From the NCBI GenBank assembly GCA_015064295.1, contig SVSM01000003.1, forward strand, positions 1 through 64,000: DNA of 64,000 nt, written 5' to 3'. Below, piece by piece: positions 1-64,000 of this stretch. The translations under genes and the position numbers were made by a program. How positions within the stretch are numbered: position 1 is the stretch's first letter; each line of letters starts with the position of its first letter. This DNA is from Oscillospiraceae bacterium (GTDB taxonomy: Bacteria > Bacillota > Clostridia > Oscillospirales > CAG-272). The notes under the pieces were generated by a model. The model was not told where the DNA came from. It searched no databases and worked only from the letters and a program-made list of their open reading frames with translations.

Positions 1-524
1 AATGTGAAGTATCCTCGGAGCAACGGGTCGATTCTTTGATGTTCTTCCTCCGCCTTTTCAAGAGTTCTCACAAAGCAATCATACCCATATGTGTCTGCAA
101 GATACGGAATTCCTGCAACCGACAACAAGTAGTTATAGTCAATATAGTCATGATTCTTTTCGAGGTTTTTTCGAAATTTCTCCATTACCGGATTTAATTC
201 TTCCTCTGAAGCATAAATTGCATATCCGCGAATATAAAAAATCTTCATTGCAAGTCTGTGGCATTTTTTCAAATTTTCAAAATAGAACTCTTTCAGATCA
301 AATGCTTTTGCAGAGGGATTGAGTAACAGAATGCGAAGATGATCGAATCGAATTTCCCAGATATGTTTTTTTGAAGTAGCTTTATCGCAGAGATAATCAA
401 TAAGTTCTTGTGATAGTTCTATATTGTATAGTTTATTTAGATTGGCAATGTAATCAGGATGCAGTAAGCAATCGGAACACTTTTTAAAAGTGCGTTCTAA
501 CTCTGATAATAGGCAGTTATCCAT
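1..524 (-). CDS. Hypothetical protein, partial (runs off window start), AT-rich
   Basis: Manual reverse-complement translation from ATG at 524: MDNCLLSELERTFKKCSDCLLHPDYIANLNKLYNIELSQELIDYLCDKATSKKHIWEIRFDHLRIL... open to base 1. RBS-like ggagg upstream. Missing from ORF track, probably because it has no stop in the window. Confidence 0.75.
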   Translation of the reverse strand, partial: MDNCLLSELERTFKKCSDCLLHPDYIANLNKLYNIELSQELIDYLCDKATSKKHIWEIRFDHLRILLLNPSAKAFDLKEFYFENLKKCHRLAMKIFYIRGYAIYASEEELNPVMEKFRKNLEKNHDYIDYNYLLSVAGIPYLADTYGYDCFVRTLEKAEEEHQRIDPLLRGYFT

Positions 525-540
525 AATCTCCCCTCCTTGA

Positions 541-660
541 GTAAATTATACCATAGATACAACTATATTTCAACAATTGTTGGCTGTAATTCAACGATTA
601 CACCAATAAATCAACGATTATCGGAACAGTTTAACGATTATCTGTATTTTAACGATTTAA
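541..660 (-). repeat. Degenerate ~20-bp-period tandem repeats (ATCGTTRAA core) upstream of the 1..524 gene
   Basis: Reverse complement reads ATCGTTAAAATACAGATA / ATCGTTAAACTGTTCCGATA / ATCGTTGATTTATTGGTGTA / ATCGTTGAATTACAGCCAACA / ATTGTTGAAATATAG. Confidence 0.75.
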
Positions 661-724
661 AATAGAATTTAATTGATAATTTGCAAATTCATCTTCAAAA
701 AGTTCTCAAATAAGCTGACTTTAG

Positions 725-776
725 GCATAAAATAACCGTCATTCCGTTGTTTCAGAATGACGGTTATTCTTTGGCG
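725..776 (-). repeat. Hairpin repeat, copy 1 (inverted relative to the copy at 12309..12359)
   Basis: Reverse complement CGCCAAAGAATAACCGTCATTCTGAAACAACGGAATGACGGTTATTTTAT matches the sequence after tRNA-Ser(TGA) with one mismatch over about 50 nt. Confidence 0.85.
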
Positions 777-1147
777 TAGAAAGAGAGATTCTTGCAGACG
801 GGGCTTTGCCCCTTACTACCCCGAGAATGCTACGCATTCTCGATTTCGACTCACTCAAGTCCTCCGCCAAAAAATAGCCACCCTTTTGGGGGGGCGTAGA
901 AAGAGAGATTCTTGCAGACGGGGCTTTGCCCCTTACTGCCCCTAGAATGCTACGCATTCTCGATTTCGACTCGCTCAAGTCCTCCGCCAAAAAAATAGCC
1001 ACCCTTTTGGGGGGGCGTAGAAAGAGAGATTCTTGCAGACGGGGCTACGCCCCTTTCTGCCCCGAGAACGCTACCGCATTCTCGATTTCGACTCACTCAA
1101 ATCCTCCGCCAAAAAAATAGCCACCCTTTTGGGGTGGCTATTTTTTT
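773..1147 (-). repeat. Three tandem ~120-134 bp hairpin-rich units carrying tRNA-Ser 3'-end-like sequence
   Basis: ggcg[t/g]agaaagagagattc recurs at 773, 893, 1014 and 1148 (the last is the real tRNA). Each unit contains GCATTCTCG/CGAGAATGC and GGGGC/GCCCC hairpins. Confidence 0.9.
1111..1147 (-). terminator. Terminator-like hairpin after tRNA-Ser(GCT)
   Basis: aaaaaaatagccacccttttggggtggctattttttt. Confidence 0.75.
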
Positions 1148-1237
1148 GGCGGAGAAAGAGAGATTCGAACTCTCGCGCCGGTTTCCCGACCTACACCCTT
1201 AGCAGGGGCGCCTCTTCACCAACTTGAGTACTTCTCC
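1147..1237 (-). tRNA. tRNA-Ser (anticodon GCT), CCA encoded
   Basis: Reverse complement GGAGAAGTACTCAAGTTGGTGAAGAGGCGCCCCTGCTAAGGGTGTAGGTCGGGAAACCGGCGCGAGAGTTCGAATCTCTCTTTCTCCGCCA; long variable arm, TTCGAAT T loop. Confidence 0.93.
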
Positions 1238-1398
1238 ACTCGGTGACGGTAGTATTATACCACAAAACAACCCTTTTGGCAAGAGAAAAAATATTAAATT
1301 TATGTGAACGAGTGATCGAGGCGGCCGTCGGCCGGTTCTTGACAATTTTCGTCAGCCGTTGTATAATAATGATACGATAACAAGCACGAGGTAACGCG

Positions 1399-2625
1399 AT
1401 GTTAAACAAGCCACTGGCCGACCGTGTTCGACCGACCTCCTTTGATGAAATGGTGGGACAGAGCCACCTCTTCGGTGAGAACGGCACGGTGCGGAAGATC
1501 TGTGCCGAGCACTATCTTCCCAACATGATCTTTTACGGCCCACCCGGCACCGGTAAGACCACGGCGGCGGGTATCATTGCGGCGGGCTCAGGCATGACGC
1601 TCCGCCATCTCAACGCCACCTCGGCGTCGCTTTCCGACGTCAAGGACGTGGTGGCCGAGACGGGGACGCTCCTCGGCAGCGAGGGGATCCTCCTCTATCT
1701 TGACGAGATCCAATACTTCAACAAAAAGCAGCAGCAGTCCCTGCTTGAATACATCGAGGACGGGCGCATCACGCTGATCGCCTCCACCACCGAGAACCCC
1801 TATCTCTACGTCTACAACGCCATTCTCTCCCGCTCGGCGGTGTTTGAGTTCAAGGCGGTGTCGGCTATCGAGATCCTGCCCGCTCTGCGCCGTGCCATGG
1901 GCGTGTTAAACACCGAAACGGGACGGGAGAAGACGGTCACCGACGAGGTGCTGACGTACATCGCAGGTGCGGCGGCCGGAGACGTTCGGCGGGCGGTGAA
2001 CCTGCTGGAAAACACCTATTTTACCGCCGGCAAGGAGCTGACCAAGGAAGCCGTCCGGGCCTTTACCCCCTCGGTGATCGGCAACTTTGACAAGAGCGGC
2101 ACGGTGCATTACGATCTGCTATCGGGGCTGCAAAAATCCATTCGCGGCTCCGATCCCGACGCGGCCATCTTCTATCTGGCCAAGATCCTTGAGGGCGGCG
2201 ATCTCATCGGTGCCTGTCGGCGCTTGCAGGTGATCGCCTGCGAGGACATCGGCCTTGCCTATCCGCAAGCGGCGCAGATCGTCCTGTCCTGCGTGCAGAT
2301 GGCCAACAACCTGGGCCTGCCTGAGGCGCGGATCCCCTTGGCCGAGGCGACGGTGCTGCTTGCTACCGCGCCCAAGTCCAACAGTGCCTATCTGGCCTAC
2401 GCGGCGGCCGCCGAGGACATTGCGGCGGGGAAGGGGCAGGTCATGCCGCCTTATCTTCGTCCCTCCAATCAGTTCGACGGCTACAAGTATCCCCACGATT
2501 ACGAGAACCATTACGTCAAGCAGCAATATCTGCCCGACGATCTGAAAAACGCTGCCTACTATACCTACGGTGACAACAAGACCGAGCAGGCCGCCAAGAC
2601 CTACTGGGAGAAGATCAAGAAATAA
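1399..2625 (+). CDS. rarA: Replication-associated recombination protein A (AAA ATPase, RarA/MgsA)
   Basis: MLNKPLADRVRPTSFDEMVGQSHLFGENG...MIFYGPPGTGKTT; C-terminal YKYPHDYENHYVKQQYLPD typical of RarA. Confidence 0.93.
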   Translation: MLNKPLADRVRPTSFDEMVGQSHLFGENGTVRKICAEHYLPNMIFYGPPGTGKTTAAGIIAAGSGMTLRHLNATSASLSDVKDVVAETGTLLGSEGILLYLDEIQYFNKKQQQSLLEYIEDGRITLIASTTENPYLYVYNAILSRSAVFEFKAVSAIEILPALRRAMGVLNTETGREKTVTDEVLTYIAGAAAGDVRRAVNLLENTYFTAGKELTKEAVRAFTPSVIGNFDKSGTVHYDLLSGLQKSIRGSDPDAAIFYLAKILEGGDLIGACRRLQVIACEDIGLAYPQAAQIVLSCVQMANNLGLPEARIPLAEATVLLATAPKSNSAYLAYAAAAEDIAAGKGQVMPPYLRPSNQFDGYKYPHDYENHYVKQQYLPDDLKNAAYYTYGDNKTEQAAKTYWEKIKK

Positions 2626-2631
2626 TCTCAC

Positions 2632-2672
2632 GAAAAGAAGCGAAAAACGGCGTTTTTCGCTTCTTTCTTTTT
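2632..2672 (+). terminator. Rho-independent terminator after rarA
   Basis: gaagcgaaaaacggcgtttttcgcttctttcttttt. Confidence 0.7.
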
Positions 2673-2759
2673 GCATCGTGGGTTTGACAAGGGGCGTTTT
2701 TTGTGGTATAATAAAATAAATATGCCGTTATGGCAAAAGAAAGGGGTTCGGAGAAAAGG

Positions 2760-3863
2760 ATGAAGCTGCGGCTTATGATCTTGCTCACCCTGCTGGCCCT
2801 TCTTGCGGTGTCGATTCCGGCAGGAATGGCGTCTACGGCGGAGCCCCTTCCGCTCCCCACGTTCAAGGAGGAGCTGACGCCGACGATGTCCCCCGACGAG
2901 GAGACGCCCGAAACGCTCTTACCTCACGAAGCGCTGCCGCCCGAGACTCATACCATTACCCTGTCCTTCGTGGGGGACTGTATGCTGGCCTCCTATAAGG
3001 GGCAGTACGGCGCCAAAAAGTTTAACACGGCGGCTGATAAATACCCTGCCTCTCACTTTTTTGAGAAGATGTATCCCATCTTTTCCTCCGATGATTTTAC
3101 CATCGCCAACTGTGAAAACGTCTTTACCGACCGTGATCTGACTGAACGGGCCAAGAACCACAGCCCCGCCTATTGGTACAAGAGCCCCTCCAAAAACGCC
3201 GCCATCTTCAAGGAAGGGGCGGTGGAGATCGTCTCTCTGGCCAACAACCATTTTAACGATTACGGCAAGGCAGGGAAAACCGACACCATCGCGGCGGTGG
3301 AGGCCCAGGGCCTTCTCTGGGGAAAGGACGGTGATCCCGTCATCGTCGAGAAATACGGCGTTCGGATCGGCATCGTCATGTGCGGTCTCTGGGGCTCCTA
3401 TCAGACGAAATCGGTCATCAAGGAGATCAAGGCCCTGGAGGAGGTCACCGACTATCAGATCGTGTACTACCACGGTGGTACCGAGCGGGTCTATACGCCA
3501 AACCCTTGGCGTGTGACCGCCTCGGAGGATATGATCGATGCGGGAGCCGATCTGGTGATCGGCGGCCATCCCCACGTGCTTCAGCCCATGACCACCTATA
3601 AGGGACGTGACGTCCTGTATTCTCTCGGCAATTTCCTCTTTGGCGGGACCACCCGCGACGACCGTTTCACGGTGGTCTATCAAAAGATCCTCACCGTGTC
3701 CGAGGGCGTGATCCTGGAGGAGAGCCACAACCTGATCCCCGTCTACGAGTACGAAGGGAAGTCCACGACGATTTGGCAGCCCTTTCCCATGGAGGCAGGC
3801 AGTAAGGATTACGAAAAGGTCCTTGCCTTTATGCGGGGCGAGACCAAGTCTCCCAAGGCTTGA
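2760..3863 (+). CDS. CapA family protein (PGA capsule biosynthesis-type metallophosphoesterase), exported
   Basis: Signal peptide, FVGDCMLA, NCENVFTDRD, SLANNHFNDYG, GGHPHVLQPM, YSLGNFLFGG. Confidence 0.85.
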   Translation: MKLRLMILLTLLALLAVSIPAGMASTAEPLPLPTFKEELTPTMSPDEETPETLLPHEALPPETHTITLSFVGDCMLASYKGQYGAKKFNTAADKYPASHFFEKMYPIFSSDDFTIANCENVFTDRDLTERAKNHSPAYWYKSPSKNAAIFKEGAVEIVSLANNHFNDYGKAGKTDTIAAVEAQGLLWGKDGDPVIVEKYGVRIGIVMCGLWGSYQTKSVIKEIKALEEVTDYQIVYYHGGTERVYTPNPWRVTASEDMIDAGADLVIGGHPHVLQPMTTYKGRDVLYSLGNFLFGGTTRDDRFTVVYQKILTVSEGVILEESHNLIPVYEYEGKSTTIWQPFPMEAGSKDYEKVLAFMRGETKSPKA

Positions 3864-4241
3864 TCACCGCAGCAGCATCAGTCCCCCTGCCACGATGACG
3901 AGAAGGGCAAACAGCTTCTCAAGAAACGACGTGGGAAGTCGGTCGAGAAGCCAGGCACCCAGCGCGCCGCCTATGGCGGCGGGAATGAGATACGACGGAA
4001 GTCGATCGGTCACGATCGGTTCTCTCAGTGCATAGATTACCGCCGATACCGCCGAAAGGGCCAGGGTGACCAGGGCCGTGGAGGCCAGAAGATCCCGCGT
4101 GTTTTGCTCATCCCTTCGACTCAAAAAATAGGAGCCGAAAAGCAGCAGGATCCCGCCTCCCGTGCCGAGAAAGCCGTTGATAAAGCCGGCCGAGGCGCCG
4201 AGAAGCAGGTAGGAAAGTGTGCTTGGATGCGATCGTTTCAT
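3864..4241 (-). CDS. TauE/SafE family permease, short (one half-module)
   Basis: GASAGFINGFLGTGGGILLLFGSYFL ... AIGGALGAWLLDRLPTSFLEKLFALLVIVAGGLML. Confidence 0.7.
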   Translation of the reverse strand: MKRSHPSTLSYLLLGASAGFINGFLGTGGGILLLFGSYFLSRRDEQNTRDLLASTALVTLALSAVSAVIYALREPIVTDRLPSYLIPAAIGGALGAWLLDRLPTSFLEKLFALLVIVAGGLMLLR

Positions 4242-4317
4242 GGGGCCTCCGTCATGTTTGGGCGGTGAGTCGCCTATATATGAAAAGAGTAATTATGCAA
4301 AAGGAAGGTGCGGCGTC

Positions 4318-5145
4318 TTGTCGATAGTATCTGCGATTTTCTATGGAATCATTCAAGGGTTAACGGAGTTTCTTCCGGTGTCAAGCTCGGGGCATCTTGC
4401 CATCGCCCACGGGATCTTTGGCACCGCTAATTTAGACGCCGATTATTTCACCTTCGATATTCTTCTGCACCTGGCTACCCTGGTGGCGGTGCTGATCGTC
4501 TATCATAAGGACATCTTCCCGCTGATCCCTGCCTTTTTTCGACTGATCGGCAAGGTGTTCCGCGGCAAATTCCGCCTTTCGGAATACGACGATCGGGAAA
4601 AAATGCTGGTATATCTGATCCTCGCAACCCTGCCTCTGGTAGCGGCGGTGTTCTTGAACGATAAGGTGGAGGCGCTGGGACAGTACGTCAAGGTCGTGGG
4701 CGGGATCCTGATCCTAAACGGTGTGGTGCTCTTTTTATCGGATCGCATCGGGAAGGGCGACAGGGAGCTTTCCGATATGAAGCCCGGGAATGCACTGACG
4801 GTAGGTCTTTGCCAGCTCTGTGCCATCCTGCCGGGACTTTCCCGCTCGGGATCCACCATCACCGGCGGCCGTCTCTGCGGCTTCAGCCGTGAGTTTGCCG
4901 TAAAATTCTCCTTCATCCTCTCCATTCCCGCCATTTTGGGGGCAAACATTTTTAAGATCCCGGATCTGATGGAGAACCCCATTCCCGCCGCGGATCTCCC
5001 CGCCTACGGGCTTGGAATGCTGGCGGCGGCGGTGACGGGCATCCTGGCCATGAAGCTGCTGGCTTACGTATCCAAGAAATCCAATTTCCGCGTGTTTTCT
5101 CTCTACTGCGTGGCCGTCGGTCTGCTGGCGGTCCTGTTCGGATGA
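4318..5145 (+). CDS. uppP: Undecaprenyl-diphosphatase UppP/BacA
   Basis: GIIQGLTEFLPVSSSGHLAI and LPGLSRSGSTI motifs; likely TTG start behind aaggaagg. Confidence 0.93.
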   Translation: MSIVSAIFYGIIQGLTEFLPVSSSGHLAIAHGIFGTANLDADYFTFDILLHLATLVAVLIVYHKDIFPLIPAFFRLIGKVFRGKFRLSEYDDREKMLVYLILATLPLVAAVFLNDKVEALGQYVKVVGGILILNGVVLFLSDRIGKGDRELSDMKPGNALTVGLCQLCAILPGLSRSGSTITGGRLCGFSREFAVKFSFILSIPAILGANIFKIPDLMENPIPAADLPAYGLGMLAAAVTGILAMKLLAYVSKKSNFRVFSLYCVAVGLLAVLFG

Positions 5146-5175
5146 TGAAATGACGAAAGAAAAGGACGTATAACG

Positions 5176-7869
5176 ATGTCGGATACCAAGAAAAACAAAA
5201 AAACGACCAAGAAAAGCGGGTCGGCCGGATCCAAGCTTACCGGAAGACGGGCCGAGGCCGTCAAAAAAACGGCGCCCAAACAGGAGCAGCAGGTGGAAGC
5301 CGTTGACAGAACCATCCACCAACTTCTCCCTTATCTGTTCGGCGTGGCGGCCATCTTTATTCTGATCTGCTTCTTCTCCGAGGGGCTGACGGGTATCGTG
5401 GGCAAGGCTCTGCGGTGGCTGTTCTACGGCCTCTTCGGCGGCACGGCCTTCGCAGTGCCGGTGCTTCTTGCCATCCTTGCCGTCTTTTGGCGCAAGGCCC
5501 TGCGAAAGGGCGGGCCTAACCTTCTGACGGTCTATCAGGCCATCTTTTTCATCTTCCTTTCGGCCATGATCCATATCTGGGCCAAGGGAGAGCTTGAGGC
5601 CTTCTCGCTCCCCACCTTCTGGAAGGATGGCATGAAACTGACGGGAGGCGGCGCCATCGGCGGGATATTGGGCTTTGCGCTCTATCAGCTCACGGGGCCC
5701 ATCGGATCGAATATCATCGGCATCGCCGCCATGGTGGTGTTCGGACTCTTTATGTTCGGTCTGACGCCCTATTCCATTTACGTTTACATCGCCTATTATC
5801 TCCACGAGAGAAAGGAGCGCCTTGCCGCTGAGGAGGCGGTAGCGGAAGAAAAGCCCGAGCGCAAGACCTATCACTTCCGCCCTGCGGAAGTGGAGGAGAC
5901 ACCCTCCCGCGTCAAGCGTGATCCCATTGATCGTCATCGCTTTGAGCCAGACGTGGAGGTGGGAGACGGCTATACCGAAGAAGCTTCCGCCGTGACCGAG
6001 ACGCCTGCCAAGGCAGAGGTCAACCCCTACGAGGGACTGGCTGAGGAGGACGTTCCGCCCTTTGACGTGGACGTTACCGTGGAGCGTGTGAAGCCCATCG
6101 ATACCAAGAAGATCACCCGCCGTCCCGACTCGGTGCTTCCCAAAAACGGTACGCCCGACGATCCTACGGCCGAAGGAAAGACCGATTTACAGAGCATCTT
6201 CACCGATCCCGACGGGGTGGACGTGATCCAGCGTTTTGCCGAGGAGCAAAAGAAAAAGGAGCTGGAGAGACAGCGTCTGAACGGCATTCCGTCGGAAACG
6301 ACGGAGGAGGATCTGAAGGTCTCCCGCACGTCTCTTGCCGAGGAGCGTGCGAAGGCGCCCGAGGTGGTGAAGAAGGAGTACGTCTACCCGCCGATCTCTC
6401 TCTTGCGGCTGGACAACACGCCGAAAAACGTGGACATCAGCGAGGAGCTGCACAGTAACGCCGTCAAGCTGGTGGAGACTCTTCGCAGCTTTAAGGTGCG
6501 TACCCGTATCGTCAACGTTTCCCGCGGGCCCGCCATCACCCGCTACGAGCTGGCCCCCGAGGAGGGCGTCCGCGTGCGTGCCATTGCGAACCTGGTGGAC
6601 GATATTGCGCTGAATCTGGCCACTACCGGCGTTCGTATCGAGGCTCCTATCCCCGGCAAGGCCGCCGTGGGCATTGAGGTGCCGAATAAGAGCGTTTCTA
6701 CGGTGTATCTCCGAGAGCTGGTGGATACCGAGACCTTCCGCAAGGCGCAGAGCAAGCTCCACGTCTCCCTTGGTGTGGACGTGGCAGGCGAGCCTGTGTA
6801 TCTTGACATTGCCAAGATGCCTCACCTGCTGATCGCCGGTGCTACCGGTATGGGTAAGTCGGTCTGTATCAACAGTGTGATCACCAGTCTTCTCTATAAG
6901 TCCTCCCCCGAGGAGGTCAAGCTCATTCTGATCGATCCCAAGAAGGTAGAGCTCAACATCTATAACGGCCTGCCCCACCTCTTGGTTCCCGTGGTGTCCG
7001 AGCCCAAGAAGGCCGCCGGCTCCCTCCAGTGGGCGGTGACCGAAATGGAGCGCCGCTTCGCACTCATCGAGGAGGTAGGCGTCCGGGACGTGAAAATGTA
7101 TAACACCGTCACCAAGGACGATCCCGAAAAGGAATTCCTCCCCCAGATTGTCATCATCATCGACGAGCTTGCCGACCTGATGATGACGGCTCCCGACGAC
7201 GTGGAGGATTCTATCTGCCGTCTGGCCCAGAAGGCCCGCGCCGCCGGCATGCATCTCATCATCGGTACCCAGCGTCCCTCGGTGGACGTGATCACTGGCC
7301 TGATCAAGGCCAACGTGCCCTCCCGTATCGCCTTTACCGTAGCCTCCCAGACCGACTCCCGCGTGGTGCTGGATATGGCAGGCGCCGAAAAGCTGATCGG
7401 ACGAGGCGATATGCTCTACGCACCGGTCGGCGCCTCCAAGCCCCGCCGTGTGCAGGGTGCTTTCGTCAGTGAGGTGGAGGTGGAGAACGTCGTGCGCTTC
7501 ATCAAGGAACAAAACGGCGACGACGTGACCTATAGCTCCGAGATCATGGACAGCATCGAGCGCGCCGCCGCGGCTTGCGGAAGCGGCAAGAAGGGCGGAG
7601 GCGGCATCGGCTCAGCCGACGGAGATCTGGACGACGGCGGCGATTCCATGCTCCGTCCCGCCATCGAGCTGGCACTGGAGACCGGAAAGATCTCCACGTC
7701 CTTGATCCAAAGACGATTGTCTCTCGGCTACGGACGTGCCGCCAAGCTCATCGATGAGATGGAAAAGCGCGGTATCGTGTCACCCCCCGAAGGGCAAAAG
7801 CCCCGCACCCTCCTGATCACCAAGCAACAGTATATGGAGATGGTGCTGAACCGCAGCGAGGAGCTGTGA
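5176..7869 (+). CDS. DNA translocase FtsK/SpoIIIE
   Basis: Four N-terminal TM segments; MPHLLIAGATGMGKSVCINS; IVIIIDELADLMM; C-terminal gamma domain. Confidence 0.95.
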   Translation: MSDTKKNKKTTKKSGSAGSKLTGRRAEAVKKTAPKQEQQVEAVDRTIHQLLPYLFGVAAIFILICFFSEGLTGIVGKALRWLFYGLFGGTAFAVPVLLAILAVFWRKALRKGGPNLLTVYQAIFFIFLSAMIHIWAKGELEAFSLPTFWKDGMKLTGGGAIGGILGFALYQLTGPIGSNIIGIAAMVVFGLFMFGLTPYSIYVYIAYYLHERKERLAAEEAVAEEKPERKTYHFRPAEVEETPSRVKRDPIDRHRFEPDVEVGDGYTEEASAVTETPAKAEVNPYEGLAEEDVPPFDVDVTVERVKPIDTKKITRRPDSVLPKNGTPDDPTAEGKTDLQSIFTDPDGVDVIQRFAEEQKKKELERQRLNGIPSETTEEDLKVSRTSLAEERAKAPEVVKKEYVYPPISLLRLDNTPKNVDISEELHSNAVKLVETLRSFKVRTRIVNVSRGPAITRYELAPEEGVRVRAIANLVDDIALNLATTGVRIEAPIPGKAAVGIEVPNKSVSTVYLRELVDTETFRKAQSKLHVSLGVDVAGEPVYLDIAKMPHLLIAGATGMGKSVCINSVITSLLYKSSPEEVKLILIDPKKVELNIYNGLPHLLVPVVSEPKKAAGSLQWAVTEMERRFALIEEVGVRDVKMYNTVTKDDPEKEFLPQIVIIIDELADLMMTAPDDVEDSICRLAQKARAAGMHLIIGTQRPSVDVITGLIKANVPSRIAFTVASQTDSRVVLDMAGAEKLIGRGDMLYAPVGASKPRRVQGAFVSEVEVENVVRFIKEQNGDDVTYSSEIMDSIERAAAACGSGKKGGGGIGSADGDLDDGGDSMLRPAIELALETGKISTSLIQRRLSLGYGRAAKLIDEMEKRGIVSPPEGQKPRTLLITKQQYMEMVLNRSEEL

Positions 7870-7898
7870 GACGCTCCTGCCACGGGATGCAACGCAAG

Positions 7899-7937
7899 AA
7901 AAAAGGAGTGCCGCTGACGCGGCACTCCTTTCGTTTT
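7899..7937. terminator. Terminator hairpin
   Basis: aaaggagtgccgctgacgcggcactcctttcgtttt. Confidence 0.75.
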
Positions 7938-8051
7938 GGTGAGGCAAGAGAGACGTGCTCGCCTTGCCGATGCTTGGCAACGCTTCCACAAAAAAGAGGG
8001 CCATTCTCTTGATTCCGTCATGAGAATGTGATACAATAAAAGAAAAAAACG

Positions 8052-9113
8052 ATGGGGGATCTTATGAGAGCAACGGAGATGGATATACAAAAGCTGGAGG
8101 AGCTCTACGCCGGCCGAAGGGCCTTTTTCGGCGACCTCCACAACCACGCCGATACCTCGGATCGCAGCGACGGCAAGCGGCCCCTTTCCCATTGGCGGGG
8201 TGCCCTTGAGGCCTTGAAGATGGACTTTGCCGCCATCCTGGACCACGGCCAGGTGGAGCATATGTATAAGCCCGAATGGGAGGACGGCCTGTTCGTGGGA
8301 GGCACCGAGCCGGGAACGAATATTTTAGACTTCAAGGGCGAATCCGGTTATATGCATTACAACATGATCTTTGCCGATGCCAAGCCGCTGGAGGAGCTTT
8401 TGGAGGCGTTCCCCGAGTTTGAATTTACCGGAGGGATCTTCGGTCGGTTTCGCTATCCCGATTTCACCACCGAGCGTTTTGTGGAATTGGTGGATTACGT
8501 GTTGGCTCACGATGGCTTTTTCGTTCATCCCCATCCTGCACAGCTGATGCGCTCCGAGGATCCTCGGGATTACGTGTTTCGGGAGCATACCGGTCTTGAG
8601 GTGTTTTACGGGAATCTGCGAAACGATTACACCAAGGCCAACTATCAGCTTTGGCTGAGCATTTTGGCCTGCGGGCTGAAGGTCTACGCCACGGGCGGAA
8701 ATGACAATCACGCCTGTGCGGCAGACACGGCGCTGACCTGCATTTACGCCGAAGAAAAAAGCAACCGCGCCTATATCACCCGCTTGCGAGAGGGCGACGT
8801 GGTCTGTGGGTCGGTGGGGATCCGCATGGTCGTGAATGAGACACGGATGGGCGGAACCTGCGATTTCCGCGGGGGACGGCTGGTATGGAGCGTGCAGGAT
8901 TTTCATCCCAGCGTAAAGAACCCCGAGCACACCTACCGTGTGGAGCTTTGGGATCATAACGGTGTGGTGATGAGTCAAGAGATCCTCTGTGATCAGCCGT
9001 CATATTTTGCCGTCGATACCGATCCCAAAGCAAAATTTTATCGGGTAGAGGTCATTGACGTAAACACCGGATACCGAATCGCATTGGGAAATCCCATTTG
9101 GAATCACGAGTAA
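8052..9113 (+). CDS. PHP-domain/CehA-like metal-dependent hydrolase
   Basis: FFGDLHNHADTSDRSDGKRPL, AILDHG, FVHPHP, ATGGNDNHA; possible start at 8064. Confidence 0.65.
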   Translation: MGDLMRATEMDIQKLEELYAGRRAFFGDLHNHADTSDRSDGKRPLSHWRGALEALKMDFAAILDHGQVEHMYKPEWEDGLFVGGTEPGTNILDFKGESGYMHYNMIFADAKPLEELLEAFPEFEFTGGIFGRFRYPDFTTERFVELVDYVLAHDGFFVHPHPAQLMRSEDPRDYVFREHTGLEVFYGNLRNDYTKANYQLWLSILACGLKVYATGGNDNHACAADTALTCIYAEEKSNRAYITRLREGDVVCGSVGIRMVVNETRMGGTCDFRGGRLVWSVQDFHPSVKNPEHTYRVELWDHNGVVMSQEILCDQPSYFAVDTDPKAKFYRVEVIDVNTGYRIALGNPIWNHE

Positions 9114-9118
9114 ACAAA

Positions 9119-9160
9119 CAACAAGAACCGTTGCGGGGACCGCAACGGTTCTTTCTTGTT
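9119..9160. terminator. Bidirectional terminator between convergent genes
   Basis: acaagaaccgttgcggggaccgcaacggttctttcttgt. Confidence 0.8.
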
Positions 9161-9197
9161 GATTATATGATGCGCGTTTTCTGCGAAGAACAGGGCA

Positions 9198-11369
9198 TCA
9201 GCCTCTGTAATAATTGATCAGACAGCCGTCGAGGATGATCTGACGCTCGTCGTCGGTCATAGTGGGGATGGTAAGGGACATTTCCTTGGCAGAGCCGTCG
9301 GGCTTGATGACGTAGGCGGTGACGGTGGCGGTCTTGTCCTTTATAGCCGAGCGGACGCCGCGAACCAGCAGATAGTCGCCCACCGCAAAGTCGGGCTCAT
9401 TTTCCACGGTGAAGGGGATCATGCCCCAGTTGATCAGATTGCTGCGGTAACGCTTGGTAGCGTATTCCAGAGCGATGTTGGCGGAGCCGCCGAGAACGCG
9501 CTGGCAGGAGGCGGCCTGCTCGCGGGCAGAGCCGTCGCCGGGCTTACGGGCGTAGATGACCGAGCCGATCTGGGGGAGAGCTTTGCTACCCGTCAGCTTT
9601 TCCAGGGTGTCGCAGACCGCCTCAAAGGGGGCGATAGCCACGGCGGCCTTGGCACGCTCGACGTATGCGGGATCCTTGCGGGAGAGGGCAAATTCCGCCA
9701 GCTTCATGGGGTTGGAACGGTAGGAGGAGGTCTCACCCGAGGGGATCAGCTCGTCGGTAGTGGTGACGGGGTCGGTGATGTAGGAGCAGACCTTCATGAG
9801 GATGTCCTCACCGAGGGCAGGCATTTCGGGCCAATCGGCGATGTTGGGGCCGAAGCGAAGCTCCACCGAGGGATCGGCCTTACCGAAGCTGTAGTAGACG
9901 CGGCTCTTGTAGGCGGCATCGTCGTAGACGTAATCGGGCTCGGAGTAGGTGATATCCAGGTCGGTGGCGGGGGTCAGAATACCGCCGTTTGCGGCGGTGG
10001 CGGCGATGGAGCGGGCGTCCATCAGGGCTACGAAGGCACTCTGGCCGTTACCGGGCTTGGAGCCCTCGCGGTTGGGGAAGTTACGGGTGGAATGACGGAT
10101 GCTGAGGCAGCCGTTGGCGGGAACGTCGCCGGCACCGAAGCAGGGGCCGCAGAAGGCGGTACGAAGGGTGACGCCGGCATCCAGCAGGTCGGCGGCCACG
10201 CCGGTCCTCATGAGGCGGGTCATAACGGGCTGGCTTGCGGGATAAGCCGAGAGGGCAAAGGCATCGTTACCGATGGACTTACCGCGGAGAATGTCGCCGG
10301 CAGCCACCAGGTTGTCGTAGATACCGCCGGCGCAGCCGGCCATGACACCCTGATCGACGTGAAGATCACCGTTTTCGTCCACCTTGTCAAGAAGCTCGGT
10401 TAGGCCAAACTTCTCAAGGAGGCCCTTGGGATCGCGGCGGAACTCGTTGATAGTAACGGCGTTGCTGGGATGGCAGGGCAGGGCGATCATACATTCCATT
10501 TTGGAGAGGTCGATGGTGACCATACCGTCGTAGTAGGCGATAGGAGCCGGCTTCAGCTCCTGATAGTCCTCAGGACGGTTGTGGGTCTTGTAGTAGGCCT
10601 CGGTCTTGTCGTCGGTGACCCAAATGGAGGAGAGACAGGTGGTCTCGGTGGTCATGACGTCGATGCCGTTACGGAACTCGATGGGCAGATTCTTGACGCC
10701 CTCGCCCACGAACTCCAGCACCTTATTCTTGACGAAGCCGTTGGCAAAGACGGCGCCGATGAGGGCGATGGCCACGTCGTGAGGGCCGACGCCGGGACGG
10801 GGTGTGCCAACCAGATTGACGGCGATGACCTCCGGCATGGCGATGTCGTAGGTGCGGCAAAGGAGCTGCTTGACCAGCTCGGGGCCGCCCTCACCGATGG
10901 CCATGGTGCCGAGAGCACCGTAGCGGGTGTGGCTGTCGGAGCCAAGGATCATACGGCCGCAGGCGGTCATGGTCTCCCGCATATAGGAGTGAATGACCGA
11001 CTGATGGGCGGGCACGTAAATGCCGCCGTACTTTTTGGCGGCCGAAAGACCGAAGAGATGGTCGTCCTCGTTGATGGTGCCGCCAACGGCGCAAAGGCTG
11101 TTGTGGCAGTTGGTGAGAACGTAGGGAATCGGGAACTTGGTGAGGCCGCTGGCGCGGGCGGTCTGGATGATGCCCACGTAGGTGATGTCGTGGGAGGCCA
11201 TGGCGTCGAAGCGGATCTTGAGATCACGGTCGTTTCCCGAGGTATTATGGGAAGTGAGAATGGAGTAGGCAATGGTACCCTTTCTTGCTTCCTCGGGGGA
11301 AACGTCGCAGGTGTCGACAGGCTTAACGCCGTCGAGCAGATACACGCCGTGGTTGGTGAGCTGGATCAT
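9198..11369 (-). CDS. Aconitase-family hydratase
   Basis: 723 aa; [63 protein letters not shown]. Confidence 0.85.
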
Positions 11370-11498
11370 AGGGATCTCCTCCTGTCAGGTTCGCCGCTTC
11401 TCCCCGCAAAGAGAAAAGCGGTATGGAATAGAAAAGCGCCTCTTTTGGTATCAGAGGCGCTTCGGATTTCAAAATGGTTCCGTCAAGAACGCCCGAGA

Positions 11499-11957
11499 TC
11501 AGGCGGCAGAGGAGCTTTCGCCGGGCTCTTCCTCAGCAGACTGGGAGTCGCTGTCGGCGGGCTCGTCAGCGGACTCGTCGGCAGAGCCGGAGGCGCTGTC
11601 GCTATCGGACTCGTCGCCCTCGCTTTCGGAGCCGGCGGCGCTGGATTCCTCGCTGGACTCAGCGGACTCGGATTCCGAATCGGTAGCGGTGAGCTCGTCG
11701 TAGATGTCGTCGAGGTCGGTGTCGTCCTGAATGATAAAGGAAACAAGAACCAGAACGGCAAACACGATGGCTACCACGGTGGTCACCTTAGGGAGCCAAC
11801 CGTCAATACCCTTGCTCTTGTTCTTGCTGTAAAAGGTCTCGGCGGAGCCGCCGGCGATGGCGCCCGAGAGGTTCTTGTCCTTATCGGACTGAAGAAGAAC
11901 CGCGATGATCAGAAAGATCGCGGCGATGATCAATAAAATGCCAATCGTAATATCCAT
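11499..11957 (-). CDS. secG: Preprotein translocase subunit SecG with long Ser/Asp/Glu-rich tail
   Basis: MDITIGILLIIAAIFLIIAVLLQSDKDKNLSGAIAGGSAETFYSKNKSKGIDGWLPKVT; start corrected from the ORF at 12050. Confidence 0.85.
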   Translation of the reverse strand: MDITIGILLIIAAIFLIIAVLLQSDKDKNLSGAIAGGSAETFYSKNKSKGIDGWLPKVTTVVAIVFAVLVLVSFIIQDDTDLDDIYDELTATDSESESAESSEESSAAGSESEGDESDSDSASGSADESADEPADSDSQSAEEEPGESSSAA

Positions 11958-12224
11958 GTTTATCCTCCAATATGTTCGTCGCCCGACCGCAAGAGGGCCG
12001 TATGGCAGCGACAATAACGGTATTTTATCAAAGCTTATCCATTTTACCATACTTTTTCAAGAAATGCAAGAGCAAATACGGAATTTTCTGAAATTATTTT
12101 TGCAAATCTTGACAAAGCGGGGAGGGAGGTGTATAATTTATCTGTGTTTGTTCTTCGGAAGGCAAGGGCCGCCGAGACGAAAAACACAGAAAAACAGAAG
12201 TAGTGACTTTATAAAAGTAAATAC

Positions 12225-12313
12225 GGAGGGTTATCGAAGCGGTCATAACGAGGCGGTCTTGAAAACCGTTTGGGAGCAATCCCACGTGGGTTCGAATCCC
12301 ACACCCTCCGCCA
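12225..12313 (+). tRNA. tRNA-Ser (anticodon TGA), CCA encoded
   Basis: GGAGGGTTATCGAAGCGGTCATAACGAGGCGGTCTTGAAAACCGTTTGGGAGCAATCCCACGTGGGTTCGAATCCCACACCCTCCGCCA. Confidence 0.93.
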
Positions 12314-12359
12314 AAGAATAACCGTCATTCTGATACAACGGAATGACGGTTATTTTATA
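12309..12359 (+). repeat. Hairpin repeat, copy 2, starting at the tRNA 3' end; may act as terminator
   Basis: CGCCAAAGAATAACCGTCATTCTGATACAACGGAATGACGGTTATTTTAT; inverted copy at 725..776. Confidence 0.85.
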
Positions 12360-12424
12360 CCCAAAATCAGCATTTTGCTAACTTTTAAACAGAGAAATTG
12401 ATGAGCCGCCCGATTAGTGTCCTT

Positions 12425-12515
12425 CAAATCGTTGAAAGATTGATAATCGTTAAAATGTAGGCATAATTGATTTATAGGGCTATTCGTTGAAATGTAGCGC
12501 ATATCGTTAAACGTA
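12425..12515 (+). repeat. Degenerate ~20-bp-period tandem repeats (ATCGTTRAA core) upstream of the XRE regulator
   Basis: ATCGTTGAAAGATTGATA / ATCGTTAAAATGTAGGCATA / ... / TTCGTTGAAATGTAGCGCAT / ATCGTTAAACGTACGGAC. Confidence 0.7.
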
Positions 12516-12638
12516 CGGACATAGGACTAAAAATGGCGCAAATTGCTGTGTCAACCAATAAGATACCACCAATGTTTTGTAAAACCATTGTCCAAAACAA
12601 AAGTTATGATATAATACCTACACAAGGAGGTGGTCCGT

Positions 12639-13316
12639 TTGGAAAAGATAGGCACCATTATACGAAATCATAGGATATCTAAAGGACTAACCCAAGAAGA
12701 GCTTGGAGCAAAAGTTTTTGTCAGCAAACAGGCTGTTTCAAAATGGGAAACAGGAAAAACACTCCCAGACATTGAAATGGTTAGAAAGCTATGTGATATT
12801 TTGGAAATAAGTAAAGACGAAATTTTAGGCGGCTCGATAGAAGAAACGAAGAAAAGTCGTAAATGGCTGAAAGTAGTTACCATTATTTCTGTAGTAAGTA
12901 TTTTGGTTGCATTGTTTTTTGGATTGGGTGGATTTGACTACATTGATCGTCACACACAATCGGGAGTTGCGTATGTATCTGTATTTTGGGACGGCGAATT
13001 GCTCACAACCGACGAATACAGTATGACCAGCGATCTTGACTTTGAAGATTTCAAGAATGGCTATAAATCCGAGATCGACTACGGGGAAATCCGGGGAACA
13101 ATAAACCTATCCCAAAAGTACGATATAGAGTTTGGTTTTGTAAATACAAATAATTGGCATAACGTTCACATTCGTTTAGATATAGAAAAGCAAAACGGTC
13201 AACTTGCAGTCAAGCAAACTATCAGTTACGAAACGGATAACAAAGTTTATCAGGTTACAGTGACCGAGAATACTACAACTGACAATAAAGTGTCAGTTTA
13301 CCGAGAAGGCGTATAG
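12639..13316 (+). CDS. XRE-family HTH regulator with TM segment and extracytoplasmic domain, AT-rich
   Basis: IGTIIRNHRISKGLTQEELGAKVFVSKQAVSKWETGKTLPDIEMVRKLCDIL HTH, then KWLKVVTIISVVSILVALFFGLGG TM. TTG start behind AAGGAGG; track start is GTG 12630. Confidence 0.8.
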   Translation: MEKIGTIIRNHRISKGLTQEELGAKVFVSKQAVSKWETGKTLPDIEMVRKLCDILEISKDEILGGSIEETKKSRKWLKVVTIISVVSILVALFFGLGGFDYIDRHTQSGVAYVSVFWDGELLTTDEYSMTSDLDFEDFKNGYKSEIDYGEIRGTINLSQKYDIEFGFVNTNNWHNVHIRLDIEKQNGQLAVKQTISYETDNKVYQVTVTENTTTDNKVSVYREGV

Positions 13317-13319
13317 TTT

Positions 13320-13388
13320 TGCACCCCCCTGACCTAAAAATGCACCCCCTGAAATGACTTTGCACCCCCTTACCTCAAAGGGGGTGCA
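13320..13388. repeat. Three direct TGCACCCCC repeats at ~20-bp spacing plus one inverted copy
   Basis: tgcacccccctgacct / tgcaccccctgaaatgact / tgcaccccct ... agggggtgca. Confidence 0.8.
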
Positions 13389-13548
13389 TTTGTATTAAAA
13401 TTAGGCTTAGTCTTCAATAAAAAAGCCTTGAATTTTGGACGAACGACGCCAAAATCCGAGGCTTTTCCTCATTTTGAGGGAAGGAGTCTGAAGGAAGCGG
13501 CATACGGAAAGGAAGGGACGCATAGGATGTGGCGAAGGAGGTGTTCTT

Positions 13549-14025
13549 ATGTGGAATACGATAAAAACCTACGCCTATTCGATCGGGCTGGCGTTAGCGG
13601 TGGGCGGTTTATCGGCGTATCTGACGCGGAATAGCATGGACGTGTATGCCGAGATCGTTCAGCCGCCGCTGGCGCCGCCCTCCATCCTCTTTCCCATCGT
13701 CTGGACGATCTTGTTCATTCTGATGGGAGTCAGCGCCGCGATGGTGTATTTGAACCGAGATGCGGATCCCAAGGCAGCGGAAAAGGGGCTTTTGACCTAT
13801 CTTGCCAGCCTGGCAGTCAACTTCAGCTGGAGCATTCTGTTTTTCCGTTACCGCGCGTATTTGTTTTGCTTTTTCTGGCTGTTGCTTCTCCTGCTGCTGA
13901 TTTTCCGCACCATACGGTACTATCGGATGGTCAAGCCGCAGGCGGCCTGGCTTCAGATCCCCTACGCCTTGTGGGTGACCTTTGCCGGGTATTTGAATCT
14001 TGCCATCTGGTTTCTCAATCGGTAA
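13549..14025 (+). CDS. TspO/MBR family protein
   Basis: GGLSAYLTRNSMDVYAEIVQPPLAPPSILFPIVWTILFILMGVSAAMVY. Confidence 0.9.
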   Translation: MWNTIKTYAYSIGLALAVGGLSAYLTRNSMDVYAEIVQPPLAPPSILFPIVWTILFILMGVSAAMVYLNRDADPKAAEKGLLTYLASLAVNFSWSILFFRYRAYLFCFFWLLLLLLLIFRTIRYYRMVKPQAAWLQIPYALWVTFAGYLNLAIWFLNR

Positions 14026-14029
14026 ACAA

Positions 14030-14066
14030 ACAAAACCGCCGCCCTCAAGGGGGGTGGCGGTTTTAT
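14030..14066. terminator. Terminator between convergent genes
   Basis: aaaaccgccgccctcaaggggggtggcggtttt. Confidence 0.7.
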
Positions 14067-14084
14067 CTCTTGGAGGAGACCCTA

Positions 14085-14894
14085 TCACGTGCTTTGGCGG
14101 GCGCTTGTGGGAGCAACGCCAAAGTGCTTGCGGAAGGCCTTGGCAAAGTAGCCGGGGTCGGTGTATCCGCAATGGGCGGCTACCTCCGAGATGGGGAGGG
14201 CGGTATGAGAAAGGAGCTTTTGGGCCTCTGTCATACGGATGCGGATCAGCGTCTGCCCCAGCGGCTCGCCGTAGCGGTCCCGATAGCGGTTCAAAAGGGC
14301 CGTACGGCTGATGGCAAAGCGGGCGCAGAGGGAGGCAATGGTAATGGGCTCGGCGTAGTGATCGGTCAGATAGGCCCTCACGTCGGAGGGGGTATCTCCC
14401 GACGGAGATTGCACGGCGTCGGTTAGCGTGATGTAGTCGGCAAAGACCGCCATGATCTCGGCACAGGCCTCGATCCTCTCGCGGGTATAGCCGGGAAGCT
14501 CGGTGAGCGCCTTTTTCAGCACGTCGGGATCACCGTGGCCTTCGGCCCGGCGCAGGGCCTCCTCCACGCCGACGCCGGCCTCGGGTACCTGTCCCATCAT
14601 CAGAAAACCGGCGGGGGAGCCGTAGCGATAGAGCGGGCAGACGGCCTCGTAGAGCCCGAAGGGACAGCGGTAGACGGTGAGAGTGCCGGTTTCGGCGGCC
14701 CGTCGGAAGGCCTCGCGGTCGCTTTCCTCGCAGCGGCGGCGGGAAAAGGCGTCCTGCTGGAGGCAGCGGCAGAAGGCGTGGGGACTTTCGGGGGAGGCGG
14801 CAAGCTCGCGGCCGTTTCGGTCGTGGATGGAAATACGAAATCCTGTGACACGGTAAAGACGGTTTAGCAGCTCCTTCACATCGGGTTTGTTCAT
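14085..14894 (-). CDS. AraC-family regulator with N-terminal PocR-like sensory domain
   Basis: RVTGFRISIHDRNGRELA...FCRCLQ...CPFGLYEAVCPL; C-terminal ISEVAAHCGYTDPGYFAKAFRKHFGVAPTSAR. Confidence 0.8.
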   Translation of the reverse strand: MNKPDVKELLNRLYRVTGFRISIHDRNGRELAASPESPHAFCRCLQQDAFSRRRCEESDREAFRRAAETGTLTVYRCPFGLYEAVCPLYRYGSPAGFLMMGQVPEAGVGVEEALRRAEGHGDPDVLKKALTELPGYTRERIEACAEIMAVFADYITLTDAVQSPSGDTPSDVRAYLTDHYAEPITIASLCARFAISRTALLNRYRDRYGEPLGQTLIRIRMTEAQKLLSHTALPISEVAAHCGYTDPGYFAKAFRKHFGVAPTSARQST

Positions 14895-15035
14895 AGGTCC
14901 TCCGTGGGTAAAATCATGTTTCGGTACGATATTACCTATTATTATACGATTTTTCCTTGAAAAGTCAAGGGCTTTACGCTATAATATTGTTAAATATACC
15001 ATTTTTCCAACACGATGATCGGGAGGATTTTTACT

Positions 15036-15860
15036 ATGGCAAATGCAACGCTGGTCGTTATGGCCGCCGGTATGGGAAGCCGCTTTGGCGGCGTGAAGCA
15101 GCTGGAGCCCGTGGGAAAGCACGGCGAGGTGCTGCTGGACTATTCGGTTTACGATGCGCTGAGAGCCGGCTTTGACAAGGTCGTCTTCATCATTAAGAAA
15201 GAGATCGAGGCCGATTTCAAGGCCCTGGCAGGAGACCGTATCGCCCGCCACGTGGAGGTAGAGTACGTCTTCCAGACCACTCCTCCTCACCGCAAGAAGC
15301 CCTACGGCACCGGTGACGCCATCCTCTGCACCGAGAACGTAGTGGATTCTCCCTTCGCCGTCATCAACGCCGACGACTTCTACGGTGCCGATGCCTTCCG
15401 TCAGGTCTATCAGGGCCTTCAGAAGAAGGACGAATACTGCATGGTTGGCTACCGTCTTGCCAATACCCTGTCGGAAAACGGCTCGGTGTCCCGCGGCGTC
15501 TGCGACATCAAGGACGGCTACCTTGCCAAGGTCACCGAGATGACCGCCATCACCAAGGATACCGACCTGGATCCCGACACGGTGGTCTCCATGAATATGT
15601 GGGGCCTCCAGCCCGACATCTTCCCCGAGCTGAAGAGCCAGTTTGCCGAATTCCTTACCACTGCCGACATCACCAAGGATGAGTTCTACATTCCCTTCGT
15701 GGTGGACCGCGTGGTCAAGGAGGGCAAAAAGCAGGTGTCGGTCTACCGCACCTCGGCCGTCTGGTACGGCATGACCTACCGCGAGGATAAGGAAAAAGTA
15801 ACGGAGGCCATCGCCAAGATGACCGCCGACGGGGAGTACCCGGAGGAGCTTTGGGGATAA
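15036..15860 (+). CDS. Sugar-nucleotide pyrophosphorylase-like NTP transferase
   Basis: MANATLVVMAAGMGSRFGGVKQLEPVGKHGEVLLDYSVYDAL; FAVINADDFYGADAF. Confidence 0.8.
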   Translation: MANATLVVMAAGMGSRFGGVKQLEPVGKHGEVLLDYSVYDALRAGFDKVVFIIKKEIEADFKALAGDRIARHVEVEYVFQTTPPHRKKPYGTGDAILCTENVVDSPFAVINADDFYGADAFRQVYQGLQKKDEYCMVGYRLANTLSENGSVSRGVCDIKDGYLAKVTEMTAITKDTDLDPDTVVSMNMWGLQPDIFPELKSQFAEFLTTADITKDEFYIPFVVDRVVKEGKKQVSVYRTSAVWYGMTYREDKEKVTEAIAKMTADGEYPEELWG

Positions 15861-16960
15861 TGGAACTGAATACGATCGTTTCGCATTTTGAAATCGACGG
15901 CCGCTTTTTGATGGGAGAGCCCTACGGCTGCGGTCATATCAACAGCACCTACTGCCTCTACTTCGACAGAGAGAACCGTCCCCCCATGCGGGTGATCCTG
16001 CAGAAGATCAACACCGCGATCTTTCAGGATGCCGACGGCTTGATGAACAATATCACTCTGGTCACCGAACACATCCGCAAGAAGAACGCCGGCTCCCCCA
16101 ACGCAGATCGCTGCACCCTGACGGTGATCCCCACGGTAGACGGCGAGCCCTATTACCGTTCCGAGAACGGCGATTGCTACCGTGCTTACGTATTCGTAGA
16201 AAACAGCTTCAGCCTCCAGCAGGTGGAGAACGCTGACCAGTTTGAAAGCCTGGCCGCTACCTTCGGCAAGTTCCAGAATCAGCTGGCGGATTTCGACGCC
16301 TCCCAGCTGGTGGAGTCGATCCCCAACTTCCATAACACCGCCAAGCGCTTTGAGGCCTTCGAGCAGGCCGTGGAGGCCGACCTGGCCGGCCGTGCCGCAA
16401 CGGTGGCCGATGAGATCGCCTTTGCTAAGGCCAGAAAAGAAGACGCCTCCCTCCTGCTGAACGAGCTTAGGGCAGGCAACCTGCCTCTGCGCGTGACCCA
16501 TAACGACACCAAGCTGAACAACGTTCTCTTTGATGCCGACAGCAGTAAGGCCGTCTGCGTCATTGACCTGGATACCGTTATGCCGGGCCTCGTCCATTAC
16601 GACTTCGGCGACAGCATCCGCTTCGGTGCCAGCACCGCCGCCGAGGACGAGAAGGATCTCTCCAAGGTAGAGATGGACCTCGGTCTGTTTGAGGCCTATA
16701 CCCGCGGCTTTTTGGCTTCCTGCGGCAAGGCACTCACCGAGAAGGAGATCGAATATCTGCCCTTCAGTGCCAAGCTGATGACCTACGAATGCGGTATCCG
16801 CTTCTTAACCGACTATCTGAACGGCGATACCTATTTCAAGATCCATTATCCCGATCAGAACCTCGACCGTTGCCGCACCCAGTTCAAGCTGGTGGCCGAC
16901 ATGGAGGAGAAGATGGAGGCCATGAAGGCCATCGTCAAGCGTCTCTGCCAAGCACAGTAA
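15860..16960 (+). CDS. APH-fold sugar kinase (N-acetylhexosamine kinase NahK-like)
   Basis: YGCGHINSTYCLYF, LRVTHNDTKLNNVLFD, CVIDLDTVMPGLVHYDFGDSIR; TAATG overlap with preceding gene. Confidence 0.7.
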   Translation: MELNTIVSHFEIDGRFLMGEPYGCGHINSTYCLYFDRENRPPMRVILQKINTAIFQDADGLMNNITLVTEHIRKKNAGSPNADRCTLTVIPTVDGEPYYRSENGDCYRAYVFVENSFSLQQVENADQFESLAATFGKFQNQLADFDASQLVESIPNFHNTAKRFEAFEQAVEADLAGRAATVADEIAFAKARKEDASLLLNELRAGNLPLRVTHNDTKLNNVLFDADSSKAVCVIDLDTVMPGLVHYDFGDSIRFGASTAAEDEKDLSKVEMDLGLFEAYTRGFLASCGKALTEKEIEYLPFSAKLMTYECGIRFLTDYLNGDTYFKIHYPDQNLDRCRTQFKLVADMEEKMEAMKAIVKRLCQAQ

Positions 16961-16964
16961 AACC

Positions 16965-17000
16965 AAAAGCCGAAAACCCGGGAGGGTTTTCGGCTTTTTC
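16965..17000 (+). terminator. Rho-independent terminator
   Basis: aaaagccgaaaacccgggagggttttcggcttttt. Confidence 0.85.
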
Positions 17001-17059
17001 TTGCTTTTGCGCTGAAAACGTGGTATAATAAGGGTAATACACCGAAAAGGAGAACGAGG

Positions 17060-17362
17060 ATGAACGATGCTGTGATCCGCCTGTCAGAGGCCATTCGGGC
17101 CTTGGCCTGTCCCTGCGGGATCCTGCTCTACGGTGCCAAGCAGGACCTTCCCGCCGAAGGGGTACGGGAGGTCAATCTTTGCGTGATCGTAAGGGACGAT
17201 CCGAAGGCGGTGGAACAGATGCTATACCGCTCGCTGGATAGCGAGCTTGCCTTCAATCTGCTGGTCTATCGGGAGGAGGACTGGTATCGCCTGACGGCGG
17301 ATCCCACCAGCTACGCCTCCGGTATTGCACGAAAGGGGATCCTGCTCTATGGGAAGGCGTAG
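17060..17362 (+). CDS. MNT-like nucleotidyltransferase-fold protein (degenerate motif)
   Basis: ILLYGAKQDLPAEGVREVNLCVIVRDD in place of the usual FGSx..SDIDLLV. Confidence 0.5.
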   Translation: MNDAVIRLSEAIRALACPCGILLYGAKQDLPAEGVREVNLCVIVRDDPKAVEQMLYRSLDSELAFNLLVYREEDWYRLTADPTSYASGIARKGILLYGKA

Positions 17363-17774
17363 AGGAGCACCCAACGACAGCCGCCGCTATTTCGACTGGC
17401 TGGAGCGAGCCGAGTGCGATCTTGACTCGGCAAGAATCTTAAAGGACCACGACGGCGACAACTGTAACGCCGCCTTTCACTGTCAGCAGTGCATCGAGAA
17501 GGCGCTGAAGGGCTATTTGCTCTATATGACGGGGCGTCACACCGACGGCCATAACCTGACCTATCTTTGCCGTCAGGCCTGCCGTTACGACGGTACCTTT
17601 CAGGAGTGGCTGGACGAAAGCGCCTCCCTCAACCGCTTTTACATCGAAACGCGGTACCCCACCGATATGGGCTTCGACGTGGAGGACGGTGAGCTGGAAA
17701 GGCTCTTTGCCATGGCGGAGAAGATGTACCGCTTTATTTTCGGGGTGATTTCTATGGACATAAGCGGTGCCTAA
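17349..17774 (+). CDS. HEPN domain protein
   Basis: WLERAECDLDSARILKDH...NAAFHCQQCIEKALKGYLLYMTGRHTDGHNLTYLC...RFYIETRYPTD; overlaps upstream MNT-like ORF. Confidence 0.8.
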   Translation: MGRRRGAPNDSRRYFDWLERAECDLDSARILKDHDGDNCNAAFHCQQCIEKALKGYLLYMTGRHTDGHNLTYLCRQACRYDGTFQEWLDESASLNRFYIETRYPTDMGFDVEDGELERLFAMAEKMYRFIFGVISMDISGA

Positions 17775-17788
17775 GGCAAACAAATACG

Positions 17789-17819
17789 CGGCGTTCCCGT
17801 GAAGGGAACGCCTTTTTTG
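17789..17819 (+). terminator. Rho-independent terminator
   Basis: gcggcgttcccgtgaagggaacgcctttttt. Confidence 0.75.
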
Positions 17820-17979
17820 CCGGAAAAATGCCCCAAAATCGGCCGAAAAACGCCTGTAAACGGCCCGATTATGCCCCAAAACGTCCCTGAAAACGGAAAC
17901 CTCTTGCATTTTCCTTCAATTTGTGATAAAATATACCGAATGAAACCCGAAAGGAACACGGAAGAAAGGAGATCCCCCG

Positions 17980-19395
17980 ATGTTTTGGAAAAAGCTCCAA
18001 GCAAAACGGAACGCCGTTGTGGCGGGCTGGGTGATGGCCTCTCTCCTTCTTTTGGCGGCAGGACTTTGTATCTACCACGTGTCCCACCGAGAGCTGTCGG
18101 TGATGCTTTGCGTGGACGGTCAGCCGCTCTGCCGGGTGGAAAGCCAATCGGTGGTGGATCACGCCCTTCTCCTGTTGGAGGAGAAGTTGATCGGCAGCGG
18201 GATCCGCGAGGAGACCGAGCGGAAGCTGTCCTACCGCTACGTATTGGCAGACCGAAGCACTGCGGCGGATGCCGAGACCTGTATGGAGCTTTTATTTGAT
18301 CTAACCTCCGAACACTATTGCCGTGCCTATATGATCACGGTCAAGGGCAGGGAGATCGCCGCCTGCGCCACCTACGGTGAGGCAGAGAAGGTGGTAGAGG
18401 ATTTCCGCACCTACGTGACTGAACGGGTGATGGCCTCCGAGAAGGAGGCGGACCTCGTCGAGCTCACCACGGATTTTGGGATCCGCAGCGTTTTCTGCCC
18501 TCGGGAGCGTATTGCCTCCGGCAAGGATATTCTTCGCCTTATGATCGGCTCGGGTGACAGGTATGAGCCGGAAGATTCCGAACCGTCGTCAGACACCCGT
18601 GTCAACGCGCCCGGCAGCTCCTCCATCCTGTTTGCCGATAAAAACAAAGATTTCGGTCTGCTTCGCAATCCCGTCCTGCGGCCCAGCGGAGAGGATGGCT
18701 CTTCCTTCCACGTGAGCGGTCTTGGCTCGGTCATCGAGTATCGGACGGTGTACGTGCAGACCTATTCCGAGATCGTCGGATACGACGTGGAATATGTCGA
18801 AAGCGACTCCCTGTACGTGGGGCAGACCGCCGTGGTCTTCGCGGGGGAGGAGGGCATCGCTGAAAACGTCTACCGGGTGGCTTATTCGGGCGGCGTGGAG
18901 GTTTCTCGCACGCTGGTATCTTCCAAGATCATCGTGGAGCCCAAGAACCGCGTGGAACGGATCGGCACCAAGGCCTATCCCTCGACGAACCCCACCGGCT
19001 CCTTTATTTGGCCTCTTTCCGATTGGCAGATCTCCTCGTATTTCGGCTTATCCCGTCCGGGACTGGAGGGGAAGGGAGAGTACCATCTCGGCTTAGACCT
19101 GGCAGGGCCTAAGCTCGGCGAGCCGATTCTGGCGGCCGACGGCGGTGAAGTGATCTTTGCCGGCGACCGAGGCAGCTACGGCCTTTTGGTCAAGATCCGG
19201 CACGAGGACAACGTGGTGACCTATTACGCGCATATGAGCGCCATCACCGTGGAAAAAGGCGACCGTGTATATCAAGGCCAGAAGATCGGAGAGATCGGCC
19301 GTTCCGGTGTTGCCACCGGCGTACATCTTCACTTTGAGGTACTCATTGACGATAAGCGGGTGGATCCCCTCAAGTATCTGCCGAAAACGGAATAA
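17980..19395 (+). CDS. G5-domain M23-family metallopeptidase (LytM)
   Basis: G5-like segment then FIWPLSDWQISSYFGLS...EYHLGLDLAGPKLGEPILAADGGEVIFAG...GVHLHFEVLIDDKRVDPLKYL. Confidence 0.88.
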   Translation: MFWKKLQAKRNAVVAGWVMASLLLLAAGLCIYHVSHRELSVMLCVDGQPLCRVESQSVVDHALLLLEEKLIGSGIREETERKLSYRYVLADRSTAADAETCMELLFDLTSEHYCRAYMITVKGREIAACATYGEAEKVVEDFRTYVTERVMASEKEADLVELTTDFGIRSVFCPRERIASGKDILRLMIGSGDRYEPEDSEPSSDTRVNAPGSSSILFADKNKDFGLLRNPVLRPSGEDGSSFHVSGLGSVIEYRTVYVQTYSEIVGYDVEYVESDSLYVGQTAVVFAGEEGIAENVYRVAYSGGVEVSRTLVSSKIIVEPKNRVERIGTKAYPSTNPTGSFIWPLSDWQISSYFGLSRPGLEGKGEYHLGLDLAGPKLGEPILAADGGEVIFAGDRGSYGLLVKIRHEDNVVTYYAHMSAITVEKGDRVYQGQKIGEIGRSGVATGVHLHFEVLIDDKRVDPLKYLPKTE

Positions 19396-19431
19396 GCAAG
19401 CCCGTGGCAAGGTTGAGGCTACGGCTACGAA

Positions 19432-19484
19432 TAAAAAAGAACACCCTCATCGCAGACGTTCATTTGCGATGGGGGCGTTTTTTG
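19432..19484 (+). terminator. Terminator hairpin
   Basis: aacaccctcatcgcagacgttcatttgcgatgggggcgttttttg. Confidence 0.65.
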
Positions 19485-19577
19485 CTGCATGCCACCATTT
19501 GCCTCTTGACAGGAGATCGGGCTTATGATAAAATAACAATAGTTATATAACAAACGATATATTAAGGAGACAAGCCG

Positions 19578-20147
19578 ATGCCCCCCAAGATTAAGATAAC
19601 GAAGGAAGACGTTGTGACAACTGCCCTGGAGCTGGTACGGGCAAACGGAGAACAAGCCATCAATGCCCGAGCCGTCGCCGCATCTCTCGGCTGCTCTACC
19701 CAGCCGGTATTCTCCAATTTCACCACGATGGACGAGCTGCGGGATGCGGTCATCGTCGCCGCATACGAGCGTTATTTGGATTTTCTAAAAACCGAGGCGG
19801 AGCGGGGCGAGTATCCGCGATATAAGGCCTTTGGCATGGCCTACGTCCGCTTTGCCAAGGAAGAAAAAGAGCTGTTCAAGCTTTTGTTCCTGCGTGACCG
19901 AACCGGGGAGGATCTGTCGCCCTCTCCCGATTTTGAGGAGTCGGTGCAAATGATGATGGAAGCGAGCGGTGTGACCAAAGAAAAGGCAACACTCATGCAC
20001 CTTGAGCTGTGGTCCTGTGTCCACGGCATCGGGACCATGCTGGCCACCTCGTTTTTGCCCCTTGACCGGGAGCAGATCAGCGATATGCTGACCGACGTGT
20101 ACCAGGGAATACGGGCAAGACATGGATCGGAGGAAGAGGAAACATGA
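19578..20147 (+). CDS. TetR/AcrR family regulator
   Basis: ITKEDVVTTALELVRANGEQAINARAVAASLGCSTQPVFSNFTTMDELRDAV. Confidence 0.85.
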   Translation: MPPKIKITKEDVVTTALELVRANGEQAINARAVAASLGCSTQPVFSNFTTMDELRDAVIVAAYERYLDFLKTEAERGEYPRYKAFGMAYVRFAKEEKELFKLLFLRDRTGEDLSPSPDFEESVQMMMEASGVTKEKATLMHLELWSCVHGIGTMLATSFLPLDREQISDMLTDVYQGIRARHGSEEEET

Positions 20148-20872
20148 ACGCAATCCGCATTGAAGGGCTGACCAAGCGGTACCGCGACGTTATCGCCGTT
20201 GACACCTTATCGCTTACTGTTGAGGAGGGAGAGGTCTTTGCTCTCCTTGGCATAAACGGCGCGGGAAAGACCACCACCATCAAAATGCTCTCCTGCCTCA
20301 CCGAGCCAACGGAGGGGGACGCCTATTTGCTGGGAAAGAGCATCCGTAGGGATACTGCCGACGTGAAGTCACTCATCGCCGTGTCACCCCAGGAAACCGC
20401 CGTTGCTCCGGGGCTTTCGGTGCGGGAAAACCTTGCGCTTATGTGCGGCATCCACGGCTTTACGAAGGAGAAGCGGGAGGCCAAGATCACGGAGCTGACG
20501 GCACTGTTGGGACTGGAGAGCGTTATGGCACGAAGGGCGGGCAAGCTGTCGGGCGGCTGGCAGCGCCGTCTCAGCATTGCCATGGCGTTGATCTCCGAGC
20601 CAAGGATCCTCTTCCTTGACGAGCCGACCCTGGGGCTGGACGTGATCGCCAGAAGTGAGCTTTGGGATATGATCCGTTCCCTTAAGGGAAGGGTGACCAT
20701 TTTGTTGACGACTCACTATATGGAGGAGGCCGAGGCCCTCTCCGACCGGATTGCCATCATGAAGGACGGCAAGCTTCTTCTCTGTGATACGGCAGACGCT
20801 ATCAAGGCGACCGCCGGGACGCAGAGCTTCGAGGAGGCCTTCGTCCGTATCGTAAAGGGGGTGGCCAAATGA
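20144..20872 (+). CDS. ABC transporter ATP-binding protein
   Basis: LLGINGAGKTTTIKML, LSGGWQRRLSIAMALISEPRILFLDEPTLGLD. Confidence 0.93.
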   Translation: MNAIRIEGLTKRYRDVIAVDTLSLTVEEGEVFALLGINGAGKTTTIKMLSCLTEPTEGDAYLLGKSIRRDTADVKSLIAVSPQETAVAPGLSVRENLALMCGIHGFTKEKREAKITELTALLGLESVMARRAGKLSGGWQRRLSIAMALISEPRILFLDEPTLGLDVIARSELWDMIRSLKGRVTILLTTHYMEEAEALSDRIAIMKDGKLLLCDTADAIKATAGTQSFEEAFVRIVKGVAK

Positions 20873-21600
20873 GAATGCTCACCTTTGCCAAGCGGAACGC
20901 CAAGGAGATCCTGCGCGACCCATTGACCGTCGCCTTTGGCCTGGGATTTCCCCTTGTTCTGATCCTGCTGTTAAGCGCCATTCAGGCCAACGTCCCCGTG
21001 CCACTCTTTGAGATCGAGCGGCTGGCTCCCGGCATTACGGTCTTCGGGCTCTCCTTTATGACGCTGTTTTCGGCAACGCTGATCGCCAAGGACCGGGGAA
21101 GCGCTCTTCTTCAGCGCTTGTATACGACACCGCTGAGGCCTCTTGACTTTATTCTCGGCTATACCGTGCCCATCCTTCCCTTTGCCGTAGCCCAAAGCGT
21201 TATCTGCTACGCCGTGGCCATTGCTCTTGGCCTGGACGTCACGGTCAACATTCTGTTTGCCATTCTGTTCATGATCCCCGTCTCCGTCCTGTTCATTGCG
21301 CTGGGCCTGCTGTTCGGCAGTGTTCTCAGCGATAAGCAGGTGGGCGGCATTTGCGGAGCGCTGCTGACCAATCTCTCGGCGTGGCTGTCGGGCACTTGGT
21401 TTGAGCTGGAGCTTGTGGGGGGTGTGTTTCGAAAAATTGCCTACGCTCTCCCCTTCGTTCACGCCGTGGAGATGGAACGGGCGGTGATTGCGGGTAATTT
21501 CGCAGAGATATTCCCCCATTTGTGGTGGGTACTCGGCTACGCCGCAGCGGCCCTGATGCTTGCCGTTCTGTTGTTTTTGAGACAAATGAAAAAGCAATAA
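20869..21600 (+). CDS. ABC-2 type transporter permease
   Basis: RNAKEILRDPLTVAFGLGFPLVLILLL and six predicted TM segments; overlaps the ATPase gene by 4 nt. Confidence 0.88.
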   Translation: MRMLTFAKRNAKEILRDPLTVAFGLGFPLVLILLLSAIQANVPVPLFEIERLAPGITVFGLSFMTLFSATLIAKDRGSALLQRLYTTPLRPLDFILGYTVPILPFAVAQSVICYAVAIALGLDVTVNILFAILFMIPVSVLFIALGLLFGSVLSDKQVGGICGALLTNLSAWLSGTWFELELVGGVFRKIAYALPFVHAVEMERAVIAGNFAEIFPHLWWVLGYAAAALMLAVLLFLRQMKKQ

Positions 21601-21608
21601 AGGGATAA

Positions 21609-21640
21609 CAAAAACCGCAGATCCGTATCTGCGGTTTTTG
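21609..21640. terminator. Bidirectional terminator
   Basis: aaaaaccgcagatccgtatctgcggttttt. Confidence 0.8.
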
Positions 21641-21651
21641 CTGTGCCGATA

Positions 21652-22791
21652 TTAAGGCGTCGTCCTAACGATGGCTCCGCGGCGGAAGCAACGGGAGGTT
21701 GGCTCTCGACGAACCAGCGCCATCAGCTTATCGGAGCGGAGGGAGGCCTCAAACTGCCGTCCCGCTTCTCCTTCCAGGGCCAGCCCGTCGGCGGGCTTGG
21801 TAACGATGGGAAGAGAGGCGGTTTTTCGCACCGCCGACAGGTAGGCGCGGCCCTTTTCGTTAGCCGCCAGCAGTCGCGTAAAGCGGGGCGGTGCGTAGAC
21901 CTGCTCGGGAGTATAGGATAAAACGGCGGAGAGGATTCCGCGGCGCAGGCGGGCGGCGGTAAACTTGCGGTTGGTGCAGAGGGCGATCAGCTCCTCTACG
22001 GTGGCTGCCTCCTCGGCGCCGTGCTTGAGCAGGCCCGCCACGCCGCCGTTCATGGCGTAACGGGTTTCCAGGACGTCGGCGGAGGTGCTCCGCAGGGTGT
22101 GCAGGGCAATGGCGTCGTAGGGCTCGGCGGGTGTCAGAGACGTCTTGGTGAAAATAGCCGAGGCCGCCTCCGGCAAAAGGGAGGAGGCATCGCCCCCCGC
22201 CGTCAGGACACGGCGGGCCTCCGAGGCGGAATAGCCGGCCTCACGGCGGTAGGTAAAGGGGGTGATGGTCGCCTGACAGGCCGAGAGGGCCGACAGGTAT
22301 TCCACGCCCAGGATGTCGTTTGGCAGGGTAGGAAAGTCCTCCCCCCCAAGCGAACGGAAGACGGCCTCGGCGTTCCGCATATGGGATTCCTCCTCGGGGG
22401 CTTCCCGAAGGGCTTGTAAATACGCGGGGGAAGCCATAAGCTCGGCTGCCCTTGAAAGGGACGGCAGGTCACCGCTTTCACTGCCGAAGCAGAGAATGTC
22501 GATTCCTCCCAGCCCGTGAAGGATCCCCACGGCACCCCGGGCGAAGGCCTCGGCCGAGGAGCAGGCATAGGGGGCGGGCAGCTCCAGCACCAGGTCGGAG
22601 CCGCAGGCAAGGGCTGCCTCGGCCCTGACGTGCTTGGGATAAAGAGCCAGACGCCCACGCTGGACCAGGTCGCCGCTCATGAGGGAGACAACGGTGGCAT
22701 CAGCCCCAAAGACGGCCCGAAGGGCTTCGATCTGAAGCCGATGGCCCCGATGGAAGGGGTCGTATTCGCAAATGACGGCGACAGTTGTCAT
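21652..22791 (-). CDS. tmcAL: tRNA(Met) cytidine acetate ligase-like protein
   Basis: VAVICEYDPFHRGHRLQIE...VSLMSGDLVQRGRLALYPKHVRAEAAL. Confidence 0.88.
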   Translation of the reverse strand: MTTVAVICEYDPFHRGHRLQIEALRAVFGADATVVSLMSGDLVQRGRLALYPKHVRAEAALACGSDLVLELPAPYACSSAEAFARGAVGILHGLGGIDILCFGSESGDLPSLSRAAELMASPAYLQALREAPEEESHMRNAEAVFRSLGGEDFPTLPNDILGVEYLSALSACQATITPFTYRREAGYSASEARRVLTAGGDASSLLPEAASAIFTKTSLTPAEPYDAIALHTLRSTSADVLETRYAMNGGVAGLLKHGAEEAATVEELIALCTNRKFTAARLRRGILSAVLSYTPEQVYAPPRFTRLLAANEKGRAYLSAVRKTASLPIVTKPADGLALEGEAGRQFEASLRSDKLMALVRREPTSRCFRRGAIVRTTP

Positions 22792-22933
22792 GATTCGCTC
22801 CTTTCAAAAGCGCGGTGGAAATGGCAGATTTTGAAAAAATCCGTCTTTTTTTGCCAAATCCCTTGTAATTGCCGTGGAAATCGTGTATAATCAATATGTT
22901 ATGCTATCTAATATCAATCGGAGGTTATACATT

Positions 22934-24142
22934 ATGAAAGTTCTTGTTGTCAATGCAGGAAGCTCTTCTCTGAAGTATCAGCTTTTTGAGACCGAAACCG
23001 GTGACGTTCTCGCCAAGGGTATTTGCGAGAGAATCGGTATCGACGGTCTGATCGAGCACCGTCTCGGTGAGAACGGCGAAAAGACCAAGCGTGAGATGGC
23101 TATGCCCAACCACGCCGTTGCCATGAAGATCGTGGTCGATACCCTGACCGATGCTACCCTCGGCTGTCTTTCCGACATGGCCGAGATCAAGGCGGTCGGT
23201 CACCGCGTGGTGCACGGCGGTCCTTACTTCTTCGAAAGCTGCCTCGTGACCCCTGAGGTTATCGAGAAGCTGAAGCTCTGTAACGACTTTGCTCCCCTTC
23301 ACACCCCTGCCCACTTGATGGGCATCGAGGGCTGTACGGAGGTCATGCCCACCGTTCCCCAGGTCCTGGTATTCGATACCGCCTTCCATCAGACCATGCC
23401 CGACTATGCTTACACCTACGCTCTCCCCAAGGACATGATCGAGAAGGATCACATCCGTCGCTACGGTGCTCACGGCACCTCTCACCGCTTCGTCTCCATC
23501 GAGATGGCCAAGCTTCTTGACAAGCCCGTGGAAGAGACCAAGATCGTGACCTGTCACATCGGTAACGGTTCCTCCATTTCGGCCGTTAAGGGCGGTAAGT
23601 GCATTGACACCTCCATGGGCTTCACGCCTCTTGAGGGTGTGGAAATGGGTACCCGTTGCGGCTCCATCGACCCTGCTATCGTTACCTACATTATGAAGAA
23701 GTACGGCTATACCCCCGACGAGATGTCCAGCTTCATGAACAAGAAGTGCGGCTTCCTCGGTCTGTCGGGTATCTCCTCCGACTCCCGTGACATTGAGGCA
23801 GCGATCCTGAAGGGCGATAAGCAGGCCGAGCTGACCGCTAACGTGCTGGCTTACCAGGTGAAGAAGTATATCGGCTCCTACGCCGCCGCTATGGACGGTC
23901 TGGATGCCATCGTCTTCACCGCCGGTATGGGTGAGAACAACCCCGAGCTCCGCGAGAGAGTCTGCAAGGAGATGAAGTACTTCGGTGTTGAGATCGATAT
24001 GGAGCTGAACGCCAAGACCCTCCGCCAGCCCAACATCGTTGAGCTGTCTACCCCCAACTCCAAGGTGAAGGTCTACGTGCTTCCCACCAACGAGGAGCTC
24101 ATGATCGCCAAGGATACCGAGGCTATCGTAAGCAAGCTGTAA
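22934..24142 (+). CDS. ackA: Acetate kinase
   Basis: MKVLVVNAGSSSLKYQLFE; AVGHRVVHGGPYF; TCHIGNGSSISAV; VFTAGMGENNPELRE; start corrected from 22874. Confidence 0.96.
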   Translation: MKVLVVNAGSSSLKYQLFETETGDVLAKGICERIGIDGLIEHRLGENGEKTKREMAMPNHAVAMKIVVDTLTDATLGCLSDMAEIKAVGHRVVHGGPYFFESCLVTPEVIEKLKLCNDFAPLHTPAHLMGIEGCTEVMPTVPQVLVFDTAFHQTMPDYAYTYALPKDMIEKDHIRRYGAHGTSHRFVSIEMAKLLDKPVEETKIVTCHIGNGSSISAVKGGKCIDTSMGFTPLEGVEMGTRCGSIDPAIVTYIMKKYGYTPDEMSSFMNKKCGFLGLSGISSDSRDIEAAILKGDKQAELTANVLAYQVKKYIGSYAAAMDGLDAIVFTAGMGENNPELRERVCKEMKYFGVEIDMELNAKTLRQPNIVELSTPNSKVKVYVLPTNEELMIAKDTEAIVSKL

Positions 24143-24156
24143 GAGTACGGATCATA

Positions 24157-24255
24157 GCGGGGCTCTGCCCCGCACCCCGCGAGGAGAACTTCTTGAAAGA
24201 AGTTCTCCTCGACCTTTCAAGAACGTTTGATGGCCGAAAACGGAGTTTTCGGCGA
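24157..24255 (+). repeat. Composite palindromic intergenic repeat (CPR) copy 1
   Basis: gcggggctctgccccgc / gaggagaacttcttgaaagaagttctcctc / gacctttcaagaacgtttgatgg / ccgaaaacggagttttcgg. Confidence 0.85.
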
Positions 24256-24296
24256 GAAGGATGAAGGATCTGCCCTCCCCGCAAGGGGAGGTTTTT

Positions 24297-25028
24297 TTAT
24301 ATGGATTGCTGCCGGCAGGCAGCGTCCCTGCGGGAATAGGTGACGGTATAGCGGTTAGGCGTTTGAGGCTCTTGCATACGGATTTGGATGGGATCGGCGG
24401 TGCGGAGGTAGGCGGCGAGTGCTTTTCCGTCTCGGATGGTATCGGGGATCTCAACGCCGCAGAAGGCACGGTAGCTATCGGCGTGATAGTCGCCGCCGCA
24501 GGTGAGGATCAGGCCGTTCTCCACGGCGAAATCCGATACCTCACGGTAGAAGGAGGCGAGATACCCGGGATGGCAGTTGATCTCCACGCCGTCAAGGACC
24601 GAGGGATCCTGCAGACGGTTTCCGCCTCGGAAGGGGTGGGCCTGGACGACGATGCCGCCCTGCTCGTGAGCCAGGCGGTAAAGCTCCTCCAGCGTCAGAT
24701 CGTACAGGGTGGGGTGAGCAAGAGTAAAGTCCTCGTCCACACCGTAGAGAAGCATATGCAGATTGCCGTGGCGTGCCATGGTGATCTCCATGCCGTAGAG
24801 CACGGTACAGCCGATGGCCTCCCCGCACTGCTTGGTGTAGCGGAACTCCTCGGTGTAGGCACGGGCAAAGGACTCGGCCTCACCGTTTCGAAATAAGGAT
24901 CGGTCGTAATGATTGGTCAGCACGATGCCGTCAATGCCAACCTTCTTGGCGGCGGCAACGATCTCGGGGGCGGGGGCGCGGCAGCAGGTGCTGATTCCCG
25001 ACGTGTGGGCGTGTAGGTCGATCAACAT
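24297..25028 (-). CDS. PHP domain metal-dependent hydrolase
   Basis: MLIDLHAHTSGISTC, GIVLTNHYDRS, VVQAHPFRGG, GGDYHADSY. Confidence 0.85.
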   Translation of the reverse strand: MLIDLHAHTSGISTCCRAPAPEIVAAAKKVGIDGIVLTNHYDRSLFRNGEAESFARAYTEEFRYTKQCGEAIGCTVLYGMEITMARHGNLHMLLYGVDEDFTLAHPTLYDLTLEELYRLAHEQGGIVVQAHPFRGGNRLQDPSVLDGVEINCHPGYLASFYREVSDFAVENGLILTCGGDYHADSYRAFCGVEIPDTIRDGKALAAYLRTADPIQIRMQEPQTPNRYTVTYSRRDAACRQQSI

Positions 25029-25103
25029 GATATCTTCCTCATAAAAGCAAGGAGAAACGTCTCAAGATGAAGCTGACGTTCCTCCTTATCCTTCTTATTC
25101 TTC

Positions 25104-25835
25104 TTATTCTTCGTTGTTTTCCCAGTTGTGGTAGACGTTCTGAACGTCGTCGTTTTCATCCAGCTTTTCCAGGAGCAGGTTCATGTTCTTCACGTCGTCC
25201 TCATTTTCCAGCGTGATGTAGTTGGAGGGGATCTTGTCCTTCTCGGCAGAGGCGATCTTATAGCCCTTGCTCTCCAATTCCGCACGGACGGCAGAGAGAT
25301 CCTCCGGCAGGGTGTAGATCTCGAAGGCCTCTTCCTCGGCCAGGAAATCCTCGGCGCCCGATTCCAGAGCGTCCTCCATCAGCTTATCCTCGTCCACCGA
25401 GCCGTCGTTCTCAATGACGATCACGCCCTTGTCGGTGAACAGGTAGCCCACGCATCCGCTGGTGCCCATGTTTCCGCCGTACTTATCAAAGAAGTGACGA
25501 ACCTCGGCGGCGGTGCGGTTGCGGTTGTCGGTGGCGGTCTCTACGATGACGGCGACACCGGAGGGGCCGTAGCCCTCATAGGTGATCTCCTCGTAGACGG
25601 CGGCATCGGCGGCCGAGGCCTTCTTGATGGCGCGGTCAATGTTATCGTTGGGGACGTTGTTGTCCTTGGCCTTGGCGATCAGGTCGCGGAGGCGGGAGTT
25701 AGAGGCGGGATCGGGGCCGCCCTCTTTCACCGCGATGGCGATCTCCTTGCCGATCTTGGTGAACACCGAAGCTCTTTGGGCGTCGGTCTTCTCCTTCTTG
25801 TGCATAATATTCTTCCATTTGCTATGTCCGGACAT
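25104..25835 (-). CDS. yebC: YebC/PmpR family protein
   Basis: MSGHSKWKNIMHKKEKTDAQRASVFTKIGKEIAIAVKEGGPDPASNSRLR; start corrected, ORF-track extension translates CPR copies. Confidence 0.94.
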   Translation of the reverse strand: MSGHSKWKNIMHKKEKTDAQRASVFTKIGKEIAIAVKEGGPDPASNSRLRDLIAKAKDNNVPNDNIDRAIKKASAADAAVYEEITYEGYGPSGVAVIVETATDNRNRTAAEVRHFFDKYGGNMGTSGCVGYLFTDKGVIVIENDGSVDEDKLMEDALESGAEDFLAEEEAFEIYTLPEDLSAVRAELESKGYKIASAEKDKIPSNYITLENEDDVKNMNLLLEKLDENDDVQNVYHNWENNEE

Positions 25836-25853
25836 GAGAACGAATCCTTTCTT

Positions 25854-25945
25854 GGGGCTCTGCCCCAAACCCCGCTTAAAAACTTCTTGAAAGAAGTTTT
25901 TAAGAATTTCAAGAACCTTGAAATGTCGAAAACTTCGTTTTCGAC
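25854..25945 (+). repeat. CPR copy 2
   Basis: ggggctctgcccc / cttaaaaacttcttgaaagaagtttttaag / cgaaaacttcgttttcg. Confidence 0.85.
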
Positions 25946-25969
25946 GGGGTGTCATTGTTAGATTTTCTT

Positions 25970-26093
25970 GCCGAAAACGCAGTTTTCGGCCATTAAAAGT
26001 TTTTGAAGATTCCGCAGATAATTTGCGAAGCAAATTTTCTGCAGAAACATTTTTTCAAAAAATTTCTTTGGTGGGGTGCGGGGCAAAGCCCCG
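25970..26093 (-). repeat. CPR copy 3, inverted relative to copy 2
   Basis: ccgaaaacgcagttttcgg / attaaaagtttttgaagatt / ...tttttcaaaaaat... / gcggggcaaagccccg; abuts the argS stop codon. Confidence 0.8.
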
Positions 26094-27839
26094 TTATATT
26101 TTAGGCGTCTTCTTCAGACAGATCAGGCCGAAGGCGTTGCCGAGGACGGTCTTGGTGGCCTCGGTCAGCTCCACACGGAAGGCACGGGCCTCGGGGGATT
26201 CGGCGGTCACGATATGGCAATCGTGGTAGAAGCGGTTAAAGGCACCGCAGACATCGAGAATGAAGCGGGTGATCACCATGGGCTCGCTGTCGCGGATGGC
26301 GTCCTTGACCTTTTCTCCAAAGAGGGACAGGATACGGATGAGGGAGGACTCTGCCTCCACGGGAGCATACCCCTTCGAAGCACCTGCCGGGGGCAGACCG
26401 CCTGCCTTTTCGATGATGGAGCAGCAACGGGCATAGGTGTACTGGGCGTAGGGGCCGGTATTGCCCTCAAAGGAGAGGGCGTCGTCAAGGGAGAAGTCGT
26501 TATCCTTGATACGGCTGTTGGTGAGGTAATAGAAGACGATGGCACCGACGCCGACGGCCTCGGCCACCTCCTCCTTGTTTTCCAGGTCGGGGTTCTTTTC
26601 CTCCATGATGGCCCGCACCTTATCGATGGCCATGGCAAAGAGGTCCTTCAGCAGGATGACGTTGCCGGTACGGGTGGCCAGCTTGGCGCCGCCGATGCTG
26701 ACGGTTCCGTAGGGAATATGCACCAGCTCACCGTACCATTCGTAGCCCATGAGCTCCAGCACCTTGAACCACTGCTGGAAGTGTAGGATCTGCTGGTTGG
26801 AGGTGACGTACATACATTTATCGAATTGATAGGTCTCCTTGCGGTAGACGGCGGCGGCGATGTCACGGGTGGGGTAGAGGGTGGAGCCGTCCCGCTTCAG
26901 AATGAGGCAAGGGGGCATTTTATATTCCGACAGGTCTACGATGGAGGCGCCGTCGTCGATCTTCAGAAGGTCGCGGTCACGCAGACGCTGTACCTGAGCC
27001 GGCATCTTATCGGTGTAGAAGCTCTCGCCGGCGTAGGAATCGAAGGTAATGCCGAGCTGCTTGTAGGTGCGCTCGTACTCCCGGAGACTGATCTCCACGA
27101 ACCATTTCCAGAGGGCGATGTTCTCCTCGTCGCCGATCTCCATCTTATGGAACTCGTCGCGGGACTGCTGGGCCAGATCGTCACGGGCGGGGATGCCCTT
27201 TTCCTCGTCGCCCTTGATTACGTTGTTGATGCGGACGTAAAGCTCCACCAGCTTATCGATGCCGCCCTCCTCGATCTGGGTCTTGTCCCCCCAGAGCTTG
27301 TAGGCCACGATGAGCTTACCGAACTGGGTACCCCAGTCGCCCAGGTGGTTGATGCCGACGGTCTTCCAACCGGTGTATTCGTGAAGCTTCTTCAAGGAAT
27401 GGCCGATGACGGTGGTGCCGAGATGGCCGATGTGGAAGGGCTTGGCCACGTTGGGGGAGCTGTAATCGATGACGAAGGTCTTGCCGTCGCCGTCGTGGCT
27501 CTTTCCGTAGTCGTCGCCCTCGGCGAGGACCTGCTTCAGTACCTTGTCGGTAAAATAGGTATCGTCGATGACGAAATTGAGATACCCGCCCGCCGTCTTG
27601 ACCTCTTTAAGGTAAGGCACCTCGCCCAGCGTCTCGGAAAGAGAGGCGGCGATGGCAGGAGGCGCCTTGCGCAGGGCGCGGCTCAGCTTGAAGCAGGGGA
27701 AGGCCAGGTCTCCCATGGTCTTGTCGGGGGGATATTCCAGCATCTCCCGCAGCTCGGTTGTATCGGGGGCCGTGCCGGGCGCCGTCTGCTCGATGGCGTC
27801 GCGGATGGCGTTTGCTAAGGTTTCTTTGAACTGTAACAC
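26094..27839 (-). CDS. argS: Arginyl-tRNA synthetase
   Basis: VIDYSSPNVAKPFHIGHLGTTVIGHSLKKL; KLATRTGNVILLKDL; GTG start (VLQFKETLANAIRDAIE) chosen over the upstream ORF start. Confidence 0.95.
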   Translation of the reverse strand: MLQFKETLANAIRDAIEQTAPGTAPDTTELREMLEYPPDKTMGDLAFPCFKLSRALRKAPPAIAASLSETLGEVPYLKEVKTAGGYLNFVIDDTYFTDKVLKQVLAEGDDYGKSHDGDGKTFVIDYSSPNVAKPFHIGHLGTTVIGHSLKKLHEYTGWKTVGINHLGDWGTQFGKLIVAYKLWGDKTQIEEGGIDKLVELYVRINNVIKGDEEKGIPARDDLAQQSRDEFHKMEIGDEENIALWKWFVEISLREYERTYKQLGITFDSYAGESFYTDKMPAQVQRLRDRDLLKIDDGASIVDLSEYKMPPCLILKRDGSTLYPTRDIAAAVYRKETYQFDKCMYVTSNQQILHFQQWFKVLELMGYEWYGELVHIPYGTVSIGGAKLATRTGNVILLKDLFAMAIDKVRAIMEEKNPDLENKEEVAEAVGVGAIVFYYLTNSRIKDNDFSLDDALSFEGNTGPYAQYTYARCCSIIEKAGGLPPAGASKGYAPVEAESSLIRILSLFGEKVKDAIRDSEPMVITRFILDVCGAFNRFYHDCHIVTAESPEARAFRVELTEATKTVLGNAFGLICLKKTPKI

Positions 27840-28050
27840 TTTATACCTCCGTGTATAAGCACACTTATCTTTATTGTACCCCATTTTCTTCCTTTTGTCA
27901 AATGGTTTTTCGGGTTTTTCCCGAAGATTTTCCCGGCTTTTGGGGCATGGCGCGGAGGAGAATAAAATTTTTAAAAAATCCTCTTGACAAAGGGGGATGG
28001 TTCTGCTATAATGTGTAAGGCGTTTTGCTTTACACCGTTTTCGGAGGCGC

Positions 28051-28389
28051 ATGATGGCGAAGGATCTTAGTATGTCGCTCCTTCTCGACTTCTACGGCGA
28101 GGTTCTGTCGGAGCCTCAGCGGGAGGCGATGGATCTTTTTTACAACGGCGACCTCTCCCTTGCCGAGATCGCCGAGATCACCGGCATCACACGCCAGGGC
28201 GTGCGGGACCGCATCGTCAAGGGCGAGCAGATCGTCAGCGAGCTGGAGGCCAAGCTGGGCCTGGCGGGACGCTTCGGAAACGTGACCAAAACCGTGAACT
28301 ACGTCGTCGAACGGCTGAACGACATCGAAAAGACCTATCATCTGTCGGTGGACGACATCCGTGAGGCCGTCAAGGGTCTCGATACCTGA
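28051..28389 (+). CDS. ylxM: YlxM/p13-like HTH protein (UPF0122), SRP operon
   Basis: LLLDFYGEVLSEPQREAMDLFYNGDLSLAEIAEITGITRQGVRDRI; directly upstream of ffh. Confidence 0.9.
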   Translation: MMAKDLSMSLLLDFYGEVLSEPQREAMDLFYNGDLSLAEIAEITGITRQGVRDRIVKGEQIVSELEAKLGLAGRFGNVTKTVNYVVERLNDIEKTYHLSVDDIREAVKGLDT

Positions 28390-28417
28390 TACCAAGAAAA
28401 AAGGCAGGAGCTATCCC

Positions 28418-29764
28418 ATGCCCATGTTTCAGAACCTGACCGAAAAGATCAACGCGGCATTCAAAAAGTTTAAGAATAAAGGCAAGCTGACCGAGGAGGA
28501 CGTCAAGGTCGGTATGCGGGAGATCAAGCTGGCGCTGCTGGAGGCAGACGTCAACTTCAAGGTCGTCCGCGACTTCATTAAGAAGGTCACCGAGCGCGCC
28601 GTCGGCACCGAGGTACTGGAAAGCCTGCTCCCGGCTCAGCAGATCGTCAAGATCGTAAACGAAGAGCTGACAGCCTTGATGGGCGGCGAGGGCGAGCGCA
28701 TCCGCCTGGCCTCCCGTCCCCCCACGGTGATTATGATGGTGGGCCTGCAGGGCGCCGGTAAGACTACCCACTGCGGTAAGCTGGCCGGTATGTTCAAGAA
28801 GCAGGGCAGACGCCCGCTGCTCGTGGCCTGTGACGTCTACCGTCCCGCCGCTGTCAAGCAGCTGGAGGTGGTGGGCGGACAGCTGGAGATCCCGGTGTTC
28901 CAGATGGGCACCGAGGTGTCCCCCGTTACCATCGCCAAGGCGGGTATTGAGCACGCCAAGCAATACGGCCACGACGTGGTCTTTATCGATACCGCCGGTC
29001 GTCTCCACATCGATGAGACGATGATGGAGGAGCTGAAGACCATCAAGGCCGAGGTAGAGCCCCAGGAGATCCTCCTGGTGGTGGACGCCATGCTGGGTCA
29101 GGACGCCGTCAACGTGGCCGAAAGCTTTAACGGCCTTCTTGACATCACCGGCGTGGTGCTGACCAAGCTGGACGGCGATACCCGAGGCGGTGCCGCCCTG
29201 TCGGTGCGCTACGTCACCGGTAAGCCCATCAAGTACGTGGGCGTCGGGGAAAAGCTGGACGCCGTCGAGCCCTTCTATCCCGACCGTATGGCCTCCCGTA
29301 TTCTCGGTATGGGCGATATGCTCTCCCTCATCGAAAAGGCCGAGGCCGCCTACGATGAAAAGCAGGCCAAGGAGCTGGAGGAAAAGATCCGCCGTTCCCA
29401 GTTTGATCTGGAGGATTTCCTCGACCAGTTTCGGCAGATCCGCAAAATGGGACCGCTGAAGGATATTCTGGCGTCGATCCCCGGCATGGATACCGCCGCC
29501 TTGCAGAACGCTCAGTTCGACGAGCACGCCATCGACCGCATGGAAGCTATTATCCTCTCCATGACGCCGGAGGAGCGCCGTAAGCCCTCCCTCATCAACG
29601 TGCCCCGCAAGAAGCGGATCGCCGCCGGCTCGGGGAACAAGATCGAGGACGTCAACCGTCTCCTTAAGCAGTTTGAACAGACCTGCAAGATGATGAAGGA
29701 AATGTCAAAGGGCCAGGTCAAGCGGATGATGAAGAACAAGGGCAAGCGCGGATTCCGCCGCTGA
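28418..29764 (+). CDS. ffh: Signal recognition particle protein Ffh
   Basis: MFQNLTEKINAAFKKFKNKGKLTEEDVK; GLQGAGKTTHCGKLA; DTAGRLHIDE; Met-rich C-terminus. Confidence 0.96.
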   Translation: MPMFQNLTEKINAAFKKFKNKGKLTEEDVKVGMREIKLALLEADVNFKVVRDFIKKVTERAVGTEVLESLLPAQQIVKIVNEELTALMGGEGERIRLASRPPTVIMMVGLQGAGKTTHCGKLAGMFKKQGRRPLLVACDVYRPAAVKQLEVVGGQLEIPVFQMGTEVSPVTIAKAGIEHAKQYGHDVVFIDTAGRLHIDETMMEELKTIKAEVEPQEILLVVDAMLGQDAVNVAESFNGLLDITGVVLTKLDGDTRGGAALSVRYVTGKPIKYVGVGEKLDAVEPFYPDRMASRILGMGDMLSLIEKAEAAYDEKQAKELEEKIRRSQFDLEDFLDQFRQIRKMGPLKDILASIPGMDTAALQNAQFDEHAIDRMEAIILSMTPEERRKPSLINVPRKKRIAAGSGNKIEDVNRLLKQFEQTCKMMKEMSKGQVKRMMKNKGKRGFRR

Positions 29765-29851
29765 TGCCGTCAAAAGGAAAACACAAGCGTCAAAACGCTT
29801 TTGTCTAAAATACAAAAAATAAACTATTTCAATTTTTGGAGGAAACAAATC

Positions 29852-30097
29852 ATGGCAGTAAAAATGAGACTCAGAAGAATGGGACAGAAGAAGGCTCCCT
29901 TCTACCGCATCGTTGTCGCCGATTCCCGTTCTCCCCGCGACGGCCGCTTCATCGAGCAGATCGGACACTACAATCCCATGACCGATCCCGCTGAGGTCGT
30001 GATCGACGCCGAAAAGGCCACCAAGTGGATCAAGAACGGCGCTCAGCCTACCGATACCGTTCGCGCTCTTCTCAAGAAGCAGAACATCATCGGGTGA
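29852..30097 (+). CDS. rpsP: 30S ribosomal protein S16
   Basis: [42 protein letters not shown]. Confidence 0.97.
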
Positions 30098-30102
30098 TAA
30101 AA

Positions 30103-30342
30103 ATGCCGGACTTGAAGCAGCTTCTTGCGGATATGTCCCGTGCGATCGTCGATTATCCCGACAAGATCGCCATCGACGAGCAGGATGAGGGCGATACCGT
30201 CGTCTTTACCCTGACGGTGGCCGAATCGGATATGGGAAAGATCATCGGCAAGCACGGCAAAAACGCGAGATCGATTCGCACCGTCATGAAGGCCGCCGCC
30301 AATACCGTCGGCAAAAAAGTCATCGTCGATATTGCGGAGTAA
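30103..30342 (+). CDS. khpA: KH domain RNA-binding protein KhpA
   Basis: MGKIIGKHGKNARSIRTVMKAAA KH motif; directly after rpsP. Confidence 0.9.
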   Translation: MPDLKQLLADMSRAIVDYPDKIAIDEQDEGDTVVFTLTVAESDMGKIIGKHGKNARSIRTVMKAAANTVGKKVIVDIAE

Positions 30343-30351
30343 ATGCCGGTC

Positions 30352-30405
30352 AAAAAAAACAGAAAACCCTTTCTTTACCGAAGCGTAAGGAAAGGGTTTT
30401 TTCTT
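30352..30405 (+). terminator. Terminator closing ylxM-ffh-rpsP-khpA
   Basis: aaaaccctttctttaccgaagcgtaaggaaagggttttttc. Confidence 0.8.
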
Positions 30406-30409
30406 GTCT

Positions 30410-31153
30410 TCACATCCCCGCCACGAACAGGACGGCCAGAAGCAGCAGAGCGTCTCGGCAGTCGGTCTCGCCGTCGTCCTGCTCGTGAAGGAGAAAGAGG
30501 AGCAGGCCCAGGAGGAGCAGATCGTCCTGCCGCAGAGCAAGGATCGAAAAGGGCAGGGGGGAGTGGCTTTGGGTGCCGTCGGCGGATACGGCTTCGGAGG
30601 GTGCGGAATCGGGAAACGAGCGCGCAGCTCCTTCCGATGGCTCTTTTCCGTCAAGCAGATCGGTAAAAGCACCGAGGGGAGGGCTGCCGAGGCTACCGAG
30701 GGGAGGGTTGCCGGGACTGCCGAGGGGAGGGTTGCCAAGACCGCCGAAGGGAGGGGCTCCCAGCGGATCCCGACGGTCATCGGGGGAGGGCTTGGCTTCC
30801 TCGGGACGGCGGGGATCGTAATCGGGCGGTGTCGGCATAGAGGGCGCCGTCATGACGGGATTCCGCCTGCCCGAGAAGCGAGGGCTGCTCGGTCTTGCCC
30901 GGCGAGGCGGACGGATCCCTTGGGGCGGTGCCTCTCCCGGAGAGGGCCGGCCGGCAGGAGGGCTCGGCGGCGTTGCGCCGGGCATGGGACTTTGCTCCGA
31001 CGAGAGGGGCGGGGTGGGTACGACGGGCGGCTCGGGACGGGGCGGCGCAGGCTCCGGCTCGGGCTGGGGGATCACCAGGGCCGTTCCGCCGTAATCGGGG
31101 GGGATGGGGCGGGAGGTAATGCCGGGGCGGCTTCCGTAGCTTCGTGTGTACAT
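30410..31153 (-). CDS. Pro/Gly-rich protein with Leu-rich acidic C-terminal motif
   Basis: 247 aa; (G)xxGNPPLGSPGNPPLGSLGSPPLG repeats; C-terminus ALRQDDLLLLGLLLFLLHEQDDGETDCRDALLLLAVLFVAGM. Confidence 0.6.
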   Translation of the reverse strand: MYTRSYGSRPGITSRPIPPDYGGTALVIPQPEPEPAPPRPEPPVVPTPPLSSEQSPMPGATPPSPPAGRPSPGEAPPQGIRPPRRARPSSPRFSGRRNPVMTAPSMPTPPDYDPRRPEEAKPSPDDRRDPLGAPPFGGLGNPPLGSPGNPPLGSLGSPPLGAFTDLLDGKEPSEGAARSFPDSAPSEAVSADGTQSHSPLPFSILALRQDDLLLLGLLLFLLHEQDDGETDCRDALLLLAVLFVAGM

Positions 31154-31157
31154 GCCA

Positions 31158-31529
31158 TCACTCCTTAAAGAGTTTATTCAGATCCGCCAGCTTCAGCATA
31201 TTCAGCATCTTGACCAGACTGTCGGCGGTGCGGCGGCGTTCGGGGGAGAGATAGGGGCGAAGGGCCTTGATGAGAGCGATGCGCTCTCCGTTCCCCGACT
31301 GCAGAGAGGAGAGGGGCAGGGGGAAGGCCGATGCCTCCCGACCCTCCCCTGCGGGGGCATCGGAGGCTCCGCTTCCCTTGGGGGCGGAAGCGGCCTCCCC
31401 GACGGCAGGCGGTACCTGTGGGGTCGGTGCTTGACCTCCCATGAGGTTCTGCGCTACCCCCATCAATTTTTCCATGGCAGAGGGATCCGCCAGGACCCCC
31501 TGCAGCATTTCCGAAAGATTTCCTTCCAT
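31158..31529 (-). CDS. Conserved-looking hypothetical protein
   Basis: MEGNLSEMLQGVLADPSAMEKLMGVAQNLMGG...RIALIKALRPYLSPERRRTADSLVKMLNMLKLADLNKLFKE. Confidence 0.65.
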   Translation of the reverse strand: MEGNLSEMLQGVLADPSAMEKLMGVAQNLMGGQAPTPQVPPAVGEAASAPKGSGASDAPAGEGREASAFPLPLSSLQSGNGERIALIKALRPYLSPERRRTADSLVKMLNMLKLADLNKLFKE

Positions 31530-31538
31530 GATGCCTCC

Positions 31539-31781
31539 TTACAGCTTCAGCTTACTTAGCAGTTCTTTTTGCTTTTCGGGCGTGATGCCCTTTAACTGAT
31601 TTTGCAGCTCGCTCTCCGACATCGCCGCAAATTTGCGGCGAATGAGAGCCGCGTGATTCTGCGCCATGCGCTTTTGACTTTGGGAGGCGCCCAGGGCGTC
31701 TGCGATCTCCCCGATGGCGTAGCGGAGCTGGTCGGGGCTTAAGTTCTTTAACTTATCTACGGTTTCCTTATTGATTTCCAT
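31539..31781 (-). CDS. Small helical hypothetical protein
   Basis: MEINKETVDKLKNLSPDQLRYAIGEIADALGASQSQKRMAQNHAALIRRKFAAMSESELQNQLKGITPEKQKELLSKLKL. Confidence 0.65.
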   Translation of the reverse strand: MEINKETVDKLKNLSPDQLRYAIGEIADALGASQSQKRMAQNHAALIRRKFAAMSESELQNQLKGITPEKQKELLSKLKL

Positions 31782-31886
31782 AGCGATATGCCGTTCCTTT
31801 CACATTGTTACCTGCAAATTTACAGAATTGACTGGTAATCGTTATCATTGTATGCTATAATGGAGGATAGGTGACAGACGGGAGGT

Positions 31887-32396
31887 GTGACGATGCGGAT
31901 TCTGGTCTTTTCCGACTCCCACGGGGAGGTTCGGCGCATGAAAAACCTGTTGGCGCGGGCCGAGGTGGATGCCGTCCTGTTTCTCGGAGACGGGATACGG
32001 GATTTTGAGGCCTTGCAGGAGGACTACCGCGGCAAGGCGGTGTTCCTGGCGGTGCGGGGCAACTGCGATTTCCTCTGCGATTATCCCGCCGAGCGCATCG
32101 TCTCCTACGAGGGCGTCCGCATTCTGATGCTGCACGGCCACACCCGAAACGTCAAGCACGGCACCGAGACGCTGGAGGCCTACGCCAGAGGACAGGGGAT
32201 CGACCTGGTCCTCTACGGCCATACCCACCGTGCCGAGGACCGCTACCTTCCGCCGGAGAACGGAGAGGGGAAGCCCCTCCGGCTCTTTAACCCCGGGAGC
32301 ATCGGCGCCTCTTACGGAGAAGGGCCGCGCTTTGGGTATCTGGATTTGCGAAACGGTCAGGTTGTCAGTAACGGCGCCGTTTATGAGGAGCTATGA
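31887..32396 (+). CDS. YfcE/MJ0936-type metallophosphoesterase
   Basis: MRILVFSDSHGEVRRM, VRGNCDF, LMLHGHTRNV, LVLYGHTHRAED, NPGSIG. Confidence 0.9.
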   Translation: MTMRILVFSDSHGEVRRMKNLLARAEVDAVLFLGDGIRDFEALQEDYRGKAVFLAVRGNCDFLCDYPAERIVSYEGVRILMLHGHTRNVKHGTETLEAYARGQGIDLVLYGHTHRAEDRYLPPENGEGKPLRLFNPGSIGASYGEGPRFGYLDLRNGQVVSNGAVYEEL

Positions 32397-32397
32397 G

Positions 32398-32898
32398 ATG
32401 ATATATCGTTCGGAACGAAAAAAAGGAACCGCCACGGTGCTGGCGGTCATGCTGCTTTTCATCGCCGCCGTCTGCGGGTGCTTCTCGGCCCTGGGATGGG
32501 GGCTTAAGGGTGTTTGGCAGATCGTCATGCTTCTCTGTGTCGTGACGGTCATTCAGATCGGCCAGCGTTATCTTCTGTCGGGATACGAGTACATCGTGGA
32601 TCCCTTGGATGAGCTGTTATCCTACAACCGCCTGACGGTGATCCGCACGGTGGGGCAGCGGCGGACGTCGGTCTTTACCGAGCCGCTGGGGGGCCTAACG
32701 CAGGTGATCCCCTACTGCAAGACCGGGGCCTTTATCGCCGCATACGGCCGGCCTGTGCGACGGATGGATTTTTGCCCGGACCTGTTCCCCCGTGAATCCT
32801 ATTTGCTTTTGTTTGAGGTCAACGGCGAGCTTTCGACGGTGCGGCTTCAATGCGACGCCGCCTTTGCCGAGGCTTTGCGGGAACGGGCGGGGGTATAA
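32398..32898 (+). CDS. Hypothetical membrane protein
   Basis: MIYRSERKKGTATVLAVMLLFIAAVCGCF; ATG overlaps preceding TGA region; start corrected from 32230. Confidence 0.7.
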   Translation: MIYRSERKKGTATVLAVMLLFIAAVCGCFSALGWGLKGVWQIVMLLCVVTVIQIGQRYLLSGYEYIVDPLDELLSYNRLTVIRTVGQRRTSVFTEPLGGLTQVIPYCKTGAFIAAYGRPVRRMDFCPDLFPRESYLLLFEVNGELSTVRLQCDAAFAEALRERAGV

Positions 32899-33102
32899 GA
32901 GGCGTATTCTTCCCGAAAAACCGCCGTTTTTTCACAAAACCCGCCGAAAAACCCGCAAAAAGGGCTTGTCATGAGGGCGGTTTCTGTGATATACTGTAAA
33001 GAGATGCTTTTCCGTCGGTTTTCGACTGAAGGGCTTGTCAACCGGGGGAAACTCCCGGTGACCGATCCCCAAACCATGAATTGCCGAAGAGGAGATGACC
33101 CT

Positions 33103-33591
33103 ATGGAACGCGTATCCAAGATCAACTACTATCTCGACATCGCCGAAACGGTTGCCAAGCGGTGCACCTGTCTGCGCCGTCATTTCGGTGCCATCATCGT
33201 CAAGGACGATTGCATCGTGTCTACCGGCTACAACGGCGCTCCCCGCGGTCGGAAGAACTGCTCCGACCTGAACTTCTGTATGCGGGACAAGCTCAATATC
33301 CCCCGTGGGGAACGGTATGAGATGTGCCGCTCCATCCACGCCGAGGCCAACGCCATTATTGCTGCCTCCCGGGAAGAGATGCTGGGGTCTACCCTGTATA
33401 TGACCTGCGTCGATCCCAAGACGGGAGAGCCGGTGCCCGGCACCTCCAGCTGTGCCATGTGCAAGCGCCAGGTCATCAACGCCGGCATCGCCCGGGTGGT
33501 GGTCCGTGATACCAAGGAGGACTACCGCATCATCGAGGTGTCCGACTGGATCGAAAACGACGACAGCTTAAGCGGCGAGTTCGGATATTAA
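33103..33591 (+). CDS. dCMP deaminase-like cytidine deaminase
   Basis: RRHFGAIIVKDDCIVSTGYNGAPRG, CRSIHAEANAIIAA, TSSCAMCKRQVINAGI. Confidence 0.9.
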   Translation: MERVSKINYYLDIAETVAKRCTCLRRHFGAIIVKDDCIVSTGYNGAPRGRKNCSDLNFCMRDKLNIPRGERYEMCRSIHAEANAIIAASREEMLGSTLYMTCVDPKTGEPVPGTSSCAMCKRQVINAGIARVVVRDTKEDYRIIEVSDWIENDDSLSGEFGY

Positions 33592-33602
33592 GAGGTCACA
33601 TT

Positions 33603-34358
33603 TTGGGTAAAAAGAAGCGCAATCCGGCCAAAAAACAGGCCTTAAAGGAACAAAAACAGAAGAAAAAGGCCCGTGACCGTGCGGCTCTCCTGATCGTATC
33701 GGCGGCCACGCTCCTGGCGCTTGTCGCGGTGCTGATCGCGGCATCCCTGCCGCGTTACGTTAAAATCAAGCCTACCGAGGACGGGCGGTATTACGATACC
33801 GGGACGGGGCTCTATTATCTGGCTGCCCCCTCCAACTACGAGCCGGTCCGCTATTCCGTCTACAAGCCCTACGGAAAGGGCGGAGGAGATTTCTTCTATC
33901 CCATCACCGGACAGGATACCGCCAAGTGGCTGGCCCGTGACGTCTACGGTATCTGCGAGGTGTATTATCAAGAGGATATTACCCTGCCCACCCTTGAGGT
34001 CTTCAAGCCCTCCACCATCCGCGTTTGCGTGGACGGGGAGAAGGTTGCCCAGGTGGTGGAGATCACCGATTCCGATCACGTAAAGCGGGTGGTGGACGCC
34101 GTGCTGAAAAACGAGGCGGTCACCCTTCCCACGGAAAGCACGGCGGTCTATACCCTGCGGATCACGTCGTCGGAATATACCTGGCTCTATTACAACGTTG
34201 TATTCATGGTTACCAAAGACGGTAACTTCTACTACGACCGCAGCACCAAGAAGGCGGTAGCGGCCGGAACCCTGGTGGAGGAATACATCCAAAACGCCGT
34301 GAAGGAATACGAGACCGGAACGGATACCGGCTCCGGTACGGCGGAGGCGCCGACATGA
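33603..34358 (+). CDS. Hypothetical protein with N-terminal TM segment
   Basis: Lys-rich N-terminus then LLIVSAATLLALVAVLIAASL; TTG start. Confidence 0.65.
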   Translation: MGKKKRNPAKKQALKEQKQKKKARDRAALLIVSAATLLALVAVLIAASLPRYVKIKPTEDGRYYDTGTGLYYLAAPSNYEPVRYSVYKPYGKGGGDFFYPITGQDTAKWLARDVYGICEVYYQEDITLPTLEVFKPSTIRVCVDGEKVAQVVEITDSDHVKRVVDAVLKNEAVTLPTESTAVYTLRITSSEYTWLYYNVVFMVTKDGNFYYDRSTKKAVAAGTLVEEYIQNAVKEYETGTDTGSGTAEAPT

Positions 34359-34789
34359 CGCTCGTAACGCCCGCGGTTTCGCAGGCCTCCGAGCTTGCCA
34401 AGGTCGACGCGGTCTGCTTTACCGATCCCTGGAGCGAGACCTCCTTTCGGGAGGCCCTTGCGGGGGAGGGGTACACCTTTGTGGCGCTGGAGGAGGGGGG
34501 AGAGCTGATCGGCTATGCCGGTATGCTTACCGTCCTCGACGTGGCAGATGTGACTAACGTGGCCGTTCTGCCGGCCTTTCGGCGGCAGGGCCTGGCAAGA
34601 CGTCTGCTGACGGCATTGACGGCTAAGGCAAGGGAACAAGGTGTTACCCGTCTTCAGCTGGAGGTCAGAGAATCCAATGTTGCCGCCCGTACCCTCTATG
34701 AATCCCTCGGCTTTACCGTCGACGGTAAGCGGAAGCGCTATTACCGACGCCCCGATGAGGACGCCGTCCTCATGTCCCTTTCGCTGTGA
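34355..34789 (+). CDS. rimI: Ribosomal protein S18-alanine N-acetyltransferase RimI (GNAT)
   Basis: NVAVLPAFRRQGLARRLLTALTAKAREQGVTRLQLEVRESNVAARTLYESLGF; next to tsaD. Confidence 0.88.
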   Translation: MTLVTPAVSQASELAKVDAVCFTDPWSETSFREALAGEGYTFVALEEGGELIGYAGMLTVLDVADVTNVAVLPAFRRQGLARRLLTALTAKAREQGVTRLQLEVRESNVAARTLYESLGFTVDGKRKRYYRRPDEDAVLMSLSL

Positions 34790-34833
34790 TCGTTGCTTCG
34801 CTACACCAAGGACGATTTCCTTTCGATTCCATC

Positions 34834-34930
34834 CGCAAAAAACGCCGTTTTTGCCATCCAAAGTTTTTGAATGATCAAAGAAAACTTTTTTCAAAAAGTT
34901 TTCTTTGCGGGTGCAGGGCAGCGCCCTGCT
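34834..34930 (-). repeat. CPR copy 4
   Basis: aaaaaacgccgttttt / ccaaagtttttgaatgat / caaagaaaacttttttcaaaaagttttctttg / gcgggtgcagggcagcgccctgc. Confidence 0.85.
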
Positions 34931-34941
34931 ATGTAATGCTT

Positions 34942-35946
34942 ATGAAAATACTATCCATCGAAAGCTCCTGCGACGAGACCTCGGCGGCTGTCGTCGAGAT
35001 GGGCGGGGAGCGCAAGATCCTATCGAACATCGTGGCTTCCCAGATCGAGACTCACGCCCTTTACGGCGGCGTGGTGCCGGAGATCGCCAGCCGCGCCCAT
35101 ATTGAAGCCATATCGGGCATTACCTACGAGGCATTATCCCGGGCGGGGGTCACCCTTGACGAGATCGACGCCATCGGTGTGACCAACCGTCCCGGACTCA
35201 TCGGGGCACTTCTGGTAGGAGTCAATTTTGCCAAATCCTTGGCGGTTTCAAGAGGGATCCCTCTGGTACCTGTCCACCACATCCGCGGCCATATCGCCGC
35301 CAATTATCTCGCCTATCCCGACCTGAAACCGCCCTTCCTGGCTTTGGTTGCCTCGGGCGGGCATACCTCGCTGATTGAGGTGAGGAGCTATACCGACATG
35401 GAAACGGTGGGACGCACCCGTGACGACGCCATGGGCGAGGCCTTTGACAAGGTGGCCCGCGTCATGGGCATCCCCTATCCCGGCGGTGCCGAAATGGACC
35501 GTCTGGCCCATCTCGGCGACCCCAAGGCCTTTGCCTTCCCCTCGGCCGCACTGAACGACGGCACTCTTGACTTCTCCTTCAGCGGTCTGAAGACCCATAT
35601 CATCAATCTTCTCCACCGCATGGAGCAGAAGGGCGAGCCCTATCCCATGGAGGATATTGCCGCCTCCTTTACCGCTACCGTGGTCTCCTCGGTGGTGAAA
35701 AAGCTGGAGACGGCGCTGGAGCGCTATCCTCACGAGCGCCTGGTGCTGGCGGGAGGCGTTTCGGCCAACTCCCATCTGCGAGAGGCCCTGCAGGCCTTTG
35801 CCGACAAGCGGGGACTGACCTTCTACGTACCCCCTCGCGCCCTTTGCGGCGACAACGCCGCCATGATCGGCGCCCAGGCCTATTACGAGTACGAGGCGGG
35901 GGTGCGGGGCGATGCCTCCCTGAACGCCTTTGCCTGTGGAGAATGA
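34942..35946 (+). CDS. tsaD: tRNA threonylcarbamoyladenosine transferase TsaD
   Basis: MKILSIESSCDETSAAVVEMG; HHIRGHIAANYL; FSFSGLKTH; start corrected, upstream ORF extension covers CPR copy 4. Confidence 0.95.
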   Translation: MKILSIESSCDETSAAVVEMGGERKILSNIVASQIETHALYGGVVPEIASRAHIEAISGITYEALSRAGVTLDEIDAIGVTNRPGLIGALLVGVNFAKSLAVSRGIPLVPVHHIRGHIAANYLAYPDLKPPFLALVASGGHTSLIEVRSYTDMETVGRTRDDAMGEAFDKVARVMGIPYPGGAEMDRLAHLGDPKAFAFPSAALNDGTLDFSFSGLKTHIINLLHRMEQKGEPYPMEDIAASFTATVVSSVVKKLETALERYPHERLVLAGGVSANSHLREALQAFADKRGLTFYVPPRALCGDNAAMIGAQAYYEYEAGVRGDASLNAFACGE

Positions 35947-36113
35947 ATCCACAGCTGTGGAAAACCTGCGGGGAATCCCTGTAGAATCGACAAATTTGTC
36001 ACATAACCGCGCTTGCTTCTGTGGAAAATCCTGTGGAAAGCGTGGAAAGATAACGCGGCGGCTGACCGGCGGCTGACTGCGGAAAATCCCTTTGCCGGAG
36101 AAAGTACAGGACT

Positions 36114-37283
36114 ATGGCAAACTACGAAAACGAGATCCAAAGCGCGGTCGAAAAATACGAGGCGCTTCTTCGCTCCCAGCTGGAACGGGTGGAAAAGATC
36201 AACGCGGCAGGTGACGCTGTGGATTACAGCAAGATGGACAAGATCGTCATCGGCGTCTGCGGCGGCGACGGCATCGGCCCCATCATTACCGAGGCCTCCC
36301 GCAAGGTGCTGGACTATCTCCTTGCCGATGACGTCAAGAGCGGTAAGATCGAATTTAAGATCATCGACGGTCTGACCATTGAGAACCGTGCGAAGCATAT
36401 GCAGGCCATTCCTGACGACGTCATGGAGGAGCTTTACGCCTGCGACGTCATTCTGAAGGGCCCCACCACCACTCCCCGCGCCGGCGATCCCTGGCCCAAC
36501 ATCGAGTCTGCCAACGTGGCCATGAGAAAGAAGCTGGACCTCTTTGCCAATGTCCGTCCCGTTAAGGTTCCCGACAAGGGCATCGACTGGACCTTCTTCC
36601 GTGAGAACACCGAGGGTAGCTACGCCGTGGGTAGCCAGGGTGTCAACGTGACCGACGACCTGGCCCTGGACTTCTGCGTGACTACCACCGAGGGTTGCAA
36701 CCGCATCGCCCGTCTGGCCTACGAGTATGCCAGAAAGAACGGCAAGAACCGCGTGTCCATCGTGACCAAGGCCAACATCATCAAGACCACCGACGGTAAG
36801 TTCCTCCGTCTCTGCGAGGAGGTCGGTAAGGAATATCCCGAGATCGAGACCGATAACTGGTTCATCGACATCATGACCGCCAAGCTGGTGGACGAAAAGC
36901 GCCGTACCGGCTTCCAGGTCTTCATCCTGCCCAACCTCTACGGTGACATCATCACCGACGAGGCCGCCGAGTTCCAGGGCGGTGTCGGTACCGCCGGCTC
37001 GGCCAACATCGGTAAGAAGTACGCCATGTTTGAGGCCATTCACGGCTCGGCACCCCGTATGATCACTGAGGGGCGCGGTCAGTACGCCGATCCCTGCTCC
37101 ATGCTTCGCGCCACGGTCATGCTGCTGTCCCACATCGGCTATCAGGCCGAGTCGGATCGCCTGGCCCGGGCCCTTGACATCTGTATGTTCGAGGAGAAGA
37201 AGCTGGTGGTGACGGGACGCGACACCGGCGCTACCTGTGACGAGTTCACCGCTTACGTAAACGAAACGCTGAAGAGACTGTAA
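36114..37283 (+). CDS. Isocitrate/isopropylmalate dehydrogenase family protein, likely isocitrate dehydrogenase
   Basis: VIGVCGGDGIGPIITEASRKVLDY; FRENTEGSYAVGSQG; LPNLYGDIITDEAAEFQGGVGTAGSANIG. Confidence 0.88.
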   Translation: MANYENEIQSAVEKYEALLRSQLERVEKINAAGDAVDYSKMDKIVIGVCGGDGIGPIITEASRKVLDYLLADDVKSGKIEFKIIDGLTIENRAKHMQAIPDDVMEELYACDVILKGPTTTPRAGDPWPNIESANVAMRKKLDLFANVRPVKVPDKGIDWTFFRENTEGSYAVGSQGVNVTDDLALDFCVTTTEGCNRIARLAYEYARKNGKNRVSIVTKANIIKTTDGKFLRLCEEVGKEYPEIETDNWFIDIMTAKLVDEKRRTGFQVFILPNLYGDIITDEAAEFQGGVGTAGSANIGKKYAMFEAIHGSAPRMITEGRGQYADPCSMLRATVMLLSHIGYQAESDRLARALDICMFEEKKLVVTGRDTGATCDEFTAYVNETLKRL

Positions 37284-37295
37284 GAGGGGGAGACG

Positions 37296-37380
37296 TGCGG
37301 GGGAAAACTTTCCCCAAAAAGTTTTCCCCCACGCCCCCTTTCAAAAACTTTGGACGGCCGAAAACTTCGTTTTCGGCGGG
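37296..37380 (+). repeat. CPR copy 5
   Basis: gggggaaaactttccccaaaaagttttccccc / tcaaaaactttggacgg / ccgaaaacttcgttttcgg. Confidence 0.8.
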
Positions 37381-37382
37381 GT

Positions 37383-37535
37383 GGGCGGACGGAGGCTCAT
37401 CGGGCGGACGGAGGCTCATCGGGCGGACGGAGGCTCATCGGGCGGACGAAGGCTCATCGGGCGGACAGAGCGCTCGCCATGCGGATGGAGGTTCGTCAGG
37501 CAGACGAAGGTTTGCCATGCGGACGGAGGTTCGCG
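37383..37535 (+). repeat. ~19-bp tandem repeat (minisatellite), about 8 units
   Basis: gggcggacggaggctcatc x3, gggcggacgaaggctcatc, then degenerate units to gcggacggaggttcgc. Confidence 0.9.
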
Positions 37536-37559
37536 GATATTTTGGAATCGGAGATTCTC

Positions 37560-38198
37560 ATGAGCAGACAAAACTACGGTTTTATATACGGAAGCGCGGG
37601 GAAACGGTATCCCCGTTATTTCCGCTGCTTACGAGCGCTTCTGATGAACGGTATTATGAAGATCAGCTCGGCGGAGCTGGCCGAACGGTTGGGATTGACG
37701 CCCTCCCAGGTGCGGGCCGACCTGAACGGATTCGGCGGCGCCGGTCAGCAGGGCTACGGCTACCACGTCAAGACCCTCTACACCGAGATCAGCCGTGAGC
37801 TGGGGGCAGGAGACCGCATGACGGCGGTGATCCTGGGCGGTGAGCCGTCCACGGTGTCCTATCTTGCCGAACGGTTTGAGGGACGGGGCGTGACGGCGGT
37901 GGCCCACGTGACCTCCCTCGCGGGCGAGGGATCGGTACCGAAGGTGTTGCCCTCGGAGCTGACGGCCTATTTGGAAAAAGAAACCGTCGATCTTGCGGTG
38001 GTGGTGGAGAACGTGACGGGGGAGGCACCGCTTGCCCCTCTGCTGGTTTCCCACGGCATCCGCGGGATCTGGAACATGACCCAGCAGGATATGGAGGCGG
38101 AGATCCCGGTCCTCAATCTGCCTGTGGGGGATATTATGATGAGTCTTTGCTGTGACGTGCGTCACGCAAAAGACGAGAAAGGAGGAAAGACGTCATGA
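37560..38198 (+). CDS. Rex-like redox-sensing repressor family protein with divergent Rossmann motif
   Basis: RYFRCLRALLMNGIMKISSAELAERLGLTPSQVRADLNGFGGAGQQGYGY wHTH; GIRGIWNMT; GGEPST where Rex usually has GxGNLG. Confidence 0.82.
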   Translation: MSRQNYGFIYGSAGKRYPRYFRCLRALLMNGIMKISSAELAERLGLTPSQVRADLNGFGGAGQQGYGYHVKTLYTEISRELGAGDRMTAVILGGEPSTVSYLAERFEGRGVTAVAHVTSLAGEGSVPKVLPSELTAYLEKETVDLAVVVENVTGEAPLAPLLVSHGIRGIWNMTQQDMEAEIPVLNLPVGDIMMSLCCDVRHAKDEKGGKTS

Positions 38199-39154
38199 AG
38201 TACAACGTCATATTCAAGGACGGCGCGGTGTGTCTGCCGGCGGCGGCTCTGGAGCTGGACGGTGACCTGACGGCCATACGGCTTCTGATGCTCCTTTCCT
38301 ACGACCGCGCCATGGGTGATGCCGACGAGGCCTTTTTAGCCGAGCAGCTTGGCTGTACGGTGGAGAAGCTGTCCGAAACGGTCGACAAGCTGCGGGAGGC
38401 CGGGCTTCTCGAGCCCGAAAGGAAGCGCAAGCCCTCGGCTTCGGGTAAGAATCTCACCGGTCGGGAGATGGCGTCGGTCATCGAGGCCGACGAGAGCATG
38501 AAGCAGCTCATCGAGGAATGCCAGGGACTCTGCGGCAAGGTCTTTACCCCCACCGACGTATCCAAGGTGGTGGCGTTGAAGCAGGAGCTTGGCTTCAGCT
38601 GTGAGACGATCTTACTGCTCTTCTTCTACTATTTTGAAAAGCTGGACGCCGTGGGACGAAAGCTGACGGTAAGCTACGTGGAAAAGAGCGCCTACGGCCT
38701 ATATAACCAGGGCATTCGCACGGCGGAGGCCTTACAGGATTACATTAAGCAGGTGGAGATGCGGAACAGCAATCAATACCGCCTGCGGAAGCTCTTCGGT
38801 ATGGGGGAGCGCGCCTTTACCAAGAAGGAGAAGGGCTTCTTCGACAAATGGTTTGGGGAGTGGGGCCTGTCCTTTGAGCTGGTGGAGCACGCCTTTGATC
38901 TGGCGGTGGACCGCACCGGCAAGGCGGGGCTGGAGTATATGTCAAAGATCCTCTCCGACTGGCACACGAGCGGCATCGCTACCGTGGAGCAGGCCGAAAA
39001 GGCGTCTGCCGACTATCGCAGCTCCTCGGCATACAAGAAGAAGTTCAAGGAGGCCGAACGGGGGGAAGAGCCCTCGTCCAGCTTCAATACCGACGCGTTT
39101 TTTGAAAAGGCGCTGAAGCGCAGCTACGCTATGATGAACGGAGGTGGGGAATAA
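38195..39154 (+). CDS. DnaD-domain replication initiation protein
   Basis: DnaD-like C-terminal segment (EKGFFDKWFGEWGLSFELVEHAFDLAVDRTGKAGLEYMSKILSDWHTSGIATVEQAEK). Confidence 0.85.
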   Translation: MKYNVIFKDGAVCLPAAALELDGDLTAIRLLMLLSYDRAMGDADEAFLAEQLGCTVEKLSETVDKLREAGLLEPERKRKPSASGKNLTGREMASVIEADESMKQLIEECQGLCGKVFTPTDVSKVVALKQELGFSCETILLLFFYYFEKLDAVGRKLTVSYVEKSAYGLYNQGIRTAEALQDYIKQVEMRNSNQYRLRKLFGMGERAFTKKEKGFFDKWFGEWGLSFELVEHAFDLAVDRTGKAGLEYMSKILSDWHTSGIATVEQAEKASADYRSSSAYKKKFKEAERGEEPSSSFNTDAFFEKALKRSYAMMNGGGE

Positions 39155-40141
39155 ATGGGATTTAACCGTGAAAACTACCGTCGGATCAAACGGGAATACG
39201 ACGGAAAGAATCTCCGAGCCAAGGAGGAGGCAGAACGCCGCCGCGAGGAGCTCCACGCTCGCTTTCCCGAGATCAAGGAGATCGACGACGCCCTGTCGAT
39301 GACGGGGCTTGCGGTGCTGGAGGCATCCTCCCGCTATGCGGGGGCGCGTCTTGAGGACGAGATCGCCGGGCTTAAGCGTCAGAATCAGACGCTGCTGGCG
39401 GATCGTGCCAATTGTCTTGCCTTCCACGGGCTTCCCGCCGATTATTCCGACGTCAAGTACGAGTGTCCCGACTGCATGGACACCGGCTTTGCCGGTCTTG
39501 CCATGTGCCGCTGTATGAAGGAAAAGCTGGTGCTGGCGGGCTATGAAAGCTCGGGGATCGGTACGCTGATCCGCACCAAGACCTTTGATAATTTCGATCC
39601 CGACTATCAGAAGCAGGAGGGCAAGGCGGCGGAGAATAACCGTCTGGTCTATCAGTTTTGTCAGAAATACGCCGAGCAGTTTGACGACCTCGGCTCTCCC
39701 AATCTTCTGTTCATCGGCGCCACCGGCCTGGGCAAAACGCACCTGTCCGCCGCCATTGCAGGACGCATCATCAACCGTGGGTACGACGCGGTCTGCGAGA
39801 CGGCCCAGAATTTCTTTGCCGATTTCGAATTTGAACGCTTTAACCGCCCCTACGGCGGCCGCGATGCGGGAGAGGAGAGTAAGACCGATAAATATTTCGA
39901 TTGCGATCTTCTGATCCTCGACGACCTGGGAACCGAGATGACCAATCAGTTTACCGTCTCGTGCCTCTATAACATCATCAACACCCGCCTCAACCGCGGA
40001 CGGTCGATGATCATCAACACCAATTTAACCCGCGACGAGCTGAAAAAGCGGTATGCCGACCGCATCACCTCCCGCCTGTTCGGTGAGTTTTTACCCATGA
40101 TCTTCCTGGGCCGCGATATGCGGGAGCTGCGGCTGGATTAA
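39155..40141 (+). CDS. DnaC/IstB-like AAA ATPase
   Basis: NLLFIGATGLGKTHLSAAIAGRII; DLLILDDLGTEMTNQFT; adjacent to DnaD-domain gene. Confidence 0.9.
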   Translation: MGFNRENYRRIKREYDGKNLRAKEEAERRREELHARFPEIKEIDDALSMTGLAVLEASSRYAGARLEDEIAGLKRQNQTLLADRANCLAFHGLPADYSDVKYECPDCMDTGFAGLAMCRCMKEKLVLAGYESSGIGTLIRTKTFDNFDPDYQKQEGKAAENNRLVYQFCQKYAEQFDDLGSPNLLFIGATGLGKTHLSAAIAGRIINRGYDAVCETAQNFFADFEFERFNRPYGGRDAGEESKTDKYFDCDLLILDDLGTEMTNQFTVSCLYNIINTRLNRGRSMIINTNLTRDELKKRYADRITSRLFGEFLPMIFLGRDMRELRLD

Positions 40142-40162
40142 CGTGAAGAAAGGATTCCTGTC

Positions 40163-40924
40163 ATGAAAATTGCCATTGTTACCGGCGCCTCCTCGGGACT
40201 GGGTGAGGAATACGTCCGCTGTCTTGCTGAGGGCTACGATGAGATCGAAGCCATTTGGGTCATCGCCCGCCGTGAGGATCGGCTGAATCGGTTAAAGGAG
40301 GCCTACCCCGGGAAGACCGTGGTACCGATGCCCCTGGATCTGACGCTGAACGAAAGCTACGCCGCCTTCCGTGACAGACTGGAGGCCGAAAAGCCCGAGA
40401 TCGTGGCGCTGATCAACAACGCCGGCTTCGGCACCCTCGGAAACTTTGACGAGATGGAGCTGTTCTCCCAAACCCGCATGGTGGATCTCAACAACCGTGC
40501 CATGACGGCTATGACGTCGGCCGCGCTGCCCTATATGAAGAAGGGAAGCTTTATCATCAACGTTTGCTCCATCGCTTCCTTTGCCCCCAATCCCCGCATG
40601 ACGGTCTACTGCTCTACCAAGGCCTACGTGCTCAGCTTCTCCAAGTCGCTGCGGTTCGAGCTGAAGGGAAGGGGCATTAACGTCCTGGCCCTCTGTCCCG
40701 GGCCGATGGATACCGAATTCCTGCCGGCGGCAGGTATTGAAAAGGGCTCGTCCCATACCTTCGATACCTTGCCTCGGGTGAATCCTGCCATGGCTGCCGA
40801 GCGCTCCCTGCGCCACGCCGCCAAGGGACACGGTATCTACACCCCTCGCCTTTTCTTCAAGTTCTATCGGCTGCTGGCCAAGCTTTTGCCTCACGGAATC
40901 GTGATGCATATGAGCAAGACCTGA
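40163..40924 (+). CDS. SDR family NAD(P)-dependent oxidoreductase
   Basis: IVTGASSGLGEEYVR; LINNAGFGTLG; YCSTKAYVLSFSKSL. Confidence 0.92.
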   Translation: MKIAIVTGASSGLGEEYVRCLAEGYDEIEAIWVIARREDRLNRLKEAYPGKTVVPMPLDLTLNESYAAFRDRLEAEKPEIVALINNAGFGTLGNFDEMELFSQTRMVDLNNRAMTAMTSAALPYMKKGSFIINVCSIASFAPNPRMTVYCSTKAYVLSFSKSLRFELKGRGINVLALCPGPMDTEFLPAAGIEKGSSHTFDTLPRVNPAMAAERSLRHAAKGHGIYTPRLFFKFYRLLAKLLPHGIVMHMSKT

Positions 40925-41044
40925 CGGACTTGTCGGACTTTGACGGAAAATTCTTTTGCAAAACGATTGACATTTCGCGCAGAATCGTATAAAATAGAGA
41001 TAGTGAAGCCGACCGAACGGTCGGAACGAAAGGAGGCCGTGATC

Positions 41045-41335
41045 ATGGCTGACGAACTTTTTAGCGAGGAAGTATTTACCCTCACCGACGAAGAAGGAAA
41101 CGAAAAACAGTTTGAGCTTCTCGGAAGCCAGGAGATGGACGGCAATACCTATCTGGCCCTGGTTCCCATCGAGGATAACGAAAACGACGAGTACGTGATC
41201 CTCAAGGTGGAGGAGGACGAGAGCGGCGAAGAGATCCTTGTCACCATCGACGACGACGATGAGTTCAACCGTGTCGCCGAAAGCTTTGACGAGGAACTGT
41301 TCGGTGAGATCGATTACGACGAGGCCGATCAGTAA
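41045..41335 (+). CDS. DUF1292 family acidic protein
   Basis: FTLTDEEGNEKQFELLGSQEMDGNTYLALVPIEDNENDEYVILKVEEDESGEEILVTIDDDDEFNRVAESFDEEL. Confidence 0.88.
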   Translation: MADELFSEEVFTLTDEEGNEKQFELLGSQEMDGNTYLALVPIEDNENDEYVILKVEEDESGEEILVTIDDDDEFNRVAESFDEELFGEIDYDEADQ

Positions 41336-41346
41336 TCGGAAATTTT

Positions 41347-41550
41347 CCTGCTTAGTGCGTGATAGAGTGGCCGTTAAAACCTACAAGAGATGAATGGAGT
41401 CCGGCCTTCGCGCTCAGGGTATGCAGACCTCCCCGCCCGCCTGCTTATGTCACGCGGTCAACGGGATGCTGGGAGCACAAGCGACGCGAGAGGACACCTA
41501 CCTGCTATGGCGGGTTTCTCAATGGCTGTCTACACGGCTCGGCGGGGCCT
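41347..41550 (+). ncRNA. Structured rod-like non-coding RNA, probable 6S RNA (ssrS)
   Basis: Ends pair: CCTGCTTAG/CTCGGCGGG, CGTG(A)TAGA/TCTACACG, GCCGTT/AATGGC, AAACC/GGTTT; internal stretch about 120 nt; strong terminator follows; no convincing ORF. Confidence 0.6.
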
Positions 41551-41562
41551 TTTGAACGGAAT

Positions 41563-41595
41563 AAAAAAGATGCCTTTTGCGGGCATCTTTTTTTG
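41563..41595 (+). terminator. Terminator of the 6S-like RNA
   Basis: aaaaaagatgccttttgcgggcatctttttttg. Confidence 0.9.
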
Positions 41596-41604
41596 CGGCG
41601 AGGG

Positions 41605-41656
41605 GGAGGAGGCCGTGTCAAGGGACTTGACACGGCCTCCTCCTTTGGTATATAAT
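41605..41656 (+). promoter_or_regulatory. Perfect 18-bp inverted repeat overlapping a sigma70-type promoter
   Basis: GGAGGAGGCCGTGTCAAG-gga-CTTGACACGGCCTCCTCC; TTGACA 41627-41632, 18-bp spacer, TATAAT 41651-41656. Confidence 0.8.
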
Positions 41657-41667
41657 ATGTCTGTCTT

Positions 41668-41890
41668 ACCGAGGGGCAACGCCGAAAGCGTTTCAATAAG
41701 GAATCCCGGTGAAAATCCGGAGCGAGCCCGTCGCCGTGAGCAGGGAACAAGGAAGACTGCCGTCCTCCTCCGCAGGGAGGGCGGGACAAGCCATTGCGTC
41801 TGCCCGTTTTAAGGCAAGCGTGAGAAGGTGTCTTTCTCCGCGTAAGCGTCACCTGCGCAGTCGGAAGACTTACCCCGAAGACCGCAGAAG
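41668..41890 (+). promoter_or_regulatory. Cobalamin (AdoCbl-type) riboswitch
   Basis: AATAAGGAATCCCGGTGAAAATCCGGAGCGAGCCCGTCGCCGTGA ... AAGCCATTGCGTCTGCCCG ... B12-box-like GCAGTCGGAAGACTTACCCC. Confidence 0.88.
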
Positions 41891-41976
41891 CCGCGATGTC
41901 CGGCGCCGAAGGGATGCGGAAACGGCAGGACAAATGAAAAAATGGGGATTTCCCCAACATGAAAGGAACATATGAC

Positions 41977-42483
41977 ATGAAACAAATGAAACGCTTTCTG
42001 TCGCTTCTCCTTGTCATGGCCTTGACTGCGGCAACGGCACTGACTCTTGGATCCTGCGACAAACCGAACGTCGGAGACAACTCCGGCCACCACTCAAATG
42101 CTGTCAGCGACAGCACCCCTGAATCCCAGGGAACACCGAGCACGGACGAATCGTCCGGCTCCTCCGAGGGCAGCCAGGAGATGCCTGAGGGACAGAAGAC
42201 CATTACCGTCACCGTGACCGACGATAAGGGTCAGGATACCGTCTTTACCATCACCACCACCGCCGAATATCTCCGCGGTGCGCTGGAGCAAGAGAGTTTG
42301 GTAGAGGGTGAGGAAAGCGAGTTCGGCCTTTACATCAAGGTGGTCAACGGTCTCCGTGCTGACTACGATTTAGACAGGGCATACTGGAACCTCTTGAAGG
42401 GCGGCGCGTACCTGATGACCGGTGCCGACACCACGCCCATCGCCGACGGCGACGCCTTTGAGCTGGTCTACACCAAGGGATGA
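41977..42483 (+). CDS. Lipoprotein with DUF4430-like domain
   Basis: MKQMKRFLSLLLVMALTAATALTLGSC lipobox; EYLRGALEQESLV...GLYIKVVNGLRADYDLDRAYWNLLKGGAYLMTGADTTPIADGDAFELVYTKG. Upstream ATG 41959 also possible. Confidence 0.8.
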   Translation: MKQMKRFLSLLLVMALTAATALTLGSCDKPNVGDNSGHHSNAVSDSTPESQGTPSTDESSGSSEGSQEMPEGQKTITVTVTDDKGQDTVFTITTTAEYLRGALEQESLVEGEESEFGLYIKVVNGLRADYDLDRAYWNLLKGGAYLMTGADTTPIADGDAFELVYTKG

Positions 42484-43052
42484 GTAAGTATCGCAAAAGC
42501 CTGCTCTGGGTGCGGGAGCTGGTGCTGTTTGCTCTGTTCGGCGCCATTCTCTTTTTGACGGCGCAGATCGACCTGATCCCCAACGTCCACCAAATGGCGC
42601 TGTTTATTGCCGGCTTTACGGCGGTCTACGGCGGGAAGGGGCTGATCCCCGTGATGCTTTACGTGTTTCTTGAGGGCCTCTTCGGCGGATTTGGCCTTTG
42701 GTGGGTGCCGTATCTCTATGCATGGCCGATCCTTTGGCTTTTGTTCTTCCTGATCCCAAGAAAGCAAAAGCTGAACGAGGTGACGGCGGGGGTTCTCATG
42801 TCCGTCGTCTCGGCCCTTCACGGCTTGGGCTTCGGCTTGCTTTACGCGCCCTTCCAGTGCTACGTCCTGTTTAAGGGAAATTGGGAAGCCACCCGGATCT
42901 GGTGGCTCTACGGCCTTCCCTTTGACCTGTCCCATATGCTGGGTAATCTTGTGGCGTCGCTTTTGGCCATTCCCTTTATTCGGCTTCTTTGCCGATTGGA
43001 GGGGAAGCCCTATCCCTATCGAAGGATCGGGGAAGGGAAGCGGACGGCCTGA
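42480..43052 (+). CDS. ECF transporter S-component-like membrane protein, putative cobamide uptake
   Basis: About six TM segments, downstream of cobalamin riboswitch, 4-nt overlap with DUF4430-like gene. Confidence 0.75.
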   Translation: MSKYRKSLLWVRELVLFALFGAILFLTAQIDLIPNVHQMALFIAGFTAVYGGKGLIPVMLYVFLEGLFGGFGLWWVPYLYAWPILWLLFFLIPRKQKLNEVTAGVLMSVVSALHGLGFGLLYAPFQCYVLFKGNWEATRIWWLYGLPFDLSHMLGNLVASLLAIPFIRLLCRLEGKPYPYRRIGEGKRTA

Positions 43053-43223
43053 TACGATCCTTGAGAGGCAATCGCTGTACGTGCGATTGCCTCTTTCTTT
43101 TTTGGTGGCCGTTTTGCCACAAGTTAAATTTATGTGTCTTTTTTGTAAGAAAACAGGACGAACTATGGACATTGAGGCAAAAACATACTATAATAGTACT
43201 GAATATCATGATGGGAGACGGCT

Positions 43224-44063
43224 ATGTTCGGCTACGTAACGCCTCTGACCGAGGAGCTGAAGGTCAAGGAGCATATCCTCTACAAGAGTATATACTGCGG
43301 TCTCTGCCGTGCCATGGGCAAGCGTGTCTGCGGAGAATCGCGGATGACGCTGAGCTACGACATGGTGTTTCTGGTGCTGATCCGCCTAAGGCTTTCGGGA
43401 GAGAAGGTCTCCTTCATCACCTCCCGTTGCGCCGCCTCTCCCTTCAAGAAAAAGCCCATGATGGAGCGCAACGAAGCCCTGGATTACTGCGGGGCGGCGG
43501 GCTCGCTTCTGGCCTATCACAAGCTTGCCGACGACGCGTCGGACAAGAAGGGCTTCCGCCGAGCGATCGCCCTGCTCCTGCGGTCGATGGCAGGGCGAAT
43601 GAGAAGGAAGGCCGCCCTTCCCGCGCTGGACACCGTGTTGAGTGGAAAAATGGAGGAGCTGTCCTCCCTTGAGCAAGCCGAAGGCACCACGGTCGACGAG
43701 CTGGCCCACGTGTTTGGCGAGCTGCTGGCCGCCGTATTCGGTTGGGGTCTTGAGGGAAGCGACAAGCGGCTTTCCGAGGAGCTTGGCTATCACGTTGGCA
43801 AGTGGATCTACCTCCTGGACGCCGCCGATGACTACGAAGCCGATCGCAAGCGAGGGGAATACAACCCCTTGCCAAGCCGGGATCGGGAATCCCTTGCCTG
43901 TGCTCTGAATCTGGAGCTGGAGGCGGCGTCCCGCGCCATGGACCTGATGGCGGGGGAGGATCCCGGCATCAAACGCATCACGGAAAATATCCTGTATCAA
44001 GGGATGCCCGCACGGATGGAAAAGATCCTGTCCCGCCATGCCGACGGGGCATCTGCTACATAA
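43224..44063 (+). CDS. DUF5685-like family protein
   Basis: MFGYVTPLTEELKVKEHILYKSIYCGLCRAMGKRVCGESRMTLSYDMVFLVLI. Confidence 0.75.
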   Translation: MFGYVTPLTEELKVKEHILYKSIYCGLCRAMGKRVCGESRMTLSYDMVFLVLIRLRLSGEKVSFITSRCAASPFKKKPMMERNEALDYCGAAGSLLAYHKLADDASDKKGFRRAIALLLRSMAGRMRRKAALPALDTVLSGKMEELSSLEQAEGTTVDELAHVFGELLAAVFGWGLEGSDKRLSEELGYHVGKWIYLLDAADDYEADRKRGEYNPLPSRDRESLACALNLELEAASRAMDLMAGEDPGIKRITENILYQGMPARMEKILSRHADGASAT

Positions 44064-44078
44064 GAAAGGACTGTCACC

Positions 44079-44717
44079 ATGACCGACCCATACAAGATCC
44101 TGGGCGTCTCCCGCGACGCCTCGGACGACGAGATCAAAAAGGCCTACCGCGAGCTGGCAAGAAAGTATCATCCCGACAACTACGCGGGAAGCCCTCTTGC
44201 CGATCTGGCGGGGGAAAAGATGAAGGAGATCAATACCGCTTACGCCGATATTCAGAAGGCCCGCGCCGAGGCCCAGAGCGGAGAGCAGACGGGTGAGGAC
44301 GGCTATACCGAGTACACCTACGGCGGCAGTACCTATACGGGGGAAAACGCCGAGAGCTTCAAGACCATTCGGGAGTATATCAACGCCGGACGGTTTTCGG
44401 ATGCCGATCTTTTGCTGAACTCGCTGTCCGCCTCGGCCCGTAACGCCGAGTGGAATTTCTTAAAGGGCTGCGTGCTGGCCCAGAAGGGCTGGTTTTACGA
44501 CGCCCAGCGGTATTTTGAAACGGCCTGCTATATGGCGCCCGACAATCAGGAATACCGTGGGGCTCTTAATAACATCCGTATGCGCGCCAACGCCTACGGC
44601 AGGGGCTACCGCACCGCCGAAAACGGCGGATCCGGCGCCTGCGATCTCTGCACGGGACTCATGTGCGCCGATTGCTGCTGCGAGTGCTGCGGCGGCGACC
44701 TGATCCGGTGCTGCTGA
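44079..44717 (+). CDS. J-domain protein with Cys-rich C-terminal tail
   Basis: [35 protein letters not shown]; tail [27 protein letters not shown]. Confidence 0.9.
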
Positions 44718-45265
44718 TGGCGGCCAAACGAGGGGGCGCCAAGCTCGGTACCCGAAAGCTGGCGGTGGCCGCCATGCTTTGTGCTCTCGGCGTAGTATTC
44801 CTCTACGTCGGCGCAGTGATCGAGGTCCTGGACCTGACGATGGTGGCGGTGGCATCTCTTTTCATTTTCTTTGCGGTGATGGAGATGGGAGGGGCCTATC
44901 CCTATCTCATTTATCTCGTCACGGCGGTGCTGTCCCTGCTTCTTCTGCCGTCGAAATTCGCGGCGGGAGCCTATCTGCTGTTCGGCGGGATCTATCCGGT
45001 GCTGAAGCTTTTCTTTGAAAAGCTTCCTACCGTCCTGGGATGGGCCATGAAGCTGCTCTACTGCAACGCCATCGTGTCACTTCTTCTGTGGGTGTCCCTT
45101 TTTCTCCTTCACATTGAGGATCCCGATCTGGGCTTCAACCTCTTGACCTACGGTCTTTTCAACGTGACCTTCGTTCTTTACGACGTGGCGGCCACGCAGC
45201 TGGTGACGCTGTACCTTGTGCGGCTGCGTAAGCGTCTCCGGATCGAAAGGTTTTTCGAGAAATAA
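44717..45265 (+). CDS. Membrane protein, S-component-like
   Basis: [32 protein letters not shown]..., 5-6 TM; start codon overlaps the previous stop. Confidence 0.7.
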   Translation: MAAKRGGAKLGTRKLAVAAMLCALGVVFLYVGAVIEVLDLTMVAVASLFIFFAVMEMGGAYPYLIYLVTAVLSLLLLPSKFAAGAYLLFGGIYPVLKLFFEKLPTVLGWAMKLLYCNAIVSLLLWVSLFLLHIEDPDLGFNLLTYGLFNVTFVLYDVAATQLVTLYLVRLRKRLRIERFFEK

Positions 45266-45364
45266 CGCCTTAAATCTTGACAAATCCTGCCAAAAAGTGT
45301 ACAATAGACTATATATTTCCGAGCATCCGCAGAGCGCGGAGCTTGGTGTTTTGAAGAGAGTATC

Positions 45365-46252
45365 ATGATCAAAAGTATGACTGCCTTCGGGCGTGCCGTC
45401 GGTTCGGGCAGCGGAAAGAATTTCGTCTGCGAGATCCGTTCGGTCAACAATCGTTATTTGGATTGCTCGGTCAAGCTTCCCCGTTCCTACGGCTTTCTTG
45501 AGGAAAAGGTGATCGCCTTTATCCGCGGAAGCGGGATCACACGGGGTAAGGTCGAGGTGTATATCGGCATTGAGGTCACCGAAACGGTGGGGGCCGACGT
45601 GGAGCTGGACCGCGGTTACGCGGCGGGCTATCTTGCCGCCCTCAAGTCCCTGCGGGACGAGTTCGGTCTGGTGGACGACATCAGTACCATGTCGGTAGCG
45701 GCCAACCGGGACCTGTTCCTGGTGAAAAAGCCTACCGAGGATGCCGACCGCGACTGGGCGGAGCTTCTCCCGGTCCTCGGCGAGGCCCTGGCGGTCTACA
45801 ATCGGGCAAGAGAGGCCGAGGGTGCTAACCTGCGCCGCGATCTTCTGGCTAAGCGTCACCATCTTGAGGAGCTGGCCGACCGCATCGGCGTCCTTTCCGC
45901 CGAGAATACCGTTGGCTATCGGGCGCGACTGGAGGCCCGTCTCCGTCAGACGCTGGAGACTCTCAACATGGAGTTCGATTCCCAAAGAATCCTCACCGAG
46001 TGTGCCATTTTTGCCGACAAGATCGCCGTGGACGAGGAGCTGGTCCGCCTGAAGAGCCATTTTGTTGCCTTTGACGAGGCTATGGACTCCGATCAGCCGG
46101 TGGGACGCCGCCTGGATTTCCTTCTTCAGGAAATGAACCGCGAGGTCAATACCACGGGCTCTAAGTCCAACGACAGCACCATCGCTGCTCTGGTGGTGGA
46201 CGCCAAGTGCGAGCTGGAAAAGATCCGCGAGCAGATTCAGAACCTGGAATAA
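45365..46252 (+). CDS. YicC/YloC family endoribonuclease
   Basis: [11 protein letters not shown]...[20 protein letters not shown]...[23 protein letters not shown]. Confidence 0.95.
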
Positions 46253-46274
46253 GCAGACAGAAAAGGATGTTACT

Positions 46275-46544
46275 ATGAAATTTATCAGCATCGGGTTCGG
46301 GAATATGGTCTCCTCGGGCCGCGTGGTTACCCTGGTCAGCCCCGATTCGGCGCCTATGAAGCGTCTGATCCAGGATGCCAGAGAGGCGGGGCGCGTCATC
46401 GACGTGACCTGCGGCCGTCGTACCCGCTCGGTGATTATTACCGACAGCGACCACGTGATCCTCTCGGCCATCCAGACCGAGACCATCTGCAACCGACTGA
46501 ACGGTGAGGGAGCCGACGCTTCCGACGAGAACGACGAGGTGTAA
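46275..46544 (+). CDS. remA: RemA-like (DUF370) regulatory protein
   Basis: [64 protein letters not shown]. Confidence 0.93.
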
Positions 46545-46550
46545 GGCGCT

Positions 46551-47180
46551 ATGACCACCTTAGAATCTCCCAAGGGCATTCTTCTCGTGGTTTCGGGAGC
46601 CGCCGGTACCGGAAAGGGTACCGTCAATGCCATCCTGATGAAGGAGCACGACGATTTCGTTTTCTCGGTGTCCGCCACTACCCGTGCCCCACGTCCTGGT
46701 GAGGTGGACGGCAGAGAATACCATTTTATGACCAAGGAGCAGTTTGAGGAGCAGATCCGCCTGGGCGGTGTGATCGAGTATACGCAGTACTGCGGGAACT
46801 ACTACGGCACCTTAAAGAGCGAGCTTCGCAAGCTGGACGAGGGGAAAAACCTGATCCTGGAGATCGAGGTGGAGGGTGCCATGAATATCAAGCGCCTCTT
46901 TCCCGACAGCGTGGCCGTCTTCATTCTTCCTCCCGATGCCGTTACCCTGCGGAACCGTCTCGTCAACCGCGGCACCAACACCGCCGACGATATCGAAAAC
47001 CGTATGAAACGAGCGCTGGATGAGTTTTCCCTGGTAGAGCATTACGACTACGCAGTGGTCAATCACGACGGAAGAGCCAAGGAAGCCGCCGACGCGATCT
47101 ACGCCATCGTGAAAAGCGAGCAACACAAAGCAAGCCGCGCCGAAGGCGCCATGAACCGCTTGTTTTTCAATCAAGAATAA
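46551..47180 (+). CDS. gmk: Guanylate kinase
   Basis: VVSGAAGTGKGTVNAIL; FSVSATTRAPRPGEVDGREYHFM. Confidence 0.95.
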   Translation: MTTLESPKGILLVVSGAAGTGKGTVNAILMKEHDDFVFSVSATTRAPRPGEVDGREYHFMTKEQFEEQIRLGGVIEYTQYCGNYYGTLKSELRKLDEGKNLILEIEVEGAMNIKRLFPDSVAVFILPPDAVTLRNRLVNRGTNTADDIENRMKRALDEFSLVEHYDYAVVNHDGRAKEAADAIYAIVKSEQHKASRAEGAMNRLFFNQE

Positions 47181-47218
47181 CGCCAATCGATACCCATCAA
47201 AAGGAAGGACAGAATATT

Positions 47219-47509
47219 ATGAAGATGATCGCCCCCTCTGTGGATGAACTGACCCACCAGAATCAATACAACCGTTATACCCTGGTCATTGCCGTGGCCA
47301 AGTGCGCCAGAATGGTGACCGACGAGTACGTCAGCCAGCGTGAGACGGCAGAACGGATGCTGGCCAACAAGGAGACCGACAAGAGTCTGGCTGCTCTGAT
47401 CAAGAAGGACTTCCGCGACGAAAAGGCCGTCCGGATCGGTATCAACCGTCTGCACAGCGGTGAGTACCGCATTGACGATAACTCCATCGATACCACCATC
47501 AGTTATTGA
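47219..47509 (+). CDS. rpoZ: DNA-directed RNA polymerase subunit omega
   Basis: MIAPSVDELTHQNQYNRYTLVIAVAKCARMVTDEYV; gmk-rpoZ-priA context. Confidence 0.88.
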   Translation: MKMIAPSVDELTHQNQYNRYTLVIAVAKCARMVTDEYVSQRETAERMLANKETDKSLAALIKKDFRDEKAVRIGINRLHSGEYRIDDNSIDTTISY

Positions 47510-47522
47510 CGGGAGAAGGACA

Positions 47523-49985
47523 ATGGAAGCTTCGGTAGCGCGGGTCTATCTGCTTGACGCACCGTACCACATTGACAAACTGTACGATTATTATATCCCC
47601 GAGGAGCTGAGAGGCACCTTGACCGTCGGCGGCTTCGCCGCGGTGCCTTTCGGCGGGGGGAATCGCAAGCAGCTCGCTCTCGTTGGCGGGCTTGCTTCTG
47701 CTTCTGAGTATACGGCTCTCAAGCCGATCTTGGCTCCCGCCTGCGGCAGCTTGACGCTGAGCGAGGAGATGATTGGGCTTTGTCTGTATATGAAGGAGCA
47801 TTTTTTGTGCACCGTGGGAGCCGCCGTCAAGGCCATCCTGCCTGCGGCGGCGCTGACCAAGGTCAAGGACTGCTATACGGTAAAAGAGGAGGTTTCGGAT
47901 TTTTCCTCTCTCTCCCCTAAGCAGGAGGCCCTTTGCCGTTATATCCGGGCAAAGGGCAGGGTACAGGAGGCGGCCGCCGTCAAGGAGTACGGCCCCTCGG
48001 TCACCGCCATGCTGGCCAAGCTGACGGCCATGGGGATCCTGAACCGGGAGGCGGAATTTGCCGAAAGCCGCTCGGTGGTGGTCGAAACGGCCTACCTGAG
48101 CAAGGAATACGAGGAGATGGAGCCCGAGGCCTTACTCAAAACCGTGCGGGGAGACAAGCAGAAGGCTGCTCTCCGCGCGCTGGCGCTTTGCGGTTCTCTG
48201 TCTCTTAACGAGCTGCGAGACCGGTACGACGTGGAGCGTCCCATCGTCAAATCTCTTGTCAGCAAGGGCCTGGTGACGATGGAGAGCGAGGACGTTTTCC
48301 GCGATCCCTACAAGGGACGTCACCTTCCTGCCGATTCGGAGCTGATCCTTTCGGAGGAGCAGGAGGCGGCAAGAAGGACGCTGTCAGATCTTGCCGACAG
48401 CGGCGAGCCCAAGGCGGCGCTGCTCTACGGTGTGACGGGAAGCGGGAAAACGGGGGTGATCCGCGCCGTCATGGATGACGTGATCGCCAAGGGGCGCTCG
48501 GTGATCCTACTGGTACCTGAAATCGCCTTAACGCCCCAAACCGTTGCTATTTTCCGCGCCCATTACGGCGACCGCACGGCGGTGATCCACTCGGGTCTCT
48601 CACGAGGAGAGCGCTGGGATGCCTGGCGGAAGATCGCAAACGGTGAGGCCGACGTCTGCATCGGTACCCGTTCGGCTATTTTTGCCCCCTTCTCCAACCT
48701 GGGCCTCATCGTCATGGACGAGGAGCAGGAGCATACCTACAAGTCGGATATGGATCCCAAATACCATGCCCGCGATATTGCCCGTTACCGCTGCGCCAAG
48801 CAAAACGCCATGATGCTGTTGGCTTCGGCAACGCCGTCGGTGGAGAGCTTTCACAAGGCGGAGGAAGGGAAGTACACCCTGGTGCGTCTGCCTCACCGCT
48901 ACGGAGGCGCCGTCCTCCCCGATACCGTCATCACCGACCGCCGCCCCGACAGTAAGGCAGGCAATACCTCCCCCATCGGTGCTGAGCTGGCCGCCCGCTT
49001 GCAGGAGACGCTTGACAAAAAGGAGCAGGCCATTCTCTTCATCAATCAGCGGGGCTATCATCGGTTCCTCACCTGTCCCCTCTGCGGTCAGGTGCTGATG
49101 TGTCCCCATTGCAGCGTGTCCTATACCTATCATACCCGTCCGGGAGGAGGCGGCTATCTGTTCTGCCATTACTGCGGAAGCAAGGAGGCCGTCCCCCACA
49201 AGTGTCCCCAGTGCGGAAACGAGACCATGAAGCACGTTGGCTTCGGTACCCAGATGGTGGAGGAGGAGCTGGCAAGACGCTTCCCGACCGCCTGCGTCAT
49301 GCGGATGGACGCCGATACCACATCCACCAAGTTTTCTTACGATAAGCTCCTCGGCAGCTTCCGCGAGGGAGAGGCCGATATTCTCATCGGCACCCAAATG
49401 GTGACCAAGGGCCACGATTTTCCCAACGTTACCCTGGTAGGTGTCATCAACGCCGATTCCTCCCTCTACTTAAGCGATTTTAAGGCCAACGAGCGTACCT
49501 TCGGGCTTCTCACCCAGGTCATCGGCCGCGCGGGGAGAGGGGAGAAGAAGGGCTGTGCTCTGATCCAGACCTACAATCCCGGGCATCCCGTGCTGGCGCT
49601 TTCCTCGGCCCAGGACTACGAGCGGATGTATCGGGAGGAGATTGCCCTCAGGCGGTCTCTCGTTTTCCCGCCCTTCTGCGATATGGTGCTCTTTACCCTG
49701 TCCTCCGAATCGGAGACTGAGCTTGTGGCGGCCGCAAGCGGTTTTGCTGCCCTTTTCCGTCAGCTGAATCAAGACAAGCATCCTACCGTGCAAACGGTGA
49801 TCTTTGGCCCCATGGAGGCCCCCATCTATAAGCTGAACGGCATCTATCGGATGCGGCTGGTCATCAAGTGCCGCTTCAACGCCGCGACACGGAGGCTGAT
49901 CGCCGAGGCCTACGCCGAGATCGGCCGCAAGGTCGGGCGGAAGATCGGCATTTCCGCCGACGTCAATCCCACGAATTTGTCATAA
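47523..49985 (+). CDS. priA: Primosomal protein N' (replication restart helicase PriA)
   Basis: LLYGVTGSGKTGVIRAVM; LIVMDEEQEHTYKSDMDPKYHARD; zinc-binding CPLCGQVLMCPHC. Confidence 0.95.
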   Translation: MEASVARVYLLDAPYHIDKLYDYYIPEELRGTLTVGGFAAVPFGGGNRKQLALVGGLASASEYTALKPILAPACGSLTLSEEMIGLCLYMKEHFLCTVGAAVKAILPAAALTKVKDCYTVKEEVSDFSSLSPKQEALCRYIRAKGRVQEAAAVKEYGPSVTAMLAKLTAMGILNREAEFAESRSVVVETAYLSKEYEEMEPEALLKTVRGDKQKAALRALALCGSLSLNELRDRYDVERPIVKSLVSKGLVTMESEDVFRDPYKGRHLPADSELILSEEQEAARRTLSDLADSGEPKAALLYGVTGSGKTGVIRAVMDDVIAKGRSVILLVPEIALTPQTVAIFRAHYGDRTAVIHSGLSRGERWDAWRKIANGEADVCIGTRSAIFAPFSNLGLIVMDEEQEHTYKSDMDPKYHARDIARYRCAKQNAMMLLASATPSVESFHKAEEGKYTLVRLPHRYGGAVLPDTVITDRRPDSKAGNTSPIGAELAARLQETLDKKEQAILFINQRGYHRFLTCPLCGQVLMCPHCSVSYTYHTRPGGGGYLFCHYCGSKEAVPHKCPQCGNETMKHVGFGTQMVEEELARRFPTACVMRMDADTTSTKFSYDKLLGSFREGEADILIGTQMVTKGHDFPNVTLVGVINADSSLYLSDFKANERTFGLLTQVIGRAGRGEKKGCALIQTYNPGHPVLALSSAQDYERMYREEIALRRSLVFPPFCDMVLFTLSSESETELVAAASGFAALFRQLNQDKHPTVQTVIFGPMEAPIYKLNGIYRMRLVIKCRFNAATRRLIAEAYAEIGRKVGRKIGISADVNPTNLS

Positions 49986-50014
49986 TACGTTCCCAATCTG
50001 GAAAGGATAACAAC

Positions 50015-50488
50015 ATGGCTATCTTAAAGATCATTACCAAGGAGGATCCGATCCTTCGAAAGACCAGCCGTCCCGTGGAGGAGATCACCCCTCGCATCCT
50101 TCGTCTTCTCGACGATATGAGGGATACCCTCCATAAGGCCGAGGGTGCCGGCCTTGCCGCACCGCAGGTGGGGGTTCTCCGCCGCGTAGTGCTGGTGGAG
50201 ACCGAGCCCGGCGAGCTTCTTGAGCTGATCAATCCCGAGATCGTGTCGGTGTCGGAGGAGCGTCAGGAGGATATTGAGGGCTGTCTCTCGGTGCCCGGTG
50301 AATGGGGGATTACCGACCGTCCCATGACGGTGACCGTCCGTGCCCAGGATCGTAACGGCGCTTGGTTTGAGGCCACTGGCAGCGGTCTGAAGGCCCGTTG
50401 CTTCTGCCATGAGCTTGACCACCTGGACGGCGTCCTCTATACCGATAAGGTCATCCGTATGCTGACCGACGAGGATTTTGAGGATTAA
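50015..50488 (+). CDS. def: Peptide deformylase
   Basis: GAGLAAPQVGVLRRVV; EGCLSVPGEWG; CFCHELDHLDGVLY. Confidence 0.95.
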   Translation: MAILKIITKEDPILRKTSRPVEEITPRILRLLDDMRDTLHKAEGAGLAAPQVGVLRRVVLVETEPGELLELINPEIVSVSEERQEDIEGCLSVPGEWGITDRPMTVTVRAQDRNGAWFEATGSGLKARCFCHELDHLDGVLYTDKVIRMLTDEDFED

Positions 50489-50501
50489 ATCGGGGAGAAC
50501 G

Positions 50502-50589
50502 CCAAAGGGCTCTGCCCTTTGAGAACCCGCTTCTTTCTAAGTTAGAAAGAAGCAAAGACCGCTGTTGCGAAAAACGCCGTTTTTCGCGA
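50502..50589 (+). repeat. CPR copy 6
   Basis: aaagggctctgcccttt / gcttctttctaagttagaaagaagc / gcgaaaaacgccgtttttcgc. Confidence 0.8.
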
Positions 50590-50651
50590 TGAATCGATAA
50601 CGAAAGCGGTAATGCGATCGATTGGCGAAGTCGTAAGATTCTTCCCATTTG

Positions 50652-50740
50652 CCCAAAACGGAGTTTTGGGCCGATCAAGGTTTTTGAGGTCAAGGAACTT
50701 TTTTCAAAAAGTTCCTTGCGGGTGCAGGGCAGAGCCCTGC
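50652..50740 (-). repeat. CPR copy 7, inverted relative to copy 6, plus an extra GC module at 50762..50780
   Basis: cccaaaacggagttttggg / gatcaaggtttttgagg / caaggaacttttttcaaaaagttccttg / gcgggtgcagggcagagccctgc. Confidence 0.85.
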
Positions 50741-50834
50741 GCGCCTTCCCGCTTTTTCCGATGCAGGGCAGAGCCCTGCTCACCATCTTATAAAAAGGGG
50801 TTTGGGGAAAACCGGTTTCCCCAAGACATAACCA

Positions 50835-51764
50835 ATGCGTATTCTGTTCATGGGAACACCCGATTTTGCGGTCAGCTCCCTAAAAGCACTGTATGAAAGC
50901 GGTGAGCACCAGATCACCGTCATTACCCAGCCCGACAAGCCGAAGGGCAGGGGCTACACCTTAACGCCTCCCGAGGTCAAGGTCTACGCCGAGAGCGTGG
51001 GCTTATCGGTCTATCAGCCCGCTACCCTGCGGAACGAGGCCTTTGCGGCGCTGCTTCGCGAGCTGGATCCCGAGATGATCGTGGTGGCGGCTTACGGTAA
51101 AATTTTGCCCAAGAACGTATTGGATTATCCGAAATACGGATGCATCAACGTCCACGGCTCCCTTCTCCCCCGGTATCGCGGTGCTGCTCCCATACAGCGG
51201 GCGCTGATCGACGGCGAAACCGAGACCGGCGTGACCATTATGTACATGGCCGAGGGATTGGACACTGGCGATATGCTGTACAAGACGGTAGTGCCCATTA
51301 CCGAGGACGACAACTTTGAGACGCTGTTTGACAAGATGGCGGCGGCAGGCGCCGAGGCACTGTTGCAGGCTATTCCCTCCATTGTGGACGGTACCGTGGT
51401 GCCCGAAAAGCAGGACGACCGACTTTCCACCTACGCTGTCAAGATCGAGAAGGCCGACTGCACGTTGGACTTTTCCCGATCGGCCCGCGAGGTACACAAT
51501 CGCATCCGCGGTCTCTCGCCCTTTCCGCTGTCCGCTACGGTACGGGGCAGCACCGTTCTTAAGCTTGTGCGCTCCCGTCTCAGCGACCGCACGGAAAGCT
51601 CCGAGGCGGGGACGCTGATCGCTGACGGCGGACGGCTTTACGTGGTCTGCGGCGACGGCCGATGCCTTGAGATCCTGGAGCTGCTCCCCGCCGGAAAAAA
51701 GCGGATGAGCGCCGCCGATTATCTCCGCGGTAATCGTCTGAGTGACGGTGAGCGACTGGGATAA
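50835..51764 (+). CDS. fmt: Methionyl-tRNA formyltransferase
   Basis: MRILFMGTPDFAVSSLKAL; NVHGSLLPRYRGAAPIQRALIDGETETGVTIMYM. Confidence 0.96.
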   Translation: MRILFMGTPDFAVSSLKALYESGEHQITVITQPDKPKGRGYTLTPPEVKVYAESVGLSVYQPATLRNEAFAALLRELDPEMIVVAAYGKILPKNVLDYPKYGCINVHGSLLPRYRGAAPIQRALIDGETETGVTIMYMAEGLDTGDMLYKTVVPITEDDNFETLFDKMAAAGAEALLQAIPSIVDGTVVPEKQDDRLSTYAVKIEKADCTLDFSRSAREVHNRIRGLSPFPLSATVRGSTVLKLVRSRLSDRTESSEAGTLIADGGRLYVVCGDGRCLEILELLPAGKKRMSAADYLRGNRLSDGERLG

Positions 51765-51795
51765 CGTTACATTTTCCGAAAGGTAAGGAGTTATC

Positions 51796-52479
51796 ATGTA
51801 TTTCGACTGGACTTATCTGGTGCTGGTGCTTCCCATGCTGATCATCACGATGATCGCCCAGGGAAAGGTCACCTCCACCTACAACAAATACAGTAAGGTC
51901 ATCAGCCGTCGGGGCTGGACCGCTGAGCAGGCCGTCCGTCAGATTTTGGCGGCAAACGGCCTTCACGACGTGACCATCACCCGCGTGGCGGGGAATCTGA
52001 CCGATCACTACGATCCCCGCACCAACAGCATTGCCCTGTCCGATACGGTCTACGGAAGCCGTTCCATCGCGGCCATCGGCGTGGCGGCTCACGAAGCGGG
52101 GCACGCCATCCAGCATGCGGTGGGATATTTCCCCATCAAGGTTCGCACGGCCATCGTGCCCCTTACCCAATTCGGCTCCCGCCTGTCTACCCCTTTGTTG
52201 ATTTTGGGGCTTTTGCTGGGCTTTTATCCCCTGGCCTACTCCGGGATCCTCTTGTTCGGTGTGACGACCGTCTTTCAGCTGGTCACTCTGCCCACCGAGT
52301 ACAACGCCAGCCGTCGAGCTCTTGAGGCCCTTGAGGGCGGCTATCTGGATGAAGACGAGCTGAAGGGAACCAAGAAGGTGCTGTCCGCTGCGGCCTCCAC
52401 CTACCTTGCCGCCCTGTTCGTCTCCCTTGCCTCGCTGCTCCGTCTGATCCTCATCGTGAACGGCAGACGCCGCGACTGA
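51796..52479 (+). CDS. YugP-type zinc membrane metallopeptidase
   Basis: AAIGVAAHEAGHAIQHAVGYFPIKVR; HExxH-like HEAGH. Confidence 0.93.
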   Translation: MYFDWTYLVLVLPMLIITMIAQGKVTSTYNKYSKVISRRGWTAEQAVRQILAANGLHDVTITRVAGNLTDHYDPRTNSIALSDTVYGSRSIAAIGVAAHEAGHAIQHAVGYFPIKVRTAIVPLTQFGSRLSTPLLILGLLLGFYPLAYSGILLFGVTTVFQLVTLPTEYNASRRALEALEGGYLDEDELKGTKKVLSAAASTYLAALFVSLASLLRLILIVNGRRRD

Positions 52480-52502
52480 CCACCAACCGAAAGGAGGCCG
52501 CC

Positions 52503-53807
52503 ATGGACGTAAGAGAAGCGGCTTTTCTCTCCCTGATTCGCTGTGAGAACGGCGGCAAATATTCCAATTTAGAGGTGGACTCCGCCATCAAAAAGCACGG
52601 CTTTACCGGAGCCGACCGGGCCTTCTTCACGGCCTTGGTCTACGGAGTGATCGAAAAACAGATCACCTTAGACTACCTGCTCGGAAGACTTGCCTCAAAG
52701 CCCTGGGAGAAGATCGAGCCCAAGATCCGGACGCTCCTGCGCCTCGGTGCCTACCAGATCCTGTTTCTTGACCGTATCCCCGACAGCGCCGCCTGCAACG
52801 AGAGCGTGGAGCTGGCCAAGCTCCATACCCACAAGGGCACCTCGGGCTTTGTCAACGGTATTTTGCGGAATCTGGCCAGAAGAAAGAACGACCTGCCCTA
52901 TCCCGAGAAGGGAAGCGACGAGTACCGTTCGGTGCGGTACGCCTGCCCTCTGTGGCTCTGTCGCCTTTGGCGGGAGCAATACGGCGAGGAGGTCTGTGAG
53001 GCCTTACTTGACGCCGTCAACCGTAACCCCCGCATTACCCTGCGGGTCAATACCCTGAAAACTACCCGCGAAGAGCTGATGGCGCGTTTACGCGATCTCG
53101 GTATTGCCTGCGAGCCGACGCTCCTCTCCCCTTACGGGATCCTGCTGGACGAATATACCCCCGTCAGCGACATAACTCCTCTTGCCGAAGGGCTTTGCTT
53201 CGTGCAGGACGAGGCCTCCCAGCTCTGCGCCGCAGCCCTCGGCGCCAAGCCCGGCGAGAGGGTACTGGATACCTGCTCCTGCCCCGGCGGCAAGAGCTTT
53301 GGCATCGCCATGGCCATGCAAAACGAAGGCTCCCTGCTCAGCATGGACCTTCACGAGAGCAAGCTTTCCTTGGTGGAAAGCGGCGCTGCCCGCCTTGGCA
53401 TCACCTGTCTTGCTGCGGCGGTACAGAACGGCACCAAGCGTCGGGAGGAGCTTTTGGAATCCGCCGATCGGGTGCTGTGTGACGTTCCCTGCTCGGGGCT
53501 CGGCGTCATCGCCAAAAAGCCGGATCTCCGCCATAAGTCCCCCGAGGATATGGAACGCCTTCCTGCCGTTCAGTACGCCATTCTGGAGAACGGAGCCGCC
53601 TACGTGAAGACCGGCGGGACGCTGCTCTATTCCACCTGCACCTTGAACAAAAAGGAAAACGAGGAGATCGTGGCACGCTTTCTTACCGAGCATCCGGAAT
53701 TTGTGCTCTCCTCCGAGGATATGCCCTTCGGGGAAGCCACGGTGACGTTTTTTCCTCACCTGCAGGGCACCGACGGCTTCTTCTTAGCAAAATTCCGAAA
53801 ATCCTGA
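52503..53807 (+). CDS. rsmB: 16S rRNA (cytosine(967)-C(5))-methyltransferase RsmB
   Basis: N-terminal NusB-like domain; VLDTCSCPGGKSFGIA; DVPCSGLGVIAKKPD; LLYSTCTLNKKENE. Confidence 0.93.
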   Translation: MDVREAAFLSLIRCENGGKYSNLEVDSAIKKHGFTGADRAFFTALVYGVIEKQITLDYLLGRLASKPWEKIEPKIRTLLRLGAYQILFLDRIPDSAACNESVELAKLHTHKGTSGFVNGILRNLARRKNDLPYPEKGSDEYRSVRYACPLWLCRLWREQYGEEVCEALLDAVNRNPRITLRVNTLKTTREELMARLRDLGIACEPTLLSPYGILLDEYTPVSDITPLAEGLCFVQDEASQLCAAALGAKPGERVLDTCSCPGGKSFGIAMAMQNEGSLLSMDLHESKLSLVESGAARLGITCLAAAVQNGTKRREELLESADRVLCDVPCSGLGVIAKKPDLRHKSPEDMERLPAVQYAILENGAAYVKTGGTLLYSTCTLNKKENEEIVARFLTEHPEFVLSSEDMPFGEATVTFFPHLQGTDGFFLAKFRKS

Positions 53808-53811
53808 TTTT

Positions 53812-53852
53812 GAAGGGGGCCTTCGACCGAAAGGCCCCCTTATTTTTTTTTG
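53812..53852 (+). terminator. Terminator after rsmB
   Basis: aagggggccttcgaccgaaaggccccctta followed by T run. Confidence 0.88.
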
Positions 53853-53903
53853 CCAAAATTTTCCGAAAATCCGATAAAATAAAAATAAAAACGTCGGAAT
53901 CCC

Positions 53904-55142
53904 TTGCGAAACGGGAAAAAATATGGTATAATACAAAGGATTACGGGAGAAACCAAACCGATCAATCTAATTATGAGCCGGAAAGGAGAGTCCGCACTCC
54001 CGGCGGACGAGAAATTTCGGATGGAACATACCTACTACGGTCAGCTTTCAGTCATCGGTATGCCGGGCTGTGAGAAATTTGTGGAGGAGGTAGACAGCTA
54101 CCTTCACGAGTGGAGAGGCAGCCGTGCAAGCGAGACCTTTATCGTTACCCCCGATTGCAAGCGCTTCGGAAACGGCGAGGGCAAGGCAGTCCTCCATGAA
54201 TCCCTGCGGGGCCATGACGTATACATCATCGCCGATATGTATAATTACGGGGTCAAGTACAAGATGTACGGTCAGGAATATCCCATGAGCCCCGACAACC
54301 ATTTTGCCGACCTTAAGCGCGTCATCAACGCCATCGCCGGTAAGGCACGTCGCATTACCGTCATCATGCCCATGCTTTACGAAAGCCGTCAGGATAAGCG
54401 CCACGTTCGCGAGTCCCTGGACTGTGCCGTGGCTCTCCAGGAGCTGGAGAACATGGGCGTCACGAATATCGTGACCTTTGACGTGCATAATATCGGTATA
54501 CAGAACGCCGTGCCGCTGATCGGCTTCGATAACGTTCAGTGCGCCTATCAGATGATCAAGGCCCTGATCAATCAGGTCCACGACATTCAGCTGGACAAGG
54601 ATCACGTCATGATGATCTCCCCCGACGAGGGCGGTATGAACCGTTGTATGTACTATTCCTCCCTTCTGTCGCTGGATCTCGGTATGTTCTATAAGCGCCG
54701 TGACTACACGGTAGTGGTCAACGGCAAGAACCCCATCATCGCGCACGAGTACCTCGGCCGCTCGGTCAAGGGCAAGGACGTGATCATCGTGGACGACATC
54801 ATCTCCTCCGGCCAGTCGATCCTTGACGTGGCCTCCAGCCTGAAGGAGAGAGGCGCCAAGCGCATCTTTGCCTTTGCTTCCTTCGGCCTCTTTAACGAGG
54901 GCCTTGAGAATATCGACAAGGCCTACGCTGACGGCGTGATCACCAAGATCTTTACCACCAATCTAATCTACCGCTCGCCTGAGCTTCTGAAGCGGGAGTG
55001 GTACACGGAGGTAGATCTGGGCAAGTACGTGGCGCTTCTCATCGATACGCTGAACCGTGACGAGTCCATCAGCCACCTGCTGAAGCCCGCCGAGCGCATT
55101 AAGGCGCTGCTTGCCAAGGTTCAGGGTACCGACGCAACCTAA
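53904..55142 (+). CDS. prs: Ribose-phosphate pyrophosphokinase family protein (divergent, ~390-412 aa)
   Basis: FGNGEGKAVLHESLRGHDVYIIADMYN; KRRDYTVVVNGKNPI; KDVIIVDDIISSGQSILDVASSLKERGAKRIFAFASFGLF; likely internal start at 53973 (MSRKGESALP). Confidence 0.8.
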   Translation: MRNGKKYGIIQRITGETKPINLIMSRKGESALPADEKFRMEHTYYGQLSVIGMPGCEKFVEEVDSYLHEWRGSRASETFIVTPDCKRFGNGEGKAVLHESLRGHDVYIIADMYNYGVKYKMYGQEYPMSPDNHFADLKRVINAIAGKARRITVIMPMLYESRQDKRHVRESLDCAVALQELENMGVTNIVTFDVHNIGIQNAVPLIGFDNVQCAYQMIKALINQVHDIQLDKDHVMMISPDEGGMNRCMYYSSLLSLDLGMFYKRRDYTVVVNGKNPIIAHEYLGRSVKGKDVIIVDDIISSGQSILDVASSLKERGAKRIFAFASFGLFNEGLENIDKAYADGVITKIFTTNLIYRSPELLKREWYTEVDLGKYVALLIDTLNRDESISHLLKPAERIKALLAKVQGTDAT

Positions 55143-55156
55143 TGAACTACCAAACG

Positions 55157-55193
55157 AGACGGGGCTGCCGCATTTGCGGCAACCCCGTTTGCT
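55157..55193 (+). terminator. Terminator-like hairpin between prs and the zeta-like module
   Basis: acggggctgccgcatttgcggcaaccccgttt. Confidence 0.65.
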
Positions 55194-55208
55194 CAAAAAG
55201 CGAAAGGA

Positions 55209-55397
55209 ATGACGGATATGGAGAATCGAGAATGCTGGCAGGGCTTTTACGCCCTGTTTGAAAAGGCCTCCATTACCGAGCTGGAGGAGATGCTTGCTTT
55301 GGCCGAAAGCCGGGAAGAAAAGATCCTCTGGCGGGCGCTGATCAATCTGAAGCTCCAGCTGAAGCAAGAGGCCATCGTCGGGGAGATCCTGCTATGA
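55209..55397 (+). CDS. Small helical protein, candidate antitoxin
   Basis: MTDMENRECWQGFYALFEKASITELEEMLALAESREEKILWRALINLKLQLKQEAIVGEILL; ATGA overlap with downstream gene. Confidence 0.65.
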   Translation: MTDMENRECWQGFYALFEKASITELEEMLALAESREEKILWRALINLKLQLKQEAIVGEILL

Positions 55398-55975
55398 GTG
55401 AGGCCCCTGTCTTTACCATTATCGCCGGCATTAACGGGGCGGGGAAGACCTCCTTATATCACGTTCTAAAGGATAGCGAGGATCTTGGCGAGCGTATCAA
55501 CATCGACGAGCTGGCCAAGGAGGAGGGCGATTGGCGGGATCCGCGGGCGCAAATTCATGCGGGACGTACCGCTATGGCCATGATTGCCGAATATATTGAG
55601 GCGGGCCGCTCCTTTCATATGGAAACGACCCTGCCGGGAACCGCCATCGTCAAGCAGATCCGTGAGGCCAAGGCCCACGGCTTTTCGGTCTGCCTCTATT
55701 TCGTGGGTGTGGACGACGTGAAGGTGGCCATCGAACGGGTGCATCAGCGCATGGCTCACGGGGGTCACGGCATCGGTGATAAGTTCATTTTGAAGCGCTA
55801 TTACCAGCTCAATAACAATCTGCGGCGGGTGCTGCCCCTCTGCGATGCGGCGATCCTCTTTGACAATACCGTCAGGTTCCGTCAGGTGGCCATTTTGGAG
55901 GACAAGCGGCTGATCGACTGCGACCGCGATCTGCCCTATTGGTTCATCGATCTCATTGACGAGCTTCCCGATTGA
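55394..55975 (+). CDS. Zeta toxin-like P-loop kinase
   Basis: FTIIAGINGAGKTSLYHVL; NIDELAKEEGDWRDPRAQIHAGRTAMAMIAEYIEAGRSFHMETTLPG; RVHQRMAHGGHGI. Confidence 0.85.
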   Translation: MSEAPVFTIIAGINGAGKTSLYHVLKDSEDLGERINIDELAKEEGDWRDPRAQIHAGRTAMAMIAEYIEAGRSFHMETTLPGTAIVKQIREAKAHGFSVCLYFVGVDDVKVAIERVHQRMAHGGHGIGDKFILKRYYQLNNNLRRVLPLCDAAILFDNTVRFRQVAILEDKRLIDCDRDLPYWFIDLIDELPD

Positions 55976-55988
55976 CGAAAGGAATCTT

Positions 55989-56651
55989 ATGTATACGGCA
56001 CATCGACACTTTATTTTTGACCTTGACGGTACCTTGGCCTATACCATCGGGGATCTGCGCTCCGCCATGAACGGGATGCTCCGCCACTTCGGATGGCGGG
56101 AGATCTCCGAGGAGGAGGCACTGCAAAACATCAACTTCGGCGCCCGACAGTTCGTGCGGGGCTGTATGCCGGAGGCGTATCGGGAGGACGAGGGCATGGT
56201 TGACCGTGCCTTTGCCAAATATTCCGAATGCTACGCCAAGGAGTACCTGAAGACCACCTGCCTTTACCCCGGCGTCGGGGAGGGCATCGCTTACTTAAAG
56301 GCGCAGGGGGCACGGATGGCCGTTTTCTCCAACAAGCAGGATGCCCAGACCAAGGCCATTTGCGAGAAGCTCTTTCCTGCCGATACCTTTGCCATCGTGC
56401 TGGGGAACAACGGCGTCTTTCCGCATAAGCCATCCCCCGAAGGGGCGCTGTACGTGGCAGAGGTTCTGGGAGCCTGTCCCGAGGACATTGTTTTCGTGGG
56501 GGATTCCGACGTGGATATGAAGACCGCCGCCAATGCGGGAATGCATCCCGTTGGCGTTTCCTGGGGCTACCGCCCCAAGGAGCTGCTTCTGTCCCTCGGG
56601 GCAGAGACGATCTTGACCTCGCTTGAGGATATCGAGAATCTGATAAAATGA
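55989..56651 (+). CDS. HAD family hydrolase (phosphoglycolate phosphatase-like)
   Basis: FIFDLDGTLAYTIGDL; VFSNKQDAQTK; FVGDSDVDMKTAANAGM. Confidence 0.92.
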   Translation: MYTAHRHFIFDLDGTLAYTIGDLRSAMNGMLRHFGWREISEEEALQNINFGARQFVRGCMPEAYREDEGMVDRAFAKYSECYAKEYLKTTCLYPGVGEGIAYLKAQGARMAVFSNKQDAQTKAICEKLFPADTFAIVLGNNGVFPHKPSPEGALYVAEVLGACPEDIVFVGDSDVDMKTAANAGMHPVGVSWGYRPKELLLSLGAETILTSLEDIENLIK

Positions 56652-56664
56652 ACCGATTACGATA

Positions 56665-56705
56665 AAAGAAAAAACGCATTCATGTGTCATGAATGCGTTT
56701 TTTGT
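56665..56705. terminator. Bidirectional terminator
   Basis: aaaaaacgcattcatgtgtcatgaatgcgtttttt. Confidence 0.88.
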
Positions 56706-57460
56706 TATCCCAGTAAGACGTCCGACACCAGCATGACACAGAAGCCCACCAGAAGGGCGTAGGTCGCTCCCCGCTGGCTGCCGTGGGCATGGGTCTCGGG
56801 GATCATTTCATCGCTGATGACGTAGAGCATGGTGCCGCCTGCAAAGGCAAGAGCAAAGGGAAGAATGGCCGAGGCGATACTCACGGCGAAATAGCCGAGC
56901 AGGGTTCCCACCACCTCAACCAGGCCGGTAATCAGGGCGGCGACAAAGGTCTTTCTTGGGGAGATCCCGGCGGCCAGCATGGGGCCGATGATGACCATGC
57001 CCTCGGGGATATTCTGAAGAGCAATACCGCCTGCAATGAGGAGGGCCTCCGACACGTTGCCCGATCCGAAGCCCACGCCGGCGGCGATGCCCTCGGGGAG
57101 GTTATGGATGGCAATGGCCGTGACGAAGAGGAGCACCTTGCTCAGGTTGGCGTTACCCCGGTGATGCTCGTCTTCGACACCCATCAGGCGGTGCAGATGG
57201 GGGACCACCTTATCGATGACGTTGAGGCAGAGGGCGCCGCAGAAGATGCCCGCCACCGTGATCAGAAGGCCGAGCTTACCACCGTATTCCACCGATGGGA
57301 GGATCAGGCCCAGCACCGCGGCGGCCAACATGACGCCGGCGGCAAAGGCCAATACGATGTCGCTGAATTTGTGGGAGATCTTTTTGAAGCAAAAGCCGAT
57401 GATCGAGCCGATCACCGTGGCGCCCCCTACACCGAGGGCAGTCAAAAGTACCATGTCCAT
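56705..57460 (-). CDS. ZIP family metal transporter
   Basis: AIHNLPEGIAAGVGFGSG; GIALQNIPEGMVII; DEMIPETHAHG. Confidence 0.93.
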   Translation of the reverse strand: MDMVLLTALGVGGATVIGSIIGFCFKKISHKFSDIVLAFAAGVMLAAAVLGLILPSVEYGGKLGLLITVAGIFCGALCLNVIDKVVPHLHRLMGVEDEHHRGNANLSKVLLFVTAIAIHNLPEGIAAGVGFGSGNVSEALLIAGGIALQNIPEGMVIIGPMLAAGISPRKTFVAALITGLVEVVGTLLGYFAVSIASAILPFALAFAGGTMLYVISDEMIPETHAHGSQRGATYALLVGFCVMLVSDVLLG

Positions 57461-57475
57461 AAGAGACTCCTTTCG

Positions 57476-59758
57476 TCAGGAAGGTTTTTGAAAGAGAATG
57501 AGACGGTAAAAGCGTTCCTCGGTCCGTACCCTGTCGTAGGCGGTGCCGTAGGCCTCGTTTCCTTCGCTATTGGAGACCAGAACGGTGCCGCCGGGCGGGG
57601 AGGCAAGAGGAACCTTGACGTTGGGGCCGTGGATGCCCAGCAGGGTTAGATCGGCAGAATCGGCGGTGGGTAGCACTTGCTCCCACAGCGGCGATTCGGT
57701 CATGCCGGCACCCAGATAGACGAGGGTGCCGTTTCCCTTCACGGTAAGGGAGCAGAGGGGCTGAACCGATCGATCCAAAAAGCCGATTGGCGTCGTGGTG
57801 AGGGTAAAGCCCCCGAAGGCAATGACACCGCCGGCCTCGGAGGAATAGGGGATCACCGTGACGCCCCGCTTCTCGGCCTCACGGGTGAGGGCCTCGGCCA
57901 CCTCGTCGGTGGTTTCGTCGTAAGGGGAGGGAAAAAGAAGATAGGAGAGGCGGTGATTGTCGGCCAAACGGACAAAGGAATTGATATGCTTGCGGTGCAG
58001 GTGCGTTAAGAATAGCCCGTCGGGGGAGCTGTCGTTCAGGACTGCCGAGGAGAGAGCGGCGGCACTCTTCAGGTTGGAGTAGCTTCCGTCCGACATATCG
58101 CATAGCAGGGTCTTGCCGTTTTCGTGGAGGAGTAGATAGTCGTTCTTCAGGATATTGACGGCGACGATGCTTTGCGCGCCGTGGGTTTGGTGGCGGTAGA
58201 GAGCGTAGCTCCCGCCGAACACCGCCGAAAAGACCACAATGGGCACAAGAAGCGTCACCAGACGCTTCTTTCCCAGCAGGAATAGCATGAGAAAGGCAAG
58301 CGCCGACAGGAAAAAGGCAAACAGGGTAAAGGTAAACCGCAGGCTGATGGGTTCGATGACCCGTGCGGCCAGCTTCTCTGCCATGTGGAGCAGCAGCCCC
58401 GCCAGATCTCCCGTCGAGGCGGCAAACAGGCCGGCAAGAGGCGTGCCGTAAAGGAGAAGCGTCAACAGGGCAAGAAGGAGCATCGTACCGGTCAGGGGCA
58501 AAAACAACAGGTTACTGAAGGGCGAAACGAGACTGCATTCCCCAAAGTACCAGGCCGAAAAGGGGAGAGTAAAGAAGACGGCCGACACCGTAACGGCCAT
58601 GGCGGCCAGCGCTTTTCCCAGCAGCTTGATGGGGAAAGGACTTTTGGCCGTCTTTTTCAATAGGAAGGAGGCCAGGGGACTGCCGAGAGCGATGATGCCC
58701 GCCGTAGCGGAGACTGAAAGAAGAAAGCCCACGTCGGTGACGGCGTTGGGAGATAGGAGAAGAATGAGTGCCGCTGCCAGTGCAAGGGCCGTCGGAGGGT
58801 CGTAGCGCTCTCCCGTGATAAAGGCCACCAGCGTCAGAAACAGCATAATACCCGAACGCAGGACAGAGGCGGGAAAGCCGGTAAGAGCAGCGAAAAAGAC
58901 GATCATGACCGAGGCGCTCAGCAGCTGGAGCCACGGAGGTGCTCGGAAAATACGGATGAAGATCAGCAGGCCACCCACTAAAACCGACAGATGCAGACCG
59001 CTGACGGCAAGGATGTGGGAGAGGCCGAGGAAGCGGAAGTCCCGCTTGACGTTGTCGGTGACATCGTCCCTTCTGCCCAGCAGGATGCCGGAAAGGAAGC
59101 CGCCCCTTTCCTCATCGAACAGCAGCCGGAGCCGTGCCGATAGAGCGCTTGACAGGCGGGAGAGACGGGAGGCGATACCCCCATTCCCCGGCGTGACGGC
59201 GACCTCGCCCTCCTCATCTCCCGTAGCCACGAGAAAAATGCCGTCGGAGGCGTAGTAGCTTCGGGTAGGGAAGCCGTTATCCTCTTCGGGTGGCAGGGAC
59301 AGCGTCACTGACAGGGTGATGAGATCGCCCACCTCGGCGTCGCAGTCCCTCGGGATCTCAAGCAGCACCGAAAAGGAGACCGCCTCACCCTTCCACTCCT
59401 CGGCCTTGGCGGTATAGAGCGACAGATAGTCGCTGGTGTAGGTGACGTCGGTGACGGTGGCGGTCAGCGTCCCCTGTTCTCCGTCACGGGCGGTCATGTC
59501 GGCCACGTGCACGTCGAACCAGAGCCACGAGGACAGACAACCGGCAAACAGCCCAATCAAAATGGGCAGGACGGGAGAGAGGGATGGCTTTCGCCCGGGA
59601 CGGAGCAGCGTGCGGAGCAGGATCAGTGCGGCGGCTGACACCGCAAACAGCAGAAGACATATGAGCTTCCCCCAAGCGGAAAGCAGCCGTAGACAAAATG
59701 CCGCTCCCGCAAAGCAGGTGCAGACGGTCAGAAGCGGTCGGTGTTTTAGGTATTCCAT
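57476..59758 (-). CDS. comEC: ComEC/Rec2 family DNA uptake protein with degenerate C-terminal MBL domain
   Basis: FLGLSHILAVSGLHLSVLVGGLLIF competence domain; DUF4131-like N-terminus; MBL motif region reads HLHRKH. Confidence 0.88.
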   Translation of the reverse strand: MEYLKHRPLLTVCTCFAGAAFCLRLLSAWGKLICLLLFAVSAAALILLRTLLRPGRKPSLSPVLPILIGLFAGCLSSWLWFDVHVADMTARDGEQGTLTATVTDVTYTSDYLSLYTAKAEEWKGEAVSFSVLLEIPRDCDAEVGDLITLSVTLSLPPEEDNGFPTRSYYASDGIFLVATGDEEGEVAVTPGNGGIASRLSRLSSALSARLRLLFDEERGGFLSGILLGRRDDVTDNVKRDFRFLGLSHILAVSGLHLSVLVGGLLIFIRIFRAPPWLQLLSASVMIVFFAALTGFPASVLRSGIMLFLTLVAFITGERYDPPTALALAAALILLLSPNAVTDVGFLLSVSATAGIIALGSPLASFLLKKTAKSPFPIKLLGKALAAMAVTVSAVFFTLPFSAWYFGECSLVSPFSNLLFLPLTGTMLLLALLTLLLYGTPLAGLFAASTGDLAGLLLHMAEKLAARVIEPISLRFTFTLFAFFLSALAFLMLFLLGKKRLVTLLVPIVVFSAVFGGSYALYRHQTHGAQSIVAVNILKNDYLLLHENGKTLLCDMSDGSYSNLKSAAALSSAVLNDSSPDGLFLTHLHRKHINSFVRLADNHRLSYLLFPSPYDETTDEVAEALTREAEKRGVTVIPYSSEAGGVIAFGGFTLTTTPIGFLDRSVQPLCSLTVKGNGTLVYLGAGMTESPLWEQVLPTADSADLTLLGIHGPNVKVPLASPPGGTVLVSNSEGNEAYGTAYDRVRTEERFYRLILFQKPS

Positions 59759-59873
59759 GGATTCCTCGGAAAAGGTTGTCACACCATTATAGCACAGTTT
59801 GCACGCCGTTGCAAGGAATAACGGCAAATAATCCGTCAACACTCCCTTATAACACCGAAAGACGGAGGGTATT

Positions 59874-60179
59874 ATGCAGATCCATCGCTATCTCAACGGA
59901 AAACCGATCACCAGAAAGGAATTATCCCACCTGGAGCTTCAGACCGACGCGCTGAAAAGCGCCGTGCTTGACGCCAGAAGGCGGGTAGAGCAGGGGATGA
60001 ACGGGGTGGGGGCCTCCGGCGCGACGGAAGGGCAAGTTCTTTTCGCTGTCCCCGGGGAGGAACGGAGGCTTTTCTCCGGTGCGCCAGAGGCACAGGAGGG
60101 TTCCTCTGTCACAGGGGAGAGGCAGGGACTTTTTTCTGCGGCGGGAGGAGAACGCTCCCCCATGCAGCATGAGGCGTGA
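59874..60179 (+). CDS. Small protein co-linear with serine recombinase
   Basis: MQIHRYLNGKPITRKELSHLELQTDALKSAVLDARRRVEQG..., ATGA overlap with downstream gene. Confidence 0.6.
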   Translation: MQIHRYLNGKPITRKELSHLELQTDALKSAVLDARRRVEQGMNGVGASGATEGQVLFAVPGEERRLFSGAPEAQEGSSVTGERQGLFSAAGGERSPMQHEA

Positions 60180-61570
60180 TGACGAAGGAGCGTAAGAGCG
60201 CCGCCCTTTATGTCCGCGTCTCCACCGATGCCCAGCGGGAGGAGGGCTACTCCATTGAGGCCCAACAGGAAATGTTGATTGCCTACTGCGTCAGCCGCGG
60301 CATCGCCGATTACCGCCTCTATATCGACGGCGGCTTCAGCGGCAGCAACATCGAGCGTCCCGAAATGACCCGCCTGATCGCCGACATTCGTTTGGGACGG
60401 ATCAGCCATGTCATCGTTTACAAGCTGGACCGCCTCTCCCGCAGTCAGAAGGACACCCTGTACCTCATTGAGGACATTCTCATTCCCCACGGTGTCAGCT
60501 TCGTGTCGCTGAACGAGAACATGGACACCGCCACCCCCATCGGCCGTGCCATGCTGGGCATCATGTCGGCCTTTGCCCAGCTGGAGCGGGAGACCATCCG
60601 CGAGCGTACCCGTATGGGGATGAAGGAACGGGTGAAAAGCGGTCTGTGGCCGGGGGGCGGGAAGGTTCCCTTCGGTTATGATTACGATGCGGCGCAGGGG
60701 ATTTTAGTGCCCAATGCCGATGCCGATACCGTGCGGCTGATGTACGACCTCTACCGCAAGGGATGGTCGATGATGGCCATTGCCCGCTATACGGGGCTGA
60801 AATACGAGCGTCTGGCCGAGCAGATCCTCCGCCGCAAGACCAACGCCGGCTACATCGTTTACAACGGCGTTGAATACAAGGGTAAGCACGAGGGGCTCAT
60901 CTCCGAAACGGAATACGAGGAGACCATGCGGCTGATGGCCGAGCGTGCCCGGGGGAGCCGGGGAGGGGCCAAGCACCTCCTGGCAGGGCTGGTGGAATGC
61001 GGCGTCTGCGGGGCCAAGATGCGGTATCAGAAGTGGGGAAAGGCGGGGTACAAGATCTACTGCTATTCTCAAGACAAGGGAAAGCCCCATCTTGCCAAAT
61101 CCGATCACTGCAACAATCGGAAGCTGTGGGCCGAGGAGCTGGAGGAGGCGGTGATCGCCGACCTCTTTGCCATGTCCTCCCGCAAGCTGGGAGAGGATAC
61201 GGGGGAGGAACGTCGGGGCAAGGGGCTGGACGAGCTGTTGCGGGGGCAGATCGACCGTCTTGAACGGAAGCTGAAAAACCTCTATCATCTCTACGGTGAC
61301 AGCGGGGACGAGACCCTGGAGGAGACCATTGCCGACACCCGAAAGGAGCTGTCGGAGACAAAGGAGCGTCTTTCTGCCCTGCTTTCCGAGGCCGGAGACG
61401 CAAGGCGTCAGCAGGCTCTTTGGCAGGAGATCCGATCGGCCGAGGAGGCCTGGGATTTCATGACGCAGACCGAAAAGCAGAGCGTCCTGCGGAGCTGTAT
61501 TGAGAAGATCGTCGTCACCTACGACCGCACCGATCTCTATTACAAGGTCTTGACAGAACAGAGCCCATAG
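60176..61570 (+). CDS. Large serine recombinase (resolvase/invertase family) with zinc ribbon and coiled coil
   Basis: AALYVRVSTDAQREEGYSIEAQ; YKLDRLSRSQKDTL; zinc ribbon CGVCGAKM...YCYSQ...CNN. Confidence 0.94.
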   Translation: MMTKERKSAALYVRVSTDAQREEGYSIEAQQEMLIAYCVSRGIADYRLYIDGGFSGSNIERPEMTRLIADIRLGRISHVIVYKLDRLSRSQKDTLYLIEDILIPHGVSFVSLNENMDTATPIGRAMLGIMSAFAQLERETIRERTRMGMKERVKSGLWPGGGKVPFGYDYDAAQGILVPNADADTVRLMYDLYRKGWSMMAIARYTGLKYERLAEQILRRKTNAGYIVYNGVEYKGKHEGLISETEYEETMRLMAERARGSRGGAKHLLAGLVECGVCGAKMRYQKWGKAGYKIYCYSQDKGKPHLAKSDHCNNRKLWAEELEEAVIADLFAMSSRKLGEDTGEERRGKGLDELLRGQIDRLERKLKNLYHLYGDSGDETLEETIADTRKELSETKERLSALLSEAGDARRQQALWQEIRSAEEAWDFMTQTEKQSVLRSCIEKIVVTYDRTDLYYKVLTEQSP

Positions 61571-61611
61571 GGTATAATAAAAACAAGACTTGCCGCAATA
61601 AGGAGACCGAT

Positions 61612-62382
61612 ATGGGACGCTTTGGAAGCCCGACTCTCGGCTATCACGCCGAGGCCGATGAAAACGATATTCCCGAACTGAATAAATGTCCGTCCTGCGG
61701 CGCGTTTTTTGACGGTGACGTCTGCCCCATCTGCAAAACGGTCTGCCCCGAAGAGATGAAGGCGGGAAACCGCGCCAAGTTCAAAAAGAAAAAGAAAAAA
61801 GAAAAGCCGGTGGGCTACAAGGTGCCTCCGGTGTGGTATCTTCAGACCTGGTTTATCCTGTTGGTCCTCTGTGTATCCCAGTTCATCGGCGTCATCTTGG
61901 TATGGCTGAGCGACTGGAAAAAGTGGGTCAAGGTCACCGTCACGGTGTTGGCCTTGGGCGGCGGATATCTCGTCGGCTTGTTGTACTTCCCGCTGTTCCA
62001 GCTATTCCAAAAGCCCCCGGAATACGTGAATTACGATTTGCCCGAGAGCGAATACCGCGAGCAGTGCGACCCCCTGGACTACGAGAGTCTCATGCGGGAG
62101 CCGGAGGACTATATCGATCGGTATATGGTTTTGACCCTGACGGTGGAGTCGGTCAAGTACGTGGACGGCTATGATATGTCCTTTACCGGGGACGTGATCC
62201 TTGCCCTTGACGGAGAGGGACACTCCTATCTCGTCTACGATTGCCGCAAGGACGGTAAGAACATTCTTACGGGGGATACCGTTACCGTTTTTGGCCAGTT
62301 CGGCGGCGTGGACGTGGAAACGGCCTTTGACTACTACGTGAGATACCCGATCGTGTACGGTGCGTACCTTGACATTGGGTAA
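61612..62382 (+). CDS. Zinc-ribbon membrane protein with OB-fold-like C-terminus
   Basis: NKCPSCGAFFDGDVCPICKTVCP; two TM; RYMVLTLTVESVKYVDGYDMSFTGDVILALDGEGHSYLVYDCRKDGKNILTGDTVTVFGQF. Confidence 0.7.
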   Translation: MGRFGSPTLGYHAEADENDIPELNKCPSCGAFFDGDVCPICKTVCPEEMKAGNRAKFKKKKKKEKPVGYKVPPVWYLQTWFILLVLCVSQFIGVILVWLSDWKKWVKVTVTVLALGGGYLVGLLYFPLFQLFQKPPEYVNYDLPESEYREQCDPLDYESLMREPEDYIDRYMVLTLTVESVKYVDGYDMSFTGDVILALDGEGHSYLVYDCRKDGKNILTGDTVTVFGQFGGVDVETAFDYYVRYPIVYGAYLDIG

Positions 62383-62387
62383 TGTAT

Positions 62388-62427
62388 GAAAAAAGACAGA
62401 GAACGCGACGTTCTCTGTCTTTTTTGT
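62388..62427. terminator. Bidirectional terminator
   Basis: aaaaaagacagagaacgcgacgttctctgtcttttttg. Confidence 0.88.
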
Positions 62428-62433
62428 GTTTTC

Positions 62434-62769
62434 TTAGGCCATGGTCTCGGTCATGGCACGGCCGCCGAGAATGTGGAAGTGAAGATGAGGCACCGACTGA
62501 CAGGCGTCGGGGCCGCAGTTGGAGATCAGGCGATAGCCGTTGGTGAGGCCGGCCTCTCTTGCGATCTGTGGGATGGTTTCAAAAAGATGAGCGATCAGGG
62601 CACCGTGCTCGGCGGTCACGCCGTCAAGAGAGGGAATGTGAGCCTTGGGGATCACCAGAAGGTGAACCGGCGCCTGGGGGTTGATGTCGCGGAAGGCCAG
62701 AATGGTGTCGTCCTCGTAGACCTTGGAGGAGGGAATTTCGCCTGAGGCGATCTTGCAGAAAAGGCACAT
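62434..62769 (-). CDS. HIT family hydrolase
   Basis: MCLFCKIASGEIPSSKVYEDDTILAFRDINPQAPVHLLVIPKAHI; VPHLHFHILGG. Confidence 0.95.
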   Translation of the reverse strand: MCLFCKIASGEIPSSKVYEDDTILAFRDINPQAPVHLLVIPKAHIPSLDGVTAEHGALIAHLFETIPQIAREAGLTNGYRLISNCGPDACQSVPHLHFHILGGRAMTETMA

Positions 62770-62907
62770 CGTGAAGTACCGTCCTTTCGGGTAAAACGCA
62801 CGTCCTTTGTCGGTGATTTCCATGGAAAAAACTTGACAAACCGGTTACGGTGCGGTATAATGTAAATACTAATATAGATATTATAGCAAAACGGAGGAAA
62901 TCTGTCA

Positions 62908-63108
62908 ATGGTCGTAACGAAAGATTCGATTATCGGTGACGTTCTGGATCACGATGCCGGCACCGCGAAATTCTTTTTTGAGATCGGTATGCACTGTCTT
63001 GGCTGTCCCGCCTCCCGGGGTGAGAGCATCGAGGCCGCCTGTGCCGTTCACGGAACCGATGCCGATGCGCTGATCACCAAGATCAACGATTATCTCAGCA
63101 CGAAGTAA
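62908..63108 (+). CDS. DUF1858 domain protein
   Basis: MVVTKDSIIGDVLDHDAGTAKFFFEIGMHCLGCPASRGESIEAACAVHG. Confidence 0.9.
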   Translation: MVVTKDSIIGDVLDHDAGTAKFFFEIGMHCLGCPASRGESIEAACAVHGTDADALITKINDYLSTK

Positions 63109-63159
63109 AACGAAGGGCTGTAACTTCCGGGTTACGGCCTTTGTTTATCGAGGAACGCC

Positions 63160-63858
63160 ATGACGTATCGAAACATTCGGCTTGACGCTCGTCTGTCTGC
63201 CGTGGCAGAGCAGGTGAGGTCGGGCGTAACCCTGTATGACGTGGGAACCGACCACGCCTATCTCCCCGTTTTTCTCATGCAACAGGGGAGGATCTCCCGT
63301 GCCATCGCTTCCGACGTGGCGGAGGGGCCTCTCGCCTCGGCTCAGGAGACGGTTCGGGAGGCAGGCCTTGCCGATCGGATCGAAACCGTCCTGTCGGACG
63401 GTCTTCGGAGCGTGACGCTTCTCCCGCCCTGCGACGTCACAATTGCCGGTATGGGAGGCGATCTCATCGCGCGGATCCTGTCGGATCAGCCTGCGGTCAG
63501 GCAGGAGGACGTTCGTCTCATTCTCCAGCCTATGACCAAGCAGGAGCATCTAAGGCGGTACCTGTCGGAAAACGGCTTCCTGATCGACACCGAGCTGACG
63601 GCGGAGGAGGGGAAGCTGTACGAGATCCTCGTCTGCCGGTATACCGGTACGCCCTATGTCCTGACCGAGGCCGAGCTTTTGATCGGCCGCCGGGAAGCAA
63701 GGCGGGAGGACGGTCTTTTTTACCGCATGGTGGAGAAGAAGCGTCGGGCCCTTGCCCGGGCTATGGAAGGAAAACGCCGGGGCGGTGAGCCGACCTTGGC
63801 CGAGGAGGCGCTTATTGCGGCACTTGACAAAATTCTGACACAAGGAGAACGATCATGA
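63160..63858 (+). CDS. trmK: tRNA (adenine(22)-N(1))-methyltransferase
   Basis: RLSAVAEQVRSGVTLYDVGTDHAYLPVFLMQQG; IAGMGGDLIARIL; adjacent to nif3-like gene. Confidence 0.9.
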   Translation: MTYRNIRLDARLSAVAEQVRSGVTLYDVGTDHAYLPVFLMQQGRISRAIASDVAEGPLASAQETVREAGLADRIETVLSDGLRSVTLLPPCDVTIAGMGGDLIARILSDQPAVRQEDVRLILQPMTKQEHLRRYLSENGFLIDTELTAEEGKLYEILVCRYTGTPYVLTEAELLIGRREARREDGLFYRMVEKKRRALARAMEGKRRGGEPTLAEEALIAALDKILTQGERS

Positions 63859-64000
63859 CAGTTGCCAAGCTGTACGAACGGCTGGAGGAGCTCCTCCCCC
63901 GTTCCTTGTCCTGCGAATGGGATAACGACGGGCTGATGTGTTGTCCCGATCCCGACGCCGAGGTCAAGCGGGTTCTTTTCACCCTTGACGTGACGGCACA
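63855..64000 (+). CDS. Nif3-like dinuclear metal center protein, partial (runs off window end)
   Basis: Manual translation MTVAKLYERLEELLPRSLSCEWDNDGLMCCPDPDAEVKRVLFTLDVTA; absent from ORF track, no stop in window. Confidence 0.85.
   Translation, partial: MTVAKLYERLEELLPRSLSCEWDNDGLMCCPDPDAEVKRVLFTLDVTA

Follow-up and report, generated by a model that had tools for sequence, protein, structure and literature searches.

Short hairpin cassettes bearing the adjacent tRNA's own tail form a tandem array behind tRNA-Ser(GCT) in an Oscillospiraceae bacterium

A 120-nt repeat occurs in three head-to-tail copies directly 3' of tRNA-Ser(GCT) in an Oscillospiraceae bacterium (contig SVSM01000003.1, positions 1 to 64,000; "the window" is this whole stretch of 64,000 nt). 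Each unit consists of a hairpin-rich body followed by a duplicate of the 19-20 nt that end the adjacent tRNA, from the T-loop to the CCA. The array is best read as three gene-less cassettes stacked at the tRNA 3' end by insertion and accretion, a reading with a probability of roughly 0.5. It is supported by the fixed extent of the tail copy, by the presence of one body family behind different RNA genes, by variation among congeners, and by restriction to a single lineage. tRNA genes are classic landing sites for islands, and a known tRNA integrase is as a rule tied to one tRNA. Against the insertion reading stand the use of four RNA genes by one body family and an inverted T-arm copy that is absent or weak at several isotypes.

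The tandem repeat spans 773-1138 (Tandem Repeats Finder; period 120, 3.0 copies, 94% matches, score 653), so that the triple array of ~120 bp originally predicted at this tRNA is real. The features, with the body of the array units named FamA and its search model R1, are as follows.

1147-1237, reverse strand: tRNA-Ser(GCT) (ARAGORN; Rfam RF00005, 51.3 bits); its last 20 nt, 1147-1166, GAATCTCTCTTTCTCCGCCA, are copied in every unit
1110-1147, reverse strand: full intrinsic terminator of tRNA-Ser(GCT), a 23-nt perfect inverted repeat
1014-1110, reverse strand: unit 1, the tRNA-proximal variant, with left arm and two hairpins; tail copy GAATCTCTCTTTCTACGCC at 1014-1032 (R1, 95.6 bits)
989-1013, reverse strand: internal terminator remnant, left arm of the hairpin missing (sequence comparison)
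893-988, reverse strand: unit 2; tail copy at 893-911 (R1, 97.0 bits)
869-892, reverse strand: internal terminator remnant, left arm missing as in 989-1013 (sequence comparison)
773-868, reverse strand: unit 3, distal; tail copy at 773-791 (R1, 99.3 bits)
724-772, reverse strand: terminator-like hairpin of the ATTCTGAAACAACGGAAT type closing the array (inverted repeat I4)
1-524, reverse strand: partial gene P0001, between units 3 and 4; 205 aa once joined to contig C2

Read from the tRNA, the order is tail, full terminator, and three units, all of which sit 3' of that terminator, whose palindrome reaches into the tRNA tail (CTCCGCC...GGCGGAG). As predicted, the three repeats start at 773, 893, and 1014. 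Their tail sequence occurs again in the true tRNA (1142-1166), giving spacings of 120, 121, and 134. The units are 96-97 nt each and contain no recombinase gene. All three share the layout left arm, hairpin CGAGAATGC/GCATTCTCG, second hairpin, GTCTGCAA, and GAATCTCTCTTTCTACGCC, and both the tail copy and the tRNA itself are possible pairing partners of the left arm. The leftmost two units are 91% identical to each other; the variant unit noticed earlier is the tRNA-proximal one. A ATTCTGAAACAACGGAAT-type hairpin is also found after tRNA-Ser(TGA) in the window.

Both hairpins of the original prediction, GAGAATGC/GCATTCTC and GGGGC/GCCCC, were found and are conserved in the units, and their pairing covaries across FamA copies: 93% of cells are paired, and covariation is 0.157 versus 0.080 in shuffles (0/500), in an alignment of only ten related sequences. 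The units had further been described as tRNA-Ser-like cloverleaves. Since ARAGORN and RF00005 detect nothing in them, they are not, and the suggestion of a tandem pseudo-tRNA duplication falls as well, the duplicated tRNA part being just ~20 nt. A small structured RNA family was another suggestion, which is partly supported as to structure, given the covarying hairpins, and not as to a known family: when the window, the array, and 16 related loci were scanned against Rfam, the bodies matched none above the gathering score.

The assembly of the source genome (G000) is a draft of 46 contigs with a completeness of 78.5%. The first 14 nt of the window overlap the start of contig C2; the putative join would complete the 205-aa P0001 and lead on to a fourth unit, as suggested by this short overlap and by a P0001 homologue in genome G024 that aligns throughout. 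The G024 homologue follows a tRNA-Ser tail array. P0001 has no Pfam match and was rejected as regular cargo, as homologues occur in 6 of 248 family genomes, and G000 and G024 are the only ones in which they lie close to a Ser tail array. On the other side of the tRNA, a RarA-like AAA gene (window 1399-2625; L116) lies divergent and upstream of tRNA-Ser(GCT) in G000 and G001; in G011 it lies downstream of the array, suggesting an inversion at the tRNA.

The extent of the tail copy is sharply defined. Across 33 tail copies, from eight tRNA isotypes and tmRNA, identity to the respective tRNA stays within 0.85-1.00 over positions 1-19, counted from the 3' end, then falls to 0.64 at position 20, 0.30 at position 21, and background beyond; the alignment used a 20-nt anchor, which conditions the inner identity and not the abrupt stop. 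The profile thus breaks at position 20-21, which places the junction inside the T-loop. Copies of a gene's own tail (score >=28) are found behind 32 of 133 tRNA/tmRNA genes, a non-random sample enriched for positives; the controls gave 0 for the tails of other tRNAs and 3 for upstream sequence. At tRNA-Ser and tRNA-Gly units, an inverted T-arm copy comes right after the terminator; Met, Arg, Ala, Trp, and Pro units show it weakly or not at all. Among loci not chosen by this pattern, the inverted own T-arm is associated with genes that have a tail copy (p=7e-4) and not with genes that have none (p=0.64). The tRNA-Gly(CCC) units of G000 are minimal, with little beyond terminator, inverted T-arm, and tail, in tandem, and at L200 and L206 the inverted tRNA copy extends to ~36 nt.

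FamA occupies several RNA genes. In G000 it is found behind tRNA-Ser, twice behind tRNA-Met, and once with a tRNA-Ala-type tail, and in the congener G003 behind tRNA-Ser, tRNA-Met (truncated), tRNA-Ala, and tmRNA. In each case the 3' end of the unit copies the local RNA gene's own tail, the truncated tRNA-Met copy being the sole exception. Dispersed copies are tied to tRNA/tmRNA 3' ends; the original prediction had named dispersed repeats lacking this association as evidence against itself. A search with R1 of 9 genus and 198 family genomes gave strong matches only in G000 and G003; the lone weak match, in G213, is a tRNA-Trp tail cassette.

Cassettes of the same plan and other sequence lie behind Ser, Met, Gly, Arg, Pro, Trp, and Glu tRNAs. 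G000 alone has further tail copies behind tRNA-Pro, Arg(CCG), Arg(ACG), and Gly(CCC), and behind tRNA-Trp after a 1.2-kb insert; a body named FamE is common to this tRNA-Trp and to tRNA-Glu of another assembly. At L057 (G000:C46), the sequence between tRNA-Arg(ACG) and the end of the contig holds no fewer than two tandem units and then a third terminator, and such repeats may break assemblies at tRNAs. Copy number, whose invariance in the absence of structural covariation would likewise have counted against the prediction, differs among congeners, from 0 to 1, 2, or 3 units at one tRNA. Behind tRNA-Met, G000 has two FamA units and G003 a single truncated one, G006 has three tandem units of a body unrelated to FamA, and G001 has one unit of the G006 body. 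No unit is visible downstream of tRNA-Met in G002, G004, G005, and G008, whose distal flanks differ, and a clean empty site with identical flanks was not found.

Such cassettes are confined to one lineage. About 7 of ~50 tRNA-Ser(GCT) loci of the bacterial family have a tail copy within 300 nt, and upstream and reverse controls at these loci gave none except real tRNAs. Among 85,462 species genomes, tRNA-Ser followed by an inverted T-arm was found at 21 loci; every one comes from a Clostridia/Oscillospiraceae/Ruminococcus assembly, and most of the assembly titles give a gut origin. An exact-tail pattern gave 0 matches in 396 genomes of the order and 398 of the phylum, a pattern that misses even the window's own units (CTACGCC), so that this zero carries no information. 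No copy was found in phages or plasmids, and the Ser pattern had no match in IMG/VR. No description of such arrays was found in the open-access literature, and tRNA-tail cassette arrays appear not to have been described before.

Given a tail copy of fixed extent with its junction in the T-loop, which is the trace of site-specific insertion at a tRNA, insertion followed by accretion is favoured. Iterated insertion at a tRNA att site, one of the readings first proposed for this array, is accordingly the best-fitting of them, and it also fits the intact proximal tRNA, the gain and loss among congeners, and the occurrence of one family behind several RNA genes. The ssrA islands of Dehalococcoides, compared below, and the large serine recombinases next to tRNA-Ser in G024 and G001 also speak for it. 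Under this scenario, each cassette would have entered or been copied in with duplication of the T-loop-to-CCA tail (~20 bp, often with the terminator), keeping the tRNA intact and pushing the older tail outward. A recombination process may recognise the T-arm and tail as an att-like site, and the cassettes, as non-autonomous hairpin elements, may be moved in trans, as integrases move islands at tRNA/tmRNA genes. Once two tails were present, unequal recombination between tail-terminator repeats could multiply the units, which would account for the identical terminator deletion in the spacers that precede units 2 and 3. The inverted T-arm that is common at the left end of tRNA-Ser units would aid recognition or folding. 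Neither a recombinase or transposase nor an excised form could be tied to the units.

The inverted T-arm copies can also be accommodated by replication template switching, which we regard as rather unlikely. In this scheme, the terminator hairpin folds the polymerase back so that the tRNA 3' end is copied inverted; a flip-back at the palindromic T-loop (TTCGAA) then has the tail recopied, giving terminator, inverted T-arm, and tail, and tandem slippage finally multiplies the units. Template switching is documented as a maker of hairpins (PMC8794818), and the minimal tRNA-Gly units, the long inverted copies at L200 and L206, and the association of the inverted own T-arm with tail copies are all consistent with it. 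However, it leaves unexplained how one body (FamA, or FamE at Trp and Glu) came to lie at different RNA genes and genomes. The confinement to a single lineage also counts against it, because T-loops and terminators are universal. Insertion and template switching may have acted together.

A different origin, as att-site remnants of larger serine-recombinase islands that have lost their genes, is distinctly improbable, even though large serine recombinase elements occupy tRNA-Ser(GCT) in G024 and G001 and a degenerate serine recombinase gene abuts the G000 FamA-like copy with the tRNA-Ala tail. Bodies conserved across tRNAs and genomes are not expected of random deletion remnants, and the recombinase element at the Ala copy has just ~7 nt of tail in common. 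The elements of G024 and G001 lie at L153 11235-12863 and 10276-11169 and at L156 8950-10707, and one tRNA-Ser(GCT) recombinase element carries a REP_ORF2-G2P replication protein. That the units act as a functional structured RNA, serving tRNA-Ser maturation or termination as a trailer or decoy, would agree with the covarying hairpins and with the pairing capacity of the left arm, but a full terminator precedes the array, the tail copy is present at so few of the family's tRNA-Ser(GCT) loci, and bodies are not alike between congeners, all of which makes such a role very unlikely. Least credible of all is an assembly artefact or a plain tandem duplication of no wider meaning: the fragmentary draft genome would allow for it, but numerous other assemblies, and other tRNAs, have independent arrays of the same plan.

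The insertion reading can be set beside several known systems. The ssrA islands of Dehalococcoides have a 20-bp direct repeat of the ssrA 3' end, a junction in the T-loop, and a serine recombinase (DsiB) (PMC3146451). The array shares with them the 20-bp RNA-gene 3' repeat, the T-loop junction, and tandem accretion downstream of an intact gene. In contrast, those islands are kilobase-sized, many with an integrase module, all at one gene, and none duplicated within a strain, whereas the present units measure ~100-250 nt, carry no genes, occur repeatedly, and lie at many tRNAs as well as at tmRNA. With its outer direct repeat of ~20 bp and its T-loop junction, the array resembles tRNA-island accretion in how it works, yet it has no integrase gene. 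Integrative elements targeted to tRNAs in general draw their att direct repeats from the tRNA 3' tail and restore the tRNA; here too, the tail serves as an att-like core and the tRNA is restored, although no integrase is seen, size differs, and one body family has several targets. MITE and REP-type palindromic repeats are short, non-coding, hairpin-rich, and dispersed within a genome, as are the FamA copies of G000 and G003. The units differ from them in being tied to tRNA/tmRNA 3' ends and in carrying the host RNA gene's tail. Their flanking repeat (tail, often with terminator) is of tRNA origin, and no autonomous parent element was found for them.

One short non-coding family behind Ser, Met, and Ala tRNAs and tmRNA, each time with the matching tail, is hard to explain by ordinary integrases, and how the target's own end gets copied becomes testable. 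These cassettes may, though less probably than not, represent a new kind of minimal mobile element in gut Clostridia, gene-less and palindromic, that lands on any tRNA/tmRNA T-loop-to-CCA tail, adopts the tail of the gene entered, and may be mobilised by a protein encoded elsewhere, either a recombinase or one of the S23/IVP-type four-helix kind. The arrays also provide a fast-changing marker in uncultured gut bacteria.

Intervening sequences of 23S rRNA with an S23 protein (PF05635) are known, for example, from Coxiella (PMC4990558). The units could be ruled out as such a sequence, which lies inside the rRNA and is excised by RNase III, as they sit 3' of a tRNA terminator. Both kinds of element occur at structured RNA genes; unlike the rRNA intervening sequences, the units encode nothing and lie downstream of the RNA, and the link is one of neighbourhood only, PF05635 genes also crowding behind tRNAs here. 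In six family genomes, 14 of 17 23S_rRNA_IVP (PF05635) genes, with two longer reading frames set aside, directly follow a same-strand tRNA or tmRNA gene, an arrangement with a chance of ~1e-23 under a uniform model assuming 48 tRNAs per 2 Mb. Elsewhere in the phylum, a tRNA was present in the fetched flank at 0 of 30 loci, so the association is specific to this bacterial family, and it offers a lead on the role of the PF05635 protein family. At tRNA-Tyr of G022, a non-coding unit lies between the tRNA and the PF05635 gene, which suggests that newer material appears nearer the tRNA. The PF05635 genes behind tRNA or tmRNA genes (L209-L217, L220, L222-L224, L227) are often preceded by a terminator bearing a TTTGTCTACC(G)GACAAA hairpin and by a series of palindromic repeats; one stretch, L073 797-866, scores as the Rfam Gut-1 RNA. 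Elsewhere in the window, short tandem repeats (19 and 24 nt) occupy 37383-37534 and 30671-30755, and a Cobalamin riboswitch (RF00174, 48.7 bits) lies at 41655-41891.
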